A DNA stretch of 64,000 nt from Neorhodopirellula pilleata. GTDB taxonomy: Bacteria; Planctomycetota; Planctomycetia; Pirellulales; Pirellulaceae. Shown piece by piece: positions 1 through 64,000 of the stretch; position 1 is the first letter of the stretch, and each line of letters opens with the position of its first letter. A program made the position numbers and the translations under genes. A model generated the notes under the pieces. The model saw only the letters and a program-made list of their open reading frames with translations, had not been told where the DNA came from and did not search any database. The stretch is taken from positions 375,346 through 439,345 of the forward strand of contig NZ_SJPM01000002.1 in assembly GCF_007859915.1 (NCBI RefSeq), written 5' to 3'.

Positions 1-546
1 CGGGTCGCCACCGAGTCCGACGCAGGTGCTTTGACCGAGTTTCAAGTTACTCGTTTGCCAAACGGCTTCGTAGGTCAACGTTCCCGAGCGGCTCATCACG
101 CCGATCTTGCCGGGGGTGTGAATGTATCCGGGCATGATGCCGATCTTGCACTGCCCCGGCGTGATCAAACCGGGACAGTTCGGGCCGATCAAGATCGAGT
201 TGCTCGCTTTGACTTTTTCATAAACGCGAACCATGTCGATCACGGGCACACCTTCGGTGATCGCGGCGATCACGCGGATGCCCGCATCGACGGCTTCGAG
301 AATCGCGTCGGCGGTGAAGGGCGGCGGGACGAAGATCATCGTCGCGTCGGCACCGGTTTGCTGGACCGCTTCCTCGACGGTGTCGAAGACCGGCATGCCT
401 TCGACTTCTTGGCCACCTTTGCCCGGCGTGACGCCGCCGACCATTTGAGTGCCATAGTCGCGGCAGCCCATCGCATGGAACTTGCCCGCGTTGCCGGTGA
501 TGCCTTGGCAGATCACCTTAGTGTTCTTATCGACCAGAATACTCAT
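1..546 (-). CDS. sucD: Succinyl-CoA ligase [ADP-forming] subunit alpha, 3' end cut by window edge
   Basis: TCA-cycle enzyme subunit that, with SucC, interconverts succinyl-CoA and succinate with formation of a nucleoside triphosphate in the cytoplasm. The 182 visible codons start [15 protein letters not shown] and contain the CoA-binding Rossmann part ([14 protein letters not shown]) and the segment [17 protein letters not shown] that is conserved in this subunit. The phospho-histidine region would lie beyond the left edge. The ATG at 546 is the only start that fits the family. It follows sucC on the same strand after about 118 bp, so the two probably form an operon. Identification is firm; only the C-terminal part is unseen. 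Confidence 0.96.
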
Positions 547-559
547 TTCAATAGCTTTT

Positions 560-655
560 AGCGATTGGCAATTAGCGGTTGGCTAACAGCCGAGGGTGTG
601 ATGTGACGTGCATGAAAAAAGCTAACAGCTAACAGCTAATAGCTAACAAGCTGCG
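560..655. repeat. Short AGCTAACAGCTAAT-type repeat tract between sucC and sucD
   Basis: The sucC-sucD spacer contains several imperfect copies of a GCTAAC/TAGC motif around 575-652 (for example AGCTAACAGCTAACAGC). A related tract (AACAGCTAATCGCC) lies at about 3774-3806 beside another gene end. It looks like a dispersed simple-repeat family; no regulatory role can be shown from sequence. Confidence 0.55.
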
Positions 656-664
656 GCAAGGCCG

Positions 665-1849
665 CTAGGCGGTCGCGGCGACAATCTTTTTGGCGGCGTC
701 GGTCAGGTCCATCGCGGTGATGATGTCGACGTCGCTGTCTTCGAGCATCTTGCGGCCTTCCTCGACTTCGGTGCCTTCGAGTCGAACGACCAAAGGCACG
801 TTGAAACCGACCTCTTTGCTGGCCGTGATCAACGCACCGGCGATCGTCGTGCAACGGGCGATCCCGCCGAAGATATTGACCAAGACGCCTTTGCAATTGG
901 GGTCCGACAAAAGGATCCGGAACGCTTCGGTGACTTGAGCCGCGTTGGCACCACCGCCGACGTCCAAGAAGTTGGCCGGTTGCCCGCCGTGGTACTTGAT
1001 GATGTCCATTGTCGACATGGCCAGTCCGGCACCGTTGACCAAGCAGGCGATGTTGCCGTCGAGTTTGACGTAACTTAGCCCCGCCTTGCCGGCTCGGATT
1101 TCGCTCTCTTCCTCTTCGCTGAGGTCACGCAGTGATTCGAGGTCCTGGTGACGGAACATCGCATTTTCATCGAACGTGATTTTCGCGTCCAAAGCGATCA
1201 TTTCGCCGTTGCCGGTGATCACGAGCGGGTTGATCTCGGCGAGCGAGCAATCGTACTTGATGAAGAACTTCGACATCGCGGTCAGGAACTTGAACGCGCT
1301 CTTGGCGGCCGGTCCTTCGATGTTCAGTTTCTTGCATAGTTTGCGGATCTGGAACGCTTCGAGTCCGATCGCCGGGTCGAACGCTTCCTTATAGATCAGC
1401 TCGGGGGTTTCTTCGGCGACCTTTTCGATCTCAACGCCGCCCTCGGTGCTGGCCATCAAGACCGGCTTGGACGAGGCGCGGTCGACGACGATGCCGAGGT
1501 ACAGTTCGCGGGCGATGTCACAACCGGCCTCGACGAAGACTTTCGAAACCGTTTGGCCTTCGGGCCCGGTTTGGATCGTGACCAGTTTATTGCCGAGCAA
1601 TCCGGCGGCGGCGGCTTTGGCTTCGTCCGCCGATTTGCACAACACCACGCCCTTTTGGTCCGGGTTGTCGATGATGTTCCCTTTGCCCCGACCGCCCGCG
1701 TGGATTTGGGCTTTGACCACGGCGATTTTGCCGCCTAATTTGTCGTATGCGGCCGCAGCCTCGTCGGGCGTCGTCACCATGATCCCTTCCAGGACGGGGA
1801 CGCCGGCGGCGCGGAAGAGTTCTTTTCCTTGATACTCGTGAATTTTCAT
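665..1849 (-). CDS. sucC: Succinyl-CoA ligase [ADP-forming] subunit beta
   Basis: Beta subunit of succinyl-CoA synthetase, carrying the ATP-grasp nucleotide-binding domain. The 394-residue product starts [19 protein letters not shown], exactly the family N-terminus, so the ATG at 1849 is preferred over an in-frame upstream start. Visible family signatures are [14 protein letters not shown] (ATP-grasp), [23 protein letters not shown], and the C-terminal segment [15 protein letters not shown] followed by [10 protein letters not shown]. Length is normal. It lies directly upstream of sucD on the minus strand, consistent with a sucCD transcript. Confidence 0.97.
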
Positions 1850-1920
1850 CAGGACGAATCCCGCTGGGCGGATCAAATGGGTGGATTGGCAAAACAAAAC
1901 GACGTGGCCAACGCAAACGA

Positions 1921-3654
1921 TTGTTGTTCGGCCGGTCTGCGGGGAATATAAACCTTCGTCGAAGGCGTCGCCACGGGTGCGAAACCTTGGATTCTTTCAA
2001 TAGGGCAAATCCGATTATCAATCAGAACGCAACTTCCGCAGCCATTTCGTCCATTGTGGTGCTAAGCGAAGGCGACCACGTCGGCGTCGCGGTGCGGCGA
2101 TTGATCGCAGGCGAAAACATCGAGAGCCCTCTGGCGAGCGGTTCGGACCCGATCGTGCCCGGACAAGCCATCCCGGCGGGACATAAGATCGCGCTGCGGT
2201 CGGTGGCAATCGGCGACCCCGTGCTGAAGTACGGCAGCCCGATCGGGGTCGCGACCGAGGCGATTTCGGTCGGTGACCACGTGCACAGTCACAACCTCGC
2301 CGACGCTCACGAATCGAACATGGGCAACGCGGTCACCGGGCGACGCTCGACCGTGCGGAGTCTTGATCCCGAGAACACACATCGCCCCCAAAGACGCGAG
2401 TTCCTCGGCTACGATCGTGGCGACGGGCGAGTCGGCACTCGCAACTACGTGCTGATCGCCTCGCGGGTGAACTGCAGCGCGACCGTGTGCCACCAAATTG
2501 CCAAACGCTTTCCCGTCGAAAGGTTAGCGGAATTCCCCAACGTCGACGGCATCGCGCTCGCAACGCACACGACCGGATGTGCGCTGCAATACGCCAGTCC
2601 CAAGCAACAAGCATTGGGGCGAGTGCTTCGTGGCTACGCCGCTCACGCGAACGTCGGGGCGACCTTGATGATCGGTTTGGGATGCGAACAGACGACGCCG
2701 GAGTACTTGAAAGACCATCATCGGTTGGTGTCGATCGGCGTGAATGGTTCATCCAAGAACAACGCGATCGCCGAGCCGTCTTGTCAAAACGACGAGGTCG
2801 GCGTGGCGATGTTGACGATGCAAGCCGAAGGCGGAACGCGGGCGACGATCGATCGCGGCGAACGGATGATCGAAACATTGCTCGATCAAGCCAACCAGTT
2901 TCGCCGTACTCCCGTCGACGCATCGCACTTGCGGCTGGCGCTGGAGTGCGGTGGCAGCGACGGTTACTCAGGCGTGACGGCCAACCCGGTCGTCGGCCGC
3001 GTCGCGGATTTAGTCGTTGCCCATGGCGGCGCGGCGGTACTCAGCGAGACGACGGAAATCTACGGGGCCGAACATCTATTGACGTCGCGGGCGGTGAGCG
3101 ACGAGGTCGCCGCCAAGTTGATAGCCAAGATCCAGTGGTGGAAAGAGCATGTGGCGGTCTACGGCGGCGTGCTCGATAACAACCCTTCGATCGGGAACAA
3201 AGCGGGCGGTTTGACTACGATCACCGAAAAGTCGCTCGGTGCGGTCGCCAAGAGCGGCACCAGTCCTCTCGTCGATGTCGTTGATTACGCCGCTCCGATT
3301 CCGACGCAAGGCCTTTCGGTAATGGACACACCCGGTTTCGACCCGGCGAGCGTGACCGGCAAAGTCGCCGGCGGATGCAACTTGGTACTATTCACGACCG
3401 GCCGAGGAAGTTGCTTCGGTGGCAAACCGGTCCCGGTGATCAAAATCGCGAGCAACTCGTTGCTCTTCGAATCCATGTCTGAGGATATGGATTTCGACGC
3501 GGGCGTGGTCTTGACCGGCCAGACGATCGAATCGGTGGGTGATCGTTTGTGGGAACAGGTTCTATTGCACGCCAGCGGCACGGCGACGTGCAGCGAACAA
3601 CTCGGACTCGGCGATCATGAATTCGTCCCATGGACCGTCGGCCCGACTTTGTGA
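1921..3654 (+). CDS. UxaA-family altronate/galactarate-type dehydratase
   Basis: Belongs to the UxaA/GarD family of sugar-acid dehydratases that remove water from hexuronate-derived acids such as altronate. The N-terminal SAF-like domain is clear ([22 protein letters not shown], then HVHSHNLAD). It is followed by the catalytic part with [36 protein letters not shown] and [20 protein letters not shown]. Both family halves are in one chain of the usual size. The start is uncertain: there is no in-frame ATG near the conserved N-terminus, so the frame is shown from a TTG at 1921. TTG 1987 or GTG 2056 would fit the family length better. It is divergent from sucC. The exact substrate cannot be fixed from sequence. 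Confidence 0.85.
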
Positions 3655-3806
3655 GTGGCGGTTCGCTTCGATCGGCCGGGTCTCCGCCGAAGCGGCTGCG
3701 ACCCAGCCTACACGGTGCCCCGAAGTAGGCTCGGTGGAGGAGGCTTTGCGACGAACACCCGGCAGCTCTGAGCCAACAGCTAATCGCCAACAGCCAACAG
3801 CTAATC
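3655..3806. repeat. Palindrome and GCTAAT-type repeats in convergent spacer
   Basis: The spacer between two convergent genes holds a partial palindrome around 3700-3745 (GACCCAGCCTAC against GTAGGCTCGG). A related sequence occurs near 40565-40610. The AACAGCTAATCGCC tract follows at about 3774-3806. No gene is seen. Confidence 0.45.
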
Positions 3807-5510
3807 TTACGCGATAATATCGCGCCGGTTTTGGACGTAATCCCAAAGTACAAAACGGTCCAAGTCTTTGCCGCTGGTGAAGAACACGCGGCCCTTGGTC
3901 GCTTGGGCCATGCGGTATGCGAACCGGATATCCTCTTGGCTTTGCGACCAACTCGGGATCAAGAAGATATTGATCGTGATGCCTTCCTTGTGACATAGCT
4001 GCGCCTCCCGCATCGTCGCGGCTTCCGTTTGCGGGTCGGGCGGATAGAGCATGTACAGTGTCTCGTCTTCGAAGTGCGCCGTCGGCAGACCGTCGGTGAT
4101 CAAACACACTTGCCGGTTCGGCGTATCGCAGTTGATCAGATTCGTGCGGGCCAGCTTCAACGCGTGTTGGATGTTGGTGAAGTGCGGATGGATTTGATGC
4201 TCGGTGATGTCCGGGTTGGACATGTCGCATTTCAATCGCACCCATGGATCATGGATGGTCACGGTCTTGGGCATGAGTTCGATGATCTCGCCGGGGGAAC
4301 GCAACTTGGCGAACGTGTACATCTCGATGAACTTCAAAAAGTCACCGGGGTACTCGCTGTTGATGAGTCCTTGCAATCCCAAGGCCATGCGTTTGACGTT
4401 GATGTATTGGCCGTCGTATCGCATCGATCCGCTCATGTCCATGATCACGGCGGTCGCGCACTTGGGATGGTTTCGCGTTTTGTGAACGACGATGTCGTCG
4501 GAGTGCAAACGCAACGGCCGTTCGTCTTTTTGACGAATCAATGAATTGATGATCGTTTGCGGCAGGTCCAAGTTCGCAACGCTGTCGCCGAACTCATAAG
4601 GCTTGGTTTGTTGCAACTCGACGGCACCTTCACCGACGACGTCGCCTTCGTGTCGTCCCGAGCGAGAAGGGGCCAGTTCACTGAAGATTCGCTGCAGCAA
4701 TCGGCCTTGAAAAATCTTGTAGGCCTTGGGCGTTAAGCGGAAACCCTTGCCGTCGGGGCGTCGTTCAAGCCCTTGGCGTTCGGCTTGTTCGCGGAGCATG
4801 TTCTCGATTTGAGTCCGCATCTCTTCGAGCTGTTCCATGTCGCCCGGTTGTGCGAACTCGCTGAGCATCTCCATGTCGATAAGGCCGATCTGAGCGGTCT
4901 TTTCGGCTTGGTCGAGTTGTTCCAACAGCTCGTCAATCTTCTCGAGTTCCTCTTTGATTTCCAGTGCCTTCGGAACGGTCATCGATTCGTTGCCGGTGAA
5001 CTCGTACTTCGTCGCCAGCTCTTCGATGTTGTGCTTATCGGCCATCGCCGAACCGGTTGCCAACAGATTGCGGGCGAGTGAACTTTGATCGTCGCCGGTC
5101 TCGTACCACAGTCGTTCGATCAAGAACGGTTGCTCTTGATTGATCGCCATTTGAAACAATTTTTCCATCCGGGCGGGTGGTTTGACTTTCTTGGCGGCTT
5201 GGTGGAACGCCTTGCGAGCCTTCTTTTGCACCGTGCGGGATTCGTAGGTTTCGAGTATCTTGCGTTTACGCTCTTCAAGCAGTGCGCGAAGAAAATCGAT
5301 ACTCGGACCCAAACCGGCGATTTGGGAAGGGTCGAGCCGGACGGCGTTGGCGAGTTCCTCGTCGGTCAGCTCGCGGAAGTTTCCGTACATCAACGCCTGC
5401 TCGAACGCCGGCGTGACCAAGTCCGGCGGCGGCTGAGTGGGCGGCGGGAATGCGGTCGGATCGTATTTCTGATAGGCGTGGATGACACCACCGAGGGAAC
5501 GATTTTTCAT
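3807..5510 (-). CDS. VWA-domain protein (CoxE-like, MIDAS-containing)
   Basis: A 567-residue cytoplasmic protein. The N-terminal 330 residues are charged and helical (KAFHQAAKKVKPP, then a Glu-rich coiled segment IKEELEKIDELLEQLDQAEK). The C-terminal von Willebrand A domain has an intact metal site (MDMSGSM) plus CLITDGLPTAHFEDE. Proteins of this build often partner with MoxR-like ATPases, but none lies next to it here, so the partner is unknown. Start taken at ATG 5510 (MKNRSLGG); a GTG two codons upstream is possible. It ends with RRDIIA. The domain call is firm; the role is not known. Confidence 0.85.
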   Translation of the reverse strand: MKNRSLGGVIHAYQKYDPTAFPPPTQPPPDLVTPAFEQALMYGNFRELTDEELANAVRLDPSQIAGLGPSIDFLRALLEERKRKILETYESRTVQKKARKAFHQAAKKVKPPARMEKLFQMAINQEQPFLIERLWYETGDDQSSLARNLLATGSAMADKHNIEELATKYEFTGNESMTVPKALEIKEELEKIDELLEQLDQAEKTAQIGLIDMEMLSEFAQPGDMEQLEEMRTQIENMLREQAERQGLERRPDGKGFRLTPKAYKIFQGRLLQRIFSELAPSRSGRHEGDVVGEGAVELQQTKPYEFGDSVANLDLPQTIINSLIRQKDERPLRLHSDDIVVHKTRNHPKCATAVIMDMSGSMRYDGQYINVKRMALGLQGLINSEYPGDFLKFIEMYTFAKLRSPGEIIELMPKTVTIHDPWVRLKCDMSNPDITEHQIHPHFTNIQHALKLARTNLINCDTPNRQVCLITDGLPTAHFEDETLYMLYPPDPQTEAATMREAQLCHKEGITINIFLIPSWSQSQEDIRFAYRMAQATKGRVFFTSGKDLDRFVLWDYVQNRRDIIA

Positions 5511-5583
5511 GACCACACTGGATTGAATAAGGAAAGGGCTCGTTCGCAGATCACCACTTCATCAGCCGCAACACGCTAGCGGG

Positions 5584-5692
5584 CTGTTGATTTAGTGCAC
5601 GATTGGGCGTTTTCGTTTAACGGCAAGCCGCAGGCGTCTGCGTTCTCAAGCTCTGTCGCCTGCGGCTTGCCGTTAAACGACTAAATCAACAG
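5584..5692. repeat. Palindromic element, TGTTGATTTA family, copy 1
   Basis: About 109 bp with terminal inverted repeats CTGTTGATTTAGT and ACTAAATCAACAG. An inner perfect stem is built from CGTTTAACGGCAAGCCGCAG and its complement. A near copy lies at 13471-13579 and a relative with a different core at 48162-48267. It lies upstream of the VWA gene start and has no coding capacity. Confidence 0.8.
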
Positions 5693-5853
5693 ACCACTAG
5701 CGCGTCGCGGCTGATGATCGAACGTAGTCCTATTGTACGTGGACGCAAAGCCGACGGATTGACTTTCAGCAAAGCATGAAAGTCGATCGGATGAAAATCG
5801 AATGCCGCCGAATCGAAAACGAATAAGCTCGAACCATCATTTCACCCACATCC

Positions 5854-6111
5854 ATGACGAAACCGAAACAAACCGCCGAGCCGTCTCGGTACGATACCCC
5901 CGAACAAATTCGCGAGAATTTTCAGCGATGGTGGCAGGCGATGGAAGTGTCCGACGCGATGTTGATGGCCGGGCTTCGAGATCGAATCGGTCCCGACGGC
6001 GACTTGAAGGAAGCCTACCGCCAATGGAACGAACGACGGCGAGCCACCAAACTGCGTGCCTATGAGAAAGCGGGCGAACGATACTCGAAATGGCTCGCCG
6101 AACAAAAATAA
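5854..6111 (+). CDS. Small conserved-looking hypothetical protein
   Basis: An 85-residue, charged, probably all-helical cytoplasmic protein (DTPEQIRENFQRWWQAM, then ERRRATKLRAYEKAGERYSK). There is no signal peptide or membrane segment and I recognise no known domain. The start ATG follows a short A-rich leader without a clear ribosome site. Codon use looks like that of the neighbouring genes, which supports real coding. It lies alone between the VWA gene and the kinase gene. Function unknown. Confidence 0.6.
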   Translation: MTKPKQTAEPSRYDTPEQIRENFQRWWQAMEVSDAMLMAGLRDRIGPDGDLKEAYRQWNERRRATKLRAYEKAGERYSKWLAEQK

Positions 6112-6407
6112 CCTACTAGGTCAGTAATTTGCCGTAGCGCGATCGCGTTGCGGTTGATTCGATCATGGATTTGCGAAGACGTCCGAAGATTTGCAGCGAT
6201 TGGCACTAAGCCGAAACTCTTGGCGAGTTTCGCTACCCTGGCGTCTCGCTATCCTGAACTTTCGCCACCGTCGACTGTTACTACCCTCCAATTGAATAGG
6301 AGTCCCATGCCGCCGAAACTTGTCATGCAGACGCTTAATCAATTATGGTTGCAACTTCAAAAATCGAACGTTCAAGTCGCCATCGGACGCTATCGCGACG
6401 AACAATC
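6112..6407. repeat. Gene-free spacer with short palindrome
   Basis: About 300 bp upstream of the kinase gene. It contains a small hairpin-type repeat at about 6210-6235 (GCCGAAACTCTTGGCGAGTTTC, arms GAAACTC/GAGTTTC). A possible upstream in-frame ATG of the kinase lies at 6345. No convincing gene was found. Confidence 0.4.
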
Positions 6408-7250
6408 ATGACTCGCTTGCCACCCTTACCGTCATCCAGTCCGCCGAAACTTCGCGTCGGAAGTCGCGTGGGAAAATATCGCTTGGAGAAGCGGATCGGT
6501 TCGGGCGGATTCGCGGATGTGTATTCCGCCACCGACACGTTGCTGAACATCAAGGTGGCCCTCAAGATCCCCAACGCCAAATGGGTTTCCAAAGAACTGA
6601 TCGACGAGTTTCGTCGCGAATCCAAGTTGACGATGGGGTTAGAACACCCCAATATTTTGCCGATTCGCGACGCCAGCTTCATCGACGACCATTTCGTGAT
6701 CGTCGTTCCGTTGGCCGCACGCACGCTCGACGACCGGCTCAAGAGCCGCATGTCGTTCGATACGGCCTTTGATTTCGGCTCCCAGTTGCTCGACGCGGTC
6801 GCTTACGCTCACAGTTGCGGGATCATCCACTGCGACATCAAACCGGAAAACATCCTCCTGTTCGACGACGGGACGCTGCGATTGGGGGACTTCGGGATCG
6901 CCAAGGCGGCCCAGAAAACGATCAGTAGTGCCGGGACCGGGACACTTGGTTACATGGCCCCCGAACAGGCGATGGGGAAGCCGTCAACGCGGGCCGATGT
7001 TTTTTCGATCGGATTGATTCTTTATCGAATGTTTTCGGGAAAATGGCCGGAATATCCGTTTGAATGGCCTTTTCCGGGGTCGCCCGGTTTTCGCAAGCGA
7101 GTCCACCCGGACTTAATCCTGGTGATCCGCAAATCCGTTGCAATTAAACCAAGAGATCGATACCCCGACGCCGTCAAAATGTCCGAGGCTTGGGAGAAAT
7201 GTCGGATCAAAGCAACCCGTTTTGCAAAACGAAGCCGCAAGGCAACGTAG
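6408..7250 (+). CDS. Serine/threonine protein kinase, catalytic domain only
   Basis: A 280-residue Hanks-type kinase with no membrane or sensor domain. Catalytic elements in order: Gly-rich loop RIGSGGFADVY (about residue 29), VALKIP lysine (about 53), HCDIKPENIL catalytic loop (HRD has become HCD but the Asp is kept), DFGIAKA, and GYMAPEQA. It is therefore likely active. The ATG at 6408 (MTRLPPLP) is preferred because it begins just before the domain; an in-frame ATG at 6345 would add 21 residues. A PP2C phosphatase gene follows 87 bp downstream on the same strand, which suggests a kinase/phosphatase switch pair. Confidence 0.93.
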   Translation: MTRLPPLPSSSPPKLRVGSRVGKYRLEKRIGSGGFADVYSATDTLLNIKVALKIPNAKWVSKELIDEFRRESKLTMGLEHPNILPIRDASFIDDHFVIVVPLAARTLDDRLKSRMSFDTAFDFGSQLLDAVAYAHSCGIIHCDIKPENILLFDDGTLRLGDFGIAKAAQKTISSAGTGTLGYMAPEQAMGKPSTRADVFSIGLILYRMFSGKWPEYPFEWPFPGSPGFRKRVHPDLILVIRKSVAIKPRDRYPDAVKMSEAWEKCRIKATRFAKRSRKAT

Positions 7251-7273
7251 AATTCAAAAGCCCCCAATCAAAG

Positions 7274-7327
7274 CACTCTTCACCCTTCACTCTTCACTCT
7301 TCACTCTTCACTCTTCACTCTTCACTC
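7274..7327. repeat. 7-bp tandem repeat (TTCACTC)n between kinase and phosphatase genes
   Basis: Six perfect copies of TTCACTC occupy 7286-7327, preceded by one imperfect copy (TTCACCC) and a partial one. The array ends 10 bp before the phosphatase GTG start at 7338, so it fills the position where a ribosome binding site would lie. Confidence 0.9.
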
Positions 7328-7337
7328 CCCCCCACCC

Positions 7338-8183
7338 GTGACCACCGTCCTCGATACCGCCGTCCACCTGTTTCTCGAAAGCGAGATGGAGTCGCCCCGC
7401 GTCCTGCCGGTCGATTTCGTGGATTCACATCGATTCGGGGCCGGCAAGCCTGGGCATTTGGTTGTTTTCTCGCGGACCTGCCCGGACAAGGACGAGCCCA
7501 ACGACGACAGTGCCGCTGTAATCCGCCTGCCCGACGGGGCGTTGGTGATGGCGGTGGCCGATGGGGTGGGTGGCGCGCCGTTGGGCTACAAGGCGTCCGC
7601 GATCGCGGTACAGTGCATCGCCGAAAGTCTGCAAGACCGCATCGACGGCTCGGATCTACGTCCGGCGATTCTGGACGGGATCGAGAGGGCGAACGCCGAA
7701 ATTTTGGACATGGGCACGGGAGCCGCCACGACGATCTCGATCGTCGAAGTTCAAAATCGGATCGCTCGCGGATACCAAGTCGGTGATTCGATGGCGATGA
7801 TCGTCGGCCAACGGGGCACGATGAAATGGCGATCGACGTCCCATTCGCCCGTCGGTTACTTGATCGAATCGGGCGCGATCGAAGAAGCCGAAGCGATGTT
7901 GCACGATGACCGGCACATCGTTTCGAATTTGGTCGGGTCGCGCGAAATGCACATCGAGATCGGCCCGGCGATTCCGCTGGCCGTTCGCGACAGTATCGTC
8001 ATTGCCAGCGACGGGTTGTTCGACAACTTGCAACTCGGCGAGATCGCTCAGCTCGCCCGCATCGGCAAACCGCTCGATCGCATGAATGCGCTGGTCGCGT
8101 TGGCGAGCAAGCGGATGCGGGGTGAAGACCACTCGATGCCCGGTAAACCGGACGACTTGGCGGTCGTCTTGATGACACCGTAG
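7338..8183 (+). CDS. PP2C-family protein serine/threonine phosphatase
   Basis: A 281-residue metal-dependent phosphatase, the expected counter-enzyme to the kinase just upstream. PP2C motifs are present in order: NDDSAAV and MAVADGVGG (metal-binding Asp residues), a GAATTISIV strand, YQVGDSMAMIV, VIASDGLFDN, and C-terminal KPDDLAVVLM with the last metal Asp. No membrane or sensor domain is attached. The start is GTG 7338, chosen because it opens the frame right after the TTCACTC array; the N-terminal 30 residues are not conserved in the family. The substrate is unknown. Confidence 0.92.
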   Translation: MTTVLDTAVHLFLESEMESPRVLPVDFVDSHRFGAGKPGHLVVFSRTCPDKDEPNDDSAAVIRLPDGALVMAVADGVGGAPLGYKASAIAVQCIAESLQDRIDGSDLRPAILDGIERANAEILDMGTGAATTISIVEVQNRIARGYQVGDSMAMIVGQRGTMKWRSTSHSPVGYLIESGAIEEAEAMLHDDRHIVSNLVGSREMHIEIGPAIPLAVRDSIVIASDGLFDNLQLGEIAQLARIGKPLDRMNALVALASKRMRGEDHSMPGKPDDLAVVLMTP

Positions 8184-8212
8184 CTTGACTTTCCGAGTCG
8201 AGTTGCGGCTGG

Positions 8213-8345
8213 TTCCCAGGCTCCGGCCTGGGAACCCAATGCATCGCAGGCTCCCGCCTGGCGAGTCGGTACGGAACTTGGGGACGGGAGGCAGAGCCTC
8301 CAAAACAGTGCGTTCCCAGGCGGGAGCCTGGGAACGAGTGCATAC
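8213..8345. repeat. Multi-arm palindromic repeat (GTTCCCAGGC family)
   Basis: Contains two near-perfect palindromes, GTTCCCAGGCTCCGGCCTGG and GTTCCCAGGCGGGAGCCTGG (each closing with GAAC). Shorter GGCTCCCGCC/GGGAGGCAGAGCCTCC stems lie between them. It lies between convergent genes and could act as a bidirectional terminator, but its form is that of a mobile REP-like element. Confidence 0.75.
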
Positions 8346-8353
8346 CCTAGGGA

Positions 8354-8719
8354 TCAAAACGGTGCGTCTTCCTCATCGGCCGCTTCGTCGAATGCGTCGT
8401 TGGGATCCGAGCTTCCGCCCGCACCGCCTTCGAGTACTTGGAACGACATCGCTTCGACGTTGACGAAGAACTTCACTTCGCTATCGGGGTCTTTTTGCCA
8501 GCGTCGTCCGTTGAGTCGGTAAGTGACTTCGACGTTGTCGCCTTTCTTCAACCCGTCGACGAGATCGCATCCGTCGCGAGTGAACTCGACCGGGACGTAG
8601 TTAGTGAAGCTGCCTTGTTCTTGTTCCAGAACGACCATGCGTTTTCGAAAACCTTTCTGACCGTAGGTCTTCGTTTCTTCGACCAGGTGGACAATGCCAC
8701 GAACTTTTGCATCACTCAT
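8354..8719 (-). CDS. DUF3127 (SSB-like OB-fold) protein with acidic C-terminal tail
   Basis: A 121-residue protein matching the DUF3127 family: KVRGIVHLVEETKTYGQKGFRKRMVVLE, then YVPVEFTRDGCDLVDGLKKGDNVEV and NGRRW. These resemble OB-fold single-stranded DNA-binding proteins. The last residues are acidic and end DEEDAPF, like the SSB C-terminal tip that recruits repair and replication partners. It starts at ATG 8719 (MSDAKVRG). It follows hpnE on the same strand after about 100 bp. DNA binding is inferred from the family. Confidence 0.85.
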   Translation of the reverse strand: MSDAKVRGIVHLVEETKTYGQKGFRKRMVVLEQEQGSFTNYVPVEFTRDGCDLVDGLKKGDNVEVTYRLNGRRWQKDPDSEVKFFVNVEAMSFQVLEGGAGGSSDPNDAFDEAADEEDAPF

Positions 8720-8823
8720 CTAACTATCCGCTGCGGTTGAAATCGGTGCCTGTCGCCGGTGCGACGAACCAGAGTGTAAACCGACCAACCCATTTGATGT
8801 AGCCCCGGGATCGAGATCCGCCA

Positions 8824-10296
8824 TCAGGTCATCAACCATCGGGCCAAGCGTCCCGGGGACAACGGCGGCGTGACGCAATGGACGCGGCGGCCGAACCGAT
8901 CCCCGACTGCTTCGGCCGCCAATCGACCGCTAATCGCGGCACCCTCCATCGTCGCCGGCCAACCGGTGTCGACGTAATCACCGGCCAATGATAACCACGC
9001 CAACGTCGTCGTCGTGGCCGGTCGATGGGCCTGGAACTGCGGCGTGACGCTGTAGACCGCGTTCGGGTCGGTGACGATCCGGTGATGCAACAACTTCGCC
9101 GGATTCGGACCCGAAAACGGGATCGGAAAGGCCTTGGCAAGTTCGTCGCATACGGCCGACAGCAAAGCGTCCTTCGATGATTCGCTGAAGCGGTGCGGGC
9201 CGCTGATGACGACTTGGTGGTAAACGCCCGCCTGATCGCCCGCGCGATCGCTCGTCGACTGCCGCAGCGGTTGTTTGAACAGCCAATGCGAAACCGTGCC
9301 CACCATCGCCACATGCGGTAACGGCGTTATCTCGCGATCAAACCACAGGTGCAGGCCCGTGATCGGCGACGATTTCACCGACGAAAGAAACGACACGGTG
9401 GCATCCTGCCACGATCGCGCCGATGGATTCAGTCCTGGTTCGATCGTTTCGATCAACTTGGACGCCGACCGCCAAGCCGTTGCCAAGACCACGTGATCGG
9501 ATCGGAGTGTCCCATCGTCTCCACAAATCAATTCGACCTCCTCGTCGCGTTCGTCGTATCGCAATGATCGCACGAGACAGCCGGTCTTCACCTCCACGCC
9601 ATGCCGCGCGAGGTGATCCAACATCGAGTTACCAAAAATTTGCGAAAGCGGCCGGTTGGGCACCCACACATCCGATGCACCGTGAGCGGCGGCGAAGCCG
9701 TCGACGATTACCTTGCGAGCGGCTGCCATCGATACCCGTTCGGGCACATCCCCGAGCGCGCTGACCAAAACTACGTCCCAAAATCGCACTCGCAAACGCG
9801 ACGACTGGCGATGACGATCGAGCCAAGTCGCGGCCGTGACCTTTTCAAGGGTACGTTCACGTTGACGCATCAACTTGGTAATCGCCCAAGCCAGTCGCGT
9901 TCGTTCCTGCAGTCGAAGGTATCGCAATCCCGCCAGCGCTTTGTGCAAATGCAACGGCGCGGGCATCCGCAGATTCGGCGCGAACGACGACATCCCGTAT
10001 TCAGGATGATAGAACGTCAGCGATTGATAGCGAGTGAACTCGTCACTCATGTCGAACCTGTGAAGTAAATCGAGCAGGTTGGTGCAACATCCCATCGCGA
10101 CGTGCTGGCAATAGTCAACCGTTTCGTTGGTCGTCGGGTCGACGAACGATCCGGCCCGTCCGCCGGAGGTGCGGCGAGCTTCACACAGCGTGACGCGAAT
10201 GTCGGGCATCGTTTCGGCAATCGCCATCGAGGCGGCGATGCCGGCGATGCCGCCGCCGACGACCACGACACGCCGGTTCACGACACGCGGATTCAC
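8824..10296 (-). CDS. hpnE: Hydroxysqualene dehydroxylase
   Basis: FAD-dependent amine-oxidase-type enzyme that reduces hydroxysqualene to squalene in the HpnCDE pathway. The N-terminal dinucleotide motif VVVVGGGIAGIAASMAIAE is intact, followed by CEARRTSGGRAGSF and a C-terminal FAD segment LAGDYVDTGWPATMEGAAISG. The GTG at 10296 (MNPRVVNRRV) is chosen: it overlaps the hpnD stop as GTGA and sits just before the FAD motif. The resulting 490 residues fit the family. Third gene of hpnC-hpnD-hpnE with 4-bp overlaps, so translation is probably coupled. Confidence 0.93.
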   Translation of the reverse strand: MNPRVVNRRVVVVGGGIAGIAASMAIAETMPDIRVTLCEARRTSGGRAGSFVDPTTNETVDYCQHVAMGCCTNLLDLLHRFDMSDEFTRYQSLTFYHPEYGMSSFAPNLRMPAPLHLHKALAGLRYLRLQERTRLAWAITKLMRQRERTLEKVTAATWLDRHRQSSRLRVRFWDVVLVSALGDVPERVSMAAARKVIVDGFAAAHGASDVWVPNRPLSQIFGNSMLDHLARHGVEVKTGCLVRSLRYDERDEEVELICGDDGTLRSDHVVLATAWRSASKLIETIEPGLNPSARSWQDATVSFLSSVKSSPITGLHLWFDREITPLPHVAMVGTVSHWLFKQPLRQSTSDRAGDQAGVYHQVVISGPHRFSESSKDALLSAVCDELAKAFPIPFSGPNPAKLLHHRIVTDPNAVYSVTPQFQAHRPATTTTLAWLSLAGDYVDTGWPATMEGAAISGRLAAEAVGDRFGRRVHCVTPPLSPGRLARWLMT

Positions 10297-11309
10297 GAAG
10301 CCCTGTCCGTGCGCTGAGCCCAACCGATTTCCGACGGAGGAACGGGCAAGCGGTGGTAGAGCGGTTTGATGAAATGATGCGAGACGATTCCGAGTCGTTG
10401 TCGCATCCCCAACGTCACGCGGCGTTTGACCACCGCGTCGGGGTCCTCGGCGATGCGAGTCAACAACGATCGGTACGTCCGCCAGATCATGCTGAACATT
10501 GGGCGCCCGGGTTCTTCCAGCGAGTCCCAAACCCGCCATCCCGAATCAAACAACTCCGATGCTCGACGGGTCTCATCGACGATCAAACATCGCAATCTCG
10601 CGTCACGTCGCGGATGCAATAAATCGTCTTCATCAAGACCGTGTTGTTCGTAGTGTTGACGGGGCAGATAAATGCGTCCTCGCTGCGCATCCTCGGAAAC
10701 GTCACGCAGGATGTTCGTCAATTGAAACGCCAGCCCGCAATCCACGGCCGCCTGCATCGGCAGCGGCGATCGGAATCCCCAAATGTGCAAACAGGCGATG
10801 CCCACCGCCGAGGCAACGAGGTAGCAATAATGTTCGAGTTGTTCAAACGTGTCAAAGCGGTTCTTTTGTTGGTCCGCCAAAACGCCGTCAATGATCTCGA
10901 GTAAGTATCGCGATGGAATGCTATAACGATCGGCCGCATGACGCAGCGCCGGCATGATCTCGATCGCGTGTCGATTGAGATGTTCGAATTGGTGGTCCGT
11001 GATGCCTTCGAGGTTTTGAGCAAAACGGATCGGTTGGTCGGAATCGCCGATCAAATTCATCGCCGTGATCTGTCGCCACAAATCCAACCAATGACGCCGG
11101 ATGCTCGCCGGTTCGTCACAATCACCCAAGTCATCAGTCACCCGCGCGAACGCGTACAACGCCGACATGGCATCACGTTGATCCCGTGGCAACAACCAAA
11201 ACGAACGATAGAAACTACTGCCGCTACGTCGGGCGATTCGACGTACGGCGGCGTAGCTGTTGGCGATCTCGCGGTTCCGCTGGCCGCGATCGATGACATT
11301 CCGATTCAT
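10293..11309 (-). CDS. hpnD: Presqualene diphosphate synthase
   Basis: Trans-isoprenyl diphosphate synthase of the squalene/phytoene synthase family. It condenses two farnesyl-PP to presqualene-PP. The 338-residue product has both Asp-rich motifs: ARVTDDLGDCDE and NILRDVSEDAQRGRIYLP. The ATG at 11309 (MNRNVIDRG) overlaps the hpnC stop as ATGA; the longer frame upstream lies inside hpnC and is rejected. It stands in the middle of the hpnCDE operon. Assignment as HpnD rather than HpnC rests on gene order and on the LRDVSEDAQRGRIYLP motif. Confidence 0.92.
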   Translation of the reverse strand: MNRNVIDRGQRNREIANSYAAVRRIARRSGSSFYRSFWLLPRDQRDAMSALYAFARVTDDLGDCDEPASIRRHWLDLWRQITAMNLIGDSDQPIRFAQNLEGITDHQFEHLNRHAIEIMPALRHAADRYSIPSRYLLEIIDGVLADQQKNRFDTFEQLEHYCYLVASAVGIACLHIWGFRSPLPMQAAVDCGLAFQLTNILRDVSEDAQRGRIYLPRQHYEQHGLDEDDLLHPRRDARLRCLIVDETRRASELFDSGWRVWDSLEEPGRPMFSMIWRTYRSLLTRIAEDPDAVVKRRVTLGMRQRLGIVSHHFIKPLYHRLPVPPSEIGWAQRTDRAS

Positions 11310-12280
11310 ACGTCGCCGCCCATCGTCTGGGGTAGTTGTGATGCGGATGTCGATCGTCCTGGCAAGAATGGTTTTCGGATCAAGACACGTCCGACCAACC
11401 AGGCTTGCCGCAGTTTCCCGACCCGCACCCGCTTGCGAAGTACGTCGTAATCGATCCGCTCGATCGCGTCGAGCGTCGCGAGCCCACCACGAATGAACAG
11501 TTCGATATCCGCTGCTAGCCACGAGGGAACTCGACCGATCAACGGCCGACCGGAGTCAAACTTGTTTCTCGCGATCACGCATTGTTCGGCAATCGCGGCG
11601 CGCACCGCCGTCGGCGTCGGACGTTGGTGCTGGAGTGTTGATTGCAATGCGGTCTCATCAAATCCGTGCCGCTGCATCACTGTTTGGGGTAAGTAAATTC
11701 GTCCGATTCGGTAGTCCCTCGCGACGTCTTGCCAAAAGTTCGCCAACTGCAAGCCGGTGCAGACCTGATCGCTCAGACGTAGGTTGTTTTCGTCGACACA
11801 ATCGGCCGATTCGACCGCCGCCAACGCGAGCACCAACCGGCCGACAGGATTCGCCGAGCGACGGCAATAATTCAGCAATTCGGTTTCATCGCGATATCGG
11901 TGAATCGATTGATCATCGACGAACGCATCGAGCAAATCGTCGAACGGTTTTCGCGGCAAATCGAATCGGCCGACCGTTTGAGCCAGAGCAATAAAAATAC
12001 CTTTCAACTCGCCGCCTTCGAAGACACGTCGGATCTGTTCACGAAATTCAGCGATTCCGGCAAGCGCCGCCTCGGGGGTGGGGGATTCATCGGCGAGGTC
12101 GTCCGCCGTGCGGCAGAACGCGTAAAGGTGGTAGAACGGCTGACGCATCGATCGCGGCAACAACACGCTCGCGACGAGAAAATTCTCGTAATGCCCCCTC
12201 GCGATGCGGCGGCACTCTCGACTCGATGCGGCAACTTGTTCGGTCGTGGGCGGCGGCGCGTGGTCAGACACAAATTTCAC
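11306..12280 (-). CDS. hpnC: Squalene synthase HpnC (hydroxysqualene synthase)
   Basis: Second squalene/phytoene synthase paralogue, converting presqualene-PP to hydroxysqualene. The 324 residues contain YAFCRTADDLADE (first Asp motif) and NFWQDVARDYRIGRIYLP (second). The frame begins at GTG 12280; a second GTG three codons in (MSDHAPPP) is equally possible. It is the first gene of the operon and is divergent from ispH across about 200 bp, which presumably holds both promoters; I could not pick out clear -35/-10 boxes. Confidence 0.92.
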   Translation of the reverse strand: MKFVSDHAPPPTTEQVAASSRECRRIARGHYENFLVASVLLPRSMRQPFYHLYAFCRTADDLADESPTPEAALAGIAEFREQIRRVFEGGELKGIFIALAQTVGRFDLPRKPFDDLLDAFVDDQSIHRYRDETELLNYCRRSANPVGRLVLALAAVESADCVDENNLRLSDQVCTGLQLANFWQDVARDYRIGRIYLPQTVMQRHGFDETALQSTLQHQRPTPTAVRAAIAEQCVIARNKFDSGRPLIGRVPSWLAADIELFIRGGLATLDAIERIDYDVLRKRVRVGKLRQAWLVGRVLIRKPFLPGRSTSASQLPQTMGGDV

Positions 12281-12478
12281 AATCCGAGGAACGAAGCAGT
12301 CCGGTAGCCGTTGGACGGGCGACCGCGACTGCGGTTATCTTAACGGTTCAGCGATCGACGTGCAGTTTGATCGACCGGCAGTTTACCGTTGCGGCAAACC
12401 CGTCGCCTTTTTGCCCTCCTCTTTGCCTCAAGACCCTCCCCTTTGCCTCAAGAAACGACCCCTCGGATCGGCCCACTC

Positions 12479-13429
12479 ATGAAGATCATCTTGGCAGCCC
12501 CCCGCGGTTTTTGCGCGGGCGTTCATATGGCGATCGATTCGCTGAGCTTGACGCTCGAAAAGTTCGGCCCCCCCGTGTATGTCTATCATGAGATCGTCCA
12601 CAACCAATTCGTCGTCAACGAATTTCAAGGGAAGGGGGCGATTTTTGTCAACACGATCGGCGAAGTCCCCGAAGGCAGCGTGCTGTTGTTTTCCGCTCAC
12701 GGCGTGTCCCCTGAAATCCGCCAAGCGGCACGCGATCGCAACCTGCACGCGATCGATGCGACGTGTCCGCTGGTGACTAAGGTCCACCTCGAAGCGATCA
12801 AGTACGCCAAAGCGGGCTACACGATCATCTTGATCGGCCACGAAGGTCACGACGAAGTCTTGGGCACGATGGGCGAAGCCCCCGAGGCGATCGTGTTGGT
12901 CGAAGATGAAGCCGACGTCGATGCGTTGACCTTTCCCGAGGGGACTCGGTTGGCCTATCTGACCCAAACGACCCTCAGTGTTGACGACGCCAACCGCGTC
13001 ATCGCTCGGTTGCGAAGTCGGTTTCCACAGATCGATAGCCCGCCCAAAGAAGACATTTGTTACGCGACGCAGAACCGCCAGGAAGCTGTCAAATTGCTCA
13101 GCGACGAGGCCAGCGTCGTCGTCGTTTTGGGCAGCCAAAACAGCAGCAACAGCCAACGCCTCCGAGAACTGGCCGCCGAAAAAGGCCAACGGGCTTGGTT
13201 GGTCGACGGTCCCGCCGATCTGAGCGAAGACCAGTTCGAACAAGACGACGTGGTCTTGATCACCGCCGGGGCCAGCGCCCCCGAGTCGGTGGTCCAATCG
13301 ACGATCGCCTGGTTGCAAGAGAAATTCAACGCCACGATCGAATCACGCGAAGTCCGTCGCGAGGACGTTCAATTCCCGTTGCCCAAACCGCTACGAGCGT
13401 TTGCGAAAGAAAAAGCCGCCTCGGCTTAA
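12479..13429 (+). CDS. ispH: 4-hydroxy-3-methylbut-2-enyl diphosphate reductase
   Basis: Last enzyme of the MEP isoprenoid pathway, an iron-sulfur protein making IPP and DMAPP. The three cluster cysteines are visible in GFCAGV, DATCPLV and EDICYATQNRQ. The substrate-binding His motifs EIVHNQFVV and IGHEGHDE and the GSQNSSNSQRL segment are also present. ATG 12479 (MKIILAAPRGFCAG) is the family start, giving 316 residues. A direct repeat (CCTTTGCCTCAAGA, twice at 12422-12455) lies in the leader. Its position next to hpnCDE joins precursor supply to squalene synthesis. Confidence 0.97.
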   Translation: MKIILAAPRGFCAGVHMAIDSLSLTLEKFGPPVYVYHEIVHNQFVVNEFQGKGAIFVNTIGEVPEGSVLLFSAHGVSPEIRQAARDRNLHAIDATCPLVTKVHLEAIKYAKAGYTIILIGHEGHDEVLGTMGEAPEAIVLVEDEADVDALTFPEGTRLAYLTQTTLSVDDANRVIARLRSRFPQIDSPPKEDICYATQNRQEAVKLLSDEASVVVVLGSQNSSNSQRLRELAAEKGQRAWLVDGPADLSEDQFEQDDVVLITAGASAPESVVQSTIAWLQEKFNATIESREVRREDVQFPLPKPLRAFAKEKAASA

Positions 13430-13470
13430 GCCAGCGACGCCGCAACCCTACAAGCCCGAAGCACAACGGC

Positions 13471-13579
13471 GTGTTGATTGAGTGCACGTTTGGGCGTTTT
13501 CGTTTAACGGCAAGCCGCAGGCGCCTGCGTTTTCAAACTCTGTCGCCTGCGGCTTGCCGTTAAACAATTAAAACAACAG
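13471..13579. repeat. Palindromic element, TGTTGATTTA family, copy 2
   Basis: Near copy of 5584-5692, with the same CGTTTAACGGCAAGCCGCAG inner stem and GCGTTTTCAAACTCTG loop. Its termini have drifted (GTGTTGATTGAG / ATTAAAACAACAG). It lies between ispH and pepA. Confidence 0.8.
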
Positions 13580-13715
13580 ACCGGCAAGCGAGTGGGTCGG
13601 CGGGGATCGGGGGATCGACCTGTTCGCTGACGCCGTGGTGGCTTGATCGGGGCGCTTCGGGTTATGATCATCGTCCGGTACGGCAAACTTCCCACAATCC
13701 ATCCAGCCAATCGTC

Positions 13716-15206
13716 ATGATCACTCCTGCTCCGCTTCCCGCCCCCAAGATCACCACTCCCGAGCAAGTCACGGCGACCGGCGTGATGGTGTGTTTTGCCG
13801 TCCAAGCGGATAAGTCGTCCGAGAAAAAGTACGTCTCGATCGATCGTATCGACGAATTGGAAACATCTGCCAAAACCGCACTCGCTCAACTGATCCAGTC
13901 CGGCGAGATCGAGGGCAAGTCCGGTGAGATCGTTCAAGTCGCCACCGGCCACCCGTCCGCGCCAATCCTCGTCGTGGCCGGCTTGGGAAAGACGGCTCAA
14001 CGGACACGTGGAAAAATTTTAGAAACGGGTGCGGCCGTCATTCGCCGTTTGGTCGACAAATCACGAGCGGAAATCACGTTCCTGGTCGGTGACGCGATCT
14101 CGCCGGAACATCACGACGCGCTGGTAGCCGGAACCCTAACCGGGTGCGAAGGACAGCATCTCTACCAAAGCGAGCCGGCGTTCTTCGTTCCGGAAAAACT
14201 CGCGTTCGTCGGTGTTTCTCCGCAAGCTACCGCCGAAGGCGAGACGCTCGGTTCGTCCATCAATCTCACCCGCCGGCTCGTCAACGAACCGCCGACGATC
14301 ATGAACCCGACCGAGTTCGCCGAGCGTGCCAAAATCATGGCCAGCGAAGAAGGGCTCGAGTGCGAAATCTGGGACGAGACGCGTTTGGAAAAAGAAGGCT
14401 GCCGCGCGATCCTGGCCGTCGGCCGGGCGTCGACGAGCCCGCCCCGCTTGGTGATCTTGAAATACAACGGTGGTGGCGACGAGGCACCGATCGCAATCGT
14501 CGGCAAAGGCGTCACGTTCGATTCGGGCGGTTTGTCGATTAAACCGAGCGACGGGATGGTGGACATGAAATGCGACATGGCCGGCGCGGCCACGGTTGTT
14601 GGCGCGATGCGGGCGATCGCCCAACTCGGTCTGAAACGGAACGTGATCGGATTGTGCGGATTGGCCGAGAATATGATCAGCGGAGACGCCTACAAACTCG
14701 GCGACGTGATCGAAACCCGCAGCGGCAAGACCATCGAAATCCTCAATACCGACGCGGAAGGCCGAGTCGTTTTGGCGGACACCCTCGACGTGGCGGTGCA
14801 ACACAAGCCATCGGCGATCATTGATCTGGCGACCCTGACGGGCGCGTGCATGGTCGCGTTGGGCAACGAGGTCGCCGGCTTGATGACCAACAGCGATGAT
14901 CTCTGTCGTACCTTCAGTGATGCCGCCGGACAAGAGAACGAACCGGTCTGGCAACTGCCCATGTTTTCGCTCTACGACGAGAAAGTCAAAAGCAAGGTCG
15001 CCGATATCAAAAACGTCGGCGAAGGCCGCTGGGGGGGAGCGATCACGGCGGCCAAGTTCCTGGAAAATTTCGTCGGCGAAACCCCTTGGGTCCACATCGA
15101 TATCGCCGGTCCCGCCTTCGCCGATTCGCCTAAACCACACCGCGATGCAGGTGCCACCGGCGTGATGGTGAGATCGCTCGTCCGCTGGGTTCGTGACCGC
15201 AGTTAG
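13716..15206 (+). CDS. pepA: Leucyl aminopeptidase (M17, cytosol aminopeptidase)
   Basis: Two-metal cytosolic aminopeptidase that removes N-terminal residues from peptides; it works as a hexamer in known relatives. The 496-residue chain has the M17 signatures GKGVTFDSGGLSIKPSDGM, the metal-binding VDMKCDMAGAA, NTDAEGRVVLAD, and the C-terminal GRWGGAITAAKFL. Length and order of motifs are normal. The start ATG 13716 gives a typical N-terminus. It is flanked by palindromic repeats on both sides and appears monocistronic. Confidence 0.95.
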   Translation: MITPAPLPAPKITTPEQVTATGVMVCFAVQADKSSEKKYVSIDRIDELETSAKTALAQLIQSGEIEGKSGEIVQVATGHPSAPILVVAGLGKTAQRTRGKILETGAAVIRRLVDKSRAEITFLVGDAISPEHHDALVAGTLTGCEGQHLYQSEPAFFVPEKLAFVGVSPQATAEGETLGSSINLTRRLVNEPPTIMNPTEFAERAKIMASEEGLECEIWDETRLEKEGCRAILAVGRASTSPPRLVILKYNGGGDEAPIAIVGKGVTFDSGGLSIKPSDGMVDMKCDMAGAATVVGAMRAIAQLGLKRNVIGLCGLAENMISGDAYKLGDVIETRSGKTIEILNTDAEGRVVLADTLDVAVQHKPSAIIDLATLTGACMVALGNEVAGLMTNSDDLCRTFSDAAGQENEPVWQLPMFSLYDEKVKSKVADIKNVGEGRWGGAITAAKFLENFVGETPWVHIDIAGPAFADSPKPHRDAGATGVMVRSLVRWVRDRS

Positions 15207-15222
15207 CCTTTATCAAGAGCTG

Positions 15223-15325
15223 AGAACGTGTTTTAAAAAGGGGTCTGACCCTCTCCGGCGAGGCCAAAAACCCGATGAAATCGATTCGCCTCCAAAGGGT
15301 CAGACCCCTTTTTAAAACACGTTCT
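15223..15325. repeat. 103-bp element with 30-bp perfect inverted repeats (GGGGTCTGACCC type)
   Basis: The arms at 15223-15252 and 15296-15325 are perfect reverse complements (AGAACGTGTTTTAAAAAGGG continuing to GGTCTGACCCT). They are separated by a 43-bp spacer that carries a CTCCGGCGAG/CGCCTCC part-stem. It lies between convergent pepA and the SWIM gene. The shape is that of a REP-like or MITE-like element; it could also form a strong terminator hairpin for both genes. Confidence 0.85.
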
Positions 15326-15387
15326 GACGCAGAATCGGGAGTGACACCGTGACTCCAATGAATGTCTTCGATCCGCGTGCCAGCTTG

Positions 15388-17268
15388 TCACCGCGCTGCC
15401 GGTGCAATTTCCGAGTCCCACAAGTGTAACCATTTGGTTCGTTGGTACTGTCGGCGTGACGCCTCGCAGTACGCGTTGGCCATCGCCAATCCTTGCGCCA
15501 GTTTCTGTATTGGTCTCGGCGGTCGGGCGTTTTGCACTGACGTCAGTCGCGCGGAGTTGTTGCGAACGTCCGACGTGACCACCGCGAGCGCATCGAGCAT
15601 GGCCGCGGCGGTGACTTGACCGCGTGAGCGGAGTCGAGCGCGGTCCCGGCGATGCGTGGCCGAACCGATCGAACCGACCGCCCCGCGTCCGCCGAGGACC
15701 AACGTCGTCAAACGCCGCGTCAATCCGGGAAATAAATCTCCGCCATCCGATGCGATGCTGTCCTCATCGAACCGAGGCCGATCGTCGACCTCCATCGCGA
15801 AACGCTCCGTGTTGCGGAAATAATGTCGCTTGAGTTCGTCGAGTCCGAGGTGGCATCGCCCGCCCCACGCTTCGGGCAACGACACGTTGTCGGAACCTGC
15901 CCGAAAACTAAGCGCGTCGATCCATCCGGCTCGATCCAATCGCACGCGGCCGAACACTTCGATTTCCAAACCGACGCATCGGGCCAACAACTCCATGTTC
16001 TCACGGAAACGAAGTGATGCGTGATCGATCGCGATGCCCAAGTTCACTCGAACGCCGTCGTCCAACTGCAACACGACTGATCGGCCGTCGGCACCAAGGA
16101 TGGTTCCCTTGAAAAATACCAAATCCCATCCACCCCGCGGCATGGCGTCGGCGGCATCGGCCGATTCGAATACGTCTCGAATTTGATCGGCGGCAGCTCG
16201 CCCCCAACGTCCAACCGCCTCTTGGTTTGCGTCTTGCTGTTCGTCGTCGGATGGCATGATGGCCCAACGGGTTTTCGATCCTTTGCCCAAGCGGCCGTCG
16301 TACGAAGCGGTCAGATTCTGGACGTCGATCGACGCGCGGCTGATGACTTGCGCCGACGCCGTCGTGCCCCCCAAATCGATCCCGCCACGATACGCTTGAC
16401 TGACCAGAGCCGCTTCACCGGGCCGCGTTTCGACGACCTGATACAAACGTCCGTCATCACCAATGAAATGAACGACCACACCCGCGTAACCACTGAGCGT
16501 CAAGATCGGTTCGGCGACCACGCCGCGCAGGCGTTTCAAAGAAACTGGTGAGAACGGACGTCGCGTGTAACCCAGCTTGGCCGGATGCAGCGACTCGGAA
16601 CGGGTCAATTCGAACGCCGTTTCGATCGCGGTCACCACGTCGCTGCGAAGGCCATCGCTGTCGGCATGATCGTCGCCGGCGCGGATCCGCTGGACGCCTT
16701 CGGTCACCCGAATCAGTGCCGAGGAAAGGTTCAACATGGATTGCGAACGGGCCTGGTGCGCCGCCCGCAACAAAGACGACTGGATGATCAAACCGCCCGC
16801 GCGTGCGCCGCTGATCAACAAACCTTCCAGAGCTTGCAGACATTGTTCCGCCGTCGATCGCATATCCGCCGAGATTTTCACCGGTGCAGCGGATGGTTCT
16901 TCACTTTTATGCAGTTCAATCGGCGTTCCCGATTGAGAATCCGGCGGCGACTCGCCATCGGGCTCGGTCGAACTCGCCTCCGTCACGTGGATCGTCAACG
17001 TGGTCACGCAAGCGAGCAAATGAAAACACTTCGGCGACAACAAGCACGAACAGGACATCGACTCGCCACGAACCAAACAACCGTCTTCGCCGGGTTCCAA
17101 ACGGACGGTTTCCTCGCCCGCTTCGATGCTCCAAACGTTCGCCTGTTCGGTCCAAGCCCAAGCCTCCGCCGCGGTGGCTTCGCGGTCCAATCGCTTGCGA
17201 ACCCGGCCGGGTGCCGCGTCGATCATCGTCGCCAGTAGTCCGGCGTCCATAGTGGGTCTTTTGTTCAT
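15388..17268 (-). CDS. SWIM zinc-finger protein of MoxR/VWA operon
   Basis: A 626-residue cytoplasmic protein. Near the N-terminus it has a SWIM zinc-binding motif CSCLLSPKCFHLLAC (CxC...CxH). The rest has no recognised domain. The ATG at 17268 (MNKRPTMDAG) overlaps the upstream gene's stop as ATGA. SWIM domains bind DNA or proteins in known cases, so it may be the recognition component of the complex. Last gene of the five-gene operon. Confidence 0.82.
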   Translation of the reverse strand: MNKRPTMDAGLLATMIDAAPGRVRKRLDREATAAEAWAWTEQANVWSIEAGEETVRLEPGEDGCLVRGESMSCSCLLSPKCFHLLACVTTLTIHVTEASSTEPDGESPPDSQSGTPIELHKSEEPSAAPVKISADMRSTAEQCLQALEGLLISGARAGGLIIQSSLLRAAHQARSQSMLNLSSALIRVTEGVQRIRAGDDHADSDGLRSDVVTAIETAFELTRSESLHPAKLGYTRRPFSPVSLKRLRGVVAEPILTLSGYAGVVVHFIGDDGRLYQVVETRPGEAALVSQAYRGGIDLGGTTASAQVISRASIDVQNLTASYDGRLGKGSKTRWAIMPSDDEQQDANQEAVGRWGRAAADQIRDVFESADAADAMPRGGWDLVFFKGTILGADGRSVVLQLDDGVRVNLGIAIDHASLRFRENMELLARCVGLEIEVFGRVRLDRAGWIDALSFRAGSDNVSLPEAWGGRCHLGLDELKRHYFRNTERFAMEVDDRPRFDEDSIASDGGDLFPGLTRRLTTLVLGGRGAVGSIGSATHRRDRARLRSRGQVTAAAMLDALAVVTSDVRNNSARLTSVQNARPPRPIQKLAQGLAMANAYCEASRRQYQRTKWLHLWDSEIAPAAR

Positions 17269-20200
17269 GAGACCGACGACGAACCGCCGCCCAAACCACG
17301 AACCTGTTCGCCGATCCACCTCGCCAAATGTTCGGGACTGACCGCCGCTACGGGCATGCCCGCCCCGGCCATCATTGAGGCGTAACCTTGGTGATACCGG
17401 GCCACACCGGAATCGTCCAGCGATGCCAAACCCAAACAACGGATGCCCGAATCGACCATCGCCCGCACCTCGGCGACCATCCGTCCCACCGACACGCCTT
17501 CTTCAAAATCGGAAACCAAAATCACCAGACTCCGTGAGGGAACCGACACGCCCGCCCGGGCCGCCCGCAAACCCAAACCGATATCCGTTCCGCCGCCGAC
17601 CTGAACTTCCAATAACAACGACAACGGATCGGCGACCTGTTCGCTGAAGTCCAACACTTCGGTGCTAAAGGCGAGGAACCGAACCGACAACGCGGGCAGC
17701 GCGTCGAGCACCGCCGCGACCAATGCGCTGTAAATCACCGATGCTGACATCGAACCTGATACGTCGACGACAAACGTGACGTGCCAATCCATTTGCCGTT
17801 TGGCAGGCGAGTTGAAAATCAAACGTTCCGCAACGATCCCGACCCGACCATCGCCGCGACGATGCGAGTTGGATAAATTCTCCCGAATCGTGCGGGCGAG
17901 GTTCAACTTCTTGGCTCGACGACGCGTCGGTCTCGGCGACGACAAACCGGTCAGTGCGGGCTGCAAACGGACCGCCAATTGTTCAGCCAATTGTTGAGTG
18001 ATCCGGGCCGCCAATCGCCGCAGCGTGGCGACTTTCGATTCAGGCATCGCTCCGGCCAACGACAAGACTTGTTGCAACAATTCGATCGACGGCGTGACGC
18101 TGTCGGGGTCCAGGTGCTCGATCACCCCGGAACGTCCAGTGCCCGCTGCGGCACCGAGAACCTCCTGGCAAATATCGCTGCCGAACAACGCTTCCAAATC
18201 TTCCGCCCACTGTGCGGTCGTGGGTTGTGGTGCTTCGGTACCACCACCTGCACCAGGGAGCTTGTGTTTATCGCCTGCCAAACCGCCGCGTGATCCTTCG
18301 CCTCGACCTCGCCCATAAAGTTGATCGAGCGAACCGGCACATCGCATCGCCATGGGCGTCCGGTTCTCAGGCGGCAAACCAAAGATCAAACGCCAACGAT
18401 CGGCGAGCGGTAACTCCATGGCGACCGTTGCCCGTGCTTCGTTCCCGACCACGTCGCAATGTTGCGGATGCGCATTTGGCGATCGTTCGTGGCCGCTCGT
18501 TTGCCGTGGTGATTCGTCGGTGGGTTGCAACCAGAATTCCGCTTCCGGATAAGACGACATCAATGCTTTGCGGCCGGCTAAGTCTGCTTCCCGCAAGTGC
18601 ACCCACTCATCGGTGATCGCGTCCGCGTCGGATGAATTCGCCCACGCGAACGACTCGGCCGCACCCGTCAACGTCGATCCTCGTTCTTTCAACTCCGACA
18701 AACAGACCTGCAACATCCTTTCCCGATCGGTGGGCGAAAAGTCGGCAAACGCGCCTCGCAGTGGAGGCAACCGAGCCAAGAACACGTCATCATTCATCGT
18801 GGCGATTCCGTCTTGGATGCCTCGCAACCAAGCCGGATCAGATTGCATCCGCGGCATCAAAACCTGGGTCGCGCCGCTTAAACCGCCCCGCAGTCGGTCT
18901 CGCCCCTCGCGATCGACGGCCGCGTCCAACCAACCGCGCGTTAACGTTGCGAAAACCTCGTTTGATTGTTCGTCCAACAGGCACAACGCCCCCGCCGCCG
19001 CGCCTCGCATGCGGTTTCCGCCGTGGCGGACCGTTTGTCGGCACCAATGCGTTATCGCCATGCGTTTGTCGTCCGACTTCGAACCTCCCTCGGGGTTCAA
19101 TACGGCGTCACGCAAGTCGCCGGTCATCCAATCCAAGAAATCGACCAGCGCGGCGACGTCCGACGGTTCCTCCGAACCGCTCATTCCCGACAATCGCTCG
19201 AGGGCCGTGTCCAGCAACGCGTCGATCGTCACCCCGTCGCCCGGCCAAGCGAACGATTCCACCCAAGGCGGCATCGCGTCGGCCGGGTCCGACGGCAACC
19301 CCGGCATGTGTCCGATTCGGATGCGGGCGATGATCGTGATCGCTTCGACCAACTCCGACAAACCCGCTGCGGCTCGAAACGAGTCGCCGATCCGCGACAA
19401 CATTTGATGCGTCAGCGAAACCAAGCCGCACTGGGTCGCGACGTGCAAACAACGCAGGGTCGTCGCCGGCAACTCGTCCGCATCCGTCCCGCCAGACAGG
19501 TTGCTGGAAACATTTCCATTGATGGAGGGCATCGACGAAGACGATCGGATCAACGAGCCACGCACCATCCCTTCGACGACTTGTCGCAACGTCACGCCGT
19601 ATCGCGACACCGATTCGATCGTCGCCGAAGTGCCCTGTTGCCACGCGACGCGCCAACGTTCGATCAAGTTTTCGCGATGCCCCCTTTCGACTTCGTCAAC
19701 CCGCGTCGCGTAAGGAATGCCTGCCGCGTTCAACCGCCGCAACACCACCGCCCGCGCCCGGTCGCGTCGATCGCGGAGCACGTCCAGGCTGATCTCTTTG
19801 GCTTGGTCGTCGAATCCCCGGCGGGCGACGCCGTATCGAGACGGCCGTTTCGGCGGGGCGGGAGTGCTCGCGAAAGAATCGCGGCCGGGCAGTTTCAGTT
19901 CCTGCAATTGCCGATCGATCTCCACCGCCAAACCGCATCGCGGGGCCGCGGGCGTCACGGTTCCCAAACGATGTCCGATCAAGACTTCGCCCGCCGCGAC
20001 CGATACCGCTCGCCCGCGGCCCATCAAATCGCCTTGAACTAAACAAGACTGGATCGCTTCGATCAGCTCTCCCCGACCCGCCACCGGCAATCCTCGCAAG
20101 CGGGCCAAGTCTCGCATCATACGCAGCGATTCGCTCGCGTCAGGCATCCCGGCGACGTGCCCGTCGGTCCGCAACTCGCGACAGATCCGTGTGATCAATT

Positions 20201-21110
20201 CCGCCGCCGCCGCGTCGGCCTCCTCACGTGAATTCGCCTCGACCATTCGCTGGTGCCAAACCGGATCGCGCACCCCGGCCGGGTAACCGCTCCGCTCGTC
20301 GAGTTGCTCAAATGAATACGGCACCAACGACACACCCACGGCCGAATGCGAATCCGGTGCAACGTCCGGTTGCGCCTCGCGTAGCCTATCCGCGTCGCGA
20401 TCCCGCTCCGATTCGATCACGTCGGGCAGCAATGCGGCGGCATGAAACGACCCCACCACCGCCGCGCTATGTGAAGGAGCCCGGCGGATCGCTTCCCGCA
20501 TCGCCGACTCACGCACTCGGTCACGCGCTGAAACTTCCGGCGAACTTTCTCGCACCGCCCAACCGAACAACAACGCTGCGGCTCGAATCGAATCAGGGTC
20601 TGCGTCGAAACCCGGCGATTCGACTAAACGTTGCCACAAACCGCCCGTATCGGTTTCGCCCGAACGTCGCAACAACACGTCCAACGCGGTCTCACTCGGC
20701 AGCTCTTTCGGCGGCTCTTTCGGCCCTGGCGCAAACGGTGGTTCTTCCCATTTCGCCGAGACGGATAAATCGCACGCGACGACGGGAACACCGTTGGCGC
20801 GTGCCCAACGGATCGCGACCCATTCGGGGGAAAAGTCCGCCATCGGATAAAAGAACAACCCTCGACGATCATCGGCAGCGGAAATCGCCACAGGCGCGAT
20901 CGTTCGCGGGTCACCGAGGAATTCGATCCAATCGGCCAAGTCGGCAGGCAATTCGACCAACAAGCATTCGGGGCCGAACGCGTCGAGGATCTTCGGCACG
21001 ACACGGGCGAGCGTCGCCGAATGATGACGCACGCCGATCAACAAAGGCGAACGACATTCCGCCAACGATCGCATCGATTGTTCGATTGGGGATTCAACCG
21101 ACTGTGTCAC
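17265..21110 (-). CDS. DUF5682-type protein fused to C-terminal VWA domain
   Basis: A 1281-residue protein. Residues about 20-250 look like DUF5682 (LLIGVRHHSATLARVV, CLLVELPADLADWIEFL, VVGSFHAAALLP). The paired His motifs recall the EreA/ChaN/TraB (Tiki) fold; that relationship is an inference. A long helical middle follows. The C-terminal 200 residues are a von Willebrand A domain with an intact metal site (FVVDVSGSMSAS, then VQVGGGTDIGLGLRAAR and ILVSDFEEGVSVGRM). The GTG start at 21110 has a GGAGG ribosome site 9 nt upstream, located inside the end of the MoxR gene. It lies 4 bp after MoxR, its likely ATPase partner. Confidence 0.82.
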   Translation of the reverse strand: MTQSVESPIEQSMRSLAECRSPLLIGVRHHSATLARVVPKILDAFGPECLLVELPADLADWIEFLGDPRTIAPVAISAADDRRGLFFYPMADFSPEWVAIRWARANGVPVVACDLSVSAKWEEPPFAPGPKEPPKELPSETALDVLLRRSGETDTGGLWQRLVESPGFDADPDSIRAAALLFGWAVRESSPEVSARDRVRESAMREAIRRAPSHSAAVVGSFHAAALLPDVIESERDRDADRLREAQPDVAPDSHSAVGVSLVPYSFEQLDERSGYPAGVRDPVWHQRMVEANSREEADAAAAELITRICRELRTDGHVAGMPDASESLRMMRDLARLRGLPVAGRGELIEAIQSCLVQGDLMGRGRAVSVAAGEVLIGHRLGTVTPAAPRCGLAVEIDRQLQELKLPGRDSFASTPAPPKRPSRYGVARRGFDDQAKEISLDVLRDRRDRARAVVLRRLNAAGIPYATRVDEVERGHRENLIERWRVAWQQGTSATIESVSRYGVTLRQVVEGMVRGSLIRSSSSMPSINGNVSSNLSGGTDADELPATTLRCLHVATQCGLVSLTHQMLSRIGDSFRAAAGLSELVEAITIIARIRIGHMPGLPSDPADAMPPWVESFAWPGDGVTIDALLDTALERLSGMSGSEEPSDVAALVDFLDWMTGDLRDAVLNPEGGSKSDDKRMAITHWCRQTVRHGGNRMRGAAAGALCLLDEQSNEVFATLTRGWLDAAVDREGRDRLRGGLSGATQVLMPRMQSDPAWLRGIQDGIATMNDDVFLARLPPLRGAFADFSPTDRERMLQVCLSELKERGSTLTGAAESFAWANSSDADAITDEWVHLREADLAGRKALMSSYPEAEFWLQPTDESPRQTSGHERSPNAHPQHCDVVGNEARATVAMELPLADRWRLIFGLPPENRTPMAMRCAGSLDQLYGRGRGEGSRGGLAGDKHKLPGAGGGTEAPQPTTAQWAEDLEALFGSDICQEVLGAAAGTGRSGVIEHLDPDSVTPSIELLQQVLSLAGAMPESKVATLRRLAARITQQLAEQLAVRLQPALTGLSSPRPTRRRAKKLNLARTIRENLSNSHRRGDGRVGIVAERLIFNSPAKRQMDWHVTFVVDVSGSMSASVIYSALVAAVLDALPALSVRFLAFSTEVLDFSEQVADPLSLLLEVQVGGGTDIGLGLRAARAGVSVPSRSLVILVSDFEEGVSVGRMVAEVRAMVDSGIRCLGLASLDDSGVARYHQGYASMMAGAGMPVAAVSPEHLARWIGEQVRGLGGGSSSVS

Positions 21111-21114
21111 GGAG

Positions 21115-22329
21115 TCATTCCTCCAGGACGCCGCGAAGTTCCATCAAGCGTTTCCACAGCGGTGAACCGTCTTCGGCGCGGCGGCGAACCGGCCCGTCCC
21201 AATAGGCGAGCAGTCGTTCGCGGTCTTTGGCTTCGTCCTTCATCACGACCCCGAGCAAATGCCCGGGCATTCGCGATACGGGGTCAAAGCCACTCGGAAA
21301 GAACACACTTTCGCGCGTGATCGCCGTCGCCACCGCGACCGCTTCGGCGGTGCTCATCACCGTGCTCGGCCGGGTGACCTGCCATCCCTCGTCGCTGCGT
21401 CCGTTTCGCAAGTCACGGAACACCGTCACCAACAATTCGACCAACGACCGATCCACCGCCGCCTTCGATCCCGTTTCAGCGAGCAGTGCGGCCGCCCGCG
21501 TCGAAACGAGTTCCCGCTCGCGAACCTCGTCGGCGATCGGCGCGATGGTTTCAAAATTGAAGCGACGCTTCAACGCCGCCGACATTTCCGAAACGCCGCG
21601 GTCGCGCAAGTTCGCCGTTGCGATCAAGGCGAACCCCGGCGCGGCGAACAAACTGTTGCCCGCTCCGTCGGCCGCGTGATCCATCTCGGGAATCATCATC
21701 CGTCGTTCGCTCAAGATGGAAATGAGCGCATCCTGCACCTCGGGCAAACATCGCGTGATCTCTTCGAACCGAACGACCTTGCCGTCTCGCATGCCCGTCA
21801 TCACCGGTGAGGGCACGAGCGCCTCGCGAACGGGACCGCGATCGAGCAACATCGCGTAGTTCCACCCGTATCGGATTTGATCCTCCGTCGTCCCGGCGGT
21901 TCCCTGCACCGCGAGCGACCCAGTGCCGCTGATCGCGACGGCCAACAGTTCACCCAACATCGACTTGGCCGTGCCCGGTTCCCCGACCAACATCAACCCG
22001 CGTTCGCCGGCCAACGTGACCACGCATCGCTGAACAACGTCCCGGTGGCCAACGAACTTTTCCGTGATCACACGAGCCTCCGCCTTGTTACCGCCTACCT
22101 TGACGCCGTCGCTGCCGCAGATGAAATCGACGATCGATTGCGGCGACAACGACCAGCCCTCCGGTCGTTCGTGGCGATCGGCTGCCGCGAGTGCGGTCAA
22201 CTCATCGGCGTAACGAACTTCCGCCGGCGGCAACTGCACGCGGCGGCCCGATGCAGGTCCTGATGCGGATGCGGGTTCGGAAGTGGATTGTGATGTCGCC
22301 TCAGCGGACGATGCTTTTTTCTTAGCCAT
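21115..22329 (-). CDS. MoxR-type AAA+ ATPase
   Basis: A 404-residue AAA+ ATPase of the MoxR group, whose members work with VWA proteins to remodel or insert cofactors into targets. Motifs: Walker A GEPGTAKS at about residue 117, Walker B-like VVRFEEITR, sensor IATANLRDRGVSEMSAALKRRFNF with the arginine finger, and a lid domain after it. The N-terminal 30 residues are low-complexity Ser/Ala. ATG 22329 overlaps the end of the 1750-residue gene by 8 bp. The VWA-containing gene follows after 4 bp. Confidence 0.92.
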   Translation of the reverse strand: MAKKKASSAEATSQSTSEPASASGPASGRRVQLPPAEVRYADELTALAAADRHERPEGWSLSPQSIVDFICGSDGVKVGGNKAEARVITEKFVGHRDVVQRCVVTLAGERGLMLVGEPGTAKSMLGELLAVAISGTGSLAVQGTAGTTEDQIRYGWNYAMLLDRGPVREALVPSPVMTGMRDGKVVRFEEITRCLPEVQDALISILSERRMMIPEMDHAADGAGNSLFAAPGFALIATANLRDRGVSEMSAALKRRFNFETIAPIADEVRERELVSTRAAALLAETGSKAAVDRSLVELLVTVFRDLRNGRSDEGWQVTRPSTVMSTAEAVAVATAITRESVFFPSGFDPVSRMPGHLLGVVMKDEAKDRERLLAYWDGPVRRRAEDGSPLWKRLMELRGVLEE

Positions 22330-25300
22330 TGGACGTCATCGCCTCTTCGTACTTCGGTGCGTCGCCATCGACGACCCGTTGCCACGCCACACGGAATTGT
22401 TCCCCGACCGGCCTCGGGCACACGATCAAACCTGCATAACCACCACGCAGCCGATCCGTGTTGGTATGTCCGAACATCGGCAGTTTCCACGTTTCGATCG
22501 GCAGGTTTGGCAGTTTCAACGCTTCCCAACCGCCGGGCAAGAACACATCCCGACCCGCCCGACTGCGTTTGGCGGTCACGACCAAACCACCGTCGAGCAG
22601 TTCCGGTTTGGTCTTCTTGAGCTGCGCGGCCGACCAACCGTTCCACTGTTTGATTCGCGCGTCCGAACAATCGTGCAGGGCCAACAATTGCAAGTACCAC
22701 GTCGCCGCCTCCTCGCTGATTTTGAACTTCTTCGCGACCACGGAAACTAAATCCGCCGCCGAGACTCGCGGGTCCTGTTCGATCGCATCGGCCGCAAACT
22801 TGGAACCGAGATTGTTTTCGCGGAACTGTGTCATCGCTTCGCCCCGCATCTCGCGGACGAAGTCAGCCATGTCGAGGTGGGTAGATCCATCGCCCGAGTA
22901 ATCAAAGGTGAGCGACGCAGCCGATATCAAACTTGCATGGTCCTTGTCCGTTCGCAATCGAGCCGGCCGAAACCATAGACTGATGTTGGGCGGCGCGATC
23001 GCACCGACGATCAATCCGCCATCGAGAGTGTGAAAGCCGCCGGCATCTTGTTGGCACTTGGCCACCTGCGTCGAGAACCTTGCGATCGTCCCCTCGACAT
23101 CAATCGCTTGGTCATCCCGGAACGGCTCGGTGCGTGAGGCGCCCATCGAGAGGATCACGTCGTCTTGGTTCAAGTAATCGCGAACCGCGTCGATCAAGCC
23201 GGGCAACTTCGCGCGAGCCGGATCGCCAGGCGGCAGACTGTAGTTGAGGATCGCGATCGCTTCGGGCAGAACTTCAAAAACACGCTCGACTGGGACCGAA
23301 CGTGGCGGCGTGTACTCGATCTCGACGACTTCCGAGCGGTACTGTCTACCGAGTTTAAACGACCACTTGGAAACGGCCAGCACGGGCGAAGTCGCCGGGT
23401 CTCCCAAAAACTCACCGAGGAGTTTGGTATCGAGTCGCTGGTAACCGCCTCGCAACGTTTGCAATGCCGCGATCACGTCGGCGGGCAAGATCACCTTCGC
23501 TTTGCGGGCTTCTTGCCAAGTGGCGACCATCGAACGAAACGTCCGATCGATGTTCTTGCCCAACGCGCCCTTGGAATCGCGTCGGCATCCGTCGGCTGAA
23601 ACCTCAAGCGACACCGGATCGGCATTGGCAGCCGTGACGGCGGTCTTGATTTCGTTGACTTTCCAACCGTAGTGCTCGCGTAACTCCTTGGTCAATTTTT
23701 CTTGCCCGTAGCGAACCGAGCGATAGTTGCCCATCCAAGCCAGCGCCACCTCGATCGGCGACACGCCGAGCGACTCCGCCGCTTCGGATAATTTCTCCGG
23801 TGCAATCAGTGGCAATGTTTCGACTTTCTCGACCTCGTCCACAAAATGCTTGATGCCCGAGCGGCCCCAGATTTTCCGCAGCGGAATGGAGTTCTCGATG
23901 TTGAACGATTTCGGCGGTTTGGGATCGCCCGTTTCGTTGTACGAGAGCGAAACGATTTGGGAATTCTGGTAGCTGTAAACCAAGTAAACAACATGCCTCG
24001 ATTTCCCTTCGACGATAGCGGCCGGCCGGTCTTCCTTGGGGCCCTTGTCGGCGGCGGCTAGTTTTTTCAAAGCCGCTTCGTCGGGCGCGGGACCGCTGAA
24101 CAGCGTGAACCGTCCGGGCAGATCGACCAACCCACAATCGGCGATGAAACGTAAAGCCACCAACCAATCGCCTCGCAAGCGTTGATTGACGGGCATGCCC
24201 TCGTCGGCACCTCGGTGGGCGTGATCCCAGAATACCTTCCAAGCGCCCGCCGCCGCGTTGTCGATCAAACTGGCGAAAAGCCAATCGCCTTTGGGTATGT
24301 TTTCAACGTTGCCGGTACGAAAGAATCGCGTCACCGCGTCGATCTGTTTGAAGTTCACGGTTGACTGGTAGTAACTTCGACGAATGTCCGAAAGGCCACC
24401 TGCGGCTAGCGGGACGCTCAATGCCGATAACGCCTCGTTCATCGCGTCGTCGGATATTTGAACGGCCGCTGATGCCTTCGACCCAGCCGCCGTGGACGCC
24501 ATCGATTCGGTTTCGGATGTTTTCTTCTCGTTCGACTTTGCCCCATCGTTGCCGGCCCCGGATACTTTCGCCACGAGTTTGTCGAGCGAGATTTTTTCGA
24601 CCGCGGCCATCCTCGCGATCTTGGCGATGCCTTTGACCAACGACGCGGGCGCGTCGGGCAACAGCGCCGACACGGCGGCATGGCAAGCGGTGCGATTGGG
24701 GTCGGGATGGTTGGGATCTTCCTTGACCTTGAGCGCCTCGTGCTCAACCAAACCGGCGTCGAACAACTTCTTCGCCTGAGCGGTTTTGATCTGACGCAGC
24801 TTCTTCGAACTTTTCAGACACCGAACTTCGAAGTAATGAAAGAACATCCGCGGCAGTAGGATCGGTTGGCCCTCGCAGTATCGATTGACCGAATCGGACA
24901 AGAGTGCAATTTTGCGACCGGTGTCGACGTCGACCAAAGCATCGTGGTTGGTCAGCATCCAAAACGAATCCGAAGCCGGCTTGTCGATGATCGCCATCGC
25001 CAAGTCAAACCCGCCACCGGTTTGGCGATCATTGGAAAGCACGATCTTTCGCCCGTCGATGCCGCGGCTTTCCATTTGCCCGTCCCGTCGGGCGATAATC
25101 CGCATGCCCAACATGCCATCGGCTAAACCGAGTGGCGATCGCGTTAAGCCTTGCGGCGCAGGCAACAAGTGCGACGTGTGCCAATTGATTTGAGCACCGG
25201 CGGGCAGGTCCTCTTCGAACCACGGCGGGATGCTCTCGCGGATCTCCTTACCGGTGACCGGGTCGACTTCCCGCAGCACCGGTTTTTTAGCTTCCTGGTT

Positions 25301-27574
25301 GGATGCGTCGTCGTCGAACTGGTTCCAGTAATAATCGTGTGCTTTCTGAGCCCAATATCGCTCGCCGTCGCTGAACCAATTTTGATACGTCGGGATCGTT
25401 TCGTCGCCGGACTTCAACACCCGCGTGCCATAAAAAATTCCACCATCACACGGAATCGAAGCTTCGATCGACAGGCCGTAAAAGTACTGCTTGGTTGTGT
25501 TCAGCTTACCTCCGTCGCTGAGCCACGCGATCTTGTGTTCGTAACTCGAACTGGTGTCGAGCAACCCGATCACGGCATCGTCGCCAACGCGGATCATGAA
25601 TTCGAAACGTTGATCCTTGGCAATCGAAAACCCGCCGAGCGTTTGCCGTCCGTTAGGTCCGAACGATTCGATTTGGTCGTTCACCAACACATTCAAATAC
25701 GGAAACGCACTGACTGCTGATGAACGGCGGCGACTGCTCGTCGGCAACGGATGCTCGGCGGCGAAAGCGTCCAGCGCCGGCCATCCGTATTCGTCGAATA
25801 CGCCCGCCTCGAGTGTCCGCTGCAATGTGTCGATCAAATCAACCTTGGCCAAACGGCTCGTCAGCTCGGGGAACTGCTCTCCGGTCTTTTGGCCGGCCGA
25901 TTTGGATAGCATGTTCAACGCTTCTTCCGCGTCGACCAACCCACCCTCTTCGAGTTTCTTGAGTTGATCGTCGAGGAACGTCCACCACAGGCGACGCACG
26001 GTCTCGTGATCGGCGGCGGCCTCTTCGAAACTTCGCTGGCTCGCGGGAGTACGACCGTACGAATGACGTCCACCAACGCTTCCGGAGAACGTCACCAAAT
26101 CGGCCAGTTGGGCGTAAACCTTTCGTCCCAACTTTTCGTGTTCGATCAAATGTGTCAGTTGCGAATTGCGTCGCGGGTGATCCACCTCGGCTCGCAACCA
26201 ACCTTCAAAACTCAACGTCCGATGATCGTCGTAATCCTTGATCGGCAATTTTAAGTCGAGCATCATCTCGAGCACGTCCGCATCGAGCACGCCGCCGTAA
26301 TAACCTCGACGTCCCAGCGGGATCGGCACGCCTTCGTCGCGAATCACGCCCGCGGTCAATTCGATCAATTCGAACACCCTCGGCGGAGGTGACGTCTCCA
26401 CCGTCACCAATCGTCCGATCCACCCCGCCCGACCGCCAGGAATCTCCACATCGCCCATTGCTTCCGAATGGCCCGGTAGCTTTGATGTCGGTTGGCCCAA
26501 CAGCGGCAGGACTTTCCACTCGTCGAGTAGATCCAACCAAGCCCACACGGGACTGTCGTCCCGGTACGAAGACTTCGGGTCGGTGTGAGCCAACAACCAC
26601 ATGCCAAACGACGGATCGGATTTCACCAATCGGGCGACGTTTTTTTTCACCGATTTCCAAAACTGCATCGACGCCCGCGACATCGCCGGTGATGAGATGA
26701 TCGTTTTCAAGAATGAATCGACCTCCGTATTCTCATCCAACCCGGCGGCTTTGGCGAACCGGGCGATGTCCTTGGCCGCCGTCGCCATCGGCGGCATCCC
26801 GCCGAGCGTTCGCCGGACGTTCAAATCGGACAACGTTTCGAACGCCTCGGCCGGTTCGAATTGCTTCTCAAGATCTTTCGTGTATTCGGTCAACGCTTTG
26901 CCGGATAAACAACCGCTCAGCGTGAATTCCAAGACCGCATCGCGGCGACGGTGCCGATCGACGACCAACGCGTGGACCCGTTCGGCTTCGAGCGACTTGC
27001 CGATCGCGCGACCGGCGTAGGTCACGTTGCCCAAGTCCTTATAGATCCTCGCAACCTCTTCCCAAAACGGAGGCAAGAAATGGCGAACCGAACGGTTCAG
27101 CACGTTTGCCATCTCGGTGAACAACTCCATCGCGTGTCCCGGTTTGGACTTCGCCTTGCGGCCGGCGGCTTTGATCTGTTTGACCAAAGCCAACGCGTCC
27201 TTGGCGTTTTCGGGATGCGTGATCAACGCCCAGCTGGCGAACCCCAACGCCCGGCGACTTTGGACGGCGACGGGTTGGCTCTCTCCATCGGGCCGCAAGC
27301 CGAGGAACTCCATCGCCAAATCTTCGGCAGGTCCCAAACGGTCGGCACCCAAGCGGACGACGACCCGATCGCCGAGTGCCCCGCCGGTGTAACGTCTCGC
27401 GACGACCTTCTCGGTCACGCTCGGATCGACGTCGGCATTGGCGGCCACCATCCCGCCGGCAGCCAAGGTCGCTTCCAATCGCAGTTGCTCGGCGGTCGGC
27501 TTGCCGGCTTTGGCGTTCGCGGCGGCTTTTTTGGCCGGTTTCGTTCTTGGACCAGGTTTCGTTGCCTTGCTCAT
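22322..27574 (-). CDS. 1750-residue protein of unknown function in MoxR/VWA operon
   Basis: A very large soluble protein with no signal peptide or clear membrane segment. The N-terminus is Lys/Ala rich (KPAKKAAANAKAGK). The rest alternates helical stretches with globular-looking parts such as YYYGLSIEASIPCDGGIFYG... and C-terminal VFLPGGWEALKLPNLPIETWKLP. I recognise no catalytic motif. Similar long proteins accompany MoxR/DUF5682/SWIM genes in actinobacteria as far as I recall, some annotated only as DNA-binding; this needs a profile search. A relationship to the DUF4132/DUF5724 group is possible because a DUF4132-like gene directly precedes it. Its ATG overlaps that gene's stop as ATGA. Confidence 0.75.
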   Translation of the reverse strand: MSKATKPGPRTKPAKKAAANAKAGKPTAEQLRLEATLAAGGMVAANADVDPSVTEKVVARRYTGGALGDRVVVRLGADRLGPAEDLAMEFLGLRPDGESQPVAVQSRRALGFASWALITHPENAKDALALVKQIKAAGRKAKSKPGHAMELFTEMANVLNRSVRHFLPPFWEEVARIYKDLGNVTYAGRAIGKSLEAERVHALVVDRHRRRDAVLEFTLSGCLSGKALTEYTKDLEKQFEPAEAFETLSDLNVRRTLGGMPPMATAAKDIARFAKAAGLDENTEVDSFLKTIISSPAMSRASMQFWKSVKKNVARLVKSDPSFGMWLLAHTDPKSSYRDDSPVWAWLDLLDEWKVLPLLGQPTSKLPGHSEAMGDVEIPGGRAGWIGRLVTVETSPPPRVFELIELTAGVIRDEGVPIPLGRRGYYGGVLDADVLEMMLDLKLPIKDYDDHRTLSFEGWLRAEVDHPRRNSQLTHLIEHEKLGRKVYAQLADLVTFSGSVGGRHSYGRTPASQRSFEEAAADHETVRRLWWTFLDDQLKKLEEGGLVDAEEALNMLSKSAGQKTGEQFPELTSRLAKVDLIDTLQRTLEAGVFDEYGWPALDAFAAEHPLPTSSRRRSSAVSAFPYLNVLVNDQIESFGPNGRQTLGGFSIAKDQRFEFMIRVGDDAVIGLLDTSSSYEHKIAWLSDGGKLNTTKQYFYGLSIEASIPCDGGIFYGTRVLKSGDETIPTYQNWFSDGERYWAQKAHDYYWNQFDDDASNQEAKKPVLREVDPVTGKEIRESIPPWFEEDLPAGAQINWHTSHLLPAPQGLTRSPLGLADGMLGMRIIARRDGQMESRGIDGRKIVLSNDRQTGGGFDLAMAIIDKPASDSFWMLTNHDALVDVDTGRKIALLSDSVNRYCEGQPILLPRMFFHYFEVRCLKSSKKLRQIKTAQAKKLFDAGLVEHEALKVKEDPNHPDPNRTACHAAVSALLPDAPASLVKGIAKIARMAAVEKISLDKLVAKVSGAGNDGAKSNEKKTSETESMASTAAGSKASAAVQISDDAMNEALSALSVPLAAGGLSDIRRSYYQSTVNFKQIDAVTRFFRTGNVENIPKGDWLFASLIDNAAAGAWKVFWDHAHRGADEGMPVNQRLRGDWLVALRFIADCGLVDLPGRFTLFSGPAPDEAALKKLAAADKGPKEDRPAAIVEGKSRHVVYLVYSYQNSQIVSLSYNETGDPKPPKSFNIENSIPLRKIWGRSGIKHFVDEVEKVETLPLIAPEKLSEAAESLGVSPIEVALAWMGNYRSVRYGQEKLTKELREHYGWKVNEIKTAVTAANADPVSLEVSADGCRRDSKGALGKNIDRTFRSMVATWQEARKAKVILPADVIAALQTLRGGYQRLDTKLLGEFLGDPATSPVLAVSKWSFKLGRQYRSEVVEIEYTPPRSVPVERVFEVLPEAIAILNYSLPPGDPARAKLPGLIDAVRDYLNQDDVILSMGASRTEPFRDDQAIDVEGTIARFSTQVAKCQQDAGGFHTLDGGLIVGAIAPPNISLWFRPARLRTDKDHASLISAASLTFDYSGDGSTHLDMADFVREMRGEAMTQFRENNLGSKFAADAIEQDPRVSAADLVSVVAKKFKISEEAATWYLQLLALHDCSDARIKQWNGWSAAQLKKTKPELLDGGLVVTAKRSRAGRDVFLPGGWEALKLPNLPIETWKLPMFGHTNTDRLRGGYAGLIVCPRPVGEQFRVAWQRVVDGDAPKYEEAMTSNG

Positions 27575-28467
27575 GGCGTTTCCTCCGATGCGGATTCTTC
27601 GACTTTGCGTTTGGCGTAAATCGCCGACGCCATGCGAACCCCTTCGCTGAACGTGACCGGGCCCAAGTCCGCGATCTTGACCGCTTTGTCATTGGCGTCG
27701 ACGAACACCAACGGACCGGTGTAGGTTTCCGCTTCCGGATACTCGTCGCCGACGTAATAGCGGGCTTCGATCATCACGTCGTTTTCCCAAACGCGGCACG
27801 TCGCGTAGCCGCCGCGAACGGGATAGCCCAAACGGCGGCACAGTGAGAGTGCGAAGTTGAGCTGTTCGAACATGCCCTCGGTGTAATCATTGATCGATTT
27901 AAGTTCCGCTTGGTCCTTGGTCGGTTGATGAACGGGGCGGTAAAGTTGATCGATCGTTTGTGTGATCGAAAGGTCGCTGGCAAGTTCGCGAAGCTCTTCC
28001 AAATCGGCGATCAAGATCGGGTGGGGCACCGTCATTGCAGGCGACTTGTGCCATCGCGTCTCGCCATCGAGGTCGACCACGCCCAAGCCGCGCTGGGCGT
28101 CGACCTGTTTGAGCAAACCGGTTTTTTCGAAATTCGGTTTACCCTTCGCATCGACGGGCGCGACGACGAGGTTTTCCAGGCTCGATCGCCAATCCGGGTC
28201 GGCCCAAATTTCGTTGACAACTTCCCGAGGCACCGAGAGTGAACGGAGCATCCAACGTTCGATCGTGTGCCGACATTCGGCTTGGTGATCGTCGAGCCAT
28301 TCGGCGAGCGCCCGCAGCGACTCGGCGATCTCGCTTTCCTTCAACCACTTGGGCAAGGAAGCCAACGTTTTGCCCTGAGGATTACGGCAAACCAATTTGC
28401 CTTTTCGCAACCCGATTTCGTAACCCCGTTCCCCAGGCAGCCAAGCCGCCACCGCCTCCGCCACCAT
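27571..28467 (-). CDS. DUF4132-like protein, first gene of MoxR/VWA operon
   Basis: A 298-residue protein that resembles the DUF4132 domain: DPDWRSSLENLVVAPVD, ILIADLEELRELASDLSITQTIDQLYRPVHQ, GYPVRGGYATCRVW, and TYTGPLVFVDANDKAV. In enterobacterial proteins such as MolR/YehI this domain is at the C-terminus of a long chain. Here it stands alone, immediately before a 1750-residue protein. The start ATG 28467 (MVAEAVAAWLPGERG) is chosen for its strong GGAGGTGG ribosome site 6-8 nt upstream; an in-frame extension to 28548 runs into repeat DNA. It heads the five-gene operon. Confidence 0.75.
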   Translation of the reverse strand: MVAEAVAAWLPGERGYEIGLRKGKLVCRNPQGKTLASLPKWLKESEIAESLRALAEWLDDHQAECRHTIERWMLRSLSVPREVVNEIWADPDWRSSLENLVVAPVDAKGKPNFEKTGLLKQVDAQRGLGVVDLDGETRWHKSPAMTVPHPILIADLEELRELASDLSITQTIDQLYRPVHQPTKDQAELKSINDYTEGMFEQLNFALSLCRRLGYPVRGGYATCRVWENDVMIEARYYVGDEYPEAETYTGPLVFVDANDKAVKIADLGPVTFSEGVRMASAIYAKRKVEESASEETP

Positions 28468-28529
28468 GACCCACCTCCAAGTGACAATGCCAATACACCC
28501 AACACAGATACTAAGCATCGCCGGATCAA

Positions 28530-28622
28530 TTAGTGACGCGTTTTCCAAGTGGCGGCGACTTTTAGTCGCCGTTTCAGGACATGGCGACTGAAAGTCGCCA
28601 CCACTTATTGTTCACGCGATGC
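28530..28622. repeat. Inverted-repeat element, GCATCGCGTGAAC family, degraded copy
   Basis: Right end CCACTTATTGTTCACGCGATGC matches the termini at 36067-36179 and 40343-40456. The left end is mutated (TTAGTGACGCGTTTTCCAAG). The core is the stem GGCGGCGACTTTTAGTCGCC / GGCGACTGAAAGTCGCCACC, the same core that is found inside a gene at 60178-60236. Confidence 0.75.
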
Positions 28623-29740
28623 AAAGCGAGGCGCATTTTGGCACACCCGCCAACGTCCGTGGGGCAACCGCCGAAAGAATTTGTAAAGTGCTACGCCGAA
28701 TCCATAGAAGCCCGACGCGCAACGGGCTGTTGATCTAGTGCGTTCGTCAGTTTTTGTGAGCCGATGGCGTTAGCCACGGGTTCCGAATGGTGGCTTATTT
28801 GCGATAAAGCCCGCGGCTAGCGGCGTGTTGATTTAATCGTAACCCGAAGCGTGAGCGAGGGATAATTGATATCGGCTCATCCCTCCTTACGCAGCGGGTT
28901 CCGAAAAACCAATGCCACAGGCAAAATCGCTACTTCAAAACTCACGCGTCGGGTTTTGATGAGGATTAAACCATCAACCCGCGAACGTTGGCCTGTCAAA
29001 AGGTTCGTGTTGCGGGCGTTTTGGTTTGCGCAAGGTTTATATCCCGAAGGGATCATAGCCATTAGCCGGAGGTTCGAGCGCAGCGAACACCTCCGGTCAG
29101 TGATCTGCGCGATCTCTCGACCCAGAATGGGTCGCAGATTCGACATCAGTGATTGCCGTATTTCGTGTTATTTAAACGCGGTTGATACCAGCCCAAAGCG
29201 TAACCCTCCCCGGCCCGAAGCGGGTCGGCACGGTTTTCGGGCCAACGGCCCATCCGTTTGCCCAGCCCAGTCCGAAGGACTGGGTGATCTCTGTCACCTC
29301 TCCCGAACGCAGTTTGGGGGAGGTCGAGCGACGACGTTCAGGAGTCCGCGAGGGTGGCCTGACGAATCGGTGTTAAGACGGGTCAAAAAAGTGGTCGCAT
29401 CGAGATAAGGTCATAGGAACGCGTTTCAATATTGACAGACCTCAATAACACCATCCGGTATACAAATTCTAAAAATCAGAAAGTCGAAAATGATGCGAAA
29501 CAAGCGACCATTTTCGCGTTCCAAATCCTTACCGGCTTTACCCAGTTCCGCACCGATTCGTCAGGCCACCGCGAGGGAGGGGGCACGAGAGTTGTTTGGC
29601 TGGATCGGCTTGGTTTGCCGTGGGATGCCCCCTCCCGGATCTTGCTTCGCTCGATCCGACCGCTCCCAGCTTCGCAGAGAGGTGACAGGAAGTTGTGGAG
29701 AACGAAAATGTCGCGATACCAAGTTTTTGACAGCCCAGCA
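28623..29740. repeat. Gene-free, palindrome-rich spacer
   Basis: About 1.1 kb without a convincing gene. It holds a TGTTGATTTA-family relative at about 28729-28842 (including the GTGAGCCGATGGCGTTAGCC stem used in the coding repeats at 60506-61069). It also holds a GGAGGTTCGAGCGCAGCGAACACC hairpin at about 29070-29097. Finally there is an inverted pair GGTGGCCTGACGAATCGGTG (29353-29372) / CACCGATTCGTCAGGCCACC (29550-29569). It appears to be a landing zone for small mobile elements beside the integron. Confidence 0.6.
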
Positions 29741-29998
29741 TCACCCCTGCAACAACCGATCCACCGGGCTTTGCAAGCGGCTGTCAAACCCGACCTCCAC
29801 GTGCACATAATTCATCGTCGTTTCGATGTCCTTGTGCCCCATCAACTTCTGAACCGTCGTCGACACATGCAGATCAAGAATGCGTTCTTGCTTCCCTTTT
29901 TGAGCCAGAGTCGCAACGATCGCCGAAAGGCTAGGTTTCGAACGCATCAATACGAGTTCGCGATAACAACCCATCCGCCGAAGCCACAGCCATGCCAA
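29741..29998 (-). pseudogene. Integron integrase (IntI) C-terminal remnant
   Basis: Residues 45-85 of this frame (29744-29866) read TTVQKLMGHKDIETTMNYVHV, then RLQSPVDRLL. This is the IntI/tyrosine-recombinase C-terminus: the GH motif, the nucleophile Tyr (codon 29807-29809), and the SP-D-L tail typical of integron integrases. The HxLRH box and everything N-terminal are missing; upstream residues do not match. It lies on the minus strand with its 5' side facing the plus-strand cassettes, the normal integron arrangement. It cannot encode an active enzyme. Confidence 0.8.
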
Positions 29999-30197
29999 AG
30001 CTCAACAGTGTCGTCAAAAAGAGATCGAGCAACGCTAGTGTTCCCTTAAGCGATGACAAAGCCCCACAATTGCCCAACCAGCCCAGGTCCACAAAGCACT
30101 TTCACAGCCTTGTGGTTTCTGGCTAGCGCCAAAGGCCTCCGCGGGGTATATTCGCAGGATAAAGCCCGGTGTATGAGTATATACCGGTTCAAACCTG

Positions 30198-30215
30198 TAT
30201 AATTATGTTGTTCGT
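30198..30215 (+). promoter_or_regulatory. Possible cassette promoter -10 and first cassette junction
   Basis: A perfect TATAAT lies at 30198-30203 with no good -35 box at the usual distance. GTTCGTC at 30209-30215 resembles the attC core GTTCGCC and could be the left boundary of cassette 1. Both calls are tentative. Confidence 0.35.
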
Positions 30216-30246
30216 CAGACCCAATTGCAATCCTTGAGACCACTAC

Positions 30247-31242
30247 ATGAGCGACACTCCCAGATCAATTACATACCGTCAGCTCTCAGTGATAGGAGTT
30301 ACCTTTGTTGCCGGGCTGCTGGTAGGCCTTTTCTTTCTCTCCGCTTCGAATTCGCAAATAACTTCACTGACGCCTATGGCTCTGATCGGATTCGTGATTT
30401 CGGTCCTTCTCGGCGGGGCGTCGATTATCCTCGCGGTCGTAGCTATCCAGCTCGGGCGGTCATCTGAAACCACGCTCGCCGCCCGCAACGACGACAGCCT
30501 GCGATTGCAGACCGAAATCTACACGAAAACCGCAGAGGCACTTCAGAAGATTGCCGCCTCGACTGACGTTACAGAGAAAAGAATTGAGGACATAATATCA
30601 GGACGCGTTGGCGAAATTTCGCATGATCTCGCACGAAACATACCCCGGTCACGAAAGTCACCAGACCAAACAGAAGAAGCAATTCGCCAGCAGATCTTCA
30701 GATCGCTGAGATCGCAGGAAAGTGAAGCTCAAAGGAAACGCGACAAAGAACTTGAGGAGGCTCGCGAAGAAGCCTATCAGGCCGCCCACAAAAAGGCTCT
30801 CATTGGGTTTGCAAACAAGCAGCACTTTAAAGTAATGAAGCTCGAGCACGGCTCGGTAAATGAGGAAGGTGAAAACCTATTTGATGGCATCTACTCACGA
30901 CGTGGCGACAAGGTCGCGATTTCCACATTCCGGCCGAGTTGGCCAGCGCGGGACATTCAGTTGTTTTTGTTGAGTGCGCTACCAGAATTAAAAAAAGGGT
31001 TGATCACCAAGCTAGTGCTGCTTCTGTTTACCGACGAAGAGCAACCGTTACGATCGAGCACCACCGAGGCATTACTTGAACTATTACCAGAAGATCTGCG
31101 CGAGCGTGTTTTCGTGATCGAATGTACATATGATGATATAGAGCGGGAAATAGATGCCCTCGATGTGACGAACCAGGCGATGCAACGGAGCGGCGGTGGC
31201 GGCGTTTCTGACAATGGCGAATCAACTCCCGCCGCCCGCTGA
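30247..31242 (+). CDS. Integron cassette 1: two-TM coiled-coil protein with possible degenerate nuclease-like domain
   Basis: A 331-residue protein. Two N-terminal membrane helices (VIGVTFVAGLLVGLFFL and IGFVISVLLGGASIILAVVAI) are followed by a charged coiled coil (about 85-185: SQESEAQRKRDKELEEAREE). A C-terminal globular domain of about 130 residues contains FDGIYSRRGDKVAISTF. That segment has the shape of the DG...K-A-E-K strand pair of PD-(D/E)xK nucleases, but the expected E-x-K reads ISTF, so catalysis is doubtful. The stop falls inside attC 1, as expected for a cassette gene. Base composition is more AT-rich than the flanking chromosome. Function unknown; a membrane-tethered defence role is only a guess. 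Confidence 0.75.
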   Translation: MSDTPRSITYRQLSVIGVTFVAGLLVGLFFLSASNSQITSLTPMALIGFVISVLLGGASIILAVVAIQLGRSSETTLAARNDDSLRLQTEIYTKTAEALQKIAASTDVTEKRIEDIISGRVGEISHDLARNIPRSRKSPDQTEEAIRQQIFRSLRSQESEAQRKRDKELEEAREEAYQAAHKKALIGFANKQHFKVMKLEHGSVNEEGENLFDGIYSRRGDKVAISTFRPSWPARDIQLFLLSALPELKKGLITKLVLLLFTDEEQPLRSSTTEALLELLPEDLRERVFVIECTYDDIEREIDALDVTNQAMQRSGGGGVSDNGESTPAAR

Positions 31243-31257
31243 TCGCTGTCGTTCGCC
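31167..31257 (+). other. Integron attC recombination site 1 (91 bp)
   Basis: Outer boxes GACGAAC (31167-31173) and GTTCGCC (31251-31257) are inverted with one mismatch. Inner arm GCGATGCAACGGAGCGGCGG pairs with CCGCCGCCCGCTGATCGC, leaving two unpaired bases (G and A) on one arm, which are the extrahelical bases diagnostic of attC hairpins. A loop region GGCGTTTCTGACAATGG is shared with attC 2. Confidence 0.88.
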
Positions 31258-31275
31258 CACAATGGTATACCTGCC

Positions 31276-31953
31276 TTGACCGTTGACCGTCCATCTCCTG
31301 ATGACATCGATCAATGTGAAGCTCGCCTTGGTGTCGTTCGCAGCCAGATGAAGTTTCTGTGGTGGCCCGGAAGACGGAAACGCCTACTCGATCAATGCTA
31401 CGATATTGGCTACGTTGCTCGTCAGAACGGTGCCAATGATTTGGCGAGGGACAGTTTCCGTAGTGGGATTGCCCTTCTCGATGGAATACGCCCTTCGCGG
31501 ACGAAAGCGTCATTGGCGACGTTCAGCGTTGTGGCAGCATGTCATAATCACTTGGGTCTTCAATACCTCGACGAACATATGCTTGCCGAGGCGGCAGCAT
31601 CATTCGATATGGCGATCTCAGTACGCCAGGAACTGCAACGATTGTTTCCGAAGGACCGCGAAAACGAAGTCTACCTTGGCGGTGCCTTATGTAATCGCGG
31701 TCATGCATGTGCTGACACGAATCCTGACGTCGCACAAGATTTCTACGAACGTTGCCTTTCTACGATCCAGCAACCTAGCCAGCCTTGCGAATGCAGCTAT
31801 TGGGACGAGCAACGCCAATCGTGGTGGTGCGAACAACTGGAAGCTCTCGCACAGGCGCTGAATCAACAATGGGTTGCCCTGGCACCACACTTCATCGATA
31901 ATGCTCAAGCGGGCTTGAAGTCATTGGAAGCAGATGGGCGAACCAAACGATGA
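31276..31953 (+). CDS. Integron cassette 2: helical-repeat (TPR-like) protein
   Basis: A 225-residue, soluble, all-helical protein. Repeated helix pairs such as CYDIGYVARQNGANDLARDSFRSGIALLDGI and LGLQYLDEHMLAEAAASFDMAISVRQEL have the spacing of tetratricopeptide repeats. There is no signal peptide. The frame opens with TTG 31276, 19 bp after the attC 1 core, with no clear ribosome site. It ends inside attC 2, so it is a complete cassette. It may be a scaffold or binding protein; no specific function is recognised. Confidence 0.72.
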   Translation: MTVDRPSPDDIDQCEARLGVVRSQMKFLWWPGRRKRLLDQCYDIGYVARQNGANDLARDSFRSGIALLDGIRPSRTKASLATFSVVAACHNHLGLQYLDEHMLAEAAASFDMAISVRQELQRLFPKDRENEVYLGGALCNRGHACADTNPDVAQDFYERCLSTIQQPSQPCECSYWDEQRQSWWCEQLEALAQALNQQWVALAPHFIDNAQAGLKSLEADGRTKR

Positions 31954-32027
31954 ACCGAAGTCGCGGAGCAGGCGTTTTTGACAATAGAAAATCAATCGCC
32001 GCGACTCGGTTATCGCGGACGTTCGCC
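31937..32027 (+). other. Integron attC recombination site 2 (91 bp)
   Basis: Outer boxes GGCGAAC (31937-31943) and GTTCGCC (32021-32027) are perfect complements. Inner arm CGATGAACCGAAGTCGCGG pairs with CCGCGACTCGGTTATCG, leaving the same two extrahelical bases (G, A) as in attC 1. It has identical overall length to attC 1 and shares the loop sequence GGCGTTTTTGACAATAG. Very strong attC candidate. Confidence 0.92.
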
Positions 32028-32055
32028 CAACAAAGGCTGTCGGAAGAGACCATCA

Positions 32056-33003
32056 ATGCGAGACGTACTTGCAATCTCCTTGTCAGCGCTGGTCATCGCC
32101 ACTGCCGCCCCTTGCTCGCTGCAAGCCGATGACGATAGGGCATTCGGCGGGTTCCGTGTCGCCGGATACTTACCGGACTATCGCTTCGCCGAACTCGATG
32201 TCGAGCCCCTCCACGGCCTGACGGACTTGATCGTCTTTTCTGCCGAACCGAACGTGGACGGCAGCCTCAATCTGAAGCGATTGGAGAACTGCCCGTGGGA
32301 AAAACTGCTCGCGTTCAAAACGAAGCGTCGCGTTCGATTGTTCCTCACCGTAGGAGGGTGGGATCGCTCAACGCATTTCGCTCAAGTCGCGGCATCCCAG
32401 GAAAAACGCAAGACATTTGCGGCCGCCGTGCTACGATTTGCGCTTGAAAAGCGATTGGATGGGATCGACCTGGATTGGGAACACCCGACAGATGGCCCGG
32501 AACAGGAAGCCTACGGCCAGTTGCTTGCCGACCTTCGCTTAGCGTCCAAGCCACATGGGTTGATGCTGACAGTGACTATTGCCGCGTGGCAGCGGCTCCC
32601 GGCCTTGGCGATCCATTCCGTCGATGGTGTGCAACTGATGGCTTACGATCACGACAAGCAGCACTCGACGATCGACGGAACCCGGAAGGACGTGCAAACT
32701 CTCATCGATGCGCATATCCCGGCGGGGAAAATTGTCCTTGGACTACCGTTTTACGGTCGCGACGTTCAGAGTCGGCAGGCGAGCACGTACGGTGAACTTG
32801 TTGCTAAATTCGCTCCCGATCCGAAGATTGATCAGATCGGGCAAATGTACTTCAATGGCCCGGAGACAATCCGTCGCAAAGTCGAATCCGCAATGGATTC
32901 TCGGCTTGCCGGGGTAATGGTGTGGGAACTTGGGCAGGATGCGCCCGGTAATCAGTCCCTGCTGAAAGTAATCCGCGAAGCTGTATCGAGAAGCATCAAA
33001 TAA
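32056..33003 (+). CDS. Integron cassette 3: secreted GH18 chitinase-like glycoside hydrolase
   Basis: A 315-residue exported enzyme. A signal peptide (MRDVLAISLSALVIATAAPCSLQA) precedes a GH18 TIM barrel with SxGG-like LFLTVGGWDRS, the catalytic DGIDLDWEHP (Glu proton donor), and LMAYDHD. GH18 enzymes cleave beta-1,4-linked N-acetylglucosamine polymers or peptidoglycan. ATG 32056 is preferred over an upstream extension because it opens the signal peptide and has GGAAGAG 7 nt upstream. It begins 28 bp after attC 2. A possible truncated attC follows the stop at 33013, so it is probably a third cassette. Confidence 0.88.
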   Translation: MRDVLAISLSALVIATAAPCSLQADDDRAFGGFRVAGYLPDYRFAELDVEPLHGLTDLIVFSAEPNVDGSLNLKRLENCPWEKLLAFKTKRRVRLFLTVGGWDRSTHFAQVAASQEKRKTFAAAVLRFALEKRLDGIDLDWEHPTDGPEQEAYGQLLADLRLASKPHGLMLTVTIAAWQRLPALAIHSVDGVQLMAYDHDKQHSTIDGTRKDVQTLIDAHIPAGKIVLGLPFYGRDVQSRQASTYGELVAKFAPDPKIDQIGQMYFNGPETIRRKVESAMDSRLAGVMVWELGQDAPGNQSLLKVIREAVSRSIK

Positions 33004-33012
33004 CGCGACCGT

Positions 33013-33054
33013 GGCGAACAAAGCGGTGGAATAAATGGTGCCACCCACCATTGA
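33013..33054 (+). other. Possible truncated attC 3 joined to hairpin end of transposon
   Basis: GGCGAAC at 33013-33019, 9 bp after the chitinase stop, matches the outer attC box and is followed by AAAGCGGTGGAAT, which is only partly like an inner arm. The matching half is absent. Directly after it comes a hairpin AATGGTG...CACCATT (33033-33052) that may be the left end of the HUH transposon. Tentative. Confidence 0.4.
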
Positions 33055-33109
33055 CTAGGGGCGAGGTGGTCCGTAGAATTCGGGAAATTACTCAAACCGG
33101 GAGATTGCC

Positions 33110-34270
33110 ATGCCTCGTCCACAACGCTCCGAACAGTTCTCGCCAGAAGAGATTTGTTATGTGCACTGCATACAACGCTGTGTTCGGAGAGCATGGCTGG
33201 CTGGGGTCGATCCGGTCTCGGGGGTCGATTATTCGTTCCGGAAAGAATGGATTCGCAGGAGAATGGAGGCTCTTGCCTCGGTGTTCGCGATCGATGTGCT
33301 TTCCTATGCGATTATGAGCAATCATATCCACCAGATCCTGCGAAATCGGCCCGATGTCTGTGCGCAGTGGTCCGACGAAGAGGTCGCGATTCGCTGGCTG
33401 AGAGTCTTTCCCGGTCGACGGATGGAAGAACATTTGGCTGAACCGACCGAGAATGATGTCAAAACACTTGTCCGGGATAAGAAACGCTTGGCGGAGGTGC
33501 GGCGGCGACTCTGCGATGTGTCTTGGTTCATGAGGGCGCTTTCGGAACCGATCGCACGGATGGCCAATTTTCAAGATCAGTGCACCGGTCGATTCTGGGA
33601 AGGTAGGTTCAAGGCTCAAAGAATTATCGATGACGCCGGGTTGCTTGCCTGCAGCATGTACGTGGATTTGAACCCGGTCCGGGCGGCAATCGCGGGAGGC
33701 CCCGAAGGGTGTCGGTTTACGAGTGCTTATGATCGTGCTGAGGCACAAAAGGGAGAACAAGTCGACTCCGCCGCGTTTGACCTGAAGCCGATTCCGACGG
33801 AGGAAGCCGGCCGCAAGATCCGCGAGACACCGGTCGATGACCTGCGGAAAGAACGCAAAGCGAAGCGAAAGAACCCAACCGGCCGTCGGATCCTGCGTGA
33901 CGCTTGGTTGAGCCCTTTGACAATGAAGCCGGATATCCTGTCCGGCGAAGCCGAGGTTCACTCCGGTGGCGTTCGCAGTAGTGATCGTGGGTTCTTGAGT
34001 CTGTCTTGGAAGGACTACTGGGAACTGCTTTGTTGGACGGCCAAGCAGAGTGTCCAAGGCGTCAAAGCGGAGGTGCCTCCACGGTTGGCGAAGTGTTTAG
34101 CGGCACTGGGTATTGATGTGTCGATGTGGCGAGATTTGGTTTGGAACTGGCAACGTTACTTTGGCAAGAGCGCGTGTGTGGGTCGTCCCGAGTCCATGAA
34201 ACAGCACGCCGAGCAAACGGGCCGCCACCACTACCGCGGCCAGGGTAGCGGTGCGGCCTGCTTCGCGTAG
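33110..34270 (+). CDS. REP-associated / IS200-type HUH tyrosine transposase
   Basis: A 386-residue single-strand transposase of the Y1 (HUH) superfamily. The metal-binding motif is in YAIMSNHIHQIL (HIH) at about residue 66. The nucleophile-helix region is in LLACSMYVDLNPVRAAIAGG at about residue 180. The N-terminal block FSPEEICYVHCIQRCVRRAWLAG is typical of planctomycete members. It is longer than classical IS200 TnpA (about 150 residues), as is usual for RAYT-like proteins. It lies directly after the cassette array and appears intact. Fragments of related genes occur at 35676-35825 and 40261-40535. Confidence 0.88.
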   Translation: MPRPQRSEQFSPEEICYVHCIQRCVRRAWLAGVDPVSGVDYSFRKEWIRRRMEALASVFAIDVLSYAIMSNHIHQILRNRPDVCAQWSDEEVAIRWLRVFPGRRMEEHLAEPTENDVKTLVRDKKRLAEVRRRLCDVSWFMRALSEPIARMANFQDQCTGRFWEGRFKAQRIIDDAGLLACSMYVDLNPVRAAIAGGPEGCRFTSAYDRAEAQKGEQVDSAAFDLKPIPTEEAGRKIRETPVDDLRKERKAKRKNPTGRRILRDAWLSPLTMKPDILSGEAEVHSGGVRSSDRGFLSLSWKDYWELLCWTAKQSVQGVKAEVPPRLAKCLAALGIDVSMWRDLVWNWQRYFGKSACVGRPESMKQHAEQTGRHHYRGQGSGAACFA

Positions 34271-34650
34271 TCGGCGTGCTTCCAATCGTCGTCCGTTCAA
34301 ACTGACAACTGAACCGGTCGGTTAGGCTTGCCGCTGCCCTCATCGTCATATCAAACGTGAAAATCGTAATCATTGCAATTCCATGCCAACCGAATTGCCG
34401 CGATGACTGAACCAGCGTTCGACAGCGATTGGCTCGATTTCCATCGTCTTTCGAGCGAGCACGAGCACCGCGATGCTGAGCACGAGCACGAAAGAAGGTC
34501 GAAACCAGGCCGTGCACCGAACGCGAAGAAACGTGGATGGCACCCTCCGGCCCTCCTGATGGACAAGCAGCACGATCGCTTCGCGGATCGGTTGGTCCAA
34601 AGGTGGACCAAGACTGCACCAAGCTACCTGCGGCGACTCTGGCTGACGTT
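34271..34650. other. Gene-free spacer with GAGCACGAGCAC repeat
   Basis: About 380 bp. It holds several GAGCACGAGCACGAAAG-type imperfect repeats at about 34455-34500, the same simple-repeat family as at 57655-57780. No supported gene. GTTAGGC at 34322 matches the classical integron core consensus but has no paired arm. Confidence 0.45.
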
Positions 34651-35037
34651 TCACCACGTTCGATTGACGGGGTACGCATCGAACTGCGTATCCGCCGAAA
34701 CAACTTCGACGCCTTCGGCGATCGCTTGGGCAATGAGGAGGCGATCGAATGGATCGCGATGGTAAAAGGGCAGGTTCAGCAACTCTGCCGTATGACCGGG
34801 GCTGATGTTCAGAATCTCGAAGCCATAATTCACCAGTGCGATGTCGATGAAGTCAGAATACGGCTGATTCAATTGCCACTTGCCAAGACTAATCTTGATT
34901 GCCATTTCCCAGTACGAAGCTGGGCTGAAAAGAATTGTGTTGGTTGGCTCACCGATCACAGCGGCTGCTGGGGTGCTCAGCTTGGCATCGCCTTCGATGA
35001 ACCAGTACAGCGTGTGAGTGTCGAGCAAGACTCTCAC
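34651..35037 (-). CDS. PIN-domain toxin of type II toxin-antitoxin pair
   Basis: A 128-residue PIN-domain ribonuclease of the VapC-like group. The acidic residues are visible in order: LLDTHTLYW, SYWEMAIKISLGKW, DPFDRLLIAQA and SADTQFDAY. The GTG start at 35037 overlaps the antitoxin stop as GTGA, the usual coupled arrangement. Known relatives cleave RNA when freed from the antitoxin. The pair lies just outside the cassette array and points against it, so it is not clearly a cassette. Confidence 0.9.
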   Translation of the reverse strand: MRVLLDTHTLYWFIEGDAKLSTPAAAVIGEPTNTILFSPASYWEMAIKISLGKWQLNQPYSDFIDIALVNYGFEILNISPGHTAELLNLPFYHRDPFDRLLIAQAIAEGVEVVSADTQFDAYPVNRTW

Positions 35038-35279
35038 TGCATGTAGTCGGCGAAGTCGTCCAGGTGCGCGTCATCGTCACGGACGATCGAGATCATGCCT
35101 TTGCCAAGTCCTGGTTTACGAAACTCGGCTAGCTTCCTTTGCTCGGAAACCAATTTGGCGACCGGTTTGTCGTCATCCGTAATCACCAACTCCGCACCGG
35201 GAGCCAGACCCGCGATCAGGTCCTTCAAATGCCCTTGGGCTTCGTCGATTGAGATTCTGTCGGCCATCGGATTTTCCAT
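35034..35279 (-). CDS. Phd/YefM-type antitoxin
   Basis: An 81-residue antitoxin with the Phd/YefM N-terminal DNA-binding fold (RISIDEAQGHLKDLIAGLAPGAELVITDDDKPVAKL) and a flexible acidic C-terminus that would block the PIN toxin. GGAGG lies about 11 nt upstream of ATG 35279; an internal ATG four codons later (MADRIS) is the other choice. It is expected to autorepress the operon together with the toxin. Confidence 0.88.
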   Translation of the reverse strand: MENPMADRISIDEAQGHLKDLIAGLAPGAELVITDDDKPVAKLVSEQRKLAEFRKPGLGKGMISIVRDDDAHLDDFADYMQ

Positions 35280-35675
35280 TGTTCATCGTGCCTCCATTGT
35301 AACCGACAACTACCCCAATCAAGAAGATCGACTTTCAAAACTTTACTCAGGTGTCTGTCTGCTCGTTTTCCTGACGAACCATAGCACCCGCCGCTTCACC
35401 GAACACGAGCACCCGCGATACGGATGCGGTCGTGGTTTCTGCCGTCCATAATTCTCCATCTGATCATCGCCAGTGTTGAATCTCGAATCTGGGGCGTCAC
35501 CCAGACGACGCGTTTTCGTTTTGATCAGATGGCAAAGCGCACCGGGCACTCAACGCGAAGTTGGCAAGCAGAGTAGCAAGCTCCAAGCGAAATCCCATGT
35601 AAGTCCGTCAGATTCCAACATGGTCAAAACCGAAAACCCAGACTGACCCCGGCGTGAGCCTTTCCAGCGGCGTGA

Positions 35676-35825
35676 GCCTTTCCAGACCTTCCGATGGTCG
35701 AAATTCTTTCCAGAGTCTGAGTCTCCTCCCATGAGAAAACATTTGCGAACAGTGCGGTTGCAAACATGGGCAATCACCACTTCGTTGGGATCGATCGTTT
35801 CCCGTCGTGCCAAACGAACCATCAC
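35676..35825 (-). pseudogene. N-terminal fragment of HUH transposase
   Basis: Minus-strand frame reads VMVRLARRETIDPNEVVIAHVCNRTVRKC, then FLMGGDSDSGKNFDHRKVW. This matches the N-terminal block of planctomycete REP-associated transposases (compare EEICYVHCIQRCVRRAWLAG in the intact copy) and ends abruptly at a short tandem duplication. A second fragment with nearly the same protein sequence is at 40261-40535. Confidence 0.7.
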
Positions 35826-36066
35826 AGCAACCCAGTACGTGAGGTGAGGATTGAGACTCGGCATCACCGACTGATTCCATATTTTCTTATCGCGGCAGAG
35901 TGTCAACCTCTAGAGATTGCTCTGTCCCCATTTCTTGGGGATGCCACGCATTCGACTCTTACGTGCTCTGTACCCGCTCTTTACTGTTCTTTCAGTCCCC
36001 GTTCTTTCACGTTTCAAACCAATACAGGCGTTGAGGGACTAGACTGTTACGATTCTCCGAAACAGC

Positions 36067-36179
36067 TTAGCATCGCGTGAACAATGAGTGGCATAAGCTT
36101 CCAGCCTGTGGAAACAAAAACACAGGTCGGAAGCCTGCGCCAATTTGATAATGCCGCAGTTAAAGTTCACGCGATGCTA
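36067..36179. repeat. Inverted-repeat element, GCATCGCGTGAAC family, copy 2
   Basis: Termini TTAGCATCGCGTGAAC and GTTCACGCGATGCTA enclose a different inner palindrome (GGCATAAGCTTCCAGCCTGTG against CACAGGTCGGAAGCCTGCGCC). It lies about 55 bp upstream of the esterase start, so it may sit in its promoter region. Confidence 0.8.
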
Positions 36180-36235
36180 TACGGAACTGCGAGACTTTCC
36201 AGCGACTCTTCGATTAGGTTACCAACAGGATTCCC

Positions 36236-38125
36236 ATGCTCAAGAATACTTCGGTCGTGATCTGTGCCAATCTCATCATCGCATGCGTCGCAGTCATTGG
36301 ATTTGCCCAGAACGCACAAATGCCACGTGAAGATGTCATTGACATCCCTGCGATCAGTGGCGGCTTGTGCATTAGCAATGTGTTCCAATCGAATATGGTA
36401 TTGCAACGTGACAAACCCATCACTGTTTGGGGATGGGGTGAGCCTGGTGAAGACATCGTCGTCTCGTTTGCGGGTAAAAAACAAACGGCAACGGCGGCGG
36501 ATGACCGAAGATGGAAAGTCACATTGCCTGCGATGACCGCCAACAGTCAGCCGCAAACGATGACGATCAAAGGCACCCGCAAAACGCTGACATTAGACAA
36601 CGTCCTGATCGGCGACATTTGGGTGTTGGGTGGTCAGAGCAATATGGAATTTCCGTTGGATCGAGTCGAGAACGGTGAGCTGGAAATCATCTCGGCTCAT
36701 TACCCCGGCATCAGGATTCTGACCGTTCCGGCGATGAACGGCCAGGACAAAAAACCGGGCTTCGCGAGACTGCACGAGTGGAGTGACTGGTTCGGACGCC
36801 ACTATCGCAAAGGCGATTGGGATGAGTGTTCTCCCGAGATTGTTCGCGAACTGTCCGCGATCGGATACGTGTTTGCTCGACGCATTCATATGGCTTCTCA
36901 AGTGCCTATCGGCGTGATTGATGCATCCCGCGGCGGCACGACGGTCGAGACCTGGACGCCTGATTCGGTACTCAGGACAATCGACTCGCCGCAAGTGCGA
37001 ACCCTGTTGCAAGAATGGGATCAAAAGGTCGCCGTTTGGGATTCCAAAGCTGACCTTGAGCAACGCGTTGCAAACCATCGGCAAAAGATTGAGCGTTTCG
37101 AAAAGGAAGGCCGAGAGATGCCAGCCAACGAGACCGAGCCGACTGATCTGCGTCCCGGACCCGCGAAGGATCAGAATCGGCCTGGCAATTGTTACGCCAG
37201 CATGATCGGTCCGCTGGAAGGACTCTCAATCAAAGGCGCCATCTTTCACCAGGGCTACAACAATTGCTTTAACGGAACCGAAGGTGCGATCATGTATCGG
37301 GATGTCTTTCCTCACATGATCGAATCTTGGAGGGCGGCGTTCAACGATCCCGAGATGTCATTTGGCATCTTGTCGCTATGCACCGAAGGACCAGCGCAGA
37401 CACTGGACAACTATTGCGAGATGATGGCCAATCCGGGTCCTTTCATCCGCGAAGCTCAGTATCAAACGTTCTTGGACCTGTATCAAAATGGCGACAAGAA
37501 CATCGGCTTTGTGAGCACATACGACCTTCGCCGCCGTTGGTATCATCCACAGTTGAAAATCCCAGCCGGAGAACGGATCGCTCGTTGGGCATTGGCGACC
37601 CAATACGGATTCGAAAAATCCATTCGTTGGAAACCACCGATCGCGACGGGCGTCCGTGTCTCCGAAGACCATATCGAGCTGCAACTCGACGAGCCGGCGA
37701 GCGCAGTTGACGATGGTGGTCCGATCCTTGGCTTTGCCGTCGCAGGAGAAGACCGAAGATTTCATCCCGCCAAAGCCGAACATCTCGTGACCGGCAAGAC
37801 CGATCGAGGCCAGCCGCAAACGAACAAAAAGGTCTTGGTATTGAGCAGTCCAATGGTCCCTCGCCCGATCCACTTCCGTTACGCTTGGGGACGTAGTCCG
37901 TTAGGAAACCTGCAAGCCGAACGCATGACAGACATCCCCTTTGCCACGCAGCGTAGCGACGATTGGTCGCTGGAGAATGTTCCTCTTGGTGTGCACGAAT
38001 CGGAGATAACAACGAAACTGGACCGTCAACAGCAACGCAGGTTGCTCGACGCGTTGCGTCAACAGGACGTTGAACGGATATTGCGGCAAGCAGAAGATCT
38101 GAAGTCGCGTGCAGGTGGCACCTGA
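36236..38125 (+). CDS. Secreted sialate O-acetylesterase (SASA/SGNH family)
   Basis: A 629-residue exported esterase that removes acetyl groups from sialic acid or other acylated sugars. An N-terminal signal segment (VICANLIIACVAVIGFAQ) is followed by a beta domain (VLQRDKPITVWGWGEPGE) and the SGNH nucleophile block WVLGGQSNMEFPLDRV. IGVIDASRGGTTVETWTP and IKGAIFHQGYNNC follow. Family length is normal. It shares a strand with the S9 peptidase gene 55 bp downstream, so they may be cotranscribed. The exact substrate is not defined by sequence. Confidence 0.88.
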   Translation: MLKNTSVVICANLIIACVAVIGFAQNAQMPREDVIDIPAISGGLCISNVFQSNMVLQRDKPITVWGWGEPGEDIVVSFAGKKQTATAADDRRWKVTLPAMTANSQPQTMTIKGTRKTLTLDNVLIGDIWVLGGQSNMEFPLDRVENGELEIISAHYPGIRILTVPAMNGQDKKPGFARLHEWSDWFGRHYRKGDWDECSPEIVRELSAIGYVFARRIHMASQVPIGVIDASRGGTTVETWTPDSVLRTIDSPQVRTLLQEWDQKVAVWDSKADLEQRVANHRQKIERFEKEGREMPANETEPTDLRPGPAKDQNRPGNCYASMIGPLEGLSIKGAIFHQGYNNCFNGTEGAIMYRDVFPHMIESWRAAFNDPEMSFGILSLCTEGPAQTLDNYCEMMANPGPFIREAQYQTFLDLYQNGDKNIGFVSTYDLRRRWYHPQLKIPAGERIARWALATQYGFEKSIRWKPPIATGVRVSEDHIELQLDEPASAVDDGGPILGFAVAGEDRRFHPAKAEHLVTGKTDRGQPQTNKKVLVLSSPMVPRPIHFRYAWGRSPLGNLQAERMTDIPFATQRSDDWSLENVPLGVHESEITTKLDRQQQRRLLDALRQQDVERILRQAEDLKSRAGGT

Positions 38126-38180
38126 ATCCAGCGGCGGAACGATTCTTGGGGTAGTGTGTCACTTTCTAGGTACTTGGCGA

Positions 38181-40271
38181 ATGATTCGAATTCTTTTTTC
38201 TTCATCGGTTTTCGTGCTATTGATGATTCTTTGCGCGCACTCCGATCTTTCGGCGGAGCCGCTTCCGAAGGCGTGGGTTGATGGGACGACACTGGCTCGC
38301 TTGAAATCGGTGTACGAACGCAATGAGTTTCGTCCGGATCCTTTTCAAGCAAGATGGTTACCCGACAGCAGTGGCTACTCGGTCGAGCAAACGGATCCTA
38401 GCAATGGAAGATCGACGACGGTCCACTTCAACGTTGAGACGGCCAAGCCATTCGATCCGCAACGGACCGTGGAGCAACCATCCAACTCACGCCGGTTGGT
38501 TTCCCCGGATGGAAAATACAAGATTGAGTTTCAAGACCGCGATGTCTTTGTGCGGAGCCTGGAAACGGACAAGCTCGCCCAACTGACGCATCGCACGCCC
38601 GACCGCGACATCTCTTTTCGTGGTTTAAGCTGGTGTGCCGATGGAAAACACGTGTCCGTCATTGAGGTCGACCAGACACTCGTCAAGCAGCGATCCATGC
38701 TGGTCCCTGAGGATCCCTCGTATCCTGCGGTTCGGGAGCAACGTTTCGCACGTGTTGGCGGGAAGATTGCTGCGCATCGAGTTGGGATCGTCAACGTCGA
38801 GTCAAGCAAGTGCGAGTGGCTGCCCCTCGAATCTCCAGATGAAGGTTTTTATTTAGGAACGGTGGAGTGGGCGGGGGGCACCGATGAGCTGCTCATCGAA
38901 CGATTGAGTCGCTCTCGCGACGTCCGCGAGTTTTTTCTTGCGAAGCCTGATGGCGAGATGAAACGGATTTTTCATGAATCGGATCCCGCTTGGGTGGTGG
39001 CCAGCCAGGCAAAGAATTCCGGGCTGGTTTGGATTCGTGATGGGAACGAGTTCATTGTGATTAGCGAAAAAGACGGCTGGCGACATGCCTATCGCTATTC
39101 GCGAGCCGGCAAGGAGTTGTCGCTGCTGACTCCTGGGAATTACGACATAATCGATCGCGCCACGGTTGATGAAACCAACCGTTGGTACTATTTCTACGCT
39201 TCCCCCGAGAACGCAACGGAAAGATACCTATATCGAGTTTCCTTGGATGGGTCAGGCAAGCCACAACGGATCACACCGCCCAACCAGCCGGGAACCCACG
39301 ACTACGACTTTTCTCCTGATGCGAAGTGGGCATTTCACACGGTTTCGACCTTTGACACACCTCCGATCGTTGAACTCATTGAAGTCGCGGGGCATCGAAC
39401 CGTCGCGGTGGTCCGATCGAACGAGGAACTGCACCAGTTAGCGAGATCCGTCGTGCATCATCCGACCGAGTTCGTGCAACTTGATATCGGCAACGACATC
39501 AGCCTGGACGCGTGGATGATGAAACCTAAGGATTTCGACGAAACGAAACAGTACCCCGTTTTCATCTATGTTTACGGTGAACCACATTCACAAACGGTGC
39601 TGAACAGTTGGGGCGCCGGGCAAAGTCACTTTTTGCGAGCCGTCGCGGATCTTGGCTATTTGGTGGTGTCGATCGACAACCGAGGCACGCCGGCCCCCAA
39701 GGGCGCTGCGTGGCGTCGAGCGATCTTCGGCAGCCTCGGTCCCCTCTCGACCGAGGAGCAAGCCGCTGGCTTGAAAGAATTGGCACGCATGCGTCCCTTC
39801 GTCGATCTTTCTCGTGTGGGCATTTGGGGATGGAGCGGTGGCGGATCCAACACACTCAATGCCATGTTTCGCCAACCCGACGTTTATCATGTCGGCATCG
39901 CGGTGGTACCTAAACCGCAACCGCATCTGTACAACGCGTGGTTTCAAGAAATCTACATGCGGACCCGTGAAACCAATCCGGGCGGCTACCAGCGATCCGC
40001 CCCCATCCATTATGCCGAGGGTTTGAAGGGAAAGTTGTTAATCGTGACCGGCTCCGGAGAGACCAATACGCACATTCAAATTATCGAAGGGCTAGTCGAT
40101 CGCCTGATCGAACTCGGGAAGCCGTTCGACTACATGGTGTATCCCAACCGCGATCACGGGCTGCAAGAGGGCACCGGAACTCTGATTCACGTGAGGATGT
40201 TAATTACGCGTTATCTGTTACAGAACCTCCCCCCGGGACCACGAACGAAGGAAGCATCCGATGCCCATTGA
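38181..40271 (+). CDS. Secreted S9 family prolyl oligopeptidase / dipeptidyl peptidase IV
   Basis: A 696-residue serine peptidase. A signal peptide (MIRILFSSSVFVLLMILCAHSDLSA) precedes a beta-propeller domain (about residues 40-440) and an alpha/beta hydrolase domain. Catalytic residues: GIWGWSGGGSN (nucleophile Ser) and YPNRDHGLQ (His), with the Asp expected between them. ATG 38181 is chosen since it opens the signal peptide; a longer frame from 38109 overlaps the esterase end. The C-terminal codons GATGCCCATTGA overlap the start of a transposase fragment. Confidence 0.9.
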   Translation: MIRILFSSSVFVLLMILCAHSDLSAEPLPKAWVDGTTLARLKSVYERNEFRPDPFQARWLPDSSGYSVEQTDPSNGRSTTVHFNVETAKPFDPQRTVEQPSNSRRLVSPDGKYKIEFQDRDVFVRSLETDKLAQLTHRTPDRDISFRGLSWCADGKHVSVIEVDQTLVKQRSMLVPEDPSYPAVREQRFARVGGKIAAHRVGIVNVESSKCEWLPLESPDEGFYLGTVEWAGGTDELLIERLSRSRDVREFFLAKPDGEMKRIFHESDPAWVVASQAKNSGLVWIRDGNEFIVISEKDGWRHAYRYSRAGKELSLLTPGNYDIIDRATVDETNRWYYFYASPENATERYLYRVSLDGSGKPQRITPPNQPGTHDYDFSPDAKWAFHTVSTFDTPPIVELIEVAGHRTVAVVRSNEELHQLARSVVHHPTEFVQLDIGNDISLDAWMMKPKDFDETKQYPVFIYVYGEPHSQTVLNSWGAGQSHFLRAVADLGYLVVSIDNRGTPAPKGAAWRRAIFGSLGPLSTEEQAAGLKELARMRPFVDLSRVGIWGWSGGGSNTLNAMFRQPDVYHVGIAVVPKPQPHLYNAWFQEIYMRTRETNPGGYQRSAPIHYAEGLKGKLLIVTGSGETNTHIQIIEGLVDRLIELGKPFDYMVYPNRDHGLQEGTGTLIHVRMLITRYLLQNLPPGPRTKEASDAH

Positions 40272-40535
40272 GGTCATGGTTCGTTTGGCCCGTCGTGAAA
40301 CGATTGATCCCCATAAAGTGGTCATTGCCCACGTCTGCACTCTTAGCATCGCGTGAACATTAAGTGGTGGCGACTTTCAGTCGCCAAACCCTGAAACGTC
40401 GACTGAAAGTCGACGCCACGTTGAGAATCCATCACTTATTGTTCACGCGATGCTTACCGTTCGCAGATGTTTTTTTATGGAAGAAGACGCAGGCTCCGGG
40501 AAGAGCATCGACCATCGGAATGTTTGGATTGCTTG
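40261..40535 (+). pseudogene. HUH transposase N-terminal fragment split by an inserted repeat element
   Basis: The first part (40261-40338) reads EVMVRLARRETIDPHKVVIAHVC. The second (40457-40535) reads VRRCFFMEEDAGSGKSIDHRNVW. Together they match the intact fragment at 35676-35825. Between them sits the inverted-repeat element 40343-40456, which replaces about two codons. The fragment starts inside the S9 peptidase stop region and stops at 40535. Confidence 0.75.
40343..40456. repeat. Inverted-repeat element, GCATCGCGTGAAC family, copy 3
   Basis: Best copy of the family. Outer arms TTAGCATCGCGTGAACATTA and the complementary TATTGTTCACGCGATGCTTA enclose the GGCGACTTTCAGTCGCC core palindrome (mutated to CGTCGACTGAAAGTCGACGCC on one side). 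About 114 bp, non-coding, inserted in a transposase fragment. Confidence 0.85.
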
Positions 40536-40646
40536 AACTCTTGCCGGGTCTCCGCTATCGCTGCGACCCAGCCTACTTGGTGACCGAAGTGGGCTGGGTC
40601 AAGGAGGGCCCACGGTTGACGTGGCGTCAATCGATGTCGCGATCTG
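40536..40646. repeat. Short palindromic spacer (GACCCAGCCTAC type)
   Basis: CGACCCAGCCTACTTGGTGA faces CGAAGTGGGCTGGGTCA, forming a hairpin at about 40561-40600. A relative occurs at about 3700-3745. It lies between the transposase fragment and the convergent aminotransferase gene. Confidence 0.5.
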
Positions 40647-41828
40647 TTAGCGAGCGACCAGTTCCGACAATCGCTCGAGGTCGGCGTCGTTGTTGTAAAC
40701 GTGGACGCTTGCCCGGATGCCGCCTCCACGACAACTGACCACGATGTGATTCTCAAGGGCTCGAGATCGAAAGTCGGCGGGCGTTTGTCCAGGGACTTCG
40801 AACGTCACGATTCCTGAACCGTGTTGGTCGAAGGGCTCGTTGTCAAACAACAAGTTGGCCCCGCGTTGCCGCAACAACTCACGCAGTCGCGTTGCCCGCT
40901 CGAGTACGCGATCGCCGATCGCCGAGACGCCGTGTGTTCGGATCACCGACAAAAACATGTCCATTGATGAAGCGAGCGCCATCAGACCGCTCATGTTCGC
41001 CGACCCGCCTTCGAACCGTTGTGCGGTTTCTCTTAAGTCGAACGTGGCTCCTGAAAACAAATGCGAGTTCTGAACGCTGGCCCAACCGACACTGTCGCAT
41101 CGCAGCGTCTCGAGATGACGTTTGCGAATGACCGCCACGCCGGCACCTTCGGGACCGAGTAACCACTTGTGTCCGTCGGCGGATAGAAAATCAACGTCGC
41201 AGGTCTGCAAATCGAGCGGATAAATGCCGAGCCCTTGGATCGCATCCAAGAACACCAGCACGCCGCGGTGATGTGCCTGCTCGACGAGTCGTTCCAAATC
41301 GATTCGGAATCCGCTGGCGTACCCAACCCAACTGACCGCGATCAATCGCGTGCGGGAGTCGATCCGCTCAATCAAATCGTCGACGATCACCCGGCCGTCG
41401 CGACGCGGCACGACGCGGACTTCGACGCCGCGAGAGTTTTGATTCAACCAGGGGAACAAGTTGCTGGGGAATTCGCCATCGGGAACGATCACGTTGTCCC
41501 CTTCGGTCCAGGGGAAACCGTTGGCGACGAAGTTGATGCCGGTCGTCGTGTTGGGCACCAGCGCGACTTCATCGATCCCGCAGTGGAGTAACTCCGATGT
41601 CATCTGCCGCAATTCTTGAACCCGGCCCGACCATTGCATCCAATGAACGTCACCGTTCAGCGAAGCATCTTGGCTGAACCGCGACAACGAATCGGCGGCC
41701 GCGCCGCTGAGCGGTCCGACGGCGGCGTGATCGAAGTAGGCCCATTCTCGCGACACGGGCATTTGATCTCGCCACCACGGCCAGACAAGATCGATCGATG
41801 TAGGACAAGGATTCGGGGGAATGTTCAT
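40647..41828 (-). CDS. Class V aminotransferase (cysteine desulfurase-like fold)
   Basis: A 393-residue PLP enzyme of aminotransferase class V. The Schiff-base lysine is in SADGHKWLLGPEGAG. The substrate-side motifs WAYFDHAAVGPLSGAA, ALVPNTTTGINFVANGF and LDAIQGLGIYPLDL are present. The C-terminus has RASVHVYNNDADLERL. There is no conserved Cys-loop typical of IscS, so an isopenicillin-epimerase or SufS-like transaminase/lyase function is as likely. It starts at ATG 41828, is monocistronic, and is flanked by convergent debris and ComEC on the same strand about 90 bp upstream. Confidence 0.88.
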   Translation of the reverse strand: MNIPPNPCPTSIDLVWPWWRDQMPVSREWAYFDHAAVGPLSGAAADSLSRFSQDASLNGDVHWMQWSGRVQELRQMTSELLHCGIDEVALVPNTTTGINFVANGFPWTEGDNVIVPDGEFPSNLFPWLNQNSRGVEVRVVPRRDGRVIVDDLIERIDSRTRLIAVSWVGYASGFRIDLERLVEQAHHRGVLVFLDAIQGLGIYPLDLQTCDVDFLSADGHKWLLGPEGAGVAVIRKRHLETLRCDSVGWASVQNSHLFSGATFDLRETAQRFEGGSANMSGLMALASSMDMFLSVIRTHGVSAIGDRVLERATRLRELLRQRGANLLFDNEPFDQHGSGIVTFEVPGQTPADFRSRALENHIVVSCRGGGIRASVHVYNNDADLERLSELVAR

Positions 41829-41919
41829 GCAGGAAGCGTATCACAAATTGGCTTCCGGCTGCACCGCAACTTCTGCCCGAGTAGCGTTTGCCTACCAACA
41901 CTTCCCTACCAACACTTCC

Positions 41920-44583
41920 CTACCAAGGCGAAACTTTCCAAGAACGAATCTGCACCGTTCCGCCCCCGTCGATCCGCACCCGCACGCAACCGACGTTTGA
42001 GGTCACGTGAACCCCGCCACCGGTGGCCGACAACATCTCGGTGACTTCCACCTTGGCCGCTCGCTTGCCGCCGCTGACGACGGTTTCGCTCGGCCGTGCC
42101 CATTGCAGTACCGCGTCGGCGTCCATTCGCAAGCTGCCGTGATGGGGAGCCATCATCACGCCGCCCGGTCGCGGTCGGGGTTGTGATATCAATACCGACG
42201 TGCCGGGAGGTTCCAGATCACCGGGCAACAACAACGGACGATCAGCATGGTTGATTTGCAACACCATTGAGTTGGCATTGTCGCTGCCTTCGATGCGTTG
42301 CGCCGGTGGATGCAAGATCTCAACCTGACGCCACCAATCGCCTAACTGATTCAGTGGAATCTCGCTGGTCGCGTCCAGTTCGGTCACCTCCACACCGGAC
42401 GCTTCGATTGCTCGCCGAGCTTGTCCGAGCGATCTGCCTTCACCGCTCAACATCCCCGGGGGCGTCACGATTCTTTCGATCGCAAAACGTTTGACCAACC
42501 CGGGCAGTGCGTTGAAGTGATCGGCGTCGGCGTGGGACAAAACGATGCCGTCGATTCGAGTGACTCCCATCGACCACAAAACCTCATCAATCATGTCGCT
42601 TCGGTTGCGAAAATTTCCCAGCCAACCGCAATCGTACAACCACACTGTCTCTCGATCAGGTCGCAAGATTGTGGCGGTGCCATGTCCCACATCGATGAAC
42701 GTGGATTCGAAGGTTGCGGGAGGAAGCGGAGCAGGAATCGTTGCCAACTTCCAAGCGAGCATGATCCATAAGACCGACCAAATCGTGATCGGCTTGCGTC
42801 GTGATTGCCGTGCGCGAAACGCCAAGATCGCGACCAGACCGACGAAGTACGTCACCACCGAGAACATCGATGGCGAAGGCAGCCAGAAGTGTCCGCCAGG
42901 CACTTCGCTGGCCCATTCGATCACGCTTGTCATCCATGACAGGATGAGTGAACACAACCAACCCGGAATGATCGCCAGCGGCGCGAAAATCCAACTGACG
43001 ACCACCGTAGCGACGCCGACGGACAACGCCACCATCATCATCGGTGACAAGATCACGTTAACCAAGACACTGACCGGAGAGACGACATGGAACTCGTGCC
43101 AAACCAGTGGCAACGTGACGACCGTCACACAACCGCTGTACCAAATCGCCGTTTTCACCGCATAAACAAAGTATCCAGCGACGCGCACCCAACGCGGGCG
43201 AGACTGATCGGCCAACCGATCGAAATTTTCTTCTAAGTCGACGGCGTCGTTGGCGGCCGTGGGGCTGCGCCGGTTCGGACGCCCACACGACAGTAGCGTC
43301 GCCACGGCTAGAAACGACAATTGCATCCCGATGCTGAAAATCTCCAGCGGCATCGCCCACAGCAAGAAGATCAACGCAAGTGATAGTGAATTGAGCGGGT
43401 GATAAGGACGCGCGATCGCGATCGATAACATCAACGTCGCCAACAAGATCGCCGCTCGCAACACGGGCGGCCGGCCGCCGGTGATTGCGACATAGAACAA
43501 CGTCACGACCGCCAAGAAAATCAATTGGCCGCCCAGTGGCATTCGCAATAACCCCGCGATCAAACGAGCGACCAGAAACAAGATCCCCAAATGCAGGCCG
43601 CTGACGGACAGCAAGTGAGCCGTTCCGGTCACGATCAATGCTTCGGAAGTATCGTTTTCGAGCAGGTCACGCTGACCGAGGATCAACGCCAATGCGATTC
43701 CTTGTTGTTCCGGCGAAACCGTTTGCAGGATCGTTTGGCGCGCCGATGTGGCGATATCGGTGACACGTCGTTGGACCCATCGATAAGAATTCGATGACCT
43801 TGATTGACCTTCCAATCGTTCGATGTCTCGGACACGGTCCGCTTTCAATGTCGCATGGATCTCGTTCCGCATCGCCCAAATGCGAGGATCGCTTTGCCCA
43901 GGATTCGACGGAGCGGGCAAGGTTGCGATATGACCCAAGACACGAACGCGATCCCCCGGTCGGAGCTCGGAGAGGTCTCCGTTGACGCGCACCAGCACCC
44001 GTCCCGAAAACGAAATATCCTGGATCCCGCGTCGGAGCGTTTGGAGTTGCAACGTGATCAACGATTGATAGCGACTCGAGGCGTCCGGCTGACCCGAAAG
44101 ATCCGCCGCGTCGATCCATGGGGCGACTTCATCGATCGGGTCGCGTCGCACACGAACCGCTTCATCAACCACGCCGATCGCGATCGTCGGCTCGGCCGTT
44201 TCGGTGAGGACGTCCAAGACGCTAGCGTCGTGATAGCGTGCGATCACGGAGTGATGCCGAATCGCCAACACGCAAGCGACCGTGATGCACAAGCAGACAA
44301 CGTCCCATCCACGATATTTGCGTGCCGTCTGATCAGCGGTCAAACGGCGACGAATCGTCCACCAAGCCAAAGTCGAGGCCGCCATCAATGACAACCATAC
44401 GGCCAATCTCATCGGGAATGCGTGGTCGATGGCGACTCCCGCCAGGGCAGCAGACGCAAGGGCCGTCATCGGTTGTGTCACCGCTAGGCGTGTGACGGAT
44501 TGCCGGAGTGTCGCCAGTGCCGCCCCGATCCGAGAGGGGGTAGGTCGCTCGTTCGTTCGCTTCAAAACTTCCAATGAATCCAC
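41920..44583 (-). CDS. comEC: ComEC/Rec2 DNA-uptake channel protein
   Basis: An 887-residue inner-membrane protein expected to pass single-stranded DNA into the cytoplasm during natural transformation. Order: two N-terminal helices (about 45-110), an OB-like DUF4131 region (GRVLVRVNGDLSELRPGDRVRVLG), the multi-helix Competence domain (ALALILGQRDLL, HLLSVSGLHLGILF), and a C-terminal metallo-beta-lactamase-like domain with LSHADADHFNALPG and MAPHHGSLRMD. GTG 44583 is used as the start. Length fits full ComEC. No other competence gene is in view. Confidence 0.93.
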   Translation of the reverse strand: MDSLEVLKRTNERPTPSRIGAALATLRQSVTRLAVTQPMTALASAALAGVAIDHAFPMRLAVWLSLMAASTLAWWTIRRRLTADQTARKYRGWDVVCLCITVACVLAIRHHSVIARYHDASVLDVLTETAEPTIAIGVVDEAVRVRRDPIDEVAPWIDAADLSGQPDASSRYQSLITLQLQTLRRGIQDISFSGRVLVRVNGDLSELRPGDRVRVLGHIATLPAPSNPGQSDPRIWAMRNEIHATLKADRVRDIERLEGQSRSSNSYRWVQRRVTDIATSARQTILQTVSPEQQGIALALILGQRDLLENDTSEALIVTGTAHLLSVSGLHLGILFLVARLIAGLLRMPLGGQLIFLAVVTLFYVAITGGRPPVLRAAILLATLMLSIAIARPYHPLNSLSLALIFLLWAMPLEIFSIGMQLSFLAVATLLSCGRPNRRSPTAANDAVDLEENFDRLADQSRPRWVRVAGYFVYAVKTAIWYSGCVTVVTLPLVWHEFHVVSPVSVLVNVILSPMMMVALSVGVATVVVSWIFAPLAIIPGWLCSLILSWMTSVIEWASEVPGGHFWLPSPSMFSVVTYFVGLVAILAFRARQSRRKPITIWSVLWIMLAWKLATIPAPLPPATFESTFIDVGHGTATILRPDRETVWLYDCGWLGNFRNRSDMIDEVLWSMGVTRIDGIVLSHADADHFNALPGLVKRFAIERIVTPPGMLSGEGRSLGQARRAIEASGVEVTELDATSEIPLNQLGDWWRQVEILHPPAQRIEGSDNANSMVLQINHADRPLLLPGDLEPPGTSVLISQPRPRPGGVMMAPHHGSLRMDADAVLQWARPSETVVSGGKRAAKVEVTEMLSATGGGVHVTSNVGCVRVRIDGGGTVQIRSWKVSPW

Positions 44584-44770
44584 CGAAAATCTGGCAAGAT
44601 GTCACACATTAATCAGGACAATCATTACAGGCGGCAGGGTTTCGCTGCGAAACCGGAGCGACTGGTGATAAAGTCTAGCGGTTGTCCGTCTTAGGTGTTT
44701 GCCTCGTGCTACATATTAACGACTCAGGATTCTCTCCCGTTCAGCCCCTTCCTTCGCACGAGGACCTCGA

Positions 44771-45184
44771 ATGCCCGCCGCCACCGACAAATCGACGACC
44801 CGCAAAACCAAATCAACGGATAAAAACGTGGTCACGATGGATCGACGCCGAGACGATCGCCGTGGAGGCGGCAAAGACGCGAGTTCCGAAAAAGCATCGA
44901 CCGAACCTCGTCGCAAGACTCAACGTCGCCGTCACATCGACCCGACGACTTGCGAACGTGACTACAGCGAAAAGGAAGTCGAGTTCATGAAGGCCATGGA
45001 CGACTACAAACAAAGCTCCGGGCGCATGTTCCCGACCTGCAGCGAAGTGCTCGAGGTCATTCGATCGCTCGGCTATGTCCAACTAACCGACGAACAATAC
45101 GCTTCGTTAGGTTTGACCGAGGATGAGGAAGAAACCGCCGACGCATACAGCGACGAAGAAGCCGACGACTTCGCCGAAGTCTAA
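44771..45184 (+). CDS. Small conserved-looking charged protein
   Basis: A 137-residue soluble protein. The first half is strongly basic and disordered ([19 protein letters not shown]). The second half has a compact helical segment ([23 protein letters not shown], then [16 protein letters not shown]) that resembles a winged-helix-like repressor-type domain, followed by an acidic tail (EEADDFAEV). A nucleic-acid role is possible but not shown. Its stop codon overlaps that of the convergent sialidase gene by 4 bp (CTAA). Confidence 0.7.
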
Positions 45185-46353
45185 CGATCTCCGAGCGGCT
45201 TGGCCAACGGATCCGTTTCATCGAGACGAAATCGAACACTGACGACCGAGTGTTGTTCAGGGCCAGGTTGATACTTGATGTAGGTTGTTGCGACAATTGT
45301 TCCATCATCGAGTTGTTCCACGCCGGGGTAACCGCAATCGGAAACCCGCTGCGCATGACTGTGCAGGAGTTTGATGCGGTACTGGCCGGGGCGACCTTGT
45401 TGGATATCGTCATAGGAACCGACCCAGGCGACGAAGTGACCACGCGTCGGACTCTCCGGTGCCATGTCGCGAAAGGCGATTACCAGTCGGCCGTCGGCCG
45501 TTTGAACACCCATGTGTCGATCGCCACTGAGTCCCCAGGGCGTATCGATCGGTTCGCTCCAAGAAGCCCCTTCGTCGCGAGAGAACATCATCAACGAACG
45601 ACCTTGGTGAGTGTTCTCACGCATCAAACAGCACAGCTCGTTCCCATCGGGTGACCGGAAGACAAACGGTTCGCAAGGGTTCTTTCCCTCCACGGCCGCA
45701 ACGACTTTCGGCTCGGACCACGTAAAGCCGCCGTCTTCGGTGATCGTTTGCAATACTCCAAGCGGAGCTCTGTCTTTGCCTTCGGGGCCTTTGTGGTACA
45801 AGCCGAGGTAGCGTCCGTCGTTAAGTCGCACGATGCTGCTGAACGTCATCACACAAGGAAACCCGAGCGGCGGCATTTCTGTCCAAGTCTTACCGTTATC
45901 CTCACTCATGATGCTCGGCATGCCGGGGCCGCCACGAGTCCCTAAAGCAGCGGAAAAGACCCACAACCGAGCCTTGCCTTTCGTGTCGACCATCCGATAG
46001 ATGCTGGGGCAATTTTGGTGTGTTGAGTATCCAGGCGGCAACTGATCATCGAGTCGATCCCAGGTTTTTCCACCATCATCGCTGCGAGCCATCGGACCGG
46101 CCGAACCGCCATGACGAACGCACCAAACGCAGAAGATCGTGTCGGTGCCGGGTAGTTTCAGCGTGGTGGGATGGCCTTGATAGATCGCCTCCGTCCCCGC
46201 TGCCACCACGACGTGGCGAGAGTGTTGGTCCGACAGATCGACCGTCGGTATATCGGGTCCGTCGGCTGCGACGACGTGGCCGACGTTCGAAACAGCAAGA
46301 CTCAAACTGACAATGAATATGGCGATGATCACCGGGGAGCTAGTGAGTTTCAT
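45181..46353 (-). CDS. Secreted sialidase-like (BNR/Asp-box) glycoside hydrolase
   Basis: A 390-residue exported six-blade propeller protein. A signal peptide ([22 protein letters not shown]) is followed by four Asp-boxes: [34 protein letters not shown] and [11 protein letters not shown]. Such proteins cleave terminal sialic acid or related acidic sugars, though many planctomycete members have unknown substrates. ATG 46353 is chosen because it opens the signal peptide; 16 upstream in-frame codons are rejected. It lies downstream of a GH5 gene on the same strand, spaced about 60 bp. Confidence 0.88.
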
Positions 46354-46414
46354 GATGACATTGCTTGTGGGGGAGGCTTGGGAATCAATGAAGAACGACA
46401 AGTTTAACGTATTG

Positions 46415-48070
46415 CTACCGCGTCTTGTTTAACGGAAACATCTCGCCGGAGAGTGCTCGTTTCGCATACGCACCCCAAAACGGCGTGGGTGTGTAGCTCC
46501 AATCGGAAATCATGACGGGTGACGCCTTGGGATGCAGGCACCAACCGGTCCAATTGAGGCGGTGCTTTTGAATGAAACCGAGCATGTCCGGTACCCAGGT
46601 GTAAGGATCTTCCTGATCGGCGAGGGGAATGAAATTCATCTTGTTGATGTCGGCACCGCATTCGCCGACAAAGATCGGATGTTTGGCGGCGGTTGCGAGA
46701 ACCTTCTTTTCCCAGTCTGTGTGCCAATTGTACGTGTGCCAGGAATACATGATGCCGTTGCCCTTGGGATCGTCCAGTGCATACCCCTCAGCGATGCCTG
46801 ACAGATCATTGCACCAGAACACTCCACCTGCGATGACGATGTTACGTGCCCCAGTCGAACGGACGGCATCGACCAATCCTTGCATGCCGATCGAATCGAA
46901 GCCGCGATTGTTTTGCTTCTCTTGATCGTTAAGGAACGCGGACTCGTCGGTGCCTTCGGCTTCGTCGATCCAACCGCCGTTTCGCCACTGTTCCCATGAT
47001 AGACCGTGCGGTTCGTTGAATATATCGAACAGCACTGCGGGATGATCGCGGTACTGCGTCGCGAAGTCTTTCCAGAACTCGGCGTGTTCGGCCTTCGGTG
47101 CACGGAACCGGTGCAGATCGATCGCCACATACGCGCCGCGATTGGCCGCTAGCGTGATGATCTGGTCGATGATTTCGCGGTATTCTTGGCCCTCGTCTTT
47201 CTGATACGGGCTCTCACCGTACCAGAACGCGTCTTTGATCGGGACTCGCACACAATTGGCGTTCCAATCGTCGATCGCCACCACGACCGACTTGATGACC
47301 TGCCGATCGTGAGGCAGTGTTTCCAATCCACCGGCGTTGACGCCCTGCAACCAAACTTCTTGGTCGTCTGTGTCATGCAACCGATTACCAACGACATGCA
47401 GTTCCTTGGGCCATCGGGAACGGTCCGGTTGCTCGACAGGAACGAAGCGTGCTTTGATTTCGGCATCGCGTTTTTTTGCCGCCGCGAGCAAGGGTTGCGG
47501 GTCGGTCGGTCGGAGCACGAGGTCATCGAGATCAAACGTCCCGGCGTTCACCTCGAACAAGCAAGGCATGAACTTGAGTGTCGTCGCTGCGTCGGGTACC
47601 AGGAAGCGAACTTGTTTCGAGACCCAACCGTCGGTGTCTTTGCGACTGGCCGGGGCGGGAGGGTTGGGTGTGACTTTGTCGCGGTTCTGATCAAGGAACT
47701 CCATCAGAATCCGGGCGTCGAACCAGGAATTCTTGCCGACCTTCAGTCCAGTGATCCGTTGTTTCCACGACAACTCGATCGCTTCGACTCCGTCAGGAAT
47801 TGCTATCTCTTGATAGAGCATGACGGTCTTACCGGGTGTCGTGCTGGTCAATCTTAGAAAGTGGTTATCGTTTTCGTTGACCCACGAGCCACCTGGGTTG
47901 ACGTTCGCCCAGCCGTCGGGCCATTGATCGCCGTCCTGGTCCACTTCGAATGAACCGTTGGGTTTGATAACGACATCGTCGGTTGACTGAGCCTGCGCTG
48001 CGACAGGACTCCGGCACACCAGCATCACGACGGCCATGACAAACGAGTAGAAACCTACGTGATGATTCAT
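46415..48070 (-). CDS. Secreted GH5-type cellulase/mannanase-like hydrolase with N-terminal carbohydrate-binding-like domain
   Basis: A 551-residue exported enzyme. A signal peptide ([19 protein letters not shown]) is followed by a beta-sandwich domain at about residues 35-190 ([17 protein letters not shown]...). The (beta/alpha)8 catalytic domain has acid/base Glu in FDIFNEPHG, the His of [10 protein letters not shown], and the nucleophile Glu in [10 protein letters not shown]5 members cleave beta-glucan, mannan or related chains; the subfamily cannot be fixed here. It forms a probable two-gene unit with the sialidase gene. Confidence 0.9.
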
Positions 48071-48382
48071 CGATCAAGAACTTAAGTGAGGGAAGGGATG
48101 CCATCAGGCTAGTAAACGTTCGGAAACAGTTTCCTGATTCCCAATCCAACGCGTCACGGCATGTTGATTTAATAAGCCGTACCGCGTTAGCGGCGGTTAA
48201 CGGGACGCCAACCGGGGCTAACGCCCATCGGCTAATTGCTGTAATTCGGTATCCGAATAAATCAACACGCAGTGACGTGGCGGGTTCCGATTCTCTTGCT
48301 CGATGTAAATGCCGAAGTTATTTCCGAACAGTTCCTAGTATCGCAAGATGATAGTTCGGAAACAGACGTACGAACGGATTTC
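48071..48382. other. Spacer containing a palindromic element
   Basis: About 310 bp between the 1.7-kb-residue protein gene and the GH5 gene, which are on the same strand. Apart from the element at 48162-48267 it contains two similar stretches, GTTCGGAAACAGTTTCC at about 48118 and AGTTCGGAAACAGACG at about 48354. No gene seen. Confidence 0.45.
48162..48267. repeat. Palindromic element, TGTTGATTTA family, copy with different core
   Basis: Termini TGTTGATTTAATAAGCCG and CGAATAAATCAACA enclose a core of GCGTTAGCGGCGG / CCGGGGCTAACGCC. The ends therefore match copies 1 and 2 while the core matches the GTTAGC stem family. Confidence 0.75.
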
Positions 48383-51300
48383 TTACTTAACCGATGGCAC
48401 CGCAAATCGCAGGTCGCCCCAGAGATTGGGAGAGAGCATGATCTCGCCGGGGATGTCATCGACCAACCCGGTGCTTTGATTGGACCAATACGATCGCAGG
48501 TTGGTGTCCGTTCCCTCGGCATCCCCGTAGGTGACACCGAAGTCGGCCCGGTAGGTGGAATCGTTGCTCACATTCAGCCCCAGATCACTCAGCGGAACGG
48601 ACGCGTTGACTTCGTATCCTGCAGAGTGGGTGTCGATCGTGATGGTTACGCCGGAGAGTTGTTGGACATGGTCGACGGTTTCGCCACGCCAAGGCGATGT
48701 GAATTCGATCGGGTTTTTGCCACCGGGTTTACGATGTTCATACAACACCGCGATCACTCGCCCTTCGAACGGGGCCAGAAGAAGTCGTTTGTCGCCTTCG
48801 ACGGGGCCGATGCGTTTGGGTGATGCTTGCGGGTTGGTGCCAATCTGCAGATCGACCGAATCACCGGTTGCGAATAGCTTGGTCCAGTCGCGGCCGTTGT
48901 TGATCCACGGCGAGCGGTCTTGAACGCGATATCGCAAATGCAGATGAGTGGCATCGGAGTTGAGCTCGATTTCGACGGGGAACTTGCCGCTTTTGTCCCA
49001 ACGCACCGTACCGGGGATGTTCACTTTTTTCGCCGGTTGCTGCTCCTCAACCCGTCGCAAATTTTGTTGTTGGGCCATCAAGATCTGCTCTTTTCGAACG
49101 TCGATCGTTCCCGAGATCCGGCGGGCTTGGTTCAATCCGCTGAGTTCATAGATCCGATAGGGCCCATGACCGATTTGCACATAATAAGTTCCGTCCGTCG
49201 CCGAACGTCCAAAACTACCCCCAAAGATTTCGCCGCCCAATCGGTACTCATTCCTTTGGTAACTCACACGCACGTCGACAAACGTTTCATCAAGATACAA
49301 TCCATCGGTTGACATCAAAAAACAGCGACCGTGATTGCCGTTGAAGAAGATCACGTCGCTTTGTTCGTCCAGCGAAGCTCGACCGAGTATCCCCAAGGTG
49401 CCTTGCATCACGCCGGGTTCGGGAAGCGGTGCATTGTGTGAACCGTGAACATCGCTCCATTGGTTGGGGTAGGTCCAAAGCGAGCTGAATGATTGTCGGG
49501 TTGGAATGTCCGTTGAGAGGTTTTCGGTCGGATACGCATTGATCTCCGGATCAGAATTGAAGATGAGCCGACCGAAACGATCGACCACGGTTGCCACGCC
49601 GCTGCGTTTGTATCCTGGCGTCATGTCAATCGGTTGGGCTTGTGTGATCGCTTCGTTCAAGGTCGGATAGTCGGGAACACCATTGGCGAGCAATCCGTTA
49701 GGTCGGAGCGACACAATCTTGACTTGATCCTTTTCGACGACGGGGAGGGTGAGCGTCAGTGAAGTTTGCAGGTGACCCCACGCACCACCGGCGAATTCCA
49801 AATCATCTCCACAGAAGTCAAACTCTTCTTGCTGTGTTTTGCCATCGCCGTTGCGGTCCACCCATACCACACCCATCCCACGTTGCGACCAGGGTTTGCC
49901 TTCGCCCTTGCGTCCGGGTTTTTCGCGGGCACGTTTGTCCGGCCATTTCGCGTAGAAGGCGTCGATGTACTCCTTCGGTGGTTCCCATTGGCAACCGTAT
50001 GCAAAGTGATGTGTCCCCGCGATCGCAGCGAGGTCGTGCAGCGTCCCGTTCGGGAGCACCTCGGAGATGAGTGCTATCTTCCCGCGGGCGCACAGGAACG
50101 TGCGGCCGGCTTCACGGAAGAACAGATAACTGTGAGGATGATACTTGCCGAAATGGCCTTCTTCTTTCGACAGGATATGAGTCGGACGCGCCGTGCCTCG
50201 TTCGATATCGACATCCCAAAAGCAACCCAGGCCTATCCAGCGTCGAGGATTCTCAGGATCAAAACCTGAACCGTCGCCGCCATAGTGCGGCATGCCGAAC
50301 TTCTCGAAGACGACTTTCTTTTGATCGATGTCCCAAGCCAAGACGCGTTTCGGATTCCAGCGTTTTTCCGTGACCCATAGTTTGCCACCGGGACCAAAGA
50401 CTAAACCAGCCGGATTGACCATGCGGGTCGGATCATACGCTCCTTTGTAAGGACCACCGGGTGTCCCGATCGTATCGACACGTTTGCCGTCGGTCGTGTA
50501 TCGATGGATTTGATGCGAATTCGTATCGCTGATCAGGATGTCTCCATTGGGTGCGATGGTGATGCCCGCGAGATCCATCGCGGCCGCGTCGATGACTTGA
50601 CGTTGATCTCGCAATCGAACCACAGATCGATCCGTTGCCGCGTAGACTTCGTTACCGGATGCGAGATGCCGAACACCGGGCATCGCGATCGAATCCAAAC
50701 GCTCGCCGGTTTCGGCGTCGAGCACGATCACGGCTTGTTCATCGCGTGAACCGAGATAGAGCTTGCCGTCTCGGATCGCCAATCCCGCGAGGTTGAATTC
50801 GTCTAAGTCGGTATGATTTGAGCCGGGACCGACTAGCATTTCGTCGACTTCCACTGCTCTCCGCTTCCCAGGAAACTCGACCAGCTTTCCAGATTCAATG
50901 TCGTAGCGAACGATGGTTAGCTTCCACGTCGCCGTCCACGTATCGCTACCCAAGTCCACGTCTTTCGTGCCGCCCCAAGTGAAACCGTCTTGGGCACAGT
51001 ACAGATACTGGTCATCGACCGCGATCGCGTTGTGCTGGATTCCATACCCATGAAGGTGATCGTAACCTTGGACGAAACGGCCTTCGGTGTCGAGGGCAAG
51101 CAATGCCCATCCGCCTTCGGTGACCGGCGCGGCGAAGAACACCAAATGATCATTAGCGGCGACATGATGCAACGTGCTGTGGTTGGGCCCCCATGCCGCG
51201 ACGGTTGACTCGTCACCATTGGCGAAACACATCTTATAAACCGGTTCGATTCCCGGATGCGTGATTCCCCGCCAGTGATATCGGCCCGGCGCGACCAGAC

Positions 51301-53572
51301 GCTGGCGTTCATCGAGTCCGTCCCAAATCACCGTGTGTTTGCCTGCGGTGAAGGAGCGCCCCGAGACCAAATTTCGGACTCGCTCGCCGGCTTCGTTTTC
51401 TATCACCAAGGTGGTCTTTCCCTCGGTCGGTTGATCGAAGGTAATGCGGATTTGCTGTCGGGTTGCGTCGACCTGCTCGCGATAGCTCTGCCAATCGAAG
51501 GGAGCCCAATCGGCGGGATCGTTGGAGAACGGTGCATGAATCGCACGGTGATCGAGAAAACCGAACCGTTCTTGTTGTTCAGGAAACGTCACGGCGACGG
51601 CGAGACGAAAGCGGGACCAGTCGCCCGCCGGCAAGTGAAAGTCGAATTGCCCGTCGTTGCTGTTTGTCTTCGCTCCGGTGAGCAAGAACGCTTGATCGTC
51701 ATTGGCAGTACCCAGTTGAACCTTTGAGTTCGGTTGGGATCGAGTTCGGATCGATACCTCCAATCCGTCCGCTGATGGTGTCACCGCGACAGCAAGCGGA
51801 ATGCCTCCTGGCCGACCGAAGTCTTGAAAATCAGTTTCGAGATGATGTTGGTGTTGACTCTCCAATGACGTGAACTGCTTCACCGAGGGCATCAAAGCAT
51901 CGTCCGTTCGTTGAGCGAGCTCCAATTTCAGCAACCGTTGGCGACCGGCTTCGTACACCACTAGCCGATCTCCGGAGATTGCCACGTGTGTGGGTGTTTC
52001 CAGGTCAACGAATTTTGCCACTTCGGACAAAGACGAATCAAAAACACGAACGGCGCCGCCTGCCGAATCGCTGACCACGAGCCGCGCACCGTCGCTATGG
52101 ATGTAAGTCTCGCCGTCGTACTTCGCCACCCGGGAAACGACTTTCCAACTGGATTCATCAGCCCGCTCGTACGCGACGACCTCACCGTCATCGGCCGCAT
52201 ACAAACGACTATCCAACCAAGCGAGACTGGTGCAATTGTTGAGGTCTTCGATCGCGACGTTTTTCGGGGTCGAACGCAGTCGGCCGTCCTCCGTGATTCC
52301 GATTTCAAGTGCGTTTCCATTGCGTTGGACCACGACGAGAGACAAACCGTTGTCCTTCGAGATCGCTGCGGCACCGGTCACGGATTCGGCGAGCTCGAAC
52401 CCTTGGATGCCATCGGTTTCCAGATGCGACCATCCATTGGCGTCCACGCACGCGCCGTGGGCGAGTTGAACGTACTGATAGTGTTTCTTGAGCAGACACA
52501 GGCTTTGACCGTTCAGAATGACAGGCTGAGCATGAACGTCGGGTTGTTTATCGCCCAACGTGTGTGGTGCTTCGCACGAATCGTTCCATCGCCAGCTACC
52601 TCGCGGCGTCCAGATGTTTCCTGACGAGTCGATGGCGACACCGGTTAAGTTGGCTAGGGCACCCAACCGGCGTGCCGATTCGAATCGTTGCTGTTGATCG
52701 TTCCAACGAAGTATCTGCACGACTCCGTCGAGACCTGAAACGGCAAATAGATCATCTCGCACATGAACCAAACCGCGACCATTGGTGATGTCAACACTTT
52801 GCGGTAGGTAACCGATGAACGATCCGGAGGCGCCTCCCATGACCACGCCGGGTGACGGTTCGAATCGATCATTCATCCGGTGGATCGTGCCGTGCCAACC
52901 ATGCGTGTACCAGTATCGGCCGATCTTTTGCGGACGCTCGCCATGGAAGTCTTTCGGGAACCCGATCACCGGTTGAGCGTCCCTCCAAGCGTGGACTTCC
53001 CCGCCTCCGAATGCGAACACCGTTCCGGTGTCATCGACTTCCAAGGCGACCACATGGAAACCGGGTTGGGCGATATTGGTTCGCTCGCCTGACGTCGCGT
53101 CGTACCAAACCAATTGGTCGCGATTCTTTTCGTACAAAACGACACGCCCACCGAACGAGCTCGAAGACATTACTTCGACGTCACTGATCCGACGTTCGGG
53201 ATGAGAGCCAGCTGGTGCATCGATCGCTAAGGAGTAAAGCGTCTTTCGGATGTTCATCAACAGCGTGTTGCCGACACGCGTCATCTGATCATTGCGGTCG
53301 CTGGATTCAGGAAGCGGATAGCTAGCGACCAATCGTCCATCGAGTTTGTATCGGTTTAGCTGCATGGCTCCGCCACGCTCCCAAAGCGTCATGTCGTCAT
53401 CCAAGACCGGCCCCATTCCTGCGGACGGCGGTCCCCTGAACGAAACGAGTGACTTTCCGTGTTCGCCGGAGTTTCCCAGTACGCCGCAAAACGCTAGCTC
53501 GTCCGCGTAAGACATACCCGTCGAGGCAAACAAGAGAGTCACGACTCTCCATAATATGGAATTGATTTTCAT
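48383..53572 (-). CDS. Very large secreted beta-propeller protein with FlgD-like and C-terminal DOMON/CBM9-like domains
   Basis: A 1729-residue exported protein. A signal peptide ([23 protein letters not shown]) is followed by long NHL/WD-like propeller stretches (about 30-600). A FlgD-like Ig segment ([20 protein letters not shown], then [21 protein letters not shown]) comes next, then a second propeller part ([27 protein letters not shown]). The C-terminal 170 residues form a DOMON/CBM9-like beta sandwich ([18 protein letters not shown]). No catalytic residues are recognised. It probably binds carbohydrate or another extracellular substrate. ATG 53572 opens the signal peptide. It lies 22 bp downstream of the DUF1583 gene, probably one operon. 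Confidence 0.82.
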
Positions 53573-53594
53573 GCGTCGTGTTGAGCTCGACTGA

Positions 53595-56321
53595 CTAAGG
53601 AAGTTGGTCACGAGATTGGTTGAGTTGTTCGAGCGATCGCGACTTCACCATCGCCTTGCCGCTTACATGCTCCGCATGTACTTCCAAAGATTTCCAAGTG
53701 ACCTTGGTCTCGCCCGCTCTGGTCGCCTCGATGCCCAACCCGATGCCGCCGATCCGTGTTGGACCTTTGGGAGCAGGTTCGATATGAAACAGCCGGAAGT
53801 AAGTGGAATCATTGGCGGCGAATAGAAAATGCAATTGATCGCCGCGACGAATGAAGCGAAGCCGTCCTCCGCTCGACGCTTCACTGGTCAATTTGGGGAA
53901 CTCGTAAACACGTTGTCCGTCACGCGAATAGAAGTAACCGGCTTGGATCATTTGTTGACCAAGCTCTTTTTTGGCAAATCGCGAGAACTTTCGATACATG
54001 CGATAATCGGTGTTGTTTTCGGAAAAGCCGAGCATCAATTTGATGTTTCCATCGCCTCCCGAGGCGGTCGATGCTCCAAAGTCCTCGAAGTCCGCAATCA
54101 CATCAAAATCGCCGTCGATCTGCAAGTCAGGCGTGATCGTGTAGTGAACATAATTGCCACCCGGCCGCACCAATCGAATCCCACTGGGAAGCTGTGTCAG
54201 GTTTTCTTTCCAACCCTCGCCCATGATCGCAAAGATGTCCAGCGGTAGACCATCAGCAAAGGAATGGCGAAAGGTATGCTTCATTTCCGATCCCGCCAAT
54301 ATCTGCTCCAACGTCGGATCGGTAAGCCGTTGCTTCCTGACGGCTTCGAGTTCCTTCCGCCATCCGCCGCTCCAGCGAAGGTTTCGCACTAAGGCTTCGG
54401 TTTGGTCGCAGTAATGAAACAATCCGAACACGCGAGGAAAAACGTCGGTCAGGAGTGTTTCATAGATCGGTTCGGAATTGAGAGTGAATCGGATCCGGTC
54501 ACCGCGAATGGCAATTTCCATTTGGTTCCACTGGCCGCTGCGCAGCGGCGAACCGTCGAGTGAGAGACCCGTGCCTAGTGGTGGCTGCGGATGTTTTCCC
54601 AGACGCTCTTCGACACCATCGGTCAGATCGTGAGTTGCGATCTGGCCATCAGGATTGAGCACGAAAGCTTGGTTCCCGATCGCCGGATGAACGCCATGCG
54701 AACCGGTTCGATAGTAGAACTCGTACGAGAACGTTGCGTCTTCGAGTATGGGTCGATGGTATCGAAGCAGCCGTTCGCAATAACTGCCCGCGATCAGGTC
54801 GCGTTGTTTTCCTCTTAGAACGAATGTCGAATTCTTTTCCGATTTCTGCTTCGGTTCCTCGTAGTCTGCCGTTTCCATCGACTGCCAATCGGCATCGTCG
54901 CCTTCGACTGATCCGTAATACGCGTCCCAGCCGAGCAACCGTTCGTCGGCCAGCAGATCGATCGAATCGGGAATCAGCGGCTCACCGAGGATGCGGAGAT
55001 TTCTTACCCAGCCGTGGGTGTACCAATCGCTGAAGATCGTCAACCACGGATCCGACACGGAAACGGCAGTCTGATTGACTCGGCGGCCATTGATCAAGGT
55101 AGTCACGGTATCGTCACGCACCTCCAAACGTACTCGCATCGAATCAGTGATCTCGTCCAGCGGCGGTGATAAGTTCAACGTCGAGTGATCGCGAGCAAAA
55201 TGACCGCGCATGAGCGTTTTGTGATCATAGGTGGGGCCGGTCCAAGTACCGCCATACCCCAGTTGAGTTTCGTGGTAGTTGAACGCACTGACGATCGCCT
55301 CGACTGCGAAATCACCCGTTAAAGGTATATCGAACATCAGAAAGTCTCGATCACTCGGCGACATTTTTGACGCTTGACCCTGCGTCAACCGCCACAACGC
55401 CGCCGGGTAACCCTGCCCGGACATTGCCACCGTGCTGCGCGAGACGGCATGCCAGCGTCCTGCGGTCGTCGAGGATGACGCCGTGTCGGTAACGCCGACT
55501 TCACCCGCGGCAGCTTGCAGTCGGTAGTGCGTGGCAAAGCTGTGCCGTTTCCAAAGTTCGTTGAGCGGTGAGCCCCCGATGCGTGCTAACTCATAGCAAC
55601 GCATTGCCAACGCCATGCTCGGTTCACGCAATGTCGCATTGGGGCTCGTTTTCCAAACCAAGGCGAGAATTCCGCCTATCGAATGTTGGACCTGTTGCTT
55701 CTTTTCCAGCACGTCGGAGAGGGCGAACATCTGCTCAGTTGCTTGGTCCGGTTGCCGCCGTGCGATGGCCAATAGAGACTTGAGTATCAACGCATCCGTA
55801 TCCGAGTTCACTGGATTTTTCGCTCGATTCTCCAACAGCGTTTCGATTTCTGACAGACGATCCAGTTGTGCCGCAACGTCGACTAGAGATACGGCGGGAG
55901 CCAATAATACCGGCGGCCGGAAAGCGGACAGAACCGTCGGATCGTCCTGCGACGCGAGTGTCGGAAAGCGTATTGCCAATTGAGCAGCACGGGATGCCGG
56001 CCAGGTTCGAGGGGCCGCGACCGCTTCAATGCGGATCCAATCCGATTCCGGCGGAAACACGTTGTCCCGCAACCGCACGAACTGGTCGCCGGCGGGCAAC
56101 TCGTCAAGTCGTTGATAGAACGCCAACGTGTTGAGCAGCGATTCGTTCCCGATAATCCATTGTGCTGCGGCCGAATCGCTGCGCAGCGACTCGGCGAGGC
56201 AGCATGGCCGTGGGCCAACGGCCGCCAAGATCACCAGAAACAAAAATAAAAGAACGTTCCGCCCCGCGACGAAACGGCGAAAGATAACGTGCGTTTTTCG
56301 GTCGGCAGGATAGGAGAGCAT
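53595..56321 (-). CDS. Secreted DUF1581/DUF1583-family planctomycete protein
   Basis: A 908-residue exported protein of a family largely limited to Planctomycetes. An N-terminal hydrophobic segment ([20 protein letters not shown]) is followed by a helical part at about 60-300. Beta-rich concanavalin-like regions come after it ([19 protein letters not shown]-like [52 protein letters not shown]). Biochemical function is unknown; these beta domains suggest glycan or matrix binding. ATG 56321 is chosen because the upstream frame runs into an inverted-repeat element that ends 13 bp before it. Confidence 0.85.
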
Positions 56322-56334
56322 GAGCACGATGCTA

Positions 56335-56464
56335 CTAGTGTTTTGTTCCAACGTTAAGTTCGGGTTGGCGTATCGTGGCACGGCGGTCCCCGCCGTGGTT
56401 CACGGTGGGGACCACCGTGCCACGATGATAGGCACCCTAAAATCAAGTTGGAACAGAACACTAG
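56335..56464. repeat. 130-bp MITE-like element with CTAGTG termini
   Basis: Terminal arms CTAGTGTTTTGTTCCAAC (56335-56352) and GTTGGAACAGAACACTAG (56447-56464) differ by one base. An inner palindrome TCGTGGCACGGCGGTCCCC / GGGGACCACCGTGCCACGA fills the middle. The right arm supplies the TAG stop codon of the next gene, and the left arm lies just upstream of the DUF1583 start. Confidence 0.9.
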
Positions 56465-57816
56465 CGTTGATAAATTGGCAGCAACCCGTAAGCCGGTGTG
56501 AGGGCTAAAACCGCCAACGAGGTGCTGTAGGTGGAACCGAATCGGCGTTCGTTCGCACCGCCGGGTGGCCAAGCACCCTCGTCGGTTTGTTCCTTCAATA
56601 AACCAGCCGCGATTTGAGGGAATATCTGTTCCCAGGCTTCACCGCCGACTTGGGCCATTGCTTGGCTGCTGTAGTAGGTCGCCAAGTAATAATAATTGTT
56701 CTGCCACGGATTGGGGTACTCGCGACTGCGGAACCAGCGGATCGAAGTGGCGACGCCCTCGTGCCGGTGGCGGCCTCCCAGGATCAGCGTCAACGTGGCC
56801 GATGCGGTGTTGGCCAACGTGATTTGCGGTTCGGTTTGCGAGGCATGGGGTCGATAGCGAAAGACACCCTTCTCGTGCTGCCCCGGATCGGGTTCGTAGC
56901 AAAGCTGGACGAAGTCGAGTCCTTCGTCGAAGTACTGTTTCGGGACATTGAACTCGGCGTTGCGAGCCGAACGCAGGAACATCAAGGCCCAGCCCGTGAC
57001 TGACATGTCCGACGCCGCTTCGGGGCTTTCCGGATAGCCGTAACGCCAACCACCGATGTCCGATTTCTTCCCCTTGGTTCGCGATTGCACTTCGCGATGA
57101 AACGCCAGCGCCCGTAACAACGCTTGCTCGATCTGTTGCGATCGTTCACCGGAACACATGCCGTAGACTTCACCCAACATCAAACCAGCGATCGAATGGT
57201 TGTAGATCACCGTTTGCGAAGGGTTCAGATGCTCGACCGGTGGCAACACAGGCAACAACGAGAAATAGCCACGGCGTCGCTGGGTGCTGAGCACGAAGTC
57301 GATGGCCCTTGATATTGTTACGCCGTAGCGACCTTGATCGGGTAAGTGTCCGCGAGCCAAGAACGCCATCACGCCCATCGCGGTTACCGCCGGTTGTCCG
57401 GCTTCGTCACTGGGGAAGCGGCCGTCTTCGGCTTGCTGGCTGGCCAGCCATTGCAGTCCACGGTCGACCGACGTTTCGACGCGAGCCCAATCGCTGGCGG
57501 GGAGCGCAGCACTCAGATTCGTACTCGTTTCGATGATGCCGCTTGGGTTTGATGAAGTTGTTTCTTGAGCGAAGATGGGAGGACGTGGGATGAGAAAAAG
57601 CAAGATCAGCAGACTCAAGAACTTCCGGCGTGAAGGATGCCCAGGAATCGTGCTCGTAATCGCACTCGTGCTCAATGAAATGGTGCTCGTACTCGTACTC
57701 GATTCGATTGCGTTTCGATCGATTACGAGCACCGGCTGCGCCTGAGCACGAGCACGAGTACGAGTAAGAGCACGAGGATCACTAAAGCCGTGAGAATGAG
57801 CGTCTTGAAGCACCAT
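56461..57816 (-). CDS. Secreted prenyltransferase/squalene-oxidase-repeat protein
   Basis: A 451-residue protein with an alpha/alpha-barrel of terpenoid-cyclase-type repeats (GLQWLASQQAEDGRFPSDEAGQP, IGGWRYGYPESPEAASDMSVTGW, LLKEQTDEGAWPPGGANE). It lacks the DxDD cyclase motif, so it is not a hopene cyclase. A secretion signal (RRKFLSLLILLFLIPRPPIFAQ) occurs only after about 65 residues; the odd Ser/Thr/Arg leader is coded by a GAGCACGAGTACGAG simple repeat. ATG 57816 overlaps the upstream stop (TGATG); a later unrecognised start is possible. The stop codon lies in an inverted-repeat element. Confidence 0.78.
   Translation of the reverse strand: MVLQDAHSHGFSDPRALTRTRARAQAQPVLVIDRNAIESSTSTSTISLSTSAITSTIPGHPSRRKFLSLLILLFLIPRPPIFAQETTSSNPSGIIETSTNLSAALPASDWARVETSVDRGLQWLASQQAEDGRFPSDEAGQPAVTAMGVMAFLARGHLPDQGRYGVTISRAIDFVLSTQRRRGYFSLLPVLPPVEHLNPSQTVIYNHSIAGLMLGEVYGMCSGERSQQIEQALLRALAFHREVQSRTKGKKSDIGGWRYGYPESPEAASDMSVTGWALMFLRSARNAEFNVPKQYFDEGLDFVQLCYEPDPGQHEKGVFRYRPHASQTEPQITLANTASATLTLILGGRHRHEGVATSIRWFRSREYPNPWQNNYYYLATYYSSQAMAQVGGEAWEQIFPQIAAGLLKEQTDEGAWPPGGANERRFGSTYSTSLAVLALTPAYGLLPIYQR
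57655..57780. repeat. GAGCACGAGTACGAG-type imperfect simple repeat in coding sequence
   Basis: Two clusters of hexamer-like CTCGTACTCGTG / GAGCACGAGTACGAGTAAGAG units lie inside the first 60 codons of the prenyltransferase-repeat protein gene. They encode RTRARAQAQ and STSTSTISLSTSA. The same family occurs non-coding at about 34455-34500. Confidence 0.75.
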
Positions 57817-60800
57817 CACTCATCCACCGTTGGCAAGAGTTCACGAATCTGGTCTTGGTATTGTTCGATCGCTTTGCGATACGCTTCGGGCGGCCGGTTG
57901 CCACGTGTTTGCCAGAGGCCGTCGTCGAGCGTCGAAAGCAAGCGGTTCCATTGTTCATCGGGAATCGATTCGCCAGCCGCCATCGCTCGCATCAACTCAT
58001 TGGCTTGGTCGGCTTGGACCACACGATCCCAAGCTTGTTGCGCGGACTGATCGCCGTCGGGAGCATCGAGCAATCGGCGGAGATCTTCAGCTACTTTCTC
58101 CAGTCGCTCGCGTTGCTCGCGCGGCAACTGGGAATCTTGTTGCTGCTTTTCGATTTCGGCCAGCGTCTTCGTCAGGCGGTCTTGAGCTTCTTTGGCGGCT
58201 TCGCGTTGTTGCTGCTCTTCGGGTGATAGTTCTTTGGGTTCGGGCTTGTCGGCTCGATCTTCTGGCTTCTTCGGTTTGCCCTGTTCGCCGTCCGCGTCGC
58301 TTTCTTTCCGCTGCATCTTCATCGCTTGCCGAGCACGCTCGCCCGCCGCATTGGCCGACATGGCTAAAGCGCCAAGCGGGGATTGTTGCCACAGCATCGT
58401 ATCGGCTCGAATTCGCAAATTGGAGCGGCGGTTTGGAATGCCCAGTTGTGCCGCGATGTTCGGTTCGCGTTCTAATTGGGCCAGGAAGGCGTCCAAGGTT
58501 GGGTCTTGCAAGTCGGCGATGTTGGGATCATTGGGATCGTTCTCGTCCAAACGCTCAACGACCGCGCGGCGGATTTGATCGAACAAAGCCTCCGCTTCGG
58601 ACAGTCGATCGGATGCCAACTGTTGTTGTTCCGAAGCGGGTTCCAAACGACCTTGTCCCGACCGGAACGAGGCTGCGAGTTGGTTGAAGGTGATCGATTC
58701 CATCAAACGATGCAGCGTCCGAATCATGTCTTTGATTTCCCCCGGCAAGTCTGTGTCGAGGATGCGTTGGAACTGAGCGACCAGGTCGCTTTCCATTTCC
58801 AGCATGCTGACTCGTAGTAATTGCGTCGTGATCGCCAATCGATGCTGCTCGGTTTCGACCAAGGCGGGATACGAATCCGAAGCGATGCTGTTACTCAGAT
58901 TCATCCACAACGCGGCTTGGTCGGCGACGGCGCGAGATTCTTGAATGCGTGATTCGACGTATTGATTGATCCCTTCATTGCCGTTGTTTTCAAACTGCAA
59001 CCGATCCAACAAGGCGAACAATCGTTCGCACTGAAGGACCAGGGAACTCGCGTTGCCGCGAAGTTGATTCGGATCTTTGGCCTTTCCGTATTCGGCGGCC
59101 ACATCATCGGCATCCATCCGTATCGTTCGGGCGGCGGATGCGATTTGCTTGGTCTGAGCGATGATTTCAGCGGGCGTCCCGGCAGCCAACTCGACATCCA
59201 ACGGCATCTGTTTCTCAACACGTTCGGCCAGTTCGGAGGCGTCTTTGGCCAAGTCATCTGCGGCGGCGAGACGCAACTCAATGATCACCATCCACAGATC
59301 GGCACGCTGCGAGTCATCAATTTGCAGCCAGTTGAGCGTCTCTTCGGTCATGTCAAATTGACGCTGTGCGATTTCGGTCAATTGATCCCTCAAGGAAGCC
59401 TGCCGTCGTTTGGTGAGTTCCATGTAGCGAGACAGAAGTCGCGGATCATCGCCGAGCATCTGGGCGAACTCATCCATCATTTCACGGCGAAGCTTGATCA
59501 CTTCGGCTAGGCGATCCAAGTAGGCTTGATCGACTTCGATGATTCCCATCTTGCGGTCCAGCGGATTGAGGTTCTGCCGTGCTTCTCGCATCAACTGACG
59601 ACGCTTTTGGACGTACACCTCGTACATCGTGACCGCTTCGTCCATTTCCTCTTCGAGCTTCTTTTCCTGTTCGACGCGGTCATAGCGTTTCAACAAAGCG
59701 GCCAGCAGTTCGCGAGCACGCAACACGTGCTGCAGCCCCATCTTGGCATCGACATCGCTCGCGCCCGGTCGTTGGCTGCCGGCGAAGACTCGGTCGCGTG
59801 CCGGCGTGATGTGCGTGCGAGTGATGTCAACCATTTGCAGACCGACGAAGGCGAATTGATTTTCCTTAGTCTGTTCCCGCAGATCGGCAACAAAGGTTTC
59901 GACATTGCCGAGCCCCGCGTCGAGGCGGCGGAGCTGTTCACCACGATCCGCATCGGCGATCATTCCGTCGACCAGCTTCTGCAATCCCATTTCGATTTCC
60001 GTCAGCATTCGATCGATCTCGACGACCGATTCACGGATCGTTTGGTCGTCGCCAGGTCGGTCTTCGGCGTCGGCGAGCGCGGAGAGTGTTGCTGTGATCT
60101 TCAATCGTCGACGCCCGGTCAACGTGTTCTGTCCCTGGCGACTTCGCTGGCCCGTTAGCATCGGTGATGCATTGCGCACGTGGCGGCGACTTTCAGTCGC
60201 CGTTTCAGGACTTGGCGACTGAATGTCGCCACTACGATCGGGGCTGGCGGTTTTTGATTGCTGCGTGCCGTTGGAACTGGAAATGTTTTGCGATTGCGGC
60301 GATTGCGAAACGTTGGCCAGCGACGATTGCGAACGGGCCAACGGATTATCGGTGGCCGAAGGCCTTGTCTCGGCCGTTTCGGATTGCATCGCCGGTTTAC
60401 TGGTCTTTTGTGATGTCGCCACGTTTTCAGCCGAAGCGGCCTGAGACATATCGACCGATTCGGATGCTTCGCCGCCAGCCTGAGCTGATGGCAGTGCTTG
60501 ACTGTGTGAGCCGACGGCGTTAGCAGCGGGCTGCGGGTCGTTGGGGTTGGTGGCTTCGATGCCCGTGGCTAGCGCCATCGGCTCACTTTTCGTCTGGCCG
60601 TCGCCCGATTCCTGCGCTGTCACTTTGTCAGACGGAGATTGATTGTGTGAGCCGACGGCGTTAGCTGCGGGCTGCGGGTCGTTGGGGTTGGTGGCTTCGA
60701 TGCCCGTGGCTAGCGCCATCGGCTCACTTTTCGTCTGGCCGTCGCCCGATTCCTGCGCTGTCACTTTGTCAGACGGAGATTGATTGTGTGAGCCGACGGC

Positions 60801-62723
60801 GTTAGCTGCGGGCTGTGGGTCGTTGGGGTTAGCGGCTTCGATGCCCGTGGCTATCGCCATCGGCTCACTTTTCGTCTGGCCGTCGCCCGATTCCTGCGCT
60901 GTCACTTTGTCAGACGGAGATTGATTGTGTGTGCCGACGGCGTTAGCCGCGGGCTGTGGGTCGTTGGGGTTGGCGGCTGCGATGCCCGTGGCTAGCGCCA
61001 TCGGCTCAGTTTTCGTCAGTCCGTCGCCCGATTCCTGCGCTGTCACTTTGTCAGACGGGAATGGATTGGCTAGTGCTTCGGGATCAGCAGCCGAAGCGTT
61101 CAACGGCGAGCGATTGGTCGCGTCGGCTTCACGCTCCGCCAACGCCGTCTGCGGCGTTGCTTCCCGATCGTCGCTCAAGCGGACGTTGCGGTTGTCGGTG
61201 ACACGCACGGCGTAGCTGATCTGTTGGCCTTCGGTCAAACCTAGCTCTTTCAGATCGAGCGTGGTCTTTCCCATCACATGACGTTGCATCGTTTGCTCAT
61301 CCAGCGAGATCGGCTGCACTTTCAAGACCTTGGCATTGCCTTCGGTGTCCCGCTGCGATTCGTCGTAAATGACCAACTCGGCCGTCGCAATTCCATGGTC
61401 GTCGTGGGCTTCGAATTCGATGTCGATCGTGGCGTCTTCGGCGACCGCCATCTCGTCGGTTGGCTTGATGACGCGGGCGACCGGTGCCTTGTCGGCGATC
61501 ACGTCGATTCGAGTAAACTGTCGCCGTCGGTTCTCCAGTCCATGGGTGCTGAGCAGCTTGGGCTGCAACAAAACGTCTTCGACCAACTGCATTTCGAAGT
61601 GGTACCAGTTGTCCGCATCGGCGGTCAAAAGGTGTTCGACCGTCTCGGTTGATTCTTGACTCGAAACGGTTGCCGAAGGAGACGCATTCGGATGAACCAG
61701 TGACAGCACACAGCTTTCCAGCCGCTCGACCGGCTTGATCGACAAACGCAAGACACTTCCTTGGACGACTTTCATCCGACGCGGAAACCCATCCCGCTGG
61801 ACACTTTCGCGATCGGTGTACTCTGGGAATTCGATCGTTAGCCGGACCTCTTCCAGTTCGGGATAATCGATCACTTGCAGTTGATGCCAAGGCGTTTGAG
61901 CATCTCCGGCCCGGACGCGATACGACATCGATTCGTCGACGCGAAGGGAATGAGTGAACTGGTCGTTGGTCGTTTCATTGGGCCGCAATTGAACATCTTG
62001 CACACGACCGTCGGGATAGCCGATTGTGAGCGTTGCCGTTGATCGAGGGACGCCCTGCATTCGAATGATCAGTTCGAGCGATTCCCCGCGTGGAACCATT
62101 TGGTCGCCCGTTACGCTATCTAACTGCGTCGCAGTGATCAACGATGCGGGGGATAAGAAACGTCGCATCAATACCGACGTTTGTTGCGGAGCAATCGCGA
62201 ACATTGCCGCGATGCATCCGGCTCCCACCGCAGCCGTTGCAACCGCCGGGCGTAGTGACACAGGAGGCCCCACCCGACGCGGCTGAACGATTCGTTCCAT
62301 CGCGATCGCTTCGCTGGTGACCTGCGCCGCCATGGCTCGTTCGATCGGCGACCACTGCGAAACGTCCCGCGATGACAGGCTGGTCACGGTCGACCAACGT
62401 TCTTCCAATTCGGGGACGTCATGGTCAACAGCGTCGGCGGCGCGTGCCCAATGCAACGCGCGGCGAACCGGTCCGATCCCCAGTCGGCAGGCAACACCGA
62501 TCGCTGCGGCTGCCGTCGCTGCGGTTAATGACATCCGCAGCCAAGTGGGAGCGAACGGATACAACCAATCGATCCCCATGGCGGCGAACATCAGCAACAG
62601 ACCGACGCCACAGGCGAAGGCCAAAGCGAACGCCAGCGAGGTCGCCGCGTGACGCCAGCGAACCCATTGCAGTTTGCCTTTGATCGCCGAGGGGAAACGA
62701 TGTGGGGATAACGTGGTCGACAT
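57816..62723 (-). CDS. Large membrane-anchored coiled-coil protein with REP-derived coding repeats
   Basis: A 1635-residue protein. Membrane helices near the N-terminus (SLAFALAFACGVGLLLMFAAM; SLTAATAAAAIGVACRLGIG; AVATAAVGAGCIAAMFAIAP) are followed by an Ig-like beta region (about 230-500). A disordered repeat zone comes next (four units of 47 residues, PMALATGIEATNPNDPQPAANAV), then a very long Gln/Glu/Arg coiled-coil C-terminus. The layout resembles DUF4175-like proteins of planctomycete MoxR/BatA-type clusters. ATG 62723 has GGAGAGG upstream and lies 2 bp after the preceding gene's stop. The role is likely envelope-related but unproven. Confidence 0.78.
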   Translation of the reverse strand: MSTTLSPHRFPSAIKGKLQWVRWRHAATSLAFALAFACGVGLLLMFAAMGIDWLYPFAPTWLRMSLTAATAAAAIGVACRLGIGPVRRALHWARAADAVDHDVPELEERWSTVTSLSSRDVSQWSPIERAMAAQVTSEAIAMERIVQPRRVGPPVSLRPAVATAAVGAGCIAAMFAIAPQQTSVLMRRFLSPASLITATQLDSVTGDQMVPRGESLELIIRMQGVPRSTATLTIGYPDGRVQDVQLRPNETTNDQFTHSLRVDESMSYRVRAGDAQTPWHQLQVIDYPELEEVRLTIEFPEYTDRESVQRDGFPRRMKVVQGSVLRLSIKPVERLESCVLSLVHPNASPSATVSSQESTETVEHLLTADADNWYHFEMQLVEDVLLQPKLLSTHGLENRRRQFTRIDVIADKAPVARVIKPTDEMAVAEDATIDIEFEAHDDHGIATAELVIYDESQRDTEGNAKVLKVQPISLDEQTMQRHVMGKTTLDLKELGLTEGQQISYAVRVTDNRNVRLSDDREATPQTALAEREADATNRSPLNASAADPEALANPFPSDKVTAQESGDGLTKTEPMALATGIAAANPNDPQPAANAVGTHNQSPSDKVTAQESGDGQTKSEPMAIATGIEAANPNDPQPAANAVGSHNQSPSDKVTAQESGDGQTKSEPMALATGIEATNPNDPQPAANAVGSHNQSPSDKVTAQESGDGQTKSEPMALATGIEATNPNDPQPAANAVGSHSQALPSAQAGGEASESVDMSQAASAENVATSQKTSKPAMQSETAETRPSATDNPLARSQSSLANVSQSPQSQNISSSNGTQQSKTASPDRSGDIQSPSPETATESRRHVRNASPMLTGQRSRQGQNTLTGRRRLKITATLSALADAEDRPGDDQTIRESVVEIDRMLTEIEMGLQKLVDGMIADADRGEQLRRLDAGLGNVETFVADLREQTKENQFAFVGLQMVDITRTHITPARDRVFAGSQRPGASDVDAKMGLQHVLRARELLAALLKRYDRVEQEKKLEEEMDEAVTMYEVYVQKRRQLMREARQNLNPLDRKMGIIEVDQAYLDRLAEVIKLRREMMDEFAQMLGDDPRLLSRYMELTKRRQASLRDQLTEIAQRQFDMTEETLNWLQIDDSQRADLWMVIIELRLAAADDLAKDASELAERVEKQMPLDVELAAGTPAEIIAQTKQIASAARTIRMDADDVAAEYGKAKDPNQLRGNASSLVLQCERLFALLDRLQFENNGNEGINQYVESRIQESRAVADQAALWMNLSNSIASDSYPALVETEQHRLAITTQLLRVSMLEMESDLVAQFQRILDTDLPGEIKDMIRTLHRLMESITFNQLAASFRSGQGRLEPASEQQQLASDRLSEAEALFDQIRRAVVERLDENDPNDPNIADLQDPTLDAFLAQLEREPNIAAQLGIPNRRSNLRIRADTMLWQQSPLGALAMSANAAGERARQAMKMQRKESDADGEQGKPKKPEDRADKPEPKELSPEEQQQREAAKEAQDRLTKTLAEIEKQQQDSQLPREQRERLEKVAEDLRRLLDAPDGDQSAQQAWDRVVQADQANELMRAMAAGESIPDEQWNRLLSTLDDGLWQTRGNRPPEAYRKAIEQYQDQIRELLPTVDE
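60178..60236. repeat. GGCGACTTTCAGTCGCC palindrome inside a coding region
   Basis: The core of the GCATCGCGTGAAC-family elements (compare 28546-28600) sits in frame in the large coiled-coil gene, encoding GDIQSPSPETATESRRH. Its ends have no terminal inverted repeats, so only the core is present. Confidence 0.85.
60506..61069. repeat. Four tandem 141-bp coding repeats built on a palindrome
   Basis: Units start at 60506, 60647, 60788 and 60929 (period 141 bp, 47 codons). Each begins GTGAGCCGACGGCGTTAGC (the 60929 unit has GTGTGCC) and contains GGCTAGCGCCATCGGCTCA, which together form an inverted repeat. The same stem occurs non-coding at about 28758. Copies differ at a few positions, and divergence is greatest at the 61069 side. 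Confidence 0.92.
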
Positions 62724-62725
62724 GG

Positions 62726-64000
62726 CTATGAAAGTCCTCTCCATTTGCGGATGATCCATTCCGTTTGTAAGCATCCAAAGATCAGCCACAGGTACCGCCA
62801 ACGCGACCACAATGGTTCACGCTGGATACTGTGCGTCACGACCGGTTGCAGGTCGGTCAGTGCTAAGATTTCGTCAACGGCCGTCGGCGGCAAAACCTGC
62901 CCGCCGGTCGCCTGGGCGACTTGGTTGGCCAAGACTCGATTGGTTCGCGTATCAACCAACTCCGCCGGCAAGTCGGCTTGAACGGTGAAGGTCGCGATCG
63001 CTTCTTCGAATCGGCCCTCCGCAGATGCTTGTTCGCTCGACAACAACATCTCGATCAGGTTGCCGGCCGGTTGAGCTTGATAGACGCCCGGCGAAAGCTC
63101 ACGAATGTCGGCACGGTAATGTCCCGGTCGATCCGCATCGTGCGCCAGCGGCACGGTTCGCAGTTGGTCGCCGACGGTCAAACGCAGATGCAACGTATCG
63201 GTGTCGGGTTGCTCCTGAATGACGGGATCTCCATCGGCGTCCAGCAGAGCGACTTCGACATCGACCGATTGATCGGTTTCGTACAGCGACTTGGCCGTTC
63301 GAATGCGAACCATCTTGCTGCCAGATGACATGTCCGCAGCGATCGCCCACCGCATCAGTTGACCCCAAAACCGGTAATGCAAACGGTCACCGCGCAGGAA
63401 TCGCAAACGATATGTATCCGGACCGGACAAATAGATCACTCGACCGCGACCGACCGGTTGCCAGCACAGAAAACTCGACTGGGTCAATCGCGGATCCGAC
63501 ATCACCAACGTTTGATTGCGGGGAACGGCGGAGATCAGACTTTGCGCCGTCGGCAAGGGAGTTCGCCAACGCGAAACTTGATCAAGCGGCGAGAACTGAT
63601 TGACGAACTCCCACGCACTTCGCGTTGCCTGTTCGGTTTCGCCGATCATCAACGCCGCATGGGATTTGCCCGCCTCGGTAACTTCAAACGCGAACTGGCC
63701 CGGCGACTCGAGCGCCGAATCGATGGGACGCACCGGGACGATGTCGTGCAGCGGATGATCGACGTACGCCTGCGGCATCGATTGCTGGCCGGCGATCAGG
63801 ATCACCGTGCCGCTGCGTGTTCGCAGATACTGCAATAACGATTCCTGTGACGCGACGGGCAGGTGTTCGATTGGTAAATCGCCAAGGATCACGACGTCGT
63901 AATGATCCCACTGATCGACCGATACGGGAAACGATTGTGTCGCTTGCCGCTGGCCGGTCGCGATCATCCGTGGCCGGAAAAGCAACTCATCCAACTCGAC
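62726..64000 (-). CDS. Membrane protein with GATase-like domain, 5' end beyond window
   Basis: The last 424 codons of a larger gene. The visible part has a class I glutamine-amidotransferase-like/VWA-associated region (DHYDVVILGDLPIEHLP, RSGTVILIAGQQSMPQAYVDHPLHDIVP), then beta-sandwich segments (VDVEVALLDADGDPVIQ, GVYQAQPAGNLIEML). A C-terminal membrane-proximal helix follows (WRYLWLIFGCLQTEWIIRKWRG). This resembles the C-terminal half of planctomycete BatA/VWA membrane proteins. The next gene follows after 2 bp, so they are an operon. Confidence 0.75.
   Translation of the reverse strand, partial: VELDELLFRPRMIATGQRQATQSFPVSVDQWDHYDVVILGDLPIEHLPVASQESLLQYLRTRSGTVILIAGQQSMPQAYVDHPLHDIVPVRPIDSALESPGQFAFEVTEAGKSHAALMIGETEQATRSAWEFVNQFSPLDQVSRWRTPLPTAQSLISAVPRNQTLVMSDPRLTQSSFLCWQPVGRGRVIYLSGPDTYRLRFLRGDRLHYRFWGQLMRWAIAADMSSGSKMVRIRTAKSLYETDQSVDVEVALLDADGDPVIQEQPDTDTLHLRLTVGDQLRTVPLAHDADRPGHYRADIRELSPGVYQAQPAGNLIEMLLSSEQASAEGRFEEAIATFTVQADLPAELVDTRTNRVLANQVAQATGGQVLPPTAVDEILALTDLQPVVTHSIQREPLWSRWRYLWLIFGCLQTEWIIRKWRGLS

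Follow-up and report, generated by a model that had tools for sequence, protein, structure and literature searches.

A probable decayed chromosomal integron that retains attI and an intI relic in Neorhodopirellula pilleata

The analyzed window comprises 64,000 nucleotides of the Neorhodopirellula pilleata genome. An intI relic on the minus strand is followed by an attI site, three plus-strand cassettes, two complete attC sites, the probable left end of a third attC site, and a mobile element that terminates the array (Table 1). All three cassette ORFs are open; for cassette 3 the predicted start is ATG 32056, with the stop at 33003. As stated in the initial annotation, the plus-strand genes of cassettes 1 and 2 stop inside the attC sites, while attI and what is probably a truncated third attC had been overlooked there.

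Table 1. Features of the array and its borders (window positions; R2, covariance model described in the text)
Feature	Position	Strand	Evidence or remark
intI 3' flank and C-terminal end, MITE-like insert inside	29143..29859	-	near-identical to the C42 platform
intI C-terminal relic	29741..29859	-	38 aa, 100% to C42 IntI; TIGR02249 positions 281-315
N-terminal intI relic, older, fused to the C-terminal piece	29860..29992	-	homology to C42 IntI
attI flank, former intI promoter region	30050..30209	+	TATAAT at 30198-30203, just 5' of the core; alignment with copies
attI core GTTCGTC	30210..30216	+	crossover G30210/T30211; five-way identity ends TTGTT
Cassette 1	30211..31251	+	ends at attI and attC1 crossovers; R'' and the cassette start are reverse complements
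Cassette 1 ORF, 331 aa	30247-31242	+	no Pfam family; stop inside attC1
attC1	31167-31257	+	R2 86.1 bits, E 2.3e-23
Cassette 2	31252..32021	+	between attC1 and attC2 crossovers
Cassette 2 ORF, 225 aa	31276-31953	+	stop inside attC2; weak TPR match under the curated cut-off
attC2	31937-32027	+	R2 79.7 bits, E 1.9e-21
Cassette 3, truncated, GH18 chitinase-like ORF	32022..33029	+	PF00704, E 3.7e-33
Probable truncated third attC, left end (R'' GGCGAAC and arm), 17 bp	33013..33029	+	pattern match
Mobile element with REP-type transposase ORF, terminates array	33030..34544	+	copy on C10

Two direct repeats of 91 nt (31169-31259 and 31939-32029) share 74% identity. A covariance model, R2, was built from 15 attC sites of the same genome, all outside the window. 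When the 64 kb were scanned with E up to 10, attC1 and attC2 were the only sense-strand matches, at E-values of 2e-23 and 2e-21 that are rough due to a short calibration and stem from a model of this genome, not from that of IntegronFinder. One extra, weak antisense match lay over attC2 (27.1 bits), and Rfam gave no match at gathering scores anywhere in the window. Each site has R'' and R' cores, arms that pair and two extrahelical bases. The unpaired left-arm bases are G31182 and A31189 in attC1 and G31952 and A31959 in attC2, so that the two 91-bp attC sites and the unpaired G and A at equivalent positions of both hairpins, claimed in the initial annotation, were recovered. Among 15 sites outside the window the second unpaired base was always A, and the first was mostly G (11 sites), otherwise C (3) or A (1). 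Folding of the bottom strands, which had been proposed as a check, gave a clear result for attC2 (z -4.5, 0 of 200 shuffles as good) but a weak one for attC1 (z -1.2, 28/200), the top strand of which folded better than its bottom strand (z -2.4, 3/200). By blastn, attC2 is 86% identical to one attC of the array on contig C9 and 92% identical to one attC on C17.

In the R2 alignment 91.7% of the cells were paired, compared to 27.6-49.5% in slid versions, and both sides were changed in 14 of 25 pairs, a level that none of 500 shuffles reached. We also applied R2 to 10 relatives without an intI above the family cut-off. Five of them gave no match; the remaining five gave 1, 37, 7, 6 and 6 matches, which we took for putative arrays without intI. 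In the N. pilleata genome R2 found 149 matches in 26 clusters. Nearly all (143/149) fell into 20 clusters of at least two matches, each cluster with a single orientation, and six were single; several clusters begin at attI or intI. The attC sites occupy at least 13 separate places well inside contigs, and some of the 26 clusters probably belong to a single array that is divided between contigs.

The closure of the cassettes was analyzed with 124 of 146 model matches, after removal of 14 antisense matches and of 8 that were partial, duplicate or very weak. The expected ends were present in most of these sites (GTT in 102, AAC in 100). Both ends were usable and a neighbor was located within 5 kb for 68 cassettes, 51 of which were informative. 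R'' fitted the start of its own cassette in 42 of the 51, while the R' now in place fitted in 2. A permutation control, which ignores the relatedness of cassettes although several rows are copies of one 215-bp cassette, reached a mean of 9.4 and a maximum of 18 in 10,000 permutations. After removal of the commonest R'', the own start still fitted in 24/32 and the R' in place in 2/32 (permutation mean 3.7). Cassettes 1 and 2 of the window both agree with closure, with only cassette 1 being informative (one of the 42). The window cassettes thus lie between crossovers and have an R'' complementary to their own start.

The array starts at an attI with a G/TT crossover. The flank of this attI is 82% identical over 163 bp to C9:6542-6704, which adjoins an intact intI. 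Five attI copies are present in the genome (the window, C9, C8, C2:902k and C52); in their alignment identity stops at TTGTT, with divergence beyond, and the TATAAT of the flank is kept. This motif may act as a cassette promoter, and the cassettes would then be transcribed from attI. In the stretches fetched around three other attI copies (L081, L024, L082), tblastn detected no intI.

An intact intI adjoining the array, as in a complete chromosomal integron, was not found; N- and C-terminal relics are joined there instead. The minus-strand relic (29741-29998) matched TIGR02249 positions 281-315 with 29.5 bits, a score that falls well short of the family cut-off (265), as a fragment would be expected to do. 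Thus, the C-terminal IntI remnant of the initial annotation is real and was matched by the profile, but it is not the C-terminus alone, since it is preceded by residues that resemble IntI 68-117 (58% identity to C42 IntI over 50 aa; DNA 69% over 112 bp). The catalytic core is missing, and in-frame stops lie upstream of the N-terminal relic. The 3' flank and intI end match contig C42 by blastn with 95.8% (215 bp) and 97.3% (301 bp); the last 160 bp of this C42-like piece have 99.4% identity and end abruptly at 29859. Judged from these alignments, the relic is chimeric, with parts of two intI copies, and because the C42-type end abuts a diverged relic, the core was probably lost by recombination between them. 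The N-terminal intI piece resembles C42 and the attI resembles C9, so that the remains do not point to one integrase as the builder of the array. The contamination figure of the assembly is 6.13%, and a contig such as C42 could, therefore, in principle belong to another strain.

At the other end of the array, positions 33013-33028 equal GRCGAACNAWSCGRTG with zero mismatches (chance expectation 0.31 at up to one mismatch in the whole window), and the R'' of this stump, GGCGAAC, agrees with the start of cassette 3, TTCGCC. Since the covariance model gave no match at 33013-33029, the reading as a third attC rests on the 16-letter pattern and on this agreement. The 17-bp stump is probably an attC that was cut by the mobile element. 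The element is 93% identical to C10:310060-311580 over 1521 bp, and its REP-type transposase ORF matched NF047646 at E 1.1e-6 with 28.6 bits, below the cut-off of 80.

Profile searches gave no firm family for the proteins of cassettes 1 and 2; weak lines to Csx1, ZorA and acyl-CoA synthetase were at chance level and were rejected. The cassette 1 protein matched only itself in its own genome and nothing in 12 congeners; among 27 other relatives the sole match was an attC-encoded tail in one of them. A blastn search of 28501-33200 against the fetched loci revealed no cassette body in common with other arrays, and no exchange is therefore evident here; the whole genome was searched for cassette 1, the fetched arrays for cassettes 2 and 3. 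The left-flank protein (27571-28548) is present in 3/12 congeners, and a right-side protein that is not the immediate neighbor (38109-40271) has a family match in 12/12 and a close copy in 11. In the three congeners with both proteins these are located on different contigs or about 0.4 Mb apart, so that no empty site could be defined.

The IntI encoded on C9 has an open frame of 519 aa, scores 336.9 bits with TIGR02249 (cut-off 265) and has IntI4 (2a3v) as its best PDB match (E 1e-55). It is apparently the one intact integron integrase of the genome. The named contigs matched by IntI were mostly from planctomycetes, one of them from Rhodopirellula europaea. Divergent orientation of intI and cassettes was found for 7/7 intI platforms counted in the genome and for 7/7 intI of congeners that were above the cut-off with a listed attC within 10 kb. 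The classical geometry described in the initial annotation, a minus-strand relic with plus-strand cassettes, is therefore present but usual in the genus.

At the level of sequence, the attC pair, the attI, the order of the array, the closure of the cassettes and the chimera are demonstrated. We concluded that the locus is very probably a decayed chromosomal integron, as had been proposed and as the attC model matches and the divergent intI relic bear out. An integron integrase would have integrated cassette circles by crossover between G30210 and T30211 of the attI core, so that the array came to run attI, cassette 1, cassette 2, cassette 3. The loss of the catalytic core from the local intI would have come later, probably via recombination of two intI copies, and as the last step a mobile element would have cut the third attC.

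It had been named as speaking against an integron if the sites failed to match a model or turned out to be a dispersed non-integron repeat. Copies of the hairpins are indeed numerous in the genome and a REP-type transposase ORF adjoins the array, but the matches are strong, 143 of 149 are clustered, several clusters start at attI or intI, R'' closes on the start of its own cassette, and the genes between the sites differ; dispersed repeats of REP or MITE type are thus hardly conceivable. Off-target insertion by an integrase encoded elsewhere is among the routes proposed for arrays without integrase (CALINs; PMC8618304); the cassettes would here have been placed at a secondary site, and the nearby intI fragment would then be an unrelated leftover. 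The three attI copies without intI in the fetched stretches would suit such an origin. We consider it very unlikely, as an attI sits exactly at the start of the array, its upstream region and that of the C9 intI being homologous, and the relic occupies the canonical divergent place.

Decay of the local intI leaves the question of whether the array is alive as a working satellite that exchanges cassettes through the C9 integrase in trans. The intact C9 IntI, the similar attI regions, the relatives of attC2 on C9 and C17 and the three open ORFs would fit, but no window cassette occurs in the other fetched arrays and the cassette 1 protein is unique in the genome and, apart from the tail in one relative, absent from the relatives searched. 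We regard a live satellite as possible but lean against it. The suggestion of the initial annotation that an integrase elsewhere might use the array gained the apparently intact C9 IntI beside a similar attI, and it is plausible that this enzyme could still move the window cassettes in trans.

The less ordinary features are located outside the window, namely the dispersed arrays, the shared attI copies and the 215-bp cassette. This non-coding cassette has 21 near-full-length copies in the genome and was seen in eight clusters; no full copy was found in 12 congeners. A 72-aa gene was rejected for it, since an alignment of 19 copies had 62, 79 and 59 minor alleles in the three phases. A dispersed network that shares two attI types and is served in trans by one intact IntI, with the other intI decayed or recombined and the 215-bp cassette spreading as a selfish or regulatory passenger, is put forward as a speculative and rather unlikely scenario. 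Our literature search, which was of limited reach, found no such network described for a planctomycete. The five related attI, about 150 attC and one apparently intact integrase form a natural set that allows one to ask whether arrays lacking an integrase are dead or run in trans.

The kind of locus is already known, since the literature covers planctomycete integrons and CALINs. Planctomycete intI or attC appear in PMC2426708 and PMC8352920, and for Rhodopirellula baltica in PMC3108266. The window shares with these sedentary chromosomal integrons the attC structure, the divergent intI and the cassette genes; it differs by the destroyed local intI, and the genome by its 26 site clusters and several attI copies. 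Typical IntIs of Spirochaetota are generally in reverse orientation (PMC9668308), whereas the window relic is divergent. Gene-less cassettes with promoter activity are reported from Vibrionaceae (PMC11014356), and the 215-bp cassette is likewise gene-less but has 21 near-full-length copies and is known from sequence alone. Arrays that remained after inactivation of intI are described for the chromosomal integrons of Xanthomonas (PMC8618304); here the phylum is another, the intI relic is chimeric, and an intact IntI as well as further arrays occur in the genome. A pair of attC sites is the smallest CALIN that IntegronFinder 2 reports (PMC9024848). The window locus resembles a CALIN in its two attC sites with no working intI adjoining, but it keeps attI and an intI relic. 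The route that led to this one CALIN-like array can therefore be read here from the sequence, as loss of intI, probably by recombination between copies, with attI being kept.

The two 91-bp attC sites placed by the initial annotation at 31167-31257 (site 1) and 31937-32027 (site 2) were found there and share 74% identity. We searched the 64-kb window with an attC covariance model trained on 15 look-alike sites from elsewhere in the same genome and none from the window. In the training sites 91.7% of the cells were paired and 14 of 25 pairs showed changes on both sides; none of 500 shuffles had as good a covariation score, and slid structures were 27.6-49.5% paired. Both sites were confirmed by this own-genome model, with 86.1 bits for site 1 and 79.7 bits for site 2. 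The sole other match at E up to 10 was the antisense of site 2 (27.1 bits). Specificity was tested in ten relatives, all without an IntI over the cut-off among the matches listed. There were no matches in five of them; the other five gave 1, 37, 7, 6 and 6 matches, which may represent arrays without intI. Folding of the bottom strand compared to shuffles gave z values of -4.5 for site 2 and -1.2 for site 1, and was by itself weaker evidence.

Strand choice is set by unpaired (extrahelical) bases. The left arm of each site bears two such bases, G and A, at 31182 and 31189 in site 1 and at 31952 and 31959 in site 2. In 15 sites outside the window the second unpaired base was always A, while the first was G in 11, C in three and A in one. 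Since the A is invariant and the first base mostly G, the claim of a G and an A at equivalent positions was right and holds generally.

Four more copies of the stretch preceding the first ORF (30050-30216) occur in the genome with 81-85% identity, on contigs C9, C8, C2 (near 902 kb) and C52. All five share ACCGGTTCAAACCTGTATAATTAT(G/T)TTGTT and diverge directly after it, as expected if different cassettes entered one crossover between G and TT. Directly upstream of attI, a near-palindrome (30166-30187) reads CCGGTATATGAGCATATACCGG in the C9 and C8 copies and is less perfect in the window; it is a candidate operator.

Features of the integron in the window
Feature	Position	Basis
attI core	30210-30216	G/TT crossover from five-copy alignment
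Cassette 1	30211-31251	crossover placement
Cassette 2	31252-32021	crossover placement
Cassette 3	from 32022	crossover placement

If cassettes entered as circles, R'' should fit the start of its own cassette and not the R' to which it is now joined. In the fetched arrays R'' fitted its own start in 42 of 51 informative cassettes and the R' in place in two; permuted starts gave a mean of 9.4 and a maximum of 18 in the same test. Cassette 1 was informative and agreed with closure on its own start. Cassette 2 also agreed but was non-discriminating.

Cassette 3 starts with TTCGCC, and GGCGAAC is present at 33013-33019 within an exact 16-base match to the left-arm pattern (33013-33028). An element of about 1.5 kb follows from 33030, with 93% identity to a copy on C10; its ORF resembles REP-associated tyrosine transposases with a score below the family cut-off. 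The covariance model gave no match at 33013. We read this stump as a putative third attC cut by the element. Next to the truncated array, the minus strand at 34651-35279 carries a PIN-domain ORF together with a Phd/YefM-like antitoxin ORF that scored below its cut-off.

Over 29700-29859 the window matches the end of the C42 intI at 99.4% identity, and over the wider 3' part at 95.8-97.3%. This identity stops at 29859, and 29868-29979 is 69% identical to a C42 segment 900 bp further on. Correspondingly, the 38 C-terminal residues of the relic protein are identical to the C42 IntI, and the preceding 50 residues share 58% identity with its positions 68-117. The catalytic core is absent, the start region contains stops, and the region in front is C9-like. 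Because of the break in identity, the displaced N-terminal segment and the C9-like front, the relic is, judged from its sequence, a chimera, most simply explained if two intI copies recombined. The C-terminal end reported initially is thus present and the core lost, but with an N-terminal piece joined to it this is not a plain remnant. The 3' flank also contains a MITE-like insert of 218 bp (29353-29570), which has perfect terminal inverted repeats of 20 bp and what looks like a CGCGAGG target duplication; the corresponding flank on C42 lacks it.

Over the whole genome the model gave at least 149 matches at E up to 1 and at least 145 at E up to 0.001. The matches listed form 26 clusters (10-kb gap), six of them single sites; those at the ends of contigs may be parts of the same array. 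For at least 13 clusters the nearest known contig end is 10 kb or more away, and nine of these have two or more sites. TIGR02249 scored over cut-off at two places, C9 (open frame, 519 aa) and C42 (one in-frame TAG). The C58 intI has an internal deletion and is truncated where the contig ends; fragments are present on C5, on C7 (near 283 kb) and on C2 (near 154 kb). The C9 IntI scored 336.9 bits, aligned best in the structural database to IntI4 (PDB 2a3v), and shows R, H-x-x-R, H and Y as in tyrosine recombinases. Between its N-terminal and catalytic parts, this protein (locus L018, 6720-8279) has about 63 extra residues (191-257, versus 4 in IntI4). In a 32-row tree it paired with a Rhodopirellula europaea fragment. 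The C9 protein and, with a tentative placement, the C42 protein fell outside a clade formed by six congener IntIs, and the fragments on C5 and C2 (near 154 kb) had their best matches in this clade. IntI-like recombinases of about 350 aa where complete were seen on C10 (L027, 7415-8173), on C7 (L026, 11044-11445) and in genomes G002 and G004, in which they are multi-copy; some lie within or near attC arrays.

Outside the window, the most unusual feature met is a gene-less 215-bp cassette (for example locus L019, 2238-2452). We counted 21 copies, full or nearly so, on C2, C7, C8, C10, C17, C42 and C58; they are spread over eight clusters, several of which border contig ends and may be continuous with one another. 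No full copy was found in the 12 congeners. Its variation showed no codon phasing in 19 aligned copies. On C42 and C58 it is immediately adjacent to attI, as is an interrupted copy on C2 near 902 kb.

In all seven platforms counted (window, C9, C42, C58, C5, C7 near 283 kb and C2 near 154 kb), intI has its 5' end towards the array; the last of them also has a weak plus-strand IntI match (E 2.7e-4). This count leaves out IntI-like recombinases below the cut-off that lie inside arrays (C10, C7 near 67 kb, C40). Among the matches listed for congeners, all seven intI over cut-off with attC within 10 kb showed the same geometry, and attC matches occurred in 13 of 13 genomes of the genus (33 to at least 150 per genome). 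Integron and classical geometry are therefore ordinary for the genus; intI is divergent from its cassettes as annotated, but this is nothing remarkable.

Most likely an integrase once filled the attI of the window with cassettes, and the local intI was destroyed afterwards. The initial observation is confirmed and its interpretation supported in part: an integrase-built array with later loss of the local intI is retained, refined in that the relic is chimeric. According to PMC9668308, CALIN cassettes may still be mobile through an integrase acting in trans, and from the sequences it is plausible that the C9 IntI could mobilize those of the window. Routes to CALINs proposed in PMC8618304 include off-target insertion, loss of intI and rearrangement; of these, the window locus exemplifies intI loss combined with rearrangement. 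This kind of integron is already known, and the window locus is a further example.
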